Below, piece after piece: positions 1 through 36,505 of a DNA stretch of 36,505 nt (positions are counted from its first letter, which is position 1; each line of letters starts with the position of its first letter). The notes beneath the pieces were generated by a model. That model saw nothing but the letters and a program-made list of their open reading frames with translations, was not told where the DNA came from and searched no databases. Source of the stretch: Melioribacter sp. Lineage in GTDB: Bacteria; Bacteroidota; Ignavibacteria; Ignavibacteriales; Melioribacteraceae. Both the position numbers and the translations under genes were made by a program. The DNA lies in assembly GCA_029907415.1 (NCBI GenBank), contig JARYLX010000001.1, positions 1 to 36,505 on the forward strand, in the 5' to 3' direction.

Positions 1-882
1 TTTTTCCCTGTCTAATCTCACAATAGATGGTTTGTACCCAATTAAAAGTGGTTCCTGTGTAACTATTTTAATATATAAATCAAAAGTTCTTTCTTTTAAT
101 GTTATGAAGGTATATAAAACTTTTTCGATGTCATAAGAGTTATCTTTTATAAGCCTTGCTCCTAATTCATCCGAAGTTATCAACAATCCCTTCATTTTAC
201 TTAACTTATCAATGAAAATTTTATTTTCATTTGCAATTAACATCTCAGCTTTCTCAACAGGAATTTGATTAGGTAAAATTAAGTTCTGGTCTAATTTATA
301 AGTTAATTTTAGTTCATTAAGTTGATTGTTTGTAATTTCTGGAAAATCAGCAAGAGTTCTTATGTAAAGAATAATATTAAATCTGTCATTTGGATTTATA
401 TATTCAAATGCCGGCATACCATTTTTTATAATACCTTCGTGAAGTGTTTTATACATTGCATCAATAGTTCTTCCATTTGTCCAGCCTTCCTTTGAATGTA
501 AATTTCTGGGTTTCGGATTCATTGATAATCCAGCAGGTCCATCCCCCATTCCTTGTTCACCATGACACGATTTACAATTTATATCATACAATTCTTTCCC
601 TTTTGATAACATTTCTTTTGTTGGATTTTTTATTGATTCAAAATCTACAGGAGTAATTATCATTCCCTTCTTTTCAACTATATCCTTTTTGATGTTAGTT
701 GTATCAGTTATGCCAATAGTTTTTTCATTAAATGAGATTCTATTTAAATGTAGAGCAAAATAAATCCCAAGGATTAATATCAACAATAAATAAATTGGAA
801 ATATCCAACCAAATAATCTAATTGGTGATTTTAATAATTCTTTGAAATTTATTTCTTCTTCAATTTTATATTTTTTTTCCAT
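1..882 (-). CDS. Membrane-anchored monohaem cytochrome c (partial, 3' end outside window)
   Basis: Open frame of 294 codons from an ATG at 882 that runs off the left edge without a stop, so the C terminus is missing. The N terminus is basic and acidic, followed by one membrane segment at about residues 24-46. The periplasmic part has a class I cytochrome c fold signature: haem motif CKSCH (residues 103-107), then GMGDGPAGL, and a likely Met ligand in NGMPAF (M156). The rest (about 170-294) has no motif I recognise. It starts 2 bases after the actF stop, so it is the last visible gene of the ACIII operon. By position it is a candidate electron acceptor or extra cytochrome of ACIII (inference). 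It is not the usual ActE, which is present as part of the upstream fusion. Confidence 0.85.
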   Translation of the reverse strand, partial: MEKKYKIEEEINFKELLKSPIRLFGWIFPIYLLLILILGIYFALHLNRISFNEKTIGITDTTNIKKDIVEKKGMIITPVDFESIKNPTKEMLSKGKELYDINCKSCHGEQGMGDGPAGLSMNPKPRNLHSKEGWTNGRTIDAMYKTLHEGIIKNGMPAFEYINPNDRFNIILYIRTLADFPEITNNQLNELKLTYKLDQNLILPNQIPVEKAEMLIANENKIFIDKLSKMKGLLITSDELGARLIKDNSYDIEKVLYTFITLKERTFDLYIKIVTQEPLLIGYKPSIVRLDREK

Positions 883-884
883 AG

Positions 885-2072
885 CTATAATCTGAAATCT
901 ATTCCTCGTTTAAGTTTGGGGTCACCTACTGGTATTAAATTATATTTATTTGATAGTTTATAGATTACTGTAATTAAAATTCCAATTGCAAATAATATAA
1001 ATGCAATTTCATTCCAGCTAAATACAAAACTAACTTTACTATAATTTGGAATTGATAACCAATACAAATCATAATAATGAGCAAATAAAATCCAGCCTGC
1101 CATAAACAACAATCTCTTAGGATTCATTTTTGACGGTTGAGATAGTAATCCAAAATATGGAACAATAAAGTGAACAAAAATTAACCCGATGCTAATAAAT
1201 TTCCAGTTGCCTTCCCATCTATTCAAAAACCAGATTGTTTCTTCGGGCAGATTTGCATACCAGATTAGTAAATATTGAGAAAATGCTATGTATGCCCAGA
1301 AGTTTACAAATGCAAATAACAATGCACCTAAACTATAATAATGGTCTTCTTTTAATCCTTCAATCAAATATCCATTTTCATTTAATAAAACTATAGCAAT
1401 AGTGCCTGCTGAAAGTGCCGCAAGAACAGTTCCTGCAAAATAATAAACTCCAAATATTGTAGAATACCAGTGAGGTTCTAGACTCATTAACCAATCAATA
1501 GCTGTAAATGTTATTGTAATAGCAAAAAAAGGCATAAAAGCTGCAGAGAATTTTATATTATTTTTAGTTAATATTTGTTCTTTTGTATAATCTTGCTTAA
1601 TAGAATTTTTAAATAATATTAAATAAAAGAGAATCCAGATTAACAAAAAAATAATTACACGGATAATAAAAAATTGAACATTGAGATATGGAGCTTTACT
1701 TTTTAATAATTCATCAACTTTGAGAACTTCTGGATGCAACCAATGAAAAATATTATTCATATTAAATAGAAGTGGCAATACAATAATTGGCAAAAAGATT
1801 AATATGCTTGAAAGAAATTCTGGTATTCTTCTAAATGGAACACTCCATACAGCTCCCGAAAGATATTCTATGCTAATTAAAAATAAAGAACCAACTCCAA
1901 TACTTGCTAAAAATAGAAATAAGATAATATTATTATAAGAACTTCTCAGTGGATTTTCGTAATAGCTCAAAATTATTCCCAATAAGCCAATAGCCATTAA
2001 GAATATTCCAATATTGAAAACTTTAGATGGTAATTTCTTTTTTTGATATTGCAATTCGGTATTTGAACTCAT
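885..2072 (-). CDS. actF: ACIII subunit ActF (NrfD-like quinol-binding membrane subunit 2)
   Basis: 395 residues with about ten hydrophobic segments, the pattern of the NrfD/PsrC-type ActF subunit of alternative complex III (quinol:cytochrome c/acceptor oxidoreductase). Typical ActF features include the region around residues 190-205 (AIDWLMSLEPHWYST), which resembles the conserved TAFDWVMSLEPHW stretch of this family. ATG start at 2072; it overlaps the stop of the actD-actE fusion by 4 bases, suggesting translational coupling. The subunit lies in the membrane beside ActC. It lacks cofactors in characterised complexes. Order and sequence both support the call; the length is normal. Confidence 0.93.
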   Translation of the reverse strand: MSSNTELQYQKKKLPSKVFNIGIFLMAIGLLGIILSYYENPLRSSYNNIILFLFLASIGVGSLFLISIEYLSGAVWSVPFRRIPEFLSSILIFLPIIVLPLLFNMNNIFHWLHPEVLKVDELLKSKAPYLNVQFFIIRVIIFLLIWILFYLILFKNSIKQDYTKEQILTKNNIKFSAAFMPFFAITITFTAIDWLMSLEPHWYSTIFGVYYFAGTVLAALSAGTIAIVLLNENGYLIEGLKEDHYYSLGALLFAFVNFWAYIAFSQYLLIWYANLPEETIWFLNRWEGNWKFISIGLIFVHFIVPYFGLLSQPSKMNPKRLLFMAGWILFAHYYDLYWLSIPNYSKVSFVFSWNEIAFILFAIGILITVIYKLSNKYNLIPVGDPKLKRGIDFRL

Positions 2073-3208
2073 TGCAAATCTGTCTCCTTAGCATTTAATG
2101 ACCTTTGTAATACTCTGATATAATGGATCACTGCCCACCTTTCATCAACAGTTAATTGAGATGAATAAGGCGGCATAATATTTTGTCCTTCAGTAATTAC
2201 ATGAAAAATTCTTCCATCTGACCATGTTCGAACTTTTTCAGAATGTAAAGATGGTGGATTTGGAAATTGTCCTCTTAATCTGCTATCCCCCTCTCCATGA
2301 TAACCATGACACGGGCTGCAAAATGTATCATACTTTTTTTGCCCTAATTCTAAGATTGATTTAGTAACTGGCAAAGGATTAACAAGATATTTTCCTGCTT
2401 CTTCCGGTTGATTTTTATAAGCATATGGTAAATAATTTCTTGCAACAGTTCCTTCAACTGGCATTCGCATTCCAAATCCATCACCAAAAAATGATGACTT
2501 CTGCTGTGGATTTAATTTATGTTGTTCCATCATCCAGTTAAATGGAACCATATACAATAATTTATTCAATGTAAAATATGTTACTCCTGAGGTAATAATT
2601 CCTGAAAGTAAAAGAAATAATAGAAATTTCGGTTCAAGAATTTTAGGATTAGCTTTTAATTCTTCAATGTCAAAATAGATAGGAAATATTTCAATAGCAC
2701 CGGCTTCTTTGAAAAATTTTTCTACAGAATTTTCTTCAAATTTCTCATCTTCAGATAAGATTACAATTCCATATTTATCCGAAGAAACTTTTTTCATATA
2801 ATTAGTATCATTAAGTGGATGTGCATTATAAGGGAATTTAAAGAAAATAAAAAGCATTGTAATAACTGTAGCAATTGATGCAGATAGTACTGTAACTTCA
2901 AATATTACAGGAATATAAGCTGGAAATGAAAAAAATGGTTTGCCACCAATTATCAGCGGATAGTCATAAGCTGATATCCAATAAGTTAACAACAATGCTG
3001 ATAAAGCTCCTGTAAGACCAAATATTAGTGCAAAATAACCAAGCTTTGAAGGCTTCAAATTCATTGCTTTAGGCATACCATGGATTGGATATGGAGTATG
3101 GACATCAAATTTTTCATATCCATTTGCTTTTACTTTTTTTGCTGCAATGATTACATCATCAGCAGTATTAAATATTCCTGCATATCCATATAAAATCTTC
3201 TCTTTCAT
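2069..3208 (-). CDS. Fused ACIII subunit ActD-ActE (DUF3341 domain plus monohaem cytochrome c)
   Basis: 379 residues combining two subunits that are separate in the well-studied complexes. Residues 1-190 are ActD-like: a DUF3341 domain (YGYAGIFNTADDVI near the start), membrane segments at about 57-77 and 98-122, and a cytoplasmic alpha/beta part. A third membrane segment at about 194-214 leads into an ActE-like periplasmic cytochrome c with FFGDGFGMRMPVEGTVAR before the haem motif CSPCH (297-301) and a Met ligand in NIMPPY (M345). Published ActE proteins are lipoproteins anchored by an acylated Cys; here the third membrane helix appears to do the anchoring (inference). ATG start 15 bases after the actC stop. 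Confidence 0.9.
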   Translation of the reverse strand: MKEKILYGYAGIFNTADDVIIAAKKVKANGYEKFDVHTPYPIHGMPKAMNLKPSKLGYFALIFGLTGALSALLLTYWISAYDYPLIIGGKPFFSFPAYIPVIFEVTVLSASIATVITMLFIFFKFPYNAHPLNDTNYMKKVSSDKYGIVILSEDEKFEENSVEKFFKEAGAIEIFPIYFDIEELKANPKILEPKFLLFLLLSGIITSGVTYFTLNKLLYMVPFNWMMEQHKLNPQQKSSFFGDGFGMRMPVEGTVARNYLPYAYKNQPEEAGKYLVNPLPVTKSILELGQKKYDTFCSPCHGYHGEGDSRLRGQFPNPPSLHSEKVRTWSDGRIFHVITEGQNIMPPYSSQLTVDERWAVIHYIRVLQRSLNAKETDLQ

Positions 3209-3223
3209 TTATAAAATCCTTAA

Positions 3224-4594
3224 TTACTCAATATTATGATGAGATGGTTGAGAACCTTCTACAACTGCTTTGACTTCTGCAATTGATACAACTGGCAACG
3301 CTTTAGTAAATAAAAGTATCCATGTAAAGAAAAATCCAAAGCTTCCAATTAAAATCATAAAATCGACAATTGTTGGAGTAAAATGTCCCCAGCTTGATTG
3401 TAAATAATCACGTGATAGTGAAGTAACAACAATTACGAATCTTTCAAACCACATTCCAACATTAACAAGAACTGCAATAATAAACATTACAGGGATAGAC
3501 CTTCTAATTTTTTTGAACCAGAATAATTGTGGTGATAAGACATTGCATGTTACCATTATCCAGTAAGCCCATGCATAAGGACCGAAAGCTCTATTTATAA
3601 AAGTAAATTGTTCAGCTTGAATTCCACTATACCAAGCAATAAAAAATTCCATTGAATAAGCATAGCCAACCATTGAACCAGTAACAAGAATTATCTTATT
3701 CATTTTTTCAAGTGTATCAATAGTTATAATTTTTTCATAGTTGAATATTTTTCTTATAAAAATCAATACATTTTGAACCATTGCAAAACCAGAAAATACA
3801 GCTCCAGCAACAAAGTATGGAGGGAATATTGTCGTATGCCATCCTGGCATAATTGAAACTGCAAAATCAAAACTAACAATTGTATGAACAGATAGAACCA
3901 GCGGAGTAGCAAAACCAGCAAGAATCAAATAAACCATTTCATAGTGCTGCCAATGTCTATTAGAAAAACGCCAACCCAAACTAAAAATAGAGTAAATAAT
4001 TTTTTTAATTTTATTCGATGTTCTTTCTCGAAGTGTCGCAAAATCCGGTATCAATCCAACATACCAGAAAATTAAAGAAACTGTAAAATAGGTTGAAACC
4101 GCAAAAACATCCCACAAAAGTGGTGACATAAAATTTACCCAGATTGAATGTTGATTAGGATATGGGAACAAGTATCCAGCCAACCATGGACGACCTGTAT
4201 GAATTAGTGGGAATATTGCAGCTGTCATAACTGCGAATATTGTCATGCCTTCTGCAAATCGTGCTATTCCAGTTCTCCATTTCTGCCTAAATAAAAATAA
4301 TATTGCAGATATTAAAGTCCCTGCGTGCCCAATACCAACCCAAAAAACAAAATTTACAATTCCAAATCCCCAGCCCACAGGTGTATTGTTTCCCCATGTT
4401 CCAATACCATAATAAAATGTTAATCCCAATCCAACAACAAATAAAGCAAGCATTGATAAAGTAATTGAGAGAGCAATATAAAATTTTCTGTCAGGTTTAG
4501 TCTCAAGAGGTTTTGATATTAAATCATCCAGCTCTCGCAAAGCTGGTTTACCTTCAATTACTGATAATTCCTGTGTATAATCAAATGCACTCAC
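3224..4594 (-). CDS. actC: ACIII subunit ActC (NrfD-like quinol-binding membrane subunit 1)
   Basis: 456 residues with about ten membrane segments, an NrfD/PsrC-family integral membrane protein that in ACIII forms the quinol site next to the ActB iron-sulfur domain. Family stretches visible include [14 protein letters not shown] and [20 protein letters not shown], and the [14 protein letters not shown] helix that is strongly conserved in NrfD-type subunits. The start codon is GTG at 4594: an SD-like GGAGG lies 7 bases upstream inside the end of actB, and the GTGA overlap with the actB stop (4 bases) supports this start. No truncation or unusual composition. Confidence 0.95.
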
Positions 4595-7500
4595 TCAATT
4601 TCCTCCGAATGGATGTTTCTTAATTTTGCTATGTAAGTAACATTAGGTTTGATATTTAATTCTTCCAGTACATAGTAGGATAAATTATGATTTCGAAGTT
4701 TAGATATTTCAGAATCAGGGTCATTCATATCACCAAAAATGATTGCATTAGAAGGACATGCCTGTTGACACGCTGTAACAACATCATTCCCTTTAATTTC
4801 TCTTCCTTCTTTAATTGCATTAGAACGAGCTTCCATAATTCTTTGAATACAAAAAGTACATTTTTCCATCACTCCTCTTGAACGCACTGTAACTTCTGGA
4901 TTATTAACAAGTGATGTTAATTCATTTTCGTAATATGCGTTTTGAAAATGGTCTCTAAAATTATAGAAATTAAATCTTCTTACTTTGTATGGACAGTTAT
5001 TTGAACAATACCTCGTTCCGACACATCTATTATAGACCATTTGATTTAATCCATCAGGACTATGATTTGTTGCACTTACTGGACAAACATTTTCACAAGG
5101 TGCATTGTCACAATGCTGACACAACATCGGTTGATTGCTTACAATTGGTTCTTCTTCTGTTCCTGAATAATACCGATCAATTCTAATCCATTGCATTTCT
5201 CTGCTTCTTTCAACCTGATCTTTACCAACTACTGGAATATTATTTTCAACATTACATGAAGCTACACATGCATTACATGCAGTACATTTATTTAAATCAA
5301 TAGCCATTGCCCACTTAACACCAGAAAATTTGTGTTCCCTTGTAATGCTGAATAAGTCATGTTTTTCTTTATGTAAGAAATGAGGTTCTTTTTGATACTT
5401 AACTATCGTTCCTTCCTGAATTATTTTTCTAATTCTATGAAAATCTTTAACAAATTTATCATCTAAAGAATGGTGTTCCTGTGTGGCTGCTAAGATATGT
5501 TTACCATTTGATTTTTTTATTTTAGCATTAGTATAAATAAATGGTGAACCAGTAAAGTTTTTTGACATTAAATTAACTGCATTAAATCCAACATCTTTAC
5601 CTACTTCTCCAACTACTTTTCTTCCGTATCCTAATTCAATATGAATTGTATCGTCGTTCATTCCAGGCTGAATAAATACAGGCAAAACTAATTTTCTATT
5701 TTCAACTTCTATTTCTACTAAATCATTCATTTCAAGATTTAATTTACTAGCTGTCTTTTTAGATATGGCTGCGTAATTATCCCATGTTACTTTTGTGACA
5801 GGGTGAGGTAATTCCTGAAGCCAGCCATTGTTCGAAAATTTACCATCGCCTATAAAATAATTTTGAGTAAGATGAACCACATAATCACTTTTTATAACTT
5901 CATTCTTTATATAATTAATTGATTCTGTTTTAAATTGAGGTATTTTATTTTCTTCGCTAATTAATACAACACCATCATGCAAAGCAGAATACCAGAATGT
6001 TTTAAAATCAACTGATGTTTTTAGTTTACTATAAATTTCAGCTTCAAAATTTTTCATTAAATAATTATGATAAATTTTATCATCGTAAATTTCATTTTCA
6101 TAAATCCAGTTAAGAAGAACAGCTTCTTTTTGTCTTGTATTAAAAATTGGTGAAATAACTGGCTGCATTAAACTATAAATTCCGTTTCTTGCATTTGCAT
6201 CTCCCCAGCTTTCTAATTGATTATTTATTGGCAAAATGTAATTACTTAAAGAAGAAGTTTCGTTATGACTTTCTGTTAACGAAATAACTGTTTTAACTTT
6301 TTTTATTGATTCGTCATAACCAAAATCTTTTGGGAAATGAAATACAGGATTTGAATCAAAATGAATTACTACATCAACTTCACCGCTATTCATTAAATCA
6401 ATTAACTGAAGAATTTCTTCCTGAGTAGAATTTTCATATTGTTTTTTAAATGATATGGAATAATCATAAAGTTTATTATTACCCAGAATTTCATTTAATA
6501 AATTAACAGCAATATGAACATCTTCTGGTAAAGTTTCTCCTGCATAAACAATTGATTTACCTCTATTATTATTCAAATCATTTATGAGATTGTTTAATTT
6601 TTCTTGGTGAATGTTGAAATTATTAATCGAGTAATTTTGAAATTTTTTTATAGCAGTTTTATCTAAATTAATGGCTGAACCATATTTAATTAATTCATTT
6701 ATCAAGCTCATCACAAATTCAAATTGTCGATGAGGTGAGATTCGCAATCTGTAATCAGCCATCATACCTGTAATTGTCATTCGGCTTTCAGCTGCATATA
6801 GTCTATTGTAATTAAGGCTTTTAATGACATCGCGTTTTGAAGTAAACTTAATTGTGTTTTCAATAAAATTTCCTTCATTGCCTAAAAAGTCAGAGTCTAT
6901 ACTTAATACTACTTCAGCTTCATTCCATTTTATAGAGGGGTATTCATGTGTGCCGTAACTTTTAAGCCACGCGTTTCTTCTTTGATTATCATTAAATAAA
7001 TCATATGAAATTATTATTGTGTTGATGTATTTTTTCTTAAACTCTTCAAGAACTTTTTTAGCAGTTGGTGAAATTATTGTATTTGTTATAATTGCAACTT
7101 TTTTGTTATTCCTGATAGAATTTTTTAGAACACCTATGATTTCTTTGTCAATGGATTCCCAGTTTAGTTTTTTATTTTTCTTTAATGGCTCTCTCAATCT
7201 TTCCGGGTCATATAAATTCAATATGCTTGCCTGGCCTTTTGCACAAATTTTTCCTTTATTTATCGGATGATCTGGATTCCCATCAATTTTGATTGGTCTT
7301 CCTTCTCTTGTTTTAATTAATATTCCACATGCATTAGAGCAATATGAACAAGTAGAAGCATAATAATTTGGTATTCCTGGTAAAATTTCTTCTGGACGTT
7401 TATTGTATGGAACTATTTCACCTTTGTCTCGATAATCAGAGCAGGCAGCAGTTGCAAAAGCAGTTGATGCAGACAATAATGCTAAAAATTTTCTACGAGA

Positions 7501-7641
7501 TACTTTAGAAAGTTTAAATAAATCAAAATCTTCTTTTACACTTTCAGGAAATTCATCCGAACCACTAACTAATTTTTCTTTCATCCTTTCATTATTATTT
7601 TTTGACATGTTGCTATTAAAATTCAATAAGTGGTCATCCAT
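4591..7641 (-). CDS. actB: ACIII subunit ActB (molybdopterin-like domain fused to iron-sulfur domain; Tat lipoprotein signal)
   Basis: 1016 residues. A Tat motif SRRKFL (R49-R50) is followed by a short hydrophobic stretch and a lipobox-like TAAC ending at C67, so the protein is probably exported folded and lipid-anchored. Residues about 90-730 are the ActB1 part, a molybdopterin-enzyme fold relative ([16 protein letters not shown]). Residues about 775-1000 are the ferredoxin-like ActB2 part with four Cys groups: [35 protein letters not shown], and CTFC...CQQAC. The ActB1 N terminus also has C98, C101, C105 and C133 (CX2CX3CX27C), the ligand pattern of the extra cluster in true molybdoenzymes. 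It starts 2 bases after a 55-codon ORF and overlaps actC. Confidence 0.95.
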
Positions 7642-7643
7642 AA

Positions 7644-7811
7644 TTAAACCTTATTATTTCTTTTAATTGCGAGAGGATTAATTTTAATACTAAGTTTTTT
7701 ATTGTTTTTTTTATTATGGTTTTTTAATGGAATAATCTGGCTTAACATAACTCCAATTGTTGCTATACCAGTGATTATAAAAAACTTTTTTCTTGAATAT
7801 TTATTAGCCAT
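7644..7811 (-). CDS. Small 55-residue protein with Tat-like or membrane-anchor N terminus, inside ACIII operon
   Basis: An ATG at 7811 opens 55 codons ending in TAA at 7644-7646. The frame sits 12 bases after the actA stop and 2 bases before the actB ATG, filling the only gap between those genes, which argues it is translated. The product starts MANKYSRKKFF, similar to a twin-arginine motif (S-R-K-K-F-F, with RK instead of RR), then one hydrophobic segment (about residues 11-27), then a very basic Lys/Asn-rich tail ending near NPLAIKRNNKV. I do not recognise a family. Small Tat-signal proteins occur beside other molybdopterin-type oxidoreductase genes, so an assembly or chaperone-like role for ActB is possible but only a guess. 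Confidence 0.65.
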   Translation of the reverse strand: MANKYSRKKFFIITGIATIGVMLSQIIPLKNHNKKNNKKLSIKINPLAIKRNNKV

Positions 7812-7823
7812 AATTCCTCTAAA

Positions 7824-8393
7824 TTATCTATGACATGCAAAACAATTTTCTGGACCTTTTTGAACGTTTTTAAGATAAGGCAAATTATCGTGAGGATTTC
7901 TATGACAATCAAGACATGCAGCCATTGTAAATTGTCTCACCTGAGAAATTACTTCCATATTTTTTACATCACCGTGACAGCTTTCGCATTTTATTCCTTT
8001 ATTCACATGAACACTATGGTTAAAGTATGCATAGTCAGGAACTTTATGTATTCTTCTCCAGGGAATTAATTTACCGTTATTATAATAATTCGTCAGCTTA
8101 ATAATCTCTGGCCTATCTTTTCTTGCTACTGTATGACAGTTCATGCACACATTTACAGAAGGTATTAATGCATTGCGTGATTTTTCAACGCCGATGTGAC
8201 AATATTCACAGTCAATTGCCATATCACCTGCATGAAGTTTATGAGAAAATTTAATTGGCTGTTCAGGTGAATATCCAAGTCCATCTCGCTCTGGTCTTGA
8301 TATGTAGTAAGTTAAAATGAAACTTAGTACAATAATAAATAATGTTATTGGTAACCTGATTTTTAGAGTATAATCGAGAATTGCTCTTTTCAT
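7824..8393 (-). CDS. actA: ACIII subunit ActA (pentahaem cytochrome c)
   Basis: 189 residues with one N-terminal membrane anchor (about 13-31) and five CXXCH haem motifs: CEYCH (62-66), CMNCH (83-87), CESCH (136-140), CLDCH (160-164) and CFACH (184-188). Five haems and a single anchor match ActA, the periplasmic multihaem subunit that carries electrons from the ActB clusters toward the acceptor. The last haem motif ends one residue before the stop, so the C terminus is very short. ATG start; first gene of the ACIII operon, with 126 non-coding bases upstream that should hold the operon promoter. Confidence 0.95.
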   Translation of the reverse strand: MKRAILDYTLKIRLPITLFIIVLSFILTYYISRPERDGLGYSPEQPIKFSHKLHAGDMAIDCEYCHIGVEKSRNALIPSVNVCMNCHTVARKDRPEIIKLTNYYNNGKLIPWRRIHKVPDYAYFNHSVHVNKGIKCESCHGDVKNMEVISQVRQFTMAACLDCHRNPHDNLPYLKNVQKGPENCFACHR

Positions 8394-8519
8394 TTAACCA
8401 TATTATTTAATTGGATACGCAGTATAATTATCTAATTTAAGTATCTAAAGATAACAAATGATATTTTATCTCACAAAGTTCAATTAATATAAAAAATTTT
8501 TTTTCGACAGGGATGAAAA
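8394..8519 (-). promoter_or_regulatory. Putative promoter region of the ACIII operon
   Basis: A 126-base AT-rich gap between the polyprenyl synthase stop and the actA start, much longer than other gaps in this minus-strand series. Reading on the minus strand, TTGTGA and TATCTT are spaced 17 bases apart (each 4 of 6 against the sigma70 consensus), and a 6-base inverted repeat AGATAA/TTATCT overlaps them. This is weak sequence evidence; the break in gene spacing is the better argument for a new transcription unit. No obvious intrinsic terminator for the upstream gene is seen. Confidence 0.3.
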
Positions 8520-9500
8520 CTAATTTTTTCTATTAACTACAAACTCTACAAGATTAATTAAAGATTCTTTTGCCTCGGAGGATTCAAATATTTCAAGTGA
8601 GTTAATTGCTTTCTGAGCATATTCTTTTGAAACTTTTTCAGAATAATCGATTCCATCGTATTTTTTAACAAATTCGATAACATCATGTATATCTAATTTT
8701 TTTCCGCCTTTCTTTATTATCTTTAAAATTTTATCTGATTCAAAATTATTAGATTTACTCAATGCATGAATCAAAGGTAATGTTAGTTTTTTTTCTCGAA
8801 TGTCTCCGCCGAGAGGTTTACCAATTAATTTTGACTTACCAACATAATCAAGAATATCATCACGAATTTGAAATGCTATACCAAGATTTTCTCCGAATTG
8901 TTTTAGTGCTTCTATTTTAACTTTATCTTCAGTTGCTGCTCTTGCCCCAATTTCACAACATGTAGATATAAGCGAAGCAGTTTTGTCTGAAATTATTCTA
9001 AAATATGTTTCTTCATCGTTGTCAAGTTTTCTTGTTTTACTTATTTGAAGAAGTTCTCCTTCAGACATTCTTCTTACAGTTTGGGTAATTACTTCGAGGA
9101 AATCAAAATCTTTAGAATCAATTGTAAGCATCAGCCCTTTTGCCAGCAAATAATCTCCCATTAAAACAGCAATTTTATTTTTCCATATTGCATTAATTGA
9201 TGGGAAATATCTTCTCGTTTCTGCATTATCAACCACATCATCATGAACAAGAGTTGCAGTATGAAGAAGTTCAACCAATCCTGCTCCTCGATAGCTTCGT
9301 TCATTTATACCACCTGAAATTTTACTGGATAAGAGAACAAGAATTGGTCTTATCTTTTTTCCTTTTTGTTTAAGTAAATAGCGGGTAATTAAATCAACAA
9401 TTCCAATTTTTGATTTAATTGAATTTCGAAACAGCTTATTAAATTCTTCTAATTCTGGTTCTATGATTTGTGTAATTTTTGAAAGCGAATTTAGATTCAA
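8520..9500 (-). CDS. Long-chain trans-polyprenyl diphosphate synthase (quinone side chain)
   Basis: 326 residues of the all-trans polyprenyl synthase family (IspB/HepT/IdsA type). First aspartate-rich motif DDVVD at 87-91 and second DDILD at 214-218, with GKKIRP near residues 47-52 for substrate binding. The residues ahead of the first motif suggest a long product, as for the octaprenyl or heptaprenyl synthases that make the quinone tail; exact chain length cannot be read. The start codon is TTG at 9500, overlapping the tatC stop as TTGA (4 bases); no in-frame ATG lies nearby and the resulting length is normal. Its position before the ACIII operon fits a respiratory quinone role. Confidence 0.88.
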   Translation of the reverse strand: MNLNSLSKITQIIEPELEEFNKLFRNSIKSKIGIVDLITRYLLKQKGKKIRPILVLLSSKISGGINERSYRGAGLVELLHTATLVHDDVVDNAETRRYFPSINAIWKNKIAVLMGDYLLAKGLMLTIDSKDFDFLEVITQTVRRMSEGELLQISKTRKLDNDEETYFRIISDKTASLISTCCEIGARAATEDKVKIEALKQFGENLGIAFQIRDDILDYVGKSKLIGKPLGGDIREKKLTLPLIHALSKSNNFESDKILKIIKKGGKKLDIHDVIEFVKKYDGIDYSEKVSKEYAQKAINSLEIFESSEAKESLINLVEFVVNRKN

Positions 9501-10252
9501 TTTTTCTTCTGGAAAATTTTTGAAACTAAAATACTTATTTCATATAAGAAAACCAATGGTATCGCAAGTATAATCTGAGAAACTGGGTCTGTCCCTGGAG
9601 TTAACACAGCAGCAATAATCATAATTGCAACAATTGCATGTCGTCGATATTTTTTCATAAAGTTAGGATTGAGAATGCCTATCTTTGTTAGGAAAAATGA
9701 TAACATTGGTAATTCAAAAACTAATCCTGCACCTAAAATCACACTTAAAACAATTGAGAAGTATTCGTTAATTGCAAAGTTGTTTTCAATTGATGGCGAG
9801 CCAAATTGAGCAGCAAACTTTAATGCAAGAGGCAACATAACAAAATATGCAAAAATTACACCGCAGACGAAACAGAAAGTTGTGAATATCACAATTGAAG
9901 TAATGTATTTTTTTTCTTTTTCTTTTAATGCTGGAGAAATAAACTTCCAGATTTGATAAACAACATTTGGAAAACTCAGTATTAAACCTATAATAATTGC
10001 AACTTCGAAATAAAGAAAAATTTGTCCAAAAGGTTTTAGATTCTGAAGTTTAATATTTGCTTCTTTAGCTGGGAGGAGTAAAACTTTATCAACAAAAAAA
10101 TCAATAAATATCCATGCGACAATAGTTCCTACAACAATGCCAATCAGAGAATAAATAATTCTCCATCTTAATTCCTCGAGATGTTCGAGGAAAGTCATTT
10201 CAACTTCTTCAGATTGATTTTCCTCGGTAAGTAATTTTTCTTTTTTACTCAC
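9497..10252 (-). CDS. tatC: Sec-independent protein translocase subunit TatC
   Basis: 251 residues with six predicted membrane segments and the TatC N-terminal signature MTFLEHLEELRWRI at residues 18-31, which forms part of the twin-arginine signal binding site. TatC exports folded proteins through the inner membrane. The start given is GTG at 10252, 7 bases after glyA; a second possible start is the ATG at 10201, exactly at MTFLEHLEEL, so the first 17 acidic residues are uncertain. The gene lies two genes upstream of the ACIII operon whose ActB has a Tat signal. No tatA is visible in the window. Confidence 0.95.
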   Translation of the reverse strand: MSKKEKLLTEENQSEEVEMTFLEHLEELRWRIIYSLIGIVVGTIVAWIFIDFFVDKVLLLPAKEANIKLQNLKPFGQIFLYFEVAIIIGLILSFPNVVYQIWKFISPALKEKEKKYITSIVIFTTFCFVCGVIFAYFVMLPLALKFAAQFGSPSIENNFAINEYFSIVLSVILGAGLVFELPMLSFFLTKIGILNPNFMKKYRRHAIVAIMIIAAVLTPGTDPVSQIILAIPLVFLYEISILVSKIFQKKN

Positions 10253-10259
10253 ACAACAC

Positions 10260-11561
10260 TTAATTTATTTGTAACTCTGGATACAATGGAAATTTTGAAC
10301 ACAATTCTGCTACTTCTTTTCTAATAGAATTTAGTTGTTGTTCGTTATCAACATTTTTAATTGCTCTATCAATAAAAGATGCAATTAATTTCATTTCATT
10401 TTCTTTCATTCCTCTTGTTGTAACAGCTGGAGTACCAATTCTAATTCCACTTGTAACAAAAGGACTCTTGGTGTCAAATGGAATCATATTTTTATTAACT
10501 GTAATTCCTGCAAGTCCTAATGCAGTTTCAGCTTTTTTACCGCTTATATCTTTGTTTGAAAGGTCAATCAACATCAAATGATTATCTGTTCCACCTGAAA
10601 CAACATCATATCCAAGATTAGCTAATTCTTGTGCAAGTGTTTTTGCATTTTTAATTATTTGTTTGGCATAATCAGTAAAAGAATCCTGCAGAGCTTCTCC
10701 AAATGCTACAGCTTTTGCCATAATAATGTGCATTAAAGGTCCACCCTGAATACCGGGCATAACAATTCCATCAATTACTTCTGACATCATTTTTAATCTG
10801 TCCCCTTTTGGAGTTTTAATACCAAGAGGATTTTCTTTATCCTTCCCAATTAAAATTACTCCACCTCGTGGACCGCGTAATGTTTTATGAGTTGTTGATG
10901 TTACAACATCACAATATGGCAACGGGTTGTTTAACAAACCTTTTGCAATTAGACCAGCTGGATGAGCCATATCGCACATTAAAAATGCTCCAACCTTATC
11001 AGCAATTTCTCTAAACTTGGCATAATCCCAATCCCTTGAATATGCACTTGCACCTGTAATAATTAATTTGGGCTTTTCTTTTTTAGCTATATCTTCAATT
11101 AAATTATAATCAAGCAGTTTGGTTTCTTTGCTTAAAGTGTATGGAACCGAATGGTATATTTGTCCTGAAAAATTAACAAGTGAGCCATGTGTTAAATGTC
11201 CACCGTGGTCAAGACTTAAGCCTAAAATTTTATCACCAGGTTTGAGCAAAGCCATATAAACAGCCATGTTTGCTTGAGAGCCGCTATGAGGCTGAACATT
11301 GACATATTCAGCACCGAACAATTTTTTTAATCTCTCTCGAGCAAGATTTTCTGCCATGTCAACATATTCGCAACCGCCGTAATATCTTTTGCCTGGATAG
11401 CCTTCTGCATATTTATTTGTTAAAACAGAACCGGCTGCACTTAATACTGCCAGACTAACAAAATTTTCAGATGCTATTAATTCAAGATTATACGCTTGAC
11501 GATTAATTTCTAATTTTACTATTTCAAGTATTTCTGGATCCTGATTCAAATATTGTAACAT
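10260..11561 (-). CDS. glyA: Serine hydroxymethyltransferase
   Basis: 433 residues of the PLP-dependent enzyme that interconverts serine plus tetrahydrofolate with glycine plus 5,10-methylene-tetrahydrofolate in the cytoplasm. Clear features are LIASENFVS (28-36), [13 protein letters not shown] (51-63), and the PLP lysine K226 in [17 protein letters not shown] start at 11561, 18 bases after the TPR gene. Length is a little above the usual 410-420 residues and there are no breaks. It may be cotranscribed with tatC downstream (7-base gap). Confidence 0.97.
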
Positions 11562-11579
11562 AAAATTTCCTTTGAATTA

Positions 11580-12812
11580 TTATGGAACTTGAACGCTTTT
11601 ACCTATCCATGAATAGCAGTCACCTTCTATTTTTATTGTGTCACCTGATTTTAATTTCCTGAAGAAATAATCTTCTTTTGTAGGAATTGAATTTTGAAGT
11701 GCTTTTACTCTTTCAGCTGCTATAGTTGAATATTGTCCATTCATAGATGCAGCTTTTCTGTAAGTATTTACTGCAAGTAAATAAACACATTTGGCCATGA
11801 AATCAAATTCACAACCACGAGCTGCCTGTTCATATAACTGAGCTTCGATTAATACAGGATAATCCCAATTGGGGTCAATACTCATTGCTTTTTGTAAGAA
11901 TGATCTTGATACAGAAAGTTGATCCATTTTCTTGTAAATAAGAGCAAGATTCACATAATTTTCTTTTCCATCAGGCTGAAGGTCAATTAATTTTCTGTAA
12001 GCTTTTATTGCTTTATCATTTTGTTCTAATTTATCATACACACTTGCTAATTGTTTCCAGTAATTAATGACATCAGGAGCCTTTGTAGTTAAAAATTCCA
12101 ATGGTTCTATTGCTTTTTCATACTCCTGTGCACGTATACATGTAGCTGCATATTTCCAGGCTTTTTCAAGATTATCTTTATCTAAGTCCCATGACTTCTT
12201 TGTTATTTCTACAAGTTCATTAATATTTTCTGCAATTGATTCAAGCTTTTGAATCCAGATTGGATTATCAGGTTCAGCCTCAGATAATTTTGAATATAAA
12301 TCCAGTGCTTTTAGCTTATAATCGTTTGACTCAGAAGCATTAGCTAAGTATAAAAGTCCTAATCTATCTTTATAAAATGCAGGGAGATTCGGGTCTTTTT
12401 CAATTGCTTGCTCATATAATGGAATAATATTTTCTGCTTTATCATTTATCCACACTTCTTTTACATAAGCTTTACGAGCTAAATAATAACCTTCAAGCTG
12501 AGGTTCATATTGAATTGCCTTATCATAAAAATAAAGAATCGTGTCATTTAGCTTTTTTTTCTGTTCATCAGATACTTTTGCACTGTCATGCAGATACCAT
12601 AATGTCTCTTCCATTTTTGGAAATAACTTGAACTTAATAAAATTTGTTGGGTCGCTATTAATTACTTTCCACCCATATGGTTCTGCACTAACATAATCTT
12701 TATTTTTATGATACTCATAAAATAATGAGAAGTTTGCCATTACATCATTCTGGGCAAACATTGAAGTAACATTAATTAATAAAAGTGCTGCTAAATATTT
12801 TACTTTTTTCAA
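11580..12812 (-). CDS. Exported TPR-repeat protein
   Basis: 410 residues with a signal peptide (MKKVKYLAALLLINVTSMFAQ) and several tetratricopeptide repeats, best seen around residues 225-325 (KAIEPLEFLTTKAPDVINYW, KAIKAYRKLIDLQPDG). It is probably periplasmic and involved in protein-protein contact; no enzyme motif is present. The start codon is TTG at 12812: AGGAG lies 8 bases upstream and this start gives an intact signal peptide, while no nearby in-frame ATG does. It lies 21 bases after an outer-membrane barrel gene, so it may serve envelope biogenesis. Specific function is unknown. Confidence 0.85.
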   Translation of the reverse strand: MKKVKYLAALLLINVTSMFAQNDVMANFSLFYEYHKNKDYVSAEPYGWKVINSDPTNFIKFKLFPKMEETLWYLHDSAKVSDEQKKKLNDTILYFYDKAIQYEPQLEGYYLARKAYVKEVWINDKAENIIPLYEQAIEKDPNLPAFYKDRLGLLYLANASESNDYKLKALDLYSKLSEAEPDNPIWIQKLESIAENINELVEITKKSWDLDKDNLEKAWKYAATCIRAQEYEKAIEPLEFLTTKAPDVINYWKQLASVYDKLEQNDKAIKAYRKLIDLQPDGKENYVNLALIYKKMDQLSVSRSFLQKAMSIDPNWDYPVLIEAQLYEQAARGCEFDFMAKCVYLLAVNTYRKAASMNGQYSTIAAERVKALQNSIPTKEDYFFRKLKSGDTIKIEGDCYSWIGKSVQVP

Positions 12813-12833
12813 TTTTGAATCTCCTATATTTTT

Positions 12834-14075
12834 TCATCTTTCTTGTCTAATAAACCAAATTTCGCCAAGACTTAATGTAATAGAAAATTTATAAATGTTT
12901 TCTTTTAGTAAATTATTTGCTGTAGTTCCTCTTTTTCCAAATTGAAAAGCGATATCAATTGTGCTTTCTAAACCAAGTGGTAATGAAAAACCTGTGTAAA
13001 CAGCAATCATATCAATACTCTTATTGTTAATATGATACTGTGTTTTTTCGTAACTTAAACCTCCTCTTAACTTTACCTGTTCCCAGTATGAGTGTGACCT
13101 GAGTTCTGATTTGCGATATTCTACACCCAAACTTAATTTCTGCAAATTCTTAAGTTCATTTATATGTTTATTGTCTTTTGTTAGTTGATTAAATGGTTGA
13201 TAAAGATAATCAGCTACGATAAGATAATCAGATAATTGCAAAGATAATCCAGCTCCAAATCTATAAGGCAGTTTTGTTGTAATTTTTCCTGAGGAATTGC
13301 TCAGAGTTCCAATAATTGTTGTTGAATTATTTACTGTATCAGCATCAATTGTAGATTTGCTTGAGAAAGTAATTCCGATTCTTAAATCCTTCGTGTCATT
13401 CAATTTAATTAATTGTGCTAAGTTGCTCGATATTAATCCAACTGTAAAACCAATTCCACTGTAACTATATTCATCAGAAAATGAACCATCTCGATAAGTT
13501 GAACTACTGTTAAATTCAATCGAAGATTTATGTGTAATTTTTCCAAGATAATAATCGAAAGAAGCCCCTAAAGCAAAATCAAATGGAAGTTTATAAGATA
13601 AACCAATAAATGCTTTTGATAATCCACCTTTCCCACTGTAAGTAAGTTTATATGAACCTGTCAAATCATTGTTTTCTTCTGTTGTTACATCATAATCAAC
13701 ATTAGAGAACGGTAATAATCCTGCAGTTAAGCTCACTCCATACTGATGGTCTATTGGAAATCCAATCAAAAAACCTGTAAAAATTGTTTGTGAATAGAAA
13801 ACAGAATTGGAATTAGATGATATATTATTGCCGTGATAAATTATTCCGGTTTCTACTCGTGTTAATCTTAATTTAGACCAGCTTGCAGGGTTCAGGAAGT
13901 TAAGATAATCATAATCAATAGATGCTATCCCTAATTCTCCCATTCCCATTCTTCGAGCTGAATATGAATAATAAAAATCTCCAAGACCAAATCTCGAATA
14001 AATTGACCCACCTGAAGCAAAAATTATATCAGGCAAGATGATAATTAGAAGAATATATTTTCTAAATTTTTTCAT
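12834..14075 (-). CDS. Outer-membrane beta-barrel protein, function unknown
   Basis: 413 residues from the ATG at 14075 (MKKFRKYILL); an in-frame TTG three codons earlier overlaps the preceding stop but adds nothing to the signal peptide. After the signal comes GGSIYSRFGLGDFYYSYSARR and NPASWSKL, a pattern common in Bacteroidota/Ignavibacteria outer-membrane proteins distantly like FadL/PorV barrels. Alternating hydrophobic strands run to the end, which closes with aromatic-rich strands. It follows a DNRLRE lipoprotein gene by 5 bases and precedes a TPR gene, suggesting an envelope operon. Transport substrate or partner cannot be told from sequence. Confidence 0.75.
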   Translation of the reverse strand: MKKFRKYILLIIILPDIIFASGGSIYSRFGLGDFYYSYSARRMGMGELGIASIDYDYLNFLNPASWSKLRLTRVETGIIYHGNNISSNSNSVFYSQTIFTGFLIGFPIDHQYGVSLTAGLLPFSNVDYDVTTEENNDLTGSYKLTYSGKGGLSKAFIGLSYKLPFDFALGASFDYYLGKITHKSSIEFNSSSTYRDGSFSDEYSYSGIGFTVGLISSNLAQLIKLNDTKDLRIGITFSSKSTIDADTVNNSTTIIGTLSNSSGKITTKLPYRFGAGLSLQLSDYLIVADYLYQPFNQLTKDNKHINELKNLQKLSLGVEYRKSELRSHSYWEQVKLRGGLSYEKTQYHINNKSIDMIAVYTGFSLPLGLESTIDIAFQFGKRGTTANNLLKENIYKFSITLSLGEIWFIRQER

Positions 14076-14080
14076 TGTGT

Positions 14081-15280
14081 TCAATTATTTTTTAAGTAAT
14101 AAATTTTTAATCTAGGACGCAATAGTTCTGATTGTTTACTACCAGATATCCAGATTCTTGCTACTGAAGATTTTTCATCTGCAAGTGATAATTCCAGACC
14201 ATGATTTTCTTCCTTCCCGCTTACCCATTTTTGAACCATCCATGAAATATCGCCGCTAAATACATTCCCGCTTCGACTTAATATTGCATAATAAGAACTA
14301 TCTGAGGTATAACTTTTACTTACGCTGTCTTTTAATACCTTTACAACAATCGAATCTGAAGAGGGATTTCCATCAATACTCTTTAATGAATCCACACTAA
14401 GTTCTAAAGTTGCTTTACTAATTACAATATTGGAAGGGAGCATTGATAAATCGAAAAACAAATAACCTTTATACCCCATTCCTCCTTCGAGCACAATATC
14501 ATCAGGAGAATAAATTTCTGTTCCATTTATAACATGAATATCCATGTATGGCGAAACAAGTATAGTATCTTTGAAAACAGAAGGCTGTTCTAAAACAATA
14601 TATAAAGTTGGCACATCAGGATCATTTGTAAGCTGATAACCCTTAAATCCTAATAGTCTTTGAGTGGCGGATGTTGGTTTGAAAAGTAAACCATAATTTT
14701 TAGGAGCTATAGTTGAGTCAACAGAATATTTAAGCCATTCAAAAACAGCATTAGGGACTAAATTAAATTTTACCAGTGTATCAGTAATGCTGCGTGAGTA
14801 AGAAACATCATTAGCATCATAATCTAATATTTTCAAACTGTCATAATTAAATGCATCTGAGCCCCACTGTTTTCTTACTTGATGGACAGTAAAATCAAAT
14901 GGCAAATTTTTTTCTCCTAAAGAATATTTAACTTTCATATCCATCCATGTTTCTGCTATTTGAAGTTTATTGTCTTTGATTTTAGTTACAAGAGAATCAG
15001 CAAGATAAATTTGAAAACTCAATAATATATAAGATTCTATATATGAGTTTTTTCCAAGAATTAATATATCAGAAACTCCAAGAGTAATTTTTTTTCTAAA
15101 TGTATTTGAACTTAATTTTACATTTTCTTTTTGTGTATCGAATTCATTTAATTTGATTTTATTTACATCCTGTAAAAGTTCAGAGCCAACAGAGGTAGGG
15201 TCGTTATTGCAGGCAGCTAATAATATTGTCAGGATTATAAAAAGAGAAATTTGTTTATATATTACTAAAAAATTTTTCAA
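14081..15280 (-). CDS. DNRLRE-type lipoprotein
   Basis: 399 residues with a lipoprotein signal (LLAAC, Cys at about residue 24). The body resembles DNRLRE domains: AKATLELSV-like strand pairs, FDLSMLPSNIVISKATLELS near residue 280, and a WISGSKQSELLRPRLKIYY ending. Such domains are common on surface lipoproteins of Bacteroidota relatives, but the ligand is unknown. The start codon is TTG at 15280, immediately after the gmhB stop. GGAGG sits 8 bases upstream inside the last gmhB codons, and no in-frame ATG is available, so the TTG call is firm. Confidence 0.8.
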   Translation of the reverse strand: MKNFLVIYKQISLFIILTILLAACNNDPTSVGSELLQDVNKIKLNEFDTQKENVKLSSNTFRKKITLGVSDILILGKNSYIESYILLSFQIYLADSLVTKIKDNKLQIAETWMDMKVKYSLGEKNLPFDFTVHQVRKQWGSDAFNYDSLKILDYDANDVSYSRSITDTLVKFNLVPNAVFEWLKYSVDSTIAPKNYGLLFKPTSATQRLLGFKGYQLTNDPDVPTLYIVLEQPSVFKDTILVSPYMDIHVINGTEIYSPDDIVLEGGMGYKGYLFFDLSMLPSNIVISKATLELSVDSLKSIDGNPSSDSIVVKVLKDSVSKSYTSDSSYYAILSRSGNVFSGDISWMVQKWVSGKEENHGLELSLADEKSSVARIWISGSKQSELLRPRLKIYYLKNN

Positions 15281-15856
15281 TTAATTTTCCTCCGCAAAAG
15301 ATTGAAATATATAATTGCTAACTTCATAAAAATCGTTGGCTACAAAATTGGGCTTTTTACCTTGATTAATCAAGTTAGATATTTCTTCATCATTTAATGT
15401 TGTGCGTAATAAAATTGTTTTCACATTTGCATTAATGCCTGCTTCGACATCAGAACCTCTGTCGCCAATCATAAATGATTTAGTTAAATCAATATCATGT
15501 TCTTCGGCTGCTTTTAGAATCATAGCTGGGGATGGTTTTCTGCAGTTGGCTTTTTCTGGAGGATCATATTCTGGATGATATGGACAATAATAAATTGCAT
15601 CAATTGTTACACCTTCTTTTTGAAGAAGTTCTTTTATTTTCTTATTAACAGCTTCAACATCTTCAATTGTCATTAATCCTTTTGATACTCCGGCTTGATT
15701 TGAAACTACGATTATCTTAAAGCCAAAGTGCTCTTTTAGTTTCCTTAAATTCTCTGCTACTCCCTTTAACAATATAACATCATCAGGATTTTTAATGTAT
15801 CCTGAATCGTGATTTATTGTTCCATCTCTATCTAAAAATAAAGCTGGCTTTAGCAT
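15281..15856 (-). CDS. gmhB: D-glycero-D-manno-heptose 1,7-bisphosphate 7-phosphatase-like HAD phosphatase
   Basis: 191 residues of the HAD superfamily, GmhB type. Motif I is FLDRDGTI (D9, D11), motif II is VVSNQAG, motif III is the lysine in CRKPSPAM, and motif IV is IGDRGSD. The enzyme removes the 7-phosphate from heptose bisphosphate for LPS core or glycan precursors. The zinc loop looks incomplete: C91 and C105 remain, but the positions where I recall a His and a second Cys in E. coli GmhB are Y93 and A103, so zinc binding may be lost or altered. It overlaps glgA by one base (TAATG). Confidence 0.88.
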   Translation of the reverse strand: MLKPALFLDRDGTINHDSGYIKNPDDVILLKGVAENLRKLKEHFGFKIIVVSNQAGVSKGLMTIEDVEAVNKKIKELLQKEGVTIDAIYYCPYHPEYDPPEKANCRKPSPAMILKAAEEHDIDLTKSFMIGDRGSDVEAGINANVKTILLRTTLNDEEISNLINQGKKPNFVANDFYEVSNYIFQSFAEEN

Positions 15857-17349
15857 TAGTTTTTTTCGGTGAGTTTTTTGTAAAGTTCAATGTATTTTTT
15901 AGCTGAATTTAACCATGAAAAATCAGATTTCATTCCATTCTTCATCAAAGTTTTCCAGGCTTCTTTATCATTGGTAAATATTTTTATTGCTTTTTTAATT
16001 TCAGATATCATCGCACCTGCAGTATATTTTTCAAAGACAAATCCATTACCTGAACCATTTTTTTCATTATATGGTTGAATTGTATCTGCAAGACCTCCGG
16101 TTTTATGAACTATAGGAACTGTTCCATAAACAAGACTATACATTTGATTCAAACCGCATGGTTCATATCTCGAAGGAATTAAAAACATATCACTGCCTGC
16201 TTCAATTAAATGTGCAAGGTCTTCATCAAATCCTATAAAACATGAAAATTTATCAGAATATTTTGAAGCCATATTCATAAAAAATTTATTATACTTTTTA
16301 TCACCAGTTCCAAGCAAAACGAGATGAATATCAAGATTCATTAATTGAGTAAAAGCATCTTCAAGTAAATCCATTCCCTTATCTTCTGTTAATCTTGATA
16401 TCAAGCCAATTACTGGGAGATTTTCATCATACTTAAAATTAAAATTCTCCGCCAAAGCTTTTTTATTTTCTTTTTTGCTGTCAATATTTCTTAATGAATA
16501 TTGTTTGGGAATTTTTTTATCAACCTGCGGATTCCACAATGAAGTATCAATTCCATTGATTATTCCGTATACATCTTTTTTTCTTTTAGCAAGAATTTCG
16601 TGTAATCCAGCACTGAATTCTTTTTCTGTGCATAATTCTTTTGCATAAGTTTCACTTACCGTATTTATCATATCTGCAAACATCAAGCCCGTTTTCAAAA
16701 AATTTAATTTCCCTTCATGAAATACTCCCTTTTCACTTGCAAGCTCTTCAGGTAAGGAAGTTTTTGCAAAAGCTTCTTTTGGAAAAATTCCTTGATAAGA
16801 CATGTTATGAATTGTGAATAGGGTTTTAACCGAAGCATACTGCGGGTCATTTTTGTACATTGTTTTCAAATATGCAGGAATTAATCCACATTGCCAGTCG
16901 TTACAATGAATAATGTCAGGTGTCCAGCCTAATTTTGTAATAAGTTCAAAAGCTGCTCTTGCAAATAAAATAAATCTTTCGTCGTTATCCGAATAATCTT
17001 CGCCTGTAAGCGGGTCTGAATACAAACTATGACGACTTCCAAAATATTCAGGATTATCAAGAAAATAAATCTGAACTCTAACTTTAGGACCAATTAAAAA
17101 TGAAGACCTCAAAGAAAATATTACTTCTTTTTCACCAATATTAATCTTGATATCTTTTAATCTTACTACTTCATGAATTTTGTACTTTCTTTCATCAATT
17201 GCTCCATATTTAGGAACAATAAGTCTGACATCATGACCTAATTCCTGTAATTTTTGAGGTAGTGCCGAAGAAACATCCGCCAAACCGCCAGTTTTGATGA
17301 ATGGAACAACTTCAGATGTGGCAAAGAGAATTCTATACTTTGATGGCAT
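15856..17349 (-). CDS. glgA: Glycogen synthase (ADP-glucose type)
   Basis: 497 residues, GT5 family. The N-terminal KTGGLADV motif (from K19) binds the nucleotide sugar; HCNDWQ, LFTIHNMSYQG and NGIDTSLWNP are typical family stretches, and the C-terminal SRYEPCGLNQMYSL motif carries the catalytic Glu region. It adds glucose to alpha-1,4-glucan in the cytoplasm. ATG start at 17349; it is the first gene of a long minus-strand series, divergent from hutI across a 124-base AT-rich gap in which I see no convincing promoter pair. Confidence 0.96.
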   Translation of the reverse strand: MPSKYRILFATSEVVPFIKTGGLADVSSALPQKLQELGHDVRLIVPKYGAIDERKYKIHEVVRLKDIKINIGEKEVIFSLRSSFLIGPKVRVQIYFLDNPEYFGSRHSLYSDPLTGEDYSDNDERFILFARAAFELITKLGWTPDIIHCNDWQCGLIPAYLKTMYKNDPQYASVKTLFTIHNMSYQGIFPKEAFAKTSLPEELASEKGVFHEGKLNFLKTGLMFADMINTVSETYAKELCTEKEFSAGLHEILAKRKKDVYGIINGIDTSLWNPQVDKKIPKQYSLRNIDSKKENKKALAENFNFKYDENLPVIGLISRLTEDKGMDLLEDAFTQLMNLDIHLVLLGTGDKKYNKFFMNMASKYSDKFSCFIGFDEDLAHLIEAGSDMFLIPSRYEPCGLNQMYSLVYGTVPIVHKTGGLADTIQPYNEKNGSGNGFVFEKYTAGAMISEIKKAIKIFTNDKEAWKTLMKNGMKSDFSWLNSAKKYIELYKKLTEKN

Positions 17350-17473
17350 TTTTAGATAATCCTTGCATTTTTAGTATCGAAAAATACGAAATTAATAATG
17401 TCTTAACAAAAAGATTAGAAATTAAGGTTTCGAATTGTCTATTTTTAATATGCTAATAAGAAAAAATTATGTT

Positions 17474-18718
17474 ATGAGAAAATTAATAAAAAATCCTGCT
17501 CTAATTATAACTGTTGATACAAATGGCAAAAATTTTAAGCGCGGAAAAGAACTAAGTAACATCTCGGTCTTAACGAACCATTCTATTCTAATTGAAAATG
17601 GAATTATTAAAGATTTAGTTCCAAACTCATCGCTTAATAAAATTTCTGCAGATGAAGTAATTGATGTAAAAGATAAAATTGTTCTGCCAGGTTTAGTTGA
17701 ATGTCATACACATGCAGCATTTGCCGGTTCTCGTTCAATTGAATTTTTTCAAAGATTAAAAGGTGCAAGCTATGAAGAAATTCTGCAAAATGGCGGTGGT
17801 ATAATTTCTACAGTTCAGTCAGTTAGAAATTCATCTTATGATGAATTGATAAATTTGCTTCAGCCAAAAATTGATAACTTTATTTCACAAGGTATTACTA
17901 CTCTGGAAATTAAAAGCGGCTATGGATTAAGTTATTATGATGAAATTAAATTACTTCAGGTAATTAATCATTTTAAAAAGTTCTATAAGATTGATATTAT
18001 CCCAACATTTTTAGGTGCTCATGTATTTCCTTTAGAGTATAAAAACGACCACGAAGGTTACCTGAATTTGTTAACTGATGAGTTACTTCCCTACATAATC
18101 AAAAATAATTTATCTGAATTTGTTGACATTTATTGTGAAAGCTCGGCTTTCAATCTAAAAGAAACTGAATTAATAATTTCAAAAGCAAAAAAGCTTAATT
18201 ACAAAATTAGAATTCACACAAATCAATTTAATAGTATTGGAGGCATTCAACTTGCAATTAAACATAAAGTATTATCTGTAGACCATCTTGAAGTAATTAA
18301 TGAAAATGAAATAAATGATTTAGCTGAAAGTGAAACTGTTGCTGTTTTATTGCCAGGTGCATCTTTTTTCTCAAACACAAATTATGCCCCTGCAAGAAGT
18401 TTAATTGATAAAAATGCAATTGTAGCATTATCTACTGATTATAATCCTGGAACTTCAAATATCATAAATTTACATTTGATTATGAGTCTTGCAGCAATTT
18501 ATATGAAAATGACTGCAGAAGAAATTATTTCTTCTGTAACCATTAATGCTGCAAAAGCACTCAGCATGGACCAAATTACAGGTAGCATCGAAATTAATAA
18601 GCTAGCTGATTTTGCTATTTTTGATGTTAAAGATTATAAAGATATTATTTATAATATTGGACAAAATTTAACTTTAATGACTATTAAGAAAGGAGAAATA
18701 ATTTATCAAAAAACCTGA
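17474..18718 (+). CDS. hutI: Imidazolonepropionase
   Basis: 414 residues of the amidohydrolase superfamily. It hydrolyses 4-imidazolone-5-propanoate to N-formimino-glutamate in histidine degradation. Metal-binding motif ECHTHAAFAGSR, substrate region SGYGLSYYDE, HTNQFNSIGG, a metal His in SVDHLE, and STDYNPGTSN near the C terminus all match HutI. The frame is open from a TTG at 17435 and has ATGs at 17450 and 17474; I chose 17474 (MRKLIKNPAL) because homologues begin with this strand. It heads a run with ftcD and fchA. Histidase and urocanase genes are not in the window. Confidence 0.95.
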   Translation: MRKLIKNPALIITVDTNGKNFKRGKELSNISVLTNHSILIENGIIKDLVPNSSLNKISADEVIDVKDKIVLPGLVECHTHAAFAGSRSIEFFQRLKGASYEEILQNGGGIISTVQSVRNSSYDELINLLQPKIDNFISQGITTLEIKSGYGLSYYDEIKLLQVINHFKKFYKIDIIPTFLGAHVFPLEYKNDHEGYLNLLTDELLPYIIKNNLSEFVDIYCESSAFNLKETELIISKAKKLNYKIRIHTNQFNSIGGIQLAIKHKVLSVDHLEVINENEINDLAESETVAVLLPGASFFSNTNYAPARSLIDKNAIVALSTDYNPGTSNIINLHLIMSLAAIYMKMTAEEIISSVTINAAKALSMDQITGSIEINKLADFAIFDVKDYKDIIYNIGQNLTLMTIKKGEIIYQKT

Positions 18719-18725
18719 GGACAAA

Positions 18726-19745
18726 ATGAAAATCATTGAGTGCGTTCCAAATTTCAGCGAAGGTAGAAATGAAAATACTTTTAATGAAATTCGAAATGCA
18801 ATTGCTGATACTCCAGATGTTAAATTACTAAATCTTGAACCTGATGCAGATTATAATCGAGTTGTTGTAACAATGGCAGGAAACGAAAACGGAATTCTTA
18901 ATGGTGCAATAAATGTCTGCAAAGCAGCTGCAAAAAACATAGACATGCGTTACCATAAAGGAGAACATCCACGAATAGGAGCCATTGATGTTGTACCATT
19001 TGTTCCAGTTTCAAATGTTACAATGGAAGAGTGTGTAAAAATATCAGAACAATTTGCTGAAATAATTTCTCGTGAGTTGAATGTTCCAGTTTATTTATAT
19101 GAATATTCGGCTCGCAAACCTGAAAGAAAAAGTCTTTCTAATATCAGACAGGGAGAATATGAGGGACTTGAAGAAAAATTAAAAAATCCAGAATGGATAC
19201 CAGATTATGGTGAACCAATTTTTAATCCAAAACTTGGTGCAATTGTAACAGGTGCAAGATTCTTTTTAATTGCTTATAATGTTAATATTAAATCAAACGA
19301 CATAAGATTTGCTAAAGAAATTAGTGAACTGCTGCGTGAAAGCGGTTATCCCAAGCGTGATGAATTTGGGAACATAATCAAAATTAATGGCAAAACAGTA
19401 AGAGTTCCTGGAAGATTAAAAGAAGTAAAAGCTATGGGAGTTTTTCTTGAAAAATATAATATAACTCAGGTTTCAATGAATTTAACAAACTATCTTGTTA
19501 CCCCAATTTATACAGCTTACGAAGAAGTAAAAAAAGAAGCTGCCAAACTTGGTGTAGAAGTTTGCGGAAGTGAAATTGTAGGATTGGTTCCATTAAAAGC
19601 AATCTTAGAAGCAGGTAGATTTTATACAAATAATAAAGAATCCGATGAAACAAAATTAATTGAAGCGGCAATTGAAAATCTTGGATTAAATTCTTTGAAT
19701 AAATTTAAACCCGAAGAAAAAATTATTGAATACATGATTAACTAA
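18726..19745 (+). CDS. ftcD: Glutamate formimidoyltransferase
   Basis: 339 residues covering only the transferase half of the bifunctional FTCD of animals. It moves the formimino group of N-formimino-L-glutamate to tetrahydrofolate. Typical features are the start KIIECVPNFSEGRN, LEPDADYNRVVVT, and HKGEHPRIGAIDVVPFVPV with the conserved His residues. ATG start 7 bases after hutI, with GAGG 6 bases upstream of the start. The cyclodeaminase half is the next gene, so the two activities are split here. No sign of truncation. Confidence 0.95.
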   Translation: MKIIECVPNFSEGRNENTFNEIRNAIADTPDVKLLNLEPDADYNRVVVTMAGNENGILNGAINVCKAAAKNIDMRYHKGEHPRIGAIDVVPFVPVSNVTMEECVKISEQFAEIISRELNVPVYLYEYSARKPERKSLSNIRQGEYEGLEEKLKNPEWIPDYGEPIFNPKLGAIVTGARFFLIAYNVNIKSNDIRFAKEISELLRESGYPKRDEFGNIIKINGKTVRVPGRLKEVKAMGVFLEKYNITQVSMNLTNYLVTPIYTAYEEVKKEAAKLGVEVCGSEIVGLVPLKAILEAGRFYTNNKESDETKLIEAAIENLGLNSLNKFKPEEKIIEYMIN

Positions 19746-19760
19746 ATAAAGGTAAATTTT

Positions 19761-20390
19761 ATGAATGCATCAAAAACTATTTTAGAATACTTAGCAGAAT
19801 TATCCTCAAGTTCTCCTACTCCAGGCGGTGGAAATGTTGCTGCATTTTGTGGAGCTTTAGCTTCAAGTCTTGGCATTATGGTTTGTAATCTGACAATAGG
19901 AAAGAAAAAATATGCCGATGTAGAAAGTGAAATAATCTCACTTAAAGAAAAACTCGAAGATTACCAAAAAAAATTTCTTGAGCTGGCTCAAAAAGACAAC
20001 GAAGCTTTCAACAAAGTTATGGAAGCAATGAAACTTCCAAAAGAAAATGAAGAACAAATTGAGATTCGTTCTAAAAAAATTGAAGAAGCTACATTACATG
20101 CAGCTGAAATTCCATCTGAAGTTATTAAATACTGCAGTTCAATTTTGCCTTTATTAAAAATTATTATTGATAAAGGAAATAAAAACTCAATTTCGGATGC
20201 CGGTGTTGCAGTATCATTAATTAAATCTTCTGCTCAATCAGCATATTTGAATGTATTAATAAATTGCAAATCGTTAAACAATCAAACTATTGCTTCGGAA
20301 TTTTATAAAAGTGTTCAGGTGATTTTTGATGAAGTTCAAAAAACAACCGATTTATATTTGAATATTATTACGAGTTTATTAAAATCATAA
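19761..20390 (+). CDS. fchA: Formimidoyltetrahydrofolate cyclodeaminase
   Basis: 209 residues, FTCD_C family, mostly helical. The signature SSSSPTPGGGNVAA (from about residue 15) identifies the folate site; the enzyme releases ammonia from 5-formimino-THF to give 5,10-methenyl-THF. ATG start 15 bases after ftcD with AAGG upstream; the stop overlaps the namZ start by one base (TAATG). Together with hutI and ftcD it channels histidine carbon into glutamate and one-carbon folates. A standalone methenyl-THF cyclohydrolase role is the main alternative. Confidence 0.92.
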   Translation: MNASKTILEYLAELSSSSPTPGGGNVAAFCGALASSLGIMVCNLTIGKKKYADVESEIISLKEKLEDYQKKFLELAQKDNEAFNKVMEAMKLPKENEEQIEIRSKKIEEATLHAAEIPSEVIKYCSSILPLLKIIIDKGNKNSISDAGVAVSLIKSSAQSAYLNVLINCKSLNNQTIASEFYKSVQVIFDEVQKTTDLYLNIITSLLKS

Positions 20391-21643
20391 TGAAAAATTC
20401 ATTAAAAATTATTCTCGCATTTTCATTATACTTTTTTATCTGTAACCTGAGTGTATTTTCTCAGAATCCTAAAGTTTTACTCGGTATTGATATTCTCGAA
20501 AAAGATAATTTTTCTTTGCTCGATGGTAAACGTGTTGGATTGATTGCAAATCATACAAGCGTAAATAGTAATTTAAAGTCCACTGTTGATTTATTCAAAA
20601 AAGCAAAAAATTTTAAACTAATTGCTGTTTTCAGTCCAGAACATGGTATTAAAGGTGTTGCAGGTTCAGGTGAATTTGTAGAAGATTTTTTTGACAGCAC
20701 AACAGGAATTAAATACTATTCTTTATATGGCAAAACTCAAAAACCCACATCAGAAATGCTGAAAGATATTGATGTATTGGTCTATGATATTCAGGATATT
20801 GGATGTCGTTCTTACACATATATTTCTACACTTGGACTTGCAATGGAAGCAGCAGCTGAAAATAATATTGATTTTGTTGTTCTTGATAGACCAAATCCAC
20901 TCGGCGGTCTGCGCATTGAAGGTAATGTAGTTGAAGATAATTTTACTTCTTTCGTAAGTAAATATAAAATTCCTTATGTATATGGTTTAACATGCGGTGA
21001 ATTAGCTCTAATGCTTAACAATGAAAAAATGCTTACAAATGGTTTGAAGTGTAAATTAAAAGTAGTTAAAATGAAGGGCTGGCATCGTTGGATGAAATTC
21101 GATGATACCAAATTAATCTGGGTACCAACATCGGCAAATGTTCCTGACAGCAAAATTCCTTTTTATCTTGTAGCAACTGGAATTCTTGGTGAATTAAATG
21201 AAATTTCTATTGGAATTAGTTATACACTGCCATTTCAAACTTTTGCTGCCGAGTGGATTAATCCTGATACACTTGCAGTTTACATGAATTCACTAAAACT
21301 TAATGGTGTAATTTTTAGACCAATTAGTTACAAACCATTATATGGTAAATGGCAGAATAAAATTTTGAATGGCGTTCAAATTCACATTTACGATTTTGAT
21401 AAGGTTAATTTGATGCAAATTCAATTTTATTTTTTTGAAGTCCTTAATAAACTTTATCCTGATAAAAAAATTTTTAGCATTGCAGACTCCACAAGAATAA
21501 AAATGTTCGATAGAGTTCTTGGAACAGACAAAATTCGTATCCAATTTTCTAAAAGATACAGGTTCGATGATATAAAAGAATTTTTGAATAAAGATATCAA
21601 ATGGTTCAAAAAATTGTCATCAAAATATTATTTGTATAAATAA
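20390..21643 (+). CDS. namZ: Exported DUF1343 protein, NamZ-type exo-beta-N-acetylmuramidase
   Basis: 417 residues with a signal peptide cleaved near FSQNP (about residue 25). The DUF1343 pattern is clear: LLDGKRVGLIANHTS, AVFSPEHGIKG, DVLVYDIQDIGCRSYTYI, VLDRPNPLGG, and VYGLTCGELALML. Characterised members remove non-reducing-end MurNAc from peptidoglycan fragments, a cell-wall recycling step outside the cytoplasm. It overlaps fchA by one base although it has no link to histidine breakdown, so the operon seems to be shared for convenience. Convergent with the Big_5 lipoprotein gene downstream. Confidence 0.9.
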   Translation: MKNSLKIILAFSLYFFICNLSVFSQNPKVLLGIDILEKDNFSLLDGKRVGLIANHTSVNSNLKSTVDLFKKAKNFKLIAVFSPEHGIKGVAGSGEFVEDFFDSTTGIKYYSLYGKTQKPTSEMLKDIDVLVYDIQDIGCRSYTYISTLGLAMEAAAENNIDFVVLDRPNPLGGLRIEGNVVEDNFTSFVSKYKIPYVYGLTCGELALMLNNEKMLTNGLKCKLKVVKMKGWHRWMKFDDTKLIWVPTSANVPDSKIPFYLVATGILGELNEISIGISYTLPFQTFAAEWINPDTLAVYMNSLKLNGVIFRPISYKPLYGKWQNKILNGVQIHIYDFDKVNLMQIQFYFFEVLNKLYPDKKIFSIADSTRIKMFDRVLGTDKIRIQFSKRYRFDDIKEFLNKDIKWFKKLSSKYYLYK

Positions 21644-21660
21644 ATCTATAGTTCTTCTAT

Positions 21661-21718
21661 CCATTAACTGTCCACAATTCTCTATTCACTGTTTACTATT
21701 CACTGGTAACTGTTAACT
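21661..21718. repeat. Degenerate ACTGT/TTCACTG short tandem repeat
   Basis: Between the convergent namZ and Big_5 lipoprotein genes lies a stretch made of imperfect 12-14 base units such as TTAACTGTCCAC, TTCACTGTTTAC and TTCACTGGTAAC, ending in TGTTAAC. It stands out from the plain AT-rich gaps elsewhere. It has no long hairpin and no T-run, so I do not call it a terminator. Confidence 0.5.
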
Positions 21719-21748
21719 TTAAATAAAATCTTCAACTATTAATCCCAC

Positions 21749-23416
21749 TTATTTCAAAATCACATCCCCTACAGGCCAGCGAGCTCTTAGGTTTAATGTA
21801 TCGGGATAAAATTTAAATTCTTCTGCATACTTAAATGGATTAATTTTCCCAAAAGTATAATTACCATTTTTATCTTTATCAATAAATCCCCATAATAAAT
21901 ATTTGCCGGGCAGAACTTTATTGATATAGAAATTTTTTTGTTTATCGACTTTTTGTTTATAAATATTTTTACTTTCGTCAGAACTTTGCAGGATAACAAA
22001 TACATCACTTGTATCACTTTCAATTAAGACTTTACCGGATATACCAGAAAAATCAAGTTCACTTGCTATGATGAATTTATGCTTATAAACAGAATCCACT
22101 TTATTTCCTGCAGCATCTGATAAATTACTTAGATTAATATTAAGCTGATATTCACTTCTCTGCTTTAATTTTGATTTTACAATTATGTCAAATGATGCAT
22201 CATCAATTTTTTTAATTTCCACCGGGAATTTGTTTTCTTTTGCATCTAAAACACTTACTGCTTCTTTTAAGCTGTCTTCTTGTATTCCATCATCAAATTT
22301 TATTGTAAGTATCGGATTGTCAAAATCTGTTTTGTTGTCCGGGTATTGACTTTCTACATTTATAATCTTTGGCGGAGTAGTATCTTTTTTTGTTTCAACA
22401 GTCAACAGAATTTCTTCTTCCTGATTTTTATTTCCATAAACATCATAAATATTTTTTGCTGTCAAAAATATTTTATTATTATTCGATAATGTATTTGCAA
22501 TGCACAAATTATATTTATTTCGTTTGTCTCTCTCCTTAAAGAAATATTTTGGAATAATTTTTTCATTTGTTGTTGAATCAAGCAGATAAAAATTATCAAC
22601 TGAAATTCTTGTGCTGTCAATTCTTTCATTAAATTCAATTTGAATATGATTCATATCTTTCATTGATGCACTTAATATTTTGGGGGCAATTGTATCTTCT
22701 TTCGACAAAAAGAAATCAACATTATTTATTTCATTAATCTCTTTCGATAAAACAATTTCTTTGAACTGAACACCATATTCATCTTCATTATTTTGATATA
22801 AAAAATCTCTCCGTTTATCTCGGATGGCAAAAACAAAATATTCTCCTTCACCTAATCCGACCAGATAATATTTCCCATTATTACCAACTTCAGAAACAAA
22901 ATCTGGTTTTTGTTCTGATGGATTAATCTTTTTATCATTTTTTTTATAGGCAAATACCATCACTCCCGAAGGATTTTTATCATAAATCTTTCCAGAGATT
23001 TTTCCTGAATCAATTTTTTCTCCTGTTGAAAATGCAAATGAAAAGGGTTCAATCATTTTGTTGTGATTATTTAAGTCTTCTATTCCTGCCCCGATTGTAA
23101 TTGTGTAAGTTGTATTTTTCTTTAAGGTATCCTGAAAATTTATTCTTAAAGTTCTTCCACTCCAATCAAACTCGAGAGGATATTTCATCGGCGGAGAAAT
23201 AAAAATTGCATCACGCACAGTTCTTTTATCAACATATTCACTGAATTTAATTTCAAAATAATTTTTATTGTAATTTGTCGCCCCATTTGGAGGAAAAACC
23301 TCAATTATTTGTGGAGGAACAACATCAACTGGTCCGCCACCAGGTGGAATTTGATTTGCACAACTCCATATAAAAATTGCACATAATATTAATATTGATT
23401 TTGACTTCTTAACCAT
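21749..23416 (-). CDS. Ig-like (Big_5) domain lipoprotein
   Basis: 555 residues with a lipoprotein signal; the Cys (about residue 19) is followed by ANQIPPGGGPVD and VPPQI, a start I recall from a widespread Bacteroidota family with an N-terminal Big_5 Ig-like domain. Residues about 35-135 are that domain (PPNGATNYNKNYFEIKFSE through FAFSTG), followed by a carboxypeptidase-regulatory-like strand region and further Ig-like parts (SASMKDMNHIQIEFNERID; a second FDDGI region) and a closing GKVLIESDTSD region. It is probably on the outer membrane, role unknown. ATG start lies 28 bases inside the end of mltG. Confidence 0.82.
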   Translation of the reverse strand: MVKKSKSILILCAIFIWSCANQIPPGGGPVDVVPPQIIEVFPPNGATNYNKNYFEIKFSEYVDKRTVRDAIFISPPMKYPLEFDWSGRTLRINFQDTLKKNTTYTITIGAGIEDLNNHNKMIEPFSFAFSTGEKIDSGKISGKIYDKNPSGVMVFAYKKNDKKINPSEQKPDFVSEVGNNGKYYLVGLGEGEYFVFAIRDKRRDFLYQNNEDEYGVQFKEIVLSKEINEINNVDFFLSKEDTIAPKILSASMKDMNHIQIEFNERIDSTRISVDNFYLLDSTTNEKIIPKYFFKERDKRNKYNLCIANTLSNNNKIFLTAKNIYDVYGNKNQEEEILLTVETKKDTTPPKIINVESQYPDNKTDFDNPILTIKFDDGIQEDSLKEAVSVLDAKENKFPVEIKKIDDASFDIIVKSKLKQRSEYQLNINLSNLSDAAGNKVDSVYKHKFIIASELDFSGISGKVLIESDTSDVFVILQSSDESKNIYKQKVDKQKNFYINKVLPGKYLLWGFIDKDKNGNYTFGKINPFKYAEEFKFYPDTLNLRARWPVGDVILK

Positions 23417-24441
23417 TTCCTGTATCGTGCTATGTTCTCCTGATGTTCAAATTGATTTGATGAGAAATTATGTTGTCCCATTCCATTTGCTACAAAAAAA
23501 AGATAATTGTGTTTTTCTGGAAATAATGCTGCAATTATAGCATCTTTGCCAGGATTGTTAATCGGTGCTGGTGGAAGTCCTGCATATTTATAAGTATTAA
23601 ATCTTGAATCAATGTTCAAATCTTTGTAGTAAACCCTTTTATTTTCTCTTTCCCTTATTAAATATTGAACAGTCGGGTCTGCCTGTAAAAGCATTCCTCT
23701 TTTTAATCGATTGTGATAGACACCTGAAATTCTTTTAAATTCAGGAATATAATTTGATTCAGCATCAATAATTGAAGCCAATGTTAAAACTTGATTTTTG
23801 TTCATCTTCAACTCTTTCATTCTCTTCTGAATATCTGGGTCATCAAAAAATTTATCCATTTCTTTCTTTAATCTTCTGAGAACTTCTTCTGCAGTTGCAT
23901 TTGAATAAAAATAATATGATTCCGGCAAAAGATAACCCTCAAGATTATCAACATTTAGTTCAAGAGAATTAATAAATGATTTACTTCTGCTCAATTCCAT
24001 CACTTTAGCAGAATCTATTCCCAAATTTTCTTTGAGTAATTTTGCTAATTCATTTTGCCAGATTCCTTCTGGAATTGTTACAAGGACTTGTAATGATTTT
24101 GTTGGATTTATTAATTCTTCAATAAGTTGAAGATAGTTTAATCCATTAGGTATAACATATCTTCCTGCTTTAATTTTTCTTTCTGCACCATAAATTACAG
24201 CTGCAATTTTCATATTTGTTTTACTTGGAATAATTTTTTTAGCATAAAGTGAATCAATTATTTGATTGAGTGTCATCCCTTTTGGAATATCAATTTGAAC
24301 TGGCGAAGGCATATCATAATAATTTGGTGAATAAAAAGTAAATATCAAAATTGAAAGCACAAATACAAAAAAAGCAATTAGCAAATAAATTTCATTGCGG
24401 CTAAAAATTTTTTTTACATTGTCTTCAATAACAGTAATCAA
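23389..24441 (-). CDS. mltG: Endolytic murein transglycosylase MltG
   Basis: 350 residues, YceG family: one N-terminal membrane helix (about 17-38), a LysM-like part (IPKGMTLNQIIDSLYAKK), and the catalytic domain with GYLLPESYYF, LASIIDAES (222-229), GVYHNRLKRGMLLQADPTVQY and AGLPPAPINNPG. It cuts nascent glycan strands to set their length. In the catalytic motif the family usually has SIVEKE or SIVEEE; here the first acidic position is Asp (D226) while E228 is kept. The start is TTG at 24441 with AGGA 6 bases upstream; no in-frame ATG is near. Confidence 0.93.
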   Translation of the reverse strand: MITVIEDNVKKIFSRNEIYLLIAFFVFVLSILIFTFYSPNYYDMPSPVQIDIPKGMTLNQIIDSLYAKKIIPSKTNMKIAAVIYGAERKIKAGRYVIPNGLNYLQLIEELINPTKSLQVLVTIPEGIWQNELAKLLKENLGIDSAKVMELSRSKSFINSLELNVDNLEGYLLPESYYFYSNATAEEVLRRLKKEMDKFFDDPDIQKRMKELKMNKNQVLTLASIIDAESNYIPEFKRISGVYHNRLKRGMLLQADPTVQYLIRERENKRVYYKDLNIDSRFNTYKYAGLPPAPINNPGKDAIIAALFPEKHNYLFFVANGMGQHNFSSNQFEHQENIARYRKWLRSQNQY

Positions 24442-24470
24442 TATCCATCCTGATTAATTATTTAATGATT

Positions 24471-25514
24471 TCAATGATAATCTCTAATAAATGTATTGCC
24501 TGTGAGGTCAGGATAAGCATTATGATTAGAAAAATAGAATAAATTTTCTTTTGTGTTTTGTGCATATTCATAAAGTTTCATTCCACGATATGCAATCATA
24601 GCAGCGTTGTCGCCGCAAAATTCAAGTGATGGTATTACAATTTTTTTATTGTAACGAATAGAAAGTTTTTCTAATTCATTTCTTAATAATTTATTTGCCG
24701 CTACACCGCCAACAAGAGAAATTGAATTTACATTGAAATTATGCAATGCTTTTTCAACATTTTTTGTTAGAGCATTTACAACAGCTTTTTGAAAAGATGC
24801 TGCAATTAATGGAATATGATCTTTTGGAATTTTATCGCTGCTTCCGTATTCTTTCTGGATAAATCTAATGACTGAAGTTTTTAATCCACTAAAAGAAAAA
24901 TCATATTCATTTTTACAATGAGCAATCGGGAATTCAACAAAATCGGAATTTTGATTATTAGAAACTTTTTGAATTTGTGGACCGCCTGGATATCCAAGTC
25001 CAAGTAATTTAGATACTTTATCAAAAGCTTCGCCAGCTGCATCATCTACTGTTGTTCCTAGTTTAATAATTTCAACATCACTCTTTACAATAAGCAAAAG
25101 TGTATGACCTCCTGAAACTACAAGACACAAATAAGGAAACTCAGGTTTTTCTTCCATTAAAAAACCAGAAAATATATGTCCCTCTATATGATTAACAGGG
25201 ATAAAAGTTTTTTTAAGAGAATAAGCCAAACCTTTTGCAAATGTTAATCCAACAAGCAATGCCCCAATTAAACCTGGACCTGCTGTTGCAGTTATTAAAT
25301 CAATTTTTTTAAGTTCAATTCCTGAATCTTTCAATGCCTTTTTTAGAAGTGGCATTAAAATTTGTAGATGAGCTCTGCTTGATAATTCCGGGACAACACC
25401 TCCATAATCAACATGAAAATCTTGAGAAGAAATTAAATTGGAAACCAATTTTCCGTTTGATATCACTGCAACAGAAGTCTCATCGCAAGATGTCTCTATT
25501 CCAATTACATTCAT
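24471..25514 (-). CDS. tsaD: tRNA N6-adenosine threonylcarbamoyltransferase TsaD
   Basis: 347 residues of the Kae1/TsaD ASKHA family. It transfers threonylcarbamoyl to A37 of ANN-reading tRNAs. Features: GIETSCDETSVAV at the start, HVDYGGVVPELSSRAH, metal ligands H109 and H113 in NHIEGH, and the glycine-rich VSGGHTLLL. ATG start at 25514 overlaps the proline dehydrogenase stop by one base (TGATG). Partners TsaB, TsaC and TsaE are not in the window. Confidence 0.97.
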   Translation of the reverse strand: MNVIGIETSCDETSVAVISNGKLVSNLISSQDFHVDYGGVVPELSSRAHLQILMPLLKKALKDSGIELKKIDLITATAGPGLIGALLVGLTFAKGLAYSLKKTFIPVNHIEGHIFSGFLMEEKPEFPYLCLVVSGGHTLLLIVKSDVEIIKLGTTVDDAAGEAFDKVSKLLGLGYPGGPQIQKVSNNQNSDFVEFPIAHCKNEYDFSFSGLKTSVIRFIQKEYGSSDKIPKDHIPLIAASFQKAVVNALTKNVEKALHNFNVNSISLVGGVAANKLLRNELEKLSIRYNKKIVIPSLEFCGDNAAMIAYRGMKLYEYAQNTKENLFYFSNHNAYPDLTGNTFIRDYH

Positions 25515-26413
25515 CAGTTATGCGAAAAAATACTTTTTGTTATATACCATGCTACCTGTGGATTTTCCTGAAGTCTGCGAATTGAATAATTATACCAGTG
25601 TTTCCCAAAAGGAACATAAACCCTGATTTTATATCCATCTGCATTAATTTTATCTCTCAAATTTTCTTTCACTCCATAAAGCATCTGAAATTCAAATTTG
25701 TCCTTTGGAATATTTTTTTCTTTTATCATTTGATATGCTTTTTCAATAAGATAATCATCATGTGTTGCAATTCCCACATAATTACCATTATCAAAAAAGT
25801 ACTCAAGAATTTTTACAAAATTATCACGAATTTCCTGTCTATCCTTATAAGCTATTTTTTCTGATTCAATATAAATTCCTTTGCATAATCTGTAATTAGT
25901 TCCTTTCATATCTAAATTTTTGATATCATTCATAGTTCTTCTTAAGTAAGCTTGAACTACAATGCCAACGTTATCATACTTTTTTCTTAATCTTTTATAA
26001 AGTTCAAAAGTTGCATCTGTTGTAGAGGAATCTTCCATATCAATGCGTACAAAATTTTTATACTTTGCCGCTTTTTCAAGAATTTCTGAAACTTGCTGAT
26101 AGCAAAACTCCTTATCAATATTTAATCCCATTTGAGTTGGTTTGATTGATAAATTTGATTTCAGATTGTACTGTTCAATAACATCAAGGACATTAAGACA
26201 TTCGAGTTTTGCTTGTTCTGATTCTTCTTTGTTTGTAACTGCTTCGCCCAGAACATCCATAGTAGCAAGTATCCCTTTTGAATTCAATTCTTTAACCACA
26301 CGAACTCCATCTTCAATTGTTTCGCCTGCTATATATCTTTTTGCAAAAATGAAAACTATGGATTGGGGGAGAATTTTTACTACTTCGACAATGGCTCTGT
26401 TAAGAGGATTCAC
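25514..26413 (-). CDS. Proline dehydrogenase
   Basis: 299 residues of the monofunctional PRODH family (FAD-dependent TIM barrel) that oxidises proline to pyrroline-5-carboxylate and passes electrons to quinone. Motifs include VRIDMEDSSTTD, GIVVQAYLRRT, YRLCKGIY and, at the C terminus, the YSIRRLQENP substrate-binding region. The start is GTG at 26413 with GGTGA 4 bases upstream; no in-frame ATG is available before a TAA 48 bases upstream. Separated from hppA by an intrinsic terminator, so it likely has its own promoter in about 75 AT-rich bases. The next-step dehydrogenase is not in the window. Confidence 0.92.
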   Translation of the reverse strand: MNPLNRAIVEVVKILPQSIVFIFAKRYIAGETIEDGVRVVKELNSKGILATMDVLGEAVTNKEESEQAKLECLNVLDVIEQYNLKSNLSIKPTQMGLNIDKEFCYQQVSEILEKAAKYKNFVRIDMEDSSTTDATFELYKRLRKKYDNVGIVVQAYLRRTMNDIKNLDMKGTNYRLCKGIYIESEKIAYKDRQEIRDNFVKILEYFFDNGNYVGIATHDDYLIEKAYQMIKEKNIPKDKFEFQMLYGVKENLRDKINADGYKIRVYVPFGKHWYNYSIRRLQENPQVAWYITKSIFSHN

Positions 26414-26488
26414 AAATTCACCAAAATTTTGATTAGTTTTATTATCAAAATTAGATTAACATTATTGATAAATCAAGAAAAGTTAAGT

Positions 26489-26525
26489 CAAAAAAAATGC
26501 CCGCTCAATAAAATTGAGCAGGCAT
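26489..26525 (-). terminator. Intrinsic terminator of hppA
   Basis: Read on the minus strand, an 11-base arm beginning TGCCTGCTCAA is followed by a short loop and its complement with one mismatch, then eight consecutive T. Arms are 26498-26508 and 26514-26524. It lies 20 bases past the hppA stop, a textbook position. Confidence 0.9.
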
Positions 26526-26544
26526 CAATTCAAATAAATTGTTT

Positions 26545-28737
26545 TTATAAAATATGAAATGCTACTGTAACTCCAGCCATTACAATTGAAACCATGCTCA
26601 TTAATTTAATTAAAATGTTCAAGCTTGGACCTGATGTATCTTTGAAAGGATCTCCAACAGTATCACCAATTACAGCAGCTTTATGCGAATTTGAACCTTT
26701 TCCACCGTAATTTCCTTCTTCAATATATTTTTTTGCATTATCCCATGCCCCACCTGAATTTGCCATAAAAATAGCAAGGACAAATCCAGCTCCAAGGCCT
26801 CCGGTTAATAATCCCATTACACCAGCAACACCGAATATTACACCTGTAATAATTGGGACTAAAATTGCAAGTAAAGAAGGAAGAATCATTTCGTGTTGAG
26901 CTCCTTTGGTAGAAATTGCAACACAGCTTGCATAATCTGGTTCTGCAGTTCCTTCAAGTATTCCGGGAATTGTTTTAAATTGTCTTCTTACTTCGTCAAC
27001 CATTTTGCCAGCAGCACGACCAACTGCACTCATAGTTAAGCCACAGAATAAAAATGCCATCATTGCTCCAATAAACACACCAACAAGAACATTTGGGTTC
27101 ATCAAATTAATTTGGTAATAATTCATAAAATCCATAATACTTGCTTTTTGAGTTTCTACAATAACACCATTTCCAAAATCAAGTATTAATTTACCAGCTC
27201 TTAAAAGAGCAATTTTAACTTCTTCAACATAAGAAGCTAAAAGAGCAAGTGCCGTTAATGCAGCCGAACCAATTGCAAATCCTTTCCCAGTTGCTGCAGT
27301 TGTATTTCCTAAGGCATCGAGAGCATCAGTTCTTTTACGAACTTCTTTACCCAATCCACTCATTTCTGCGTTACCACCTGCATTATCTGCAATCGGACCA
27401 TAAGCATCAGTTGCAAGAGTTATCCCAAGTGTTGAAAGCATACCTACAGCTGCAATACCAATTCCATATAATCCCATGTTAATATTTGTTAAATCAAAAC
27501 CTGTTGCAAATAGAAATGCAAAAATAATTCCAAATGCTACTGTAACAACAGGAACTGCAGTTGACATCATTCCAATACTTAAACCAGAAATAATAACAGT
27601 CGCAGGACCAGTTTGTGAACTATCTGCAATTCTTTGAGTTGGTTTATATGAGTGAGAAGTATAATATTCAGTTGATTTACCGATAATAATTCCTGTTACT
27701 AAACCTGTAACAATTGAGCCCCAAATACCAAGTGCATTATCAAAGCCGAGTAAGCTAACAATAATATAAGAGAAAACTACAATTAATACAGAGCTAATAT
27801 TTATTCCTCTTGAAAGTGATGCAAGCAAATCTTTTTGAGTTGCATCTTCTTTTGTTCTTACCATAAAAATACCAACTATGGAAAGAACAATGCCTACTGC
27901 TGCTACAAGCATTGGAGCTAAAACTGCTTTCATTTGTAATTCTGGAGCATTTACAAATGCAGAAGCTCCTAAAGCTGCCGTTGCTAATATTGAACCGCAG
28001 TAAGATTCATATAAATCTGCACCCATTCCTGCAACATCACCAACATTATCTCCAACATTATCTGCAATTGTAGCTGGATTGCGTGGGTCATCTTCCGGGA
28101 TACCAGCTTCAACTTTACCTACTAAATCCGCACCAACATCTGCTGCTTTTGTAAAGATTCCTCCTCCAACTCTTGCAAATAATGCTTGAGTAGATGCTCC
28201 CATCCCGAATGTTAACATTGTTGTAGTTACTACAACAAGATTATGTGCATCAGTAGCATGAGGATAAACAAAATTTAATATTGTAAACCAGATTGAAATA
28301 TCAAGAAGACCAAGGCCAACTACAACAAGACCCATTACAGCACCGCTTCTGAATGCAATTTTTAATCCTTTATTTAATGATTCTCTGGCAGCATTTGCTG
28401 TCCTTGCAGAAGCATATGTTGCGGTCTTCATTCCAAAAAATCCGGATAAACCAGAAAAGAAACCACCAGTTATAAATGCAAATGGTACCCACGGATTTTG
28501 AACATTAAAACCATATGCAAGTATTAAGAAAATTACCATTATGACAATAAAGAACATCCCAACAACTTTATATTGTTGTTTAAGGTAAGCCATAGCTCCT
28601 TTGCGAACATATGAAGCTATGCTTGCCATCTTTTCGGTGCCTTCGCTTTCCTTCATCATTTGCTTGAAGAAAAACCAGGCAAAAAATAAGGCAAGAATTG
28701 AAGATGCAGGGGCAATCCAGAATAAACTGTTGATCAT
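26545..28737 (-). CDS. hppA: Potassium-dependent membrane ion-pumping pyrophosphatase
   Basis: 730 residues with about 16 membrane segments. The pyrophosphate site is seen in [14 protein letters not shown] (197-210), [20 protein letters not shown] and [16 protein letters not shown]. At [10 protein letters not shown] (478-487) the residues that separate classes are A481 and G484, the potassium-dependent pattern (potassium-independent enzymes have Lys and Thr). The TM6 sequence DLYESY carries E244, as in sodium pumps and some proton pumps of this branch, so sodium, proton or both cannot be decided. ATG start with GGAG 4 bases upstream. Monocistronic, with a strong terminator. Confidence 0.96.
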
Positions 28738-29014
28738 TTTTTCTCCGATTACTTATTTAACATACCTATTAATTAAGTTTCTCTTTTTCTATCTGTATCT
28801 AAAAACAAAACTAATTTTCAATAATAACATCATATTTGTCAGATTTTCTAAAAATTATTTTTCAAAATTAATAAAAATTGTTGAGATAATAATCCGTTTA
28901 TAAATTTTTTTATTTATATGAACTCATTTAATTTTGCTTTAGTCAAATAAATACAACACCCTTTACAGAGGGATTATTTTTTATTAGAATCTTTAAAAAA
29001 ACTTAAGGTGAACT
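28738..29014. promoter_or_regulatory. Divergent intergenic region between hppA and the iron-sulfur/SOD genes
   Basis: 277 very AT-rich bases between oppositely oriented genes, so at least two promoters are expected. I see no strong -35/-10 pair. Near the right end AAGGTGA serves as ribosome binding site for the gene starting at 29015. No RNA gene or clear operator is visible. Confidence 0.4.
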
Positions 29015-29344
29015 ATGAACTATCTAAATGAGTTAATCAATAATCAAAAAATCTTTTTCAAATTCATGAAAGAAAAATATCCTCTATTCACAAATTCAAA
29101 TATTTTTTTGAGAGATATTCAATATGCTATAAGAAGTTACTTTGAAAAGAAAAATATAAAATTAGGCTACACAGAGTCAGAAAAGTTAACACTTGAATTT
29201 ATTGATATACTTGTAAAAGAAAATAAATTAAAAAAAATTTCTTCAAATACATGGAAAGTGAATTTTTTACTTGATAATAATGTTATAGAAACAGAAAGCA
29301 TTAAAAATCAGAAAGAAAGGATTGAAGATGAACGAACAAATTAA
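29015..29344 (+). CDS. Small protein of unknown function upstream of iscA-like gene
   Basis: 109 residues, charged and helical, with no signal peptide or membrane segment. I do not recognise the family. The central part (about 30-90: IQYAIRSYFEKKN, ESEKLTLEFIDILVKENKLKKISSNTWKV) could be a winged-helix-like fold, helices followed by a short beta end, but this is only an impression. A strong AAGGTGA lies 3 bases before the ATG. Its last codons overlap the start of the iron-sulfur protein gene by 17 bases, so the two are likely coupled; a role with that protein, for example as regulator or partner, is a guess. Confidence 0.7.
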   Translation: MNYLNELINNQKIFFKFMKEKYPLFTNSNIFLRDIQYAIRSYFEKKNIKLGYTESEKLTLEFIDILVKENKLKKISSNTWKVNFLLDNNVIETESIKNQKERIEDERTN

Positions 29345-29681
29345 TATAACATCTGAAATCGATATTACAGAAAAAGCATTAAGGCAGGTTTTAAAGATAA
29401 AACAAGAAAATAATATTCCGGAAAGCTATGGATTAAGAATAAGTGTTAAAGGCGGCGGATGTTCAGGATTAACATATCAGCTCGGCTTTGATGACACAGA
29501 AAAAGCAGGAGATACTGTTATTGAAAAAGATGGCTTGAAAATTTTTGTTGATGGAAAAAGTTTGTTTTATTTAACAGGCACCGTTCTCGATTTCAGTGAT
29601 GGCTTAAATGGAAGAGGTTTTGTATTTAACAATCCAAATGCAAAAAGAACATGCGGCTGCGGCGAATCTTTTGGAGTTTAA
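29328..29681 (+). CDS. HesB/IscA-family iron-sulfur carrier protein
   Basis: 117 residues of the A-type carrier family (IscA/ErpA/SufA). The three conserved cysteines are in GGGCSG and the C-terminal CGCG motif. It delivers or holds iron-sulfur clusters in the cytoplasm. I chose the ATG at 29328 (MNEQINI) over a TTG two codons earlier, since AAGG lies 7 bases upstream of the ATG. It overlaps the upstream unknown gene and is followed by the superoxide dismutase gene after one base, an oxidative-stress grouping. Which subgroup (ErpA, SufA, IscA) cannot be decided. Confidence 0.93.
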
Positions 29682-29682
29682 T

Positions 29683-30399
29683 ATGAACAGAAAAAAATTT
29701 TTAACATCACTTGGAATTTTGACTTTAGGTTTAAGCGCAAAAAAAGTTGAAGCATTAACAAACAAAATAAATAATAAAAGGAGTAACATAATGAGCAAAT
29801 TCGAATTACCACCATTGCCTTATGCATTTAATGCACTGGAACCATACATTGATGCAAGAACAATGGAAATACATCATGACAAACATCATGGTGCTTATGT
29901 AACTAATCTAAATAAAGCTATTGAAGGAACAGAAATGGAAGGGAAAACTCTTGAAGAACTTTTCAAGAATGTTTCCAAACTTCCAGTAGCTGTTCGTAAT
30001 AATGGCGGTGGACATTATAATCATACAATGTTCTGGGAAATAATGGGACCAAATAAAGGTGGTCAACCTACTGGTGCACTTGCAGATGCAATTAATGGTA
30101 CTTTTGGTTCATTTGAAAAATTTAAAGAAATATTTAATAATGCAGCTGCTACAAGATTTGGCTCTGGTTGGGCATGGCTTGTTTTAAGCGATGGAAAATT
30201 AGTTGTTACTTCAACTCCAAATCAGGATAATCCTTTAATGGATGTTGCTGAAGTTAAAGGTTTTCCTGTAATGGGACTTGATGTTTGGGAACATGCATAT
30301 TACTTATTATATCAAAACAGAAGACCTGAATACATTGCTAATTGGTGGAATGTGGTTGATTGGGATGCAGTTGCAAAAAGATTTGCATCAGCTAAGTAA
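29683..30399 (+). CDS. sodA: Superoxide dismutase (Mn-type), with optional N-terminal export signal
   Basis: 238 residues from the ATG at 29683, or 202 from the ATG at 29791. The longer form adds [17 protein letters not shown], which resembles a Tat signal (N-R-K-K-F-L), before the normal SOD start [18 protein letters not shown]. Metal ligands are H64 and H114 and the Asp and His of [19 protein letters not shown] and the Gln in NQDNPLMD indicate the manganese type. GGAG lies 6 bases before the first ATG and AAGGAG 7 bases before the second, so both forms could be made, one exported and one cytoplasmic. It converts superoxide to peroxide and oxygen. Confidence 0.93.
29778..29793 (+). promoter_or_regulatory. 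Internal ribosome binding site and second start of sodA
   Basis: AAGGAG at 29778-29783, 7 bases before the ATG at 29791. This is a better site than most in the window and would give an SOD starting exactly where cytoplasmic homologues do. It lies inside the frame that starts at 29683. Confidence 0.6.
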
Positions 30400-30476
30400 T
30401 TATACTCAAAATTCAATCTGCACAAATCTGCAAAATCCGCAAAAAACTATACCACTAAAATATATCTAACCTTAAA

Positions 30477-30505
30477 AAATCCCTCTCTTTCTAAGAGAGG
30501 GATTT
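30477..30505 (+). terminator. Hairpin after sodA, probable terminator or repeat
   Basis: Perfect 11-base arms AAATCCCTCTC (30477-30487) and its complement (30495-30505) around a 7-base loop, 78 bases past the sodA stop. The T-run after it is short (TTT then AT), so termination is likely but not certain. It might also be a copy of a dispersed hairpin repeat. Confidence 0.6.
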
Positions 30506-30550
30506 ATGGTGAATTATATAAAATGATTGAATTATGTGATAAAGTCTAAA

Positions 30551-30866
30551 ATTGAAGAATCTCTTAAAAATGAAAAATGGGATTAGATTCTTCGTCGCCC
30601 GCTTTCAGCGGTCTCCTCAGAATGACAAGGGAAAAGAATAACGGCGGGACTCCTCAGAATGACAGAAAAAAGTATAATTGTCATTCTGACTCGCCAAAGG
30701 CTAGGAAGAATCTAAATAATAATATTGTTTTTGAGATTCTTCGTCATCCACCTTTCGGTGGGATTCCTCAGAATGACAGGGAGAAAATAATGGCGAATTC
30801 CTCAGAATGACAGAAAAGAAATAACACTGTCATTCTGAATGGAGCGAAGCGGAATGAAGAATCTCA
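30551..30866. repeat. Cluster of dispersed GATTCTTC...GAATGACA palindromic repeats
   Basis: The 578-base gap between sodA and acsA contains no convincing gene. It holds at least six units of one repeat: 30585-30627, 30642-30665 (right half), 30734-30779 and 30792-30813 (right half) in plus orientation; 30679-30713 and 30828-30865 inverted; a left-end fragment lies near 30551-30563. Each full unit runs from AGATTCTTC to CAGAATGACA with a variable small hairpin between (such as CCACC/GGTGG). An open frame through the cluster (30577-30810) is just repeat sequence. The remainder, 30400-30476 and 30867-30977, is AT-rich, with short AATCTGCA-like repeats near 30417-30440. Confidence 0.8.
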
Positions 30867-30977
30867 AATAGCAAAACTTACTTTTATCGAGATAAAATTC
30901 GACTTACATCTTTTATTTTAGCATATTCTTGCAATCCTGTTATTTCAGTTTATAAAATATTTCTATTTCTTAATCTT

Positions 30978-32870
30978 TTATTCTTCCAATGTAGATATAT
31001 TTCCAGGGTCTTGTCCTAATGCTCTTGCTTTTAGGACTCTTCTCATAATTTTTCCGCTTCGAGTTTTGGGTAATGAGTCAACAAATTCAATATGTTCAGG
31101 TTTTGCAATTGGACCGACTTCGTGACTTACATGTTGTCTTAGTTCTTCAATTAATGCAGTAGATTTTTCATAGCCATTACGAAGAATTACATAAGCATAA
31201 ATTGCATTCCCTTTTACTTCATGAGGCAGTCCAATAGCTGCTGCTTCAGCAACTGCTGGATGACTTACTAATGCACTTTCAATTTCTGCAGTTCCTAATC
31301 TATATCCTGATACTTTAATAACATCATCAACTCTACCAATTATCCAGAAATAACCATCTTCATCTTTACGTGCACTATCGCCAGTTAAGTACATGCCGGG
31401 GAATTTACTCCAATATTGTTGAATATATCGTTCGGGGTCCTTGTAAACTGTTCTTATCATTGCGGGCCATGGAGTTTTAATTACAAGATAACCTTCTTCA
31501 TTTGGTTTGACTGAATTTCCATTTTCATCAACAATATCCATTTCTATTCCTGGAAATGGTCTTGTAGCAGAACCTGGTTTAAGTGGGACACAAGGTAATG
31601 GTGTTATCATAAACATTCCAGTTTCTGTTTGCCACCATGTATCCATAATTGGGCATTTTTCTTTTCCAACAACTTTATAATACCATTTCCAAGCTTCAGG
31701 ATTAATTGGTTCCCCAACTGAGCCTAATAATCTTAATGAAGATAAATCATGTCTTTTGACCCAGGCTTCACCAAATCTCATCAAACCTCTTATAGCAGTT
31801 GGTGCGGTGTAGAGAATATTAATACCATACTTTTCAATCATCTGCCACCAACGATTTGGATATGGGAAATTTGGTGCTCCTTCATACATAAAAGATGTAG
31901 CCCCATTTAATAAAGGACCATAGACTATATAACTATGTCCCGTAATCCAGCCAGGGTCTGCAGCACACCAATAACGGTCTTCTTCATGAATATCAAATAC
32001 ATATTTTAATGTTGTATAAACACCGACCATATAACCGCCGTGGGTATGTAAAATTGCTTTTGGTTTTCCTGTTGTACCAGAAGTGTAAAGTATAAAAAGC
32101 GGATCTTCAGTATCCATGATTTCTAATGCACAATTTTGATTTGCAATTGGTAAATTCATTAATTCGTGATACCACATATCTCTGCCCTGTTCCATATTTA
32201 TTTCCTGACCGGTTCTTTTAACAACTAACACATGTTCTACTGTGCCGCATCTTTGTAATGCTTCGTCTGCTATTTGTTTTAATGGAACTATTTTTCCGCG
32301 TTGATAAGCTCCATCTGCTACAATTAACACTTTCGAGTTGCTGTCTTCAATTCTTTCTGCAAGAGATTCAACAGAAAATCCTCCATAAACAACAGAATGA
32401 ATTGCACCTATTCTTGCACATGCTAACATCGCAATTATAATTTCTGGAATCCTTCCCATATAAATTGTAACGCGGTCACCCTTTTGTACTCCCATACTTT
32501 TCAATACATTTGAAAATTTGCATACTTCACGGTGTAAAGCATAATAGGACATTGTTCGTAAATCTCCATTCTCTCCCTCCCATATTAAAGCTAATTTGTT
32601 TCTTCGATAAGTTTTGATATGAACATCAAGACAATTATAAACAATATTAGTTTTTGCTTTAGTAAACCATTTATAAAAAGGTTTATTAGAATCATCAATT
32701 ACTTTTTCCCATTTATTAAACCAATGCAATTCATCAGCCATTTTTGACCAGAATCCTTCATAATCTTTCTTTGCAAGTTCATTTAGTTCATCCCAATTTT
32801 TTATATGCGATTTATTTAAAACATCCTCACTTGGATAATATACTTCCCCGTGTAATTTTTTGTTTAACAT
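30978..32870 (-). CDS. acsA: Acetyl-CoA synthetase
   Basis: 630 residues of the ANL adenylating family. It makes acetyl-CoA from acetate, ATP and CoA. Motifs include the phosphate loop [19 protein letters not shown], the hinge region [20 protein letters not shown], and the C-terminal K607 in [10 protein letters not shown], the lysine that acetylation controls in known enzymes. N-terminal NWFKWF-type region (LHWFNKWE) and length fit acetate-specific Acs. ATG at 32870 with AGGAGG 4 bases upstream, the strongest ribosome site in the window. Single gene, flanked by repeats on one side and a divergent metal-uptake pair on the other. Confidence 0.97.
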
Positions 32871-32923
32871 ATTTCCTCCTTTAATAATATTGATAATTAG
32901 ACTTTATGTCTTTAGATTTGCAG

Positions 32924-32952
32924 TTGAAAATAAACTTTGAGTCCTTTATAAT
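32924..32952 (+). promoter_or_regulatory. Sigma70-like promoter of the small protein/TonB receptor pair
   Basis: TTGAAA at 32924-32929 and a perfect TATAAT at 32947-32952 with a 17-base spacer, 14 bases before the ATG at 32967. The resulting leader is only about 8 bases, so the mRNA would be nearly leaderless. Upstream, AGAC-TTTAT-GTCT (32899-32911) is a short inverted repeat that might be an operator. Confidence 0.55.
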
Positions 32953-32966
32953 CAATAAAAAATTTT

Positions 32967-33326
32967 ATGAATGGTAAGATTAAACATACTATCACCTGGG
33001 TATTTATTGTTTTATACTTTTCGATTTTATGTTTAGATGTATTTCACATTCATAAACATGAAATAAAATCTTATGGTTATATATCCCTTTCTAATGAATT
33101 AAATATTTCTGATCCATTTAAAAATGAATCAGGATTATGCAGTGTTGAGCAGTTTTTCAATCACAGTTTTAATGCTCAATTAATTACTTCATCAATTCTC
33201 ATTTATTTGAATCAAACTATACCTTTGATTCAAAAAGCACAAACAGATATTCCTATAAAAAATTTATTTACAACACTCACACTCCGATCCCCTCCCCAAT
33301 TAATCCAAGAAATATTTCTCTATTAA
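32967..33326 (+). CDS. Small exported or membrane protein with HIHKHE motif, upstream of TonB receptor
   Basis: 119 residues. One N-terminal hydrophobic segment (about 8-24) is followed by the motif FHIHKHE, a possible metal site, a Cys-containing middle (GLCSVEQFFNH) and a C terminus with LRSPPQL. The short PP ending and His motif recall small proteins encoded beside metal TonB receptors and DUF2946-like proteins, but I cannot assign a family. The ATG is close to a good promoter and no SD is visible, consistent with a near-leaderless start. A role in metal sensing or uptake with the receptor downstream is inference. Confidence 0.7.
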   Translation: MNGKIKHTITWVFIVLYFSILCLDVFHIHKHEIKSYGYISLSNELNISDPFKNESGLCSVEQFFNHSFNAQLITSSILIYLNQTIPLIQKAQTDIPIKNLFTTLTLRSPPQLIQEIFLY

Positions 33327-33409
33327 TCAAACATTTTTTGTAATCAATAAAATATTTTTCTAAACGTAAAAATCTGAAGCGGTCATCGTCATAATATTTT
33401 AGAGATAAG

Positions 33410-33438
33410 AGATTCTTCACTTCGTTCAGTATGACATT
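33410..33438 (+). repeat. Single copy of the GATTCTTC...ATGACA repeat
   Basis: AGATTCTTCACTTCGTTCAG followed by TATGACAT, the same element as the cluster at 30551-30866, here short and with one change in the right arm. It sits in the gap before the TonB receptor gene. Confidence 0.7.
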
Positions 33439-33524
33439 GAGTTCAAAATTCATAATTCATTTTCGTCTGCATTAAGCATGCTTGGAAATGATATAAAAAC
33501 TAAATTTGATTGAGGAGATTCAAA

Positions 33525-35762
33525 ATGAAGAAGATAAATATTTTTATACTAATCATATATTTATGGATTACAATAATTATTGATGCACAAACTTTTTCAT
33601 TAATTGGTTATGTTAAAGAAGAAAAAGATGATACGCCTTTGATAGGTGTTAATGTTTTAATAGAAGAATTAAAAATAGGGACAACAACTGATACCGATGG
33701 GAAATTTGAATTCAATAATTTGAAGAGCGGAACATACTCTTTAAAATTTTCCTATATCGGTCATAAAACAATAACAAGAAAAATCACGATTCCTTCAATT
33801 GAACCGATTGTAATAAAACTTGAAGAAGGAATAATTAATTTACAAGAAGTTGTTGTAACTGGAAATCCATTGTCAATTGACCCCAAAAATTTATCTCAAA
33901 GCACTTTATCAATTTCTAACTTAGAACTTCAGATAAAAAGAAATATCAGCATAGCTCAAATACTAAACTTTCAGCCTGGTATTGCAATGCGTTCTAATGG
34001 AATTGCTGCTGCAAGACCAATTATTCGTGGCTTTAGCAACAATAGAGTACTAATCTTAGAAAATGGTCTAAGAATGGGAGATTTATCCAATACATCGGAC
34101 GACCATGCAATATCAGCAGATGGAAATACTCCAGAAAAAATTGAAGTACTTCGAGGTCCTGCAAGTTTACTCTACGGTAGCAATGCAATTGGAGGAGTTG
34201 TAAATATCATCACAGAAGATATTCCAAACTATATTTCGAAAGGGTTGATTGGTGATATAAATTTTGAAAATTCTTCTGTCAATAAAGAATTAAATATTAG
34301 CAGCGATATACATTTTGGATTTGATAAATTTTCTTTTCATTCAAATTATTTTAATCGGTATAGCAAAGATTATACTGACGGCAATGGTTCTTCAGTTTTT
34401 AATTCCGACCAATTTTCAAGAGGATATCAGCTTGGATTTGCTTTTATCCCATCTTTTTTAAGAAGTGGAATCAGTATTAAAGATTATTTTAACAGTTATG
34501 GTATTCCAACCTTTTTCAATGATGAAGAGCAAATAAAAATTAATATGAAGAAAAAAGAATATCGTTTTTTGATTGAAAGTGATAAGATTAATTTTTTTGT
34601 AAACAATTTTAGTCTTAAAGCTGGTTATCAAAATTATGAACATAAAGAAATATTAAGAGCAACAGGGGAAACAGGAACTTCGTTCGGATTAAAATCATAC
34701 AGCTTTGATTTATCCTTCAAACACAAACCAATACGCCTATGGCAGACAAAAAATATTTCTGGTGTTTTTGGGCTCTGGTATCAAAAACAAAATTACAATG
34801 TTTTTGGCGATGAAGCATTTACACCTAATGCAAATTACGATGGAATTGCTGCATACATATTCGAACAAATAAGAATCAACAAATTAAATATGCAGTTAGG
34901 TGTTCGAATTGAAAATAATCGAGTAGTAATTCCTGAATCGATAATTTCTGATACACATTTCCCTGCAGAAGAGAAAAATTATCTTTCTTTCAGCGGTTCA
35001 GTTGGAATTTCTTATAACATTTCTGATGATGTATCTTTGTTTTCAAATATTGCAAATGCATTTCGAGCACCAACAGTGGAAGAACTTTCTTCCTATGCAA
35101 TTCATGAAGCTACAGCTGCCTTTGATATTGGTAATCGAAATCTTAATAAAGAAAACAATCTTGGATTTGATTTAGGCTTACGAGTAAGAAAAGCAAATCA
35201 CTTAGTTGAGCTCAGCAGTTATCACAATATGCTTAATAATTTCATTTACCGAAAACCAACAAATTATTTTTATGATGCAGCATCAAACAAATTTAACGAC
35301 ACTTCCGGTTATCCAGTATTTATTTATTCACAATCAAATGCATCTATTTATGGATTTGAATTAATTGCTCAGTATGAATTTACCAGAAATTTATCTTTAA
35401 CAGTCATGATGGATTATGTAAGAGGCATTGTAAGGGATACAAAAGAAAATTTACCACAAATGCCACCATTTAGATTTTCAATTGAACAAAGATATTTCAC
35501 AGACAATTATTGGTTTGGTTATCAATGGAAATTAGCAGAAGCACAAAATAAGACAGCAGCCGAAGAAAAACCTACAAAAGGTTATGGAATTGTTGATATT
35601 TATTGTGGAGTAAAAATATTAACTGGGAAATTTTTTCATATAATTAGTTTAAAGATTGAAAATTTATTAGACCAGCCTTATAAAGATCATTTATCTTCAA
35701 TAAAAAATTTTGCATATATGCCAGGAAGAAATCTTCAAATGAGTTATAAATTTTTATTTTAA
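33525..35762 (+). CDS. TonB-dependent receptor, ZnuD-like
   Basis: 745 residues from the ATG at 33525, chosen over a TTG five codons earlier because GAGGAG lies 8 bases upstream of the ATG. Signal peptide to about residue 22 (IDAQ), a carboxypeptidase-regulatory-like domain (about 25-105), a plug (about 125-230; RGFSNNRVLIL, EVLRGPASLLYGSNAIGGVV), then a 22-strand type barrel ending in a C-terminal Phe. The barrel pattern (SFRAPTVEEL-like, GNRNLNKE, YGFELIAQYEF, LLDQPYKDHLS, PGRNLQMSYKF) resembles the ZnuD zinc receptors, although the His-rich loop of ZnuD is not seen (YGIPTFFNDEEQ instead). It likely imports a metal or metal complex. Confidence 0.88.
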   Translation: MKKINIFILIIYLWITIIIDAQTFSLIGYVKEEKDDTPLIGVNVLIEELKIGTTTDTDGKFEFNNLKSGTYSLKFSYIGHKTITRKITIPSIEPIVIKLEEGIINLQEVVVTGNPLSIDPKNLSQSTLSISNLELQIKRNISIAQILNFQPGIAMRSNGIAAARPIIRGFSNNRVLILENGLRMGDLSNTSDDHAISADGNTPEKIEVLRGPASLLYGSNAIGGVVNIITEDIPNYISKGLIGDINFENSSVNKELNISSDIHFGFDKFSFHSNYFNRYSKDYTDGNGSSVFNSDQFSRGYQLGFAFIPSFLRSGISIKDYFNSYGIPTFFNDEEQIKINMKKKEYRFLIESDKINFFVNNFSLKAGYQNYEHKEILRATGETGTSFGLKSYSFDLSFKHKPIRLWQTKNISGVFGLWYQKQNYNVFGDEAFTPNANYDGIAAYIFEQIRINKLNMQLGVRIENNRVVIPESIISDTHFPAEEKNYLSFSGSVGISYNISDDVSLFSNIANAFRAPTVEELSSYAIHEATAAFDIGNRNLNKENNLGFDLGLRVRKANHLVELSSYHNMLNNFIYRKPTNYFYDAASNKFNDTSGYPVFIYSQSNASIYGFELIAQYEFTRNLSLTVMMDYVRGIVRDTKENLPQMPPFRFSIEQRYFTDNYWFGYQWKLAEAQNKTAAEEKPTKGYGIVDIYCGVKILTGKFFHIISLKIENLLDQPYKDHLSSIKNFAYMPGRNLQMSYKFLF

Positions 35763-35816
35763 TTATGTGATTATTATATTGGCGTCATAAAATTTAGACT
35801 TTTCTTTTCAAAGTGT

Positions 35817-35907
35817 GGAGAGGTGGCCGAGTGGCTGAAGGCAGCGGTTTGCTAAACCGCCATAGGGGCTTAAACCTCTATCGCGAGTTCGAATCTCGCC
35901 CTCTCCG
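35817..35907 (+). tRNA. tRNA-Ser(GCT)
   Basis: 91 bases, class II tRNA with long variable arm. Acceptor stem GGAGAGG (35817-35823) pairs with CCTCTCC (35900-35906), discriminator G at 35907. The T stem GCGAG/CTCGC encloses TTCGAAT. The anticodon loop TTGCTAA gives anticodon GCT (35851-35853), reading AGC/AGU. CCA is not encoded. All arms pair fully, so this copy looks functional. Its 3' part is repeated downstream. Confidence 0.97.
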
Positions 35908-35925
35908 CGAAGTTATATCTCTTCA

Positions 35926-36213
35926 ATGGAATATTTTGTTTACATACTTTACTCTCCTTCTCATAATCGTACTTATGTTGGTCAAACTAATGACTTAGTT
36001 TCTCGTTTATCTTATCATAATTCTGGCAAAGTAAAATCAACTAAACCTTTTAGGCCCTGGGTTTTAATTCATTCAGAATCTTTTTCTTCAAGATCTGATG
36101 CTATGAAAAAAGAAAAATGGTTCAAATCAACTTCCGGCAGAAAAAAAATTTCTGAGCTACTTAATATTTATCTTCTTTCTGAAGGCAGTGGTTTGTCCGT
36201 CCCGTCATTCTAA
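35926..36213 (+). CDS. Small GIY-YIG nuclease domain protein
   Basis: 95 residues, a single GIY-YIG domain: VYI (5-7) and YVG (17-19) form the two signature strands, R27 fits the catalytic Arg, and E63 in AMKKEKWFK fits the metal-binding Glu. It begins 18 bases after the tRNA. Residues 85-95 (from SEGSGL) are translated from the truncated tRNA copy and its first insert, and the stop lies inside an insert hairpin, so the native C terminus was probably replaced when the tandem unit formed. Small GIY-YIG proteins of this type are common next to tRNAs in Bacteroidota relatives; their role is not settled. Confidence 0.85.
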   Translation: MEYFVYILYSPSHNRTYVGQTNDLVSRLSYHNSGKVKSTKPFRPWVLIHSESFSSRSDAMKKEKWFKSTSGRKKISELLNIYLLSEGSGLSVPSF

Positions 36214-36247
36214 AAAATGACGGGACATGATCCCGACTTTTGTCGGA
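36196..36247 (+). mobile_element. Insert 1 (anticodon loop), two-hairpin mini-element, TCCG...CGGA ends
   Basis: 52 bases splitting the anticodon G/CT. Begins TCCG, ends CGGA. First hairpin: perfect 11-base arms (36199-36209 with 36216-36226, GTCCCGTCATT and its complement). Second: CCGAC-TTTT-GTCGG (36233-36246). The ends can pair, enclosing both hairpins. Absent from the intact tRNA copy, so its limits are exact. Mobility is inferred. Confidence 0.7.
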
Positions 36248-36275
36248 CTAAACCGCCATAGGGGCTTAAACCTCT

Positions 36276-36313
36276 CGTTTGAGTCCATCTGTCTCTAACG
36301 GAGTCAAATGACT
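36276..36313 (+). mobile_element. Insert 2 (variable region), single-hairpin insert
   Basis: 38 bases; the boundary can shift by 2 because CT is present on both sides (36274-36311 is equally valid). Contains TTTGAGTCC (36278-36286) and GGAGTCAAA (36300-36308), 8 of 9 pairs, with a 13-base loop. The CT on each side could be a 2-base target duplication. It lacks the TCCG/CGGA ends of the other two inserts. Confidence 0.6.
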
Positions 36314-36325
36314 ATAGCGAGTTCG

Positions 36326-36379
36326 TCCGTTTCGTCCTTTGGACGAAACGAGATCTCGTCACTTTTTCAAAGTGACGGA
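36326..36379 (+). mobile_element. Insert 3 (T loop), two-hairpin mini-element, TCCG...CGGA ends
   Basis: 54 bases between TTCG and AATC of the T loop. Begins TCCG, ends CGGA like insert 1. Two perfect 9-base hairpins: GTTTCGTCC (36329-36337) with 36341-36349, and CGTCACTTT (36357-36365) with 36369-36377, separated by GAGATCTC. The body differs from insert 1, but the architecture and ends are the same. Confidence 0.7.
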
Positions 36380-36413
36380 AATCTCGCCCTCTCCGCGAAG
36401 TTATATCTCTTCA

Positions 36414-36505
36414 ATGGAATATTTTGTCTACATACTTTACTCTCCTTCTCATAATCGTACTTATGTTGGTCAAACTAATAACTTAGTTTCTCGTTTATCT
36501 TATCA
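36414..36505 (+). CDS. Second GIY-YIG gene copy (partial, cut by window edge)
   Basis: 30 complete codons plus two bases from an ATG at 36414, 18 bases after the truncated tRNA copy, the same spacing as in copy 1. Product begins MEYFVYILYSPSHNRTYVGQ and differs from copy 1 by one residue (Asn for Asp at 23); there are two base changes in 92. The near identity indicates a recent duplication or ongoing homogenisation. The C-terminal end, which would show the undisturbed sequence, is outside the window. Confidence 0.85.
   Translation, partial: MEYFVYILYSPSHNRTYVGQTNNLVSRLSY

Follow-up and report, generated by a model that had tools for sequence, protein, structure and literature searches.

GIY-YIG nuclease units and hairpin-plugged tRNA copies point to a very small DNA parasite of bacterial tRNA genes

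The tRNA-Ser(GCT) locus of the window

What places a small nuclease gene between an intact tRNA gene and an interrupted copy of that same tRNA? This arrangement lies at the right-hand end of the window, the whole 36,505-nucleotide stretch of Melioribacter sp. DNA analysed here, which is the entire contig C111 of a 457-contig MAG. The order proposed in the initial annotation, an intact tRNA, a nuclease gene, a partial tRNA and the nuclease gene again, was recovered by ARAGORN, Pfam and a repeat search (Table 1), and the array is cut by the contig end, so that at least two nuclease copies are present. The repeat had a period of 488 bp (35926 to 36414) rather than the 344 bases first given for the unit, a figure that describes only how far the leftmost tRNA piece is offset. 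The two gene copies were indeed nearly identical, with 98% identity over 126 comparable nucleotides (35892-36017 against 36380-36505) and 97% over 30 amino acids. A DNA search of the same genome found the tRNA-Ser(GCU) of the window as the sole full-length Ser-GCT match, and the intact gene reads as the regenerated or target tRNA. A TonB-dependent receptor-like gene (33510-35762) lies directly upstream of it; the upstream gene order is conserved with the sister species G002, in which a typA/BipA-like GTPase gene follows the array.

Table 1. Features of the window locus, with one element of the sister-species locus
Feature	Position	Strand	Evidence or remark
Intact tRNA-Ser(GCT)	35817..35908	+	ARAGORN; own-genome DNA search
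GIY-YIG nuclease gene, copy 1	35926..36213	+	ORF list; Pfam PF01541 E 4e-17; AlphaFold2 model
Displaced tRNA piece, tRNA bases 19-35	36179..36195	+	16/17 identical; repeat search, gapped alignment
Insert, 52 nt, anticodon loop centre after tRNA base 35	36196..36247	+	Two hairpins (TCCG...GGA)
Displaced tRNA piece, tRNA bases 36-63	36248..36275	+	100% identical; repeat search
Hairpin-forming insert, variable region	36276..36311	+	Edges uncertain by 2 nt
Displaced tRNA piece, tRNA bases 62-75	36312..36325	+	93%; repeat search
Insert, 54 nt, T loop after tRNA base 75	36326..36379	+	Dyad-symmetric, two-hairpin
Displaced tRNA piece, tRNA bases 76-92 (tRNA 3' end)	36380..36396	+	Repeat search
GIY-YIG gene, copy 2, cut by contig end	36414..36505	+	Own-genome search, 97% over 30 aa; repeat search
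Tandem tRNA-Ser 5' parts	L180 about 5700-5870 (G002:C1:105700)		Anticodon-loop hairpin, nuclease absent

The second tRNA copy proved to be more than the simple 3' part originally described. It comprises tRNA bases 19-92 (36179-36396, 72/74 matching), which are split into four pieces by three structured inserts of about 52, 36-38 and 54 nt, located after tRNA bases 35, 61-63 and 75, in the anticodon loop, the variable region and the T loop. Two of the three inserts are double hairpins that start with TCCG and end with GGA, and the one in the T loop follows the plan TCCGT-hairpin-ACGAGATCTCGT-hairpin-ACGGA. The displaced copy folds far better than its shuffles, both as DNA (z -7.3) and as RNA (z -6.8). 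Hairpin inserts in displaced tRNA loops are the most unusual feature of these loci, and one that the model behind the initial annotation did not predict.

The gene beside the tRNA encodes a protein of 80-95 aa. In copy 1 the GIY-YIG domain occupies about 35926-36162 and scores 62.7 bits (cut-off 22.6) against the Pfam model, while the end of the ORF runs into the displaced tRNA. The Tyr, Tyr, Arg and Glu catalytic residues of the GIY-YIG superfamily were present, and Y6, Y17, R27, H31 and E63 were invariant in 33 nuclease sequences. An AlphaFold2 model of the window nuclease had a mean pLDDT of 97.6, and its closest solved folds were UPF0213 (1zg2, 1ywl), then SLX1, then I-TevI. The protein scored 17.6 bits against NCBIfam TIGR01453, the group I intron endonuclease family, for which the cut-off is 56.05. 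The PADLOC defence library gave a weak partial match to the candidate PDC-S14 (E 3e-4, residues 5-35), a match that the common GIY-YIG fold would account for. The 80-aa domain has no obvious DNA-binding module to give it specificity. The nuclease is under purifying selection, even within arrays (dN/dS 0.04-0.32, including copies of one array). The units of 300-500 bp held only the GIY-YIG ORF and no integrase, in line with the earlier statement that a unit of a few hundred bp between the intact tRNA and the displaced fragment codes for a GIY-YIG domain alone.

Occurrence beside other tRNA and tmRNA genes

Three further such loci were found in the MAG of the window. On C172 the nuclease is flanked by two tRNA-Met 3' parts, and on C11 tRNA-Glu with plugged T loops lies on either side of the nuclease. 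The third locus, on C156 (L178, about 1590-1670), has a tRNA 5' part ahead of tRNA-Ser(TGA), with a double mini-hairpin of 22 nt plugging the D loop of that part; it lacks a nuclease gene and is probably a unit from which the nuclease was lost. The orthologous locus in G002 is filled too, with shared upstream genes at 77-84% nucleotide identity. Its T-loop insert has the same tRNA position and two-hairpin plan as that of the window, with different stems; in the first stem, 3 of 10 pairs differ on both sides with pairing kept (predicted folds). Two tandem tRNA-Ser 5' parts with an anticodon-loop hairpin and without a nuclease lie just upstream of the intact tRNA in G002.

More widely, profile A1 matched in 194/296 genomes of the phylum, with up to 18 matches per genome, and a scan of a contig collection with a second profile, A2, added Bacteroidota, many Patescibacteria, Elusimicrobia, Margulisbacteria and others. 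Among loci with 500 bp on both sides, a tRNA was found within 250 bp of the nuclease at 46/60 loci of the contig scan and at 36/49 loci from relatives (a set with some duplicate loci), in every case on the nuclease strand, and the median gap between tRNA and nuclease was 26-30 bp. At seven loci without a nearby tRNA, a same-strand tmRNA lay no more than 170 bp away, and most of the remaining unlinked loci hold tRNA pieces or reach contig ends. At L019 (1121-1808) a tmRNA and nuclease are followed by a displaced tmRNA 3' end, whose T loop is plugged by a pair of mini-hairpins of 20 nt. Six tmRNA-linked nuclease loci besides L019 were seen, mostly in Patescibacteria. At L025, L115, L135, L139, L150, L167 and L038 no tRNA or tmRNA target that would explain the locus was found nearby; L025, L135, L150 and L167 may be markers of other targets or free-standing relatives. 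The same gene, which the initial annotation had proposed to look for beside other tRNAs in this and sister genomes, thus occurs in relatives and in other phyla, and the case that would have told against its reading, a single fixed duplication with no other tRNA-linked copies, is clearly not what we found, since many tRNAs and tmRNA are involved.

In total, 112 distinct clusters covering 16 isotypes were collected; many host genomes are MAGs whose contig ends are uncertain, and some loci entered the set twice. The tRNA lies upstream in 70 clusters, downstream in 38 and in the middle in 4, and 34 clusters carry at least two nuclease copies. Each array has one intact tRNA, the other copies being partial and hairpin-plugged. 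The units are bounded by the regenerated tRNA at one end and the displaced fragment at the other: the displaced pieces are 3' parts where the intact tRNA lies upstream (55 copies) and 5' parts where it lies downstream (36 copies). Because complete single-contig relatives carry the same arrays, those of the window are not an assembly artefact, and the arrays in single-contig genomes together with the many species also rule out a local duplication. At one tRNA-Arg (L040, G046:C1:1911000-1914500) both layouts meet: the upstream side holds nuclease copies together with 5' parts whose D loops are plugged, and the downstream side a 3' part that has a plugged T loop but no nuclease. At a tRNA-Lys (L278, G380:C62), repeated 5' parts lie beside the nuclease, each with a hairpin replacing the anticodon arm.

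Hairpin inserts, nuclease lineage and occupancy

The displaced pieces were 98.2% identical to the intact neighbouring tRNA (5941/6051 bases), and 123 of 137 displaced copies carried one or more inserts of at least 6 nt. Pure inserts fell in the D, anticodon or T loops in 68 of 92 cases, compared with 34 expected (maximum 50 in 5000 draws), and those inside the 7-nt anticodon or T loops were central, after the third or fourth base, in 36 of 40. In other copies a whole arm is swapped for another hairpin, such as the anticodon arm in L020 and L191. The inserts had a median folding z of -2.8, compared with 0.2 for control segments. One acceptor-stem strand is missing from many displaced copies, while the other strand is identical to that of the intact tRNA. 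Several inserts in different arms of one copy (the window, L011 and L066) need either repeated events or a structural role. We know of no counterpart to such hairpin caps.

The 22-nt inserts consist of two abutting mini-hairpins with 4 bp stems and 3-nt loops. Pairing was kept in 0.886 of their pairs (shuffle maximum 0.75), with several pair types per position, and the loops tend to reverse-complement each other, the first being purine-N-A (RNA-type) and the second T-N-pyrimidine (TNY-type). The inserts are therefore alike on both DNA strands, which indicates DNA rather than RNA. This class fills one nuclease clade (99% support) that includes both Ser and Glu tRNAs and several host groups, so that the type of insert tracks the nuclease and not the tRNA. 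On a tree of all 112 nucleases, built from 80 columns with low support and many open forks, insert class, as assigned by our own rules, changed 9 times compared with 26.4 in shuffles that ignore relatedness (minimum 20). Isotype changed 41 times on the same tree against 70.5 in such shuffles (minimum 66). Between units of one array, differences amounted to 9/1569 in tRNA pieces, 14/1131 in inserts and 85/1090 at fourfold sites of the nuclease, the pairs not being independent.

Occupancy was patchy. In G213, which belongs to a genus with many species, a tRNA-Met locus holds five units, and no GIY-YIG match was found at the orthologous tRNA-Met loci fetched from other species in our sample of that genus. 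At the 18 of these loci where ARAGORN gave the tRNA in the expected orientation, the usual terminator comes directly after the tRNA, and two of the empty tRNA-Met orthologues have the same downstream gene as G213. Other species of the genus carry units at other tRNAs; 22/30 further loci were tRNA-linked, all on the same strand, and one of those scored as unlinked, L252, is the G213 array itself in a fetched piece that starts too late. The recent activity suggested by the initial annotation thus finds support here, where one species has a filled locus and the orthologues examined are empty; the window itself gives it none.

Origin of the units and what they may mean

Recurring as it does next to numerous tRNA genes across many bacteria, the layout suggests a DNA parasite of tRNA genes that is very small and of a kind not described before. 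We consider it fairly probable that the units are minimal, integrase-free selfish units of a homing type that live in tRNA and tmRNA genes, use the palindromes of tRNA arms and regenerate the tRNA. This reading is favoured because the layout is that of target regeneration, except that a GIY-YIG nuclease takes the place of the integrase, and because SegB provides a precedent. SegB, a GIY-YIG homing nuclease of phages, drives tandem amplification of a tRNA-segB unit, with a 718-bp repeat in T6 (PMC13096335). As in our loci, SegB of T-even phages is free-standing and lies beside a tRNA gene, and nuclease and tRNA are amplified together; SegB arrays, however, are phage-borne and hold full tRNA copies, whereas here the hosts are bacteria and the other copies are partial and hairpin-plugged. 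A phage origin is ruled against, since tblastn gave no match to the nuclease in 50,697 phage records and none was confirmed in viral contigs. The UPF0213/SLX1 branch provides the best relatives in sequence and fold; SLX1 cuts branched DNA, but our units have no SLX4-type partner or zinc finger, and their context is tied to tRNA genes. The Allomyces ORF360 in atp6 is reportedly a mobile endonuclease gene of fungal mitochondria that brings in a copy of the end of its host gene. Such genes likewise combine a nuclease with a duplicated target end and displace the original end, but they target protein genes in organelles, and we know of no hairpin-plugged displaced copy among them. The units matched neither TIGR01453, nor islands with an integrase gene, nor, in the genomes sampled, REP or MITE repeats, nor phage-borne SegB, and a homing-type working is proposed.

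In such a working, each unit would consist of one small GIY-YIG nuclease gene and part of its target tRNA. Cutting by the nuclease would fall in the middle of an arm of the tRNA gene; as DNA, the D, anticodon and T arms are palindromic, which would naturally suit an enzyme that is dimeric or senses structure. Recombinational repair would then copy the unit in, leaving the intact tRNA on one side and the displaced part on the other, which is the layout seen. The hairpins that plug the loops or replace the arms of the displaced part, and whose type depends on the nuclease lineage in our clusters, may block both self-cutting of the unit's own copy and its deletion by recombination. Repeated cutting with unequal recombination could give rise to the tandem units.

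The possibility that the system works on RNA appears unlikely to us. The nuclease or another enzyme would then act on the tRNA, and the co-transcribed plugged tRNA would serve as decoy, antidote or regulator, somewhat like toxin-RNA antitoxin pairs, the plugged loops making it bindable and not cleavable. That the nuclease and the displaced tRNA always lie on the tRNA strand, that insert structure is kept as the sequence changes, that insert class follows nuclease lineage and that the sites include the centre of the anticodon loop all fit this idea. Yet the apparent dyad symmetry of the 22-nt inserts on both DNA strands is needless for an RNA function, the loss of one acceptor-stem strand with the other identical also speaks against it, and so do the nearest solved relatives of the nuclease; to our knowledge, no GIY-YIG enzyme cuts RNA. 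A reading of the inserts as tRNA introns, suggested by the exon-like look of the pieces, was rejected, as part of the tRNA is missing from most displaced copies and an intact copy exists beside them.

Very unlikely, in our judgement, are mini-islands mobilised in trans by tyrosine integrases, in the form of short cassettes with att flanks at anticodon- or T-loop crossover sites with the nuclease as a passenger. Integrases favour anticodon and T arms, and both tRNA and tmRNA genes are hit here; but the units contain no integrase, nearly all loci share one nuclease family, the inserts lie precisely where crossover would occur and vary with the nuclease clade, and the pieces cover most of the tRNA and not merely a short att core. 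Islands that integrases place in tRNA and tmRNA genes are recognised by a regenerated target with a displaced fragment, and tyrosine recombinases are the sole integrase family known to use such genes as targets (PMC4383910). Our loci share with this class of islands (the Islander class) the regenerated target, the displaced fragment, the choice of tRNA and tmRNA targets and the tandem arrays; they differ in having no integrase, a size of about 300-500 bp and interrupted displaced parts. Just as improbable is the chance arrival of dispersed palindromic repeats, REP- or MITE-like, in spare tRNA copies, in which the nuclease would be irrelevant. The inserts are palindromic and lie at palindrome centres, REP-like repeats are common in bacteria, and mobile double-hairpin elements have been reported in fungal mitochondria. 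Among 39 genomes, however, the strict double-hairpin pattern occurred only in the window insert, and 400 kb of one array-bearing genome held no GC-rich double mini-hairpins of 22 nt, which do recur in the tRNA arms of array loci, so that dispersal found no support in these samples; the link of insert class to the nuclease tree also opposes it. Slightly less probable still, given the present statistics, is neutral debris, an old tandem duplication of tRNA and nuclease in decay with hairpins as mutational accidents. Some units are indeed truncated or contain stop codons, but debris would not be expected to show purifying selection on the nuclease, loop-centre placement or retained pairing, nor the excess of differences at nuclease fourfold sites over those in tRNA pieces within arrays.

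The homing-type reading has difficulties of its own, among them the several inserts in different arms of one copy and the apparent lack of a specificity module in the nuclease. Since the intact tRNA keeps the presumed cut site, self-cutting must be limited somehow, for example by flanking sequence or low expression. Point mutations would protect the displaced copy equally well, and protection alone is therefore not a reason for hairpins with a conserved architecture; it accounts for the position of the inserts and not for that architecture, and here the reading is weakest. From the features described above we infer cutting, copying by recombination, mobility and a purpose for the hairpins.

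No description of these loci was found in the literature searched, mostly without subscription papers and preprints. The program Islander requires an integrase and rejects candidates under 2 kb (PMC4383910); island finders discard such units by design, because they have no integrase and are under 2 kb. In addition, the arrays interrupt assemblies and lead to too many partial tRNAs being counted. If the homing-type reading is true, a parasite of only 300-500 bp would live on essential single-copy tRNA genes of many bacteria, and, as a natural home-and-rescue element, it would illustrate how an essential RNA gene can house a nuclease while the host survives. We hold more tentatively the possibility of a very widespread and categorically new minimal bacterial element, an 80-aa structure-sensing nuclease that recognises the arms of tRNA-like genes, copies itself into tRNA and tmRNA genes without integrase or transposase, and whose lineage-specific hairpin caps would be functional, as a mark of self and non-self or as a repair template. 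The hairpin caps pose a testable question, namely why each nuclease lineage has its own hairpin architecture, and the loci would provide a large set of small nucleases that may have specificity for tRNA genes.

Follow-up and report, generated by a model that had tools for sequence, protein, structure and literature searches.

The end of this contig raises the question of why a displaced, incomplete copy of a tRNA-Ser gene, lying downstream of an intact one, is split by three hairpin-forming inserts. The stretch of DNA analysed, in the following called the window, is a whole contig of 36,505 nucleotides from Melioribacter sp. and ends at position 36505 inside a tandem repeat. A sequence-only reading had described the copy and its inserts and had considered palindromic mini-elements targeting hairpin tips or a structured RNA built on a tRNA scaffold, noting in addition that integrases are known to use the anticodon and T loops of tRNA genes.

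The region in question is a tandem unit consisting of a tRNA gene, a small gene for a GIY-YIG nuclease and the tagged tRNA copy (Table 1). The nuclease reading frame runs into the tRNA copy, which holds its final codons, and its stop codon lies within the anticodon insert. Compared with the intact tRNA-Ser, the copy shows two base changes, C to T at 36189 and C to A at 36316. Positions 36380-36505 are 98% identical to 35892-36017 and open the next unit, whose GIY-YIG reading frame starts at 36414, gives a GIY-YIG match at 36414-36503 and is cut off by the contig end. The limits earlier proposed for the inserts of 52, 38 and 54 bases were exactly reproduced, as was the start of the copy, the end of which lies one base further downstream than the 36395 given before. 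The assignment of the inserts to three loops holds for the anticodon and T loops; the 38-nt insert is located two bases from the base of the 3' variable stem and thus outside any loop. The region of the tagged copy has a predicted folding energy of -93.2 kcal/mol versus -58.3 +/- 4.4 kcal/mol in shuffled sequences (z = -7.95).

Table 1. Features of the tRNA-Ser locus at the end of the window
Feature	Position	Strand	Evidence or structure
Intact tRNA-Ser, anticodon GCU	35817-35908	+	ARAGORN; Rfam RF00005, 58.4 bits
GIY-YIG nuclease gene, 95 aa	35926-36213	+	ORF; Pfam PF01541, E=4.2e-17
Displaced tRNA-Ser copy, tRNA positions 19-92, with three inserts	36179-36396	+	Sequence alignment
Pieces of the copy	36179-36195, 36248-36275, 36314-36325, 36380-36396		Alignment to intact tRNA-Ser(GCU)
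52-nt insert, centre of anticodon loop (TTTG^CTAA)	36196-36247	+	Two palindromes flanking the linker ATGATCC
38-nt insert, variable region	36276-36313	+	Weaker hairpin, 3' side of variable stem
54-nt insert, T loop (TTCG^AATC)	36326-36379	+	Two palindromes flanking the linker GAGATCT
Beginning of next tandem unit: tRNA 3' end and trailer, then second GIY-YIG ORF	36380-36505	+	

The gene linked to the tagged copy had been overlooked in the sequence-only reading; it encodes a GIY-YIG nuclease and no integrase. In Pfam, the protein matches PF01541 only, and no DNA-binding domain was found beyond this catalytic one, in contrast to free-standing homing endonucleases of the SegB type. Residues Y6, Y17, G19, R27 and E63, which have a catalytic role in GIY-YIG enzymes, are invariant among eight relatives. 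A comparison with the corresponding gene of another genome of the same genus (G057) yielded a dN of 0.18 and a dS of 1.06, which indicates that the gene is under purifying selection and kept as a functional protein. Judged by the sequence profile of its relatives, the nuclease is of the UPF0213/SLX1-like kind, the best matches being the UPF0213 structures 1ywl (E=7.7e-12) and 1zg2 (E=7.1e-11), followed by SLX1 (E=2e-4). The NCBIfam model for group I intron endonucleases matched one of the eight relatives.

Beyond the window, 80 loci were chosen by nuclease sequence alone from a protein-only search with one genome per species. They are distributed over Bacteroidota, Ignavibacteriota, Chlorobiota, Marinimicrobia, Zixibacteria, Planctomycetota, Omnitrophota and several Patescibacteria lineages. 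An intact tRNA gene lies within 150 bp of the nuclease gene in 76 of the 80 loci and on the same strand in all 76. Displaced partial tRNA copies were found at 61 of the 80 loci and inserts in 51 of these copies, counts obtained by automatically chaining exact tRNA matches, a procedure that misses eroded copies. Within the family and order of the window, the same build occurs at tRNA-Ser, Leu, Asp, Arg, Pro, Asn and Glu. Two forms can be distinguished, a downstream form with the order intact tRNA, nuclease gene and 3' tRNA piece with inserts, and an upstream form, in which a 5' tRNA piece carrying inserts is followed by the nuclease gene and then by the intact tRNA. The units are often repeated in tandem, with up to five near-identical units in finished genomes, as in G091 (five units of 450 bases) and G093 (five units of 315 bases). 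The pattern is therefore neither a chance arrangement nor a one-off, and its presence in single-contig genomes (G091, G093, G050 and G080) shows that, as a class, it is no assembly artefact. Such an artefact of assembly or sequencing at the contig end, suggested by the array running off the contig, has a practically negligible probability in the window as well, given the same architecture in single-contig genomes and at many independent loci.

Nuclease clades follow the type of the neighbouring tRNA. In a tree of 120 nucleases, which is built from only 80 columns and contains many unresolved forks, the tRNA type changes at least 31 times versus about 75 times (minimum 70) in shuffled assignments, and the side of the cassette changes 18 times versus 41.

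The cassette is an insertion, as follows from empty sites in a family related to that of the window rather than at the window's own tRNA-Ser locus. At the tRNA-Arg(TCG) locus of Flavobacterium, 28 of 30 fetched loci are empty, with the upstream flank joined straight to the intact tRNA, and a cassette is present at this locus in L141 (genome G111) and at the matching tRNA-Arg locus in other Flavobacterium species from the nuclease survey. Filled and empty alleles thus exist at one locus, as in homing endonucleases. Location of the gene at its target is another trait of such enzymes, and for the 76 loci with a neighbouring tRNA this target would presumably be the tRNA gene. Upstream of the intact tRNA-Ser in G057 (L064:1202-1399), a 5' tRNA-Ser piece is present twice in tandem, each repeat measuring 99 bp. 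A 25-nt hairpin takes the place of part of its anticodon arm, and there is no nuclease gene; the repeats are possibly non-autonomous units. Locus L153 of an unclassified bacterium harbors several tRNA copies (Thr, Tyr) close to one another, with long hairpins of the type TCCCGCC...GGCGGGA.

The positions of the inserts are fixed and not scattered. Among 74 distinct, precisely delimited inserts, 62 occupy a loop or its edge and just 12 interrupt stems or junctions; if insertion were uniform over the covered part of the tRNA, the lengths covered would predict about 34 and about 39, respectively. The insertion point in the T loop is TTC^GA in 12 of 15 cases, that in the D loop is the 3' edge in 31 of 37, and that in the anticodon loop is its centre and nearly invariable. 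As the sequence-only reading had proposed to check, inserts with differing bodies do recur at the same loop positions across loci. Which arm is interrupted depends on the side of the cassette. In counts of complete arms that contain related loci, upstream cassettes have an interrupted D loop in 53 of 66 cases and an interrupted T loop in 0 of 7, while in downstream cassettes the T loop (26/56) and the anticodon loop (16/31) are interrupted more often than the D loop (3/15). Even the full-length or near full-length displaced copies at L159 and L136 are interrupted in the D loop only. Neutral insertion into a defunct tRNA copy would not produce a side-specific pattern of this kind. A reverse search with the split T-loop pattern returned mostly unrelated sequences together with three true tRNA arms. 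Two of these arms have a GIY-YIG gene in their vicinity, and the third lies close to the end of a contig.

Many inserts consist of two consecutive hairpins. The plan in the window's family is TCC, hairpin, linker GAGATCN, hairpin, GA, and the stem sequences vary by genome and remain largely complementary; the G057 counterpart of the window's 54-nt T-loop insert has the same layout and different stem sequences. In a set of seven 22-base T-loop inserts, 94.6% of the cells are paired and 11 cells are changed on both sides. The covariation of this set is 0.607, compared with 0.209 in shuffled sets (reached in none of 500) and at most 0.107 when slid. The folding energies of the inserts do not differ between sense and antisense strand (p = 0.31), and no excess of G-U pairs was found on the sense strand of the inserts. 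Watson-Crick pairing without strand bias favours a function of the inserts as paired DNA over one as RNA. An apparent excess of G-T over A-C in a single-mismatch count (18 vs 5) included non-primary helices and was superseded by the strand test.

The palindromes belong to the cassette. Two families of palindromes, F3 (CCTGCCTGCCGGCAGGCAGG) and F4 (CCCGCCCGTACCGAACGGTACGTTCGGGCGGG with its variants), recur in cassettes of different phyla. Their clear copies are confined to cassettes in five of the genomes checked (G107, G109, G111, G114 and G116), and in G103, G104 and G115 they are also dispersed outside them. One family is near-identical in two phyla, and the nucleases of F4 carriers have a median identity of only 51%. 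In cassette flanks lacking a called insert, GC-rich hairpins are enriched (29 of 44 above the 95th control percentile) according to a GC-weighted hairpin score, whereas stem length alone did not separate cassette flanks from AT-rich controls. In addition, F4 has complementary blocks in crossing order, resembling a pseudoknot, and the same-genome palindromes at L187 and L195 have equal arms and different centres of about 30 nt.

We tentatively favour, at nearly an even chance, a homing-like, tRNA-linked GIY-YIG cassette in which the palindromes would act as the cassette's own cis-acting DNA sites. Each tandemly repeated unit of this mobile cassette comprises the small nuclease gene together with part of the adjacent tRNA gene, and its insertion beside or within a tRNA gene would leave the intact tRNA accompanied by a displaced partial copy. 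In that copy, the palindromes would extend a tRNA arm into a hairpin or a branched DNA structure. This structure would most likely serve the nuclease, or the repair it starts, as a cis-acting site in amplification and transfer, and through the homology of the flanking tRNA arms the cassette would be guided to tRNA genes of a single type. Such a cis-site function would explain why the inserts are palindromic, conserved and present across cassettes, and why the intact gene is safe. The reading draws on the linkage to tRNA genes, the tandem units, the empty sites in the related family, the association of nuclease clade with tRNA type, the fixed insertion points, the constraint on pairing and the experimentally tested parallel of phage SegB; the action of the nuclease on the palindromes and the transfer guided by homology are inferred. 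Several findings count against it: no further copies of the window's inserts were detected elsewhere in its own genome at E 1e-3, about 30-42 copies of F3/F4 lie away from cassettes in Planctomycetota and Omnitrophota, one palindrome family is common to several nuclease clades, one nuclease clade can bear several palindromes, and some cassettes have no clear palindrome. A wider proposal has a probability well under an even chance: a so far undescribed class of mobile cassettes in about a dozen bacterial phyla or candidate phyla, with palindrome-tagged tRNA arms as moving parts, in which a minimal, structure-sensitive GIY-YIG enzyme would act on DNA hairpins added to tRNA arms and tRNA homology would direct the cassette to one tRNA type. 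No description of such cassettes was found in the searched papers, among which subscription journals and preprints were thinly covered.

The fixed positions of the inserts could also reflect interruption of a cleavage target. If a homing endonuclease cut tRNA genes at arm loops, inserts splitting this target would keep the displaced copy uncut, and so the cassette would not be lost through repair between the two tRNA copies. The dependence of the interrupted arm on the cassette side fits this idea, and so does the insertion point in the T loop, GTTC^GAATC: SegB, a GIY-YIG enzyme of phage T6, cuts inside tRNA genes with a preference for RAWTSGAAC, and its reverse complement GTTCSAWTY is the T-loop sequence split by cassette inserts (PMC13096335, available text). 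However, the intact tRNA retains an unsplit site, several displaced copies keep one unbroken arm, and the D-arm sequence in Flavobacterium is identical in carriers and non-carriers. Moreover, any insert would serve this purpose, and the palindromic form and the covariation are left unaccounted for. Target interruption thus explains the positions and neither the palindromes nor the intact gene, and we consider it rather unlikely. It is improbable that the palindromes are independent elements which insert at hairpin tips, persist only in non-functional copies and are unrelated to the nuclease. The dispersal of F3 and F4 in some genomes and the nesting of one palindrome within another at L160 would agree with such neutral insertions, whereas the side-specific choice of arm, even in full-length copies, the preservation of pairing through two-sided changes and the hairpin enrichment in flanks without called inserts would not. 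For the mini-elements suggested earlier, this means that their palindromic nature stands, but not their being free to strike any tip, since arm choice depends on cassette side and several genomes hold the palindrome (almost) only in the cassette.

A role of the displaced copy as a transcribed, structured RNA on a tRNA scaffold, for example one that regulates the nuclease mRNA as its leader or 3' element, could draw on the strong predicted fold, the conserved pairing and the overlap or contact of the copy with the nuclease reading frame. The strand bias expected of this second suggestion of the sequence-only reading is absent, the antisense inserts being as stable as the sense ones, and an Rfam search gave no family above threshold besides the intact tRNA, which makes the RNA reading very improbable. 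Weak Rfam hits to viral RNA elements were judged to be chance. A tRNA intron was likewise rejected, as the window's copy lacks tRNA positions 1-18, the intact gene lies alongside and no intron family was present in Rfam.

Among known systems, SegB resembles the cassettes in its GIY-YIG gene beside tRNA genes, its T-loop-like cut motif and the tandem amplification of tRNA-Tyr together with its own gene in phage T6, for which it is required; the available text on it makes no mention of displaced tRNA copies with hairpin inserts (PMC13096335). SegB is a free-standing homing endonuclease of T-even phages, whereas the cassette enzymes have only about 80-95 aa, are chromosomal and are tied to tRNA type by clade. 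REP palindromes, which are served by RAYT transposases, are likewise short and dispersed in some genomes (PMC3733652, as far as available). A REP-type GTAG/CGTC tag was not met beside the palindromes, the commonest starts being TCC, CCT, CCC and CCA (54 of 74 inserts), and the partner of the cassette palindromes is a nuclease instead of a transposase. The Ssn GIY-YIG single-strand nucleases of Neisseria are small enzymes paired with palindromic NTS DNA repeats, and the cassettes, too, pair a small GIY-YIG enzyme with palindromic DNA; to our knowledge, the Ssn/NTS system does not include tRNA copies. SLX1 is a structure-specific nuclease. We know of no description of UPF0213/SLX1-like nucleases, the best structural relatives of the cassette enzyme by sequence profile, as tRNA-linked tandem cassettes with palindromes. 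The sponge RHE are small hairpins inserting into mitochondrial genomes (PMC2800124, in the part available). The same applies to fungal double-hairpin elements and yeast GC clusters, which are small hairpins or double hairpins. All these organelle elements are mitochondrial, and none of them is known to us from a cassette of tRNA and nuclease.

Bacterial genomes commonly encode small GIY-YIG proteins, which usually have no known role. One large group of them is now linked to tRNA genes by type and strand and to DNA palindromes whose positions are exact to the nucleotide. If the favoured reading is true, the cassette is a homing-like element built on tRNA genes, which would give small GIY-YIG proteins a target and a test substrate, provide a bacterial counterpart of the amplification by SegB known from phages and account for broken tRNA copies and assembly-breaking repeats at tRNA genes.

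The window's own genome (G000) contains further cassettes. In contig C11 (L081), the T loop of a nearly full-length tRNA-Glu copy holds a double hairpin, and at the start of contig C172 (L080) a hairpin adjoins a T-arm piece in a tandem GIY-YIG unit. Dispersed intergenic palindromic repeats of the type GTCATTCTGA...AGAATCTC are located at positions 30540-30890 and 33400-33440 of the window.
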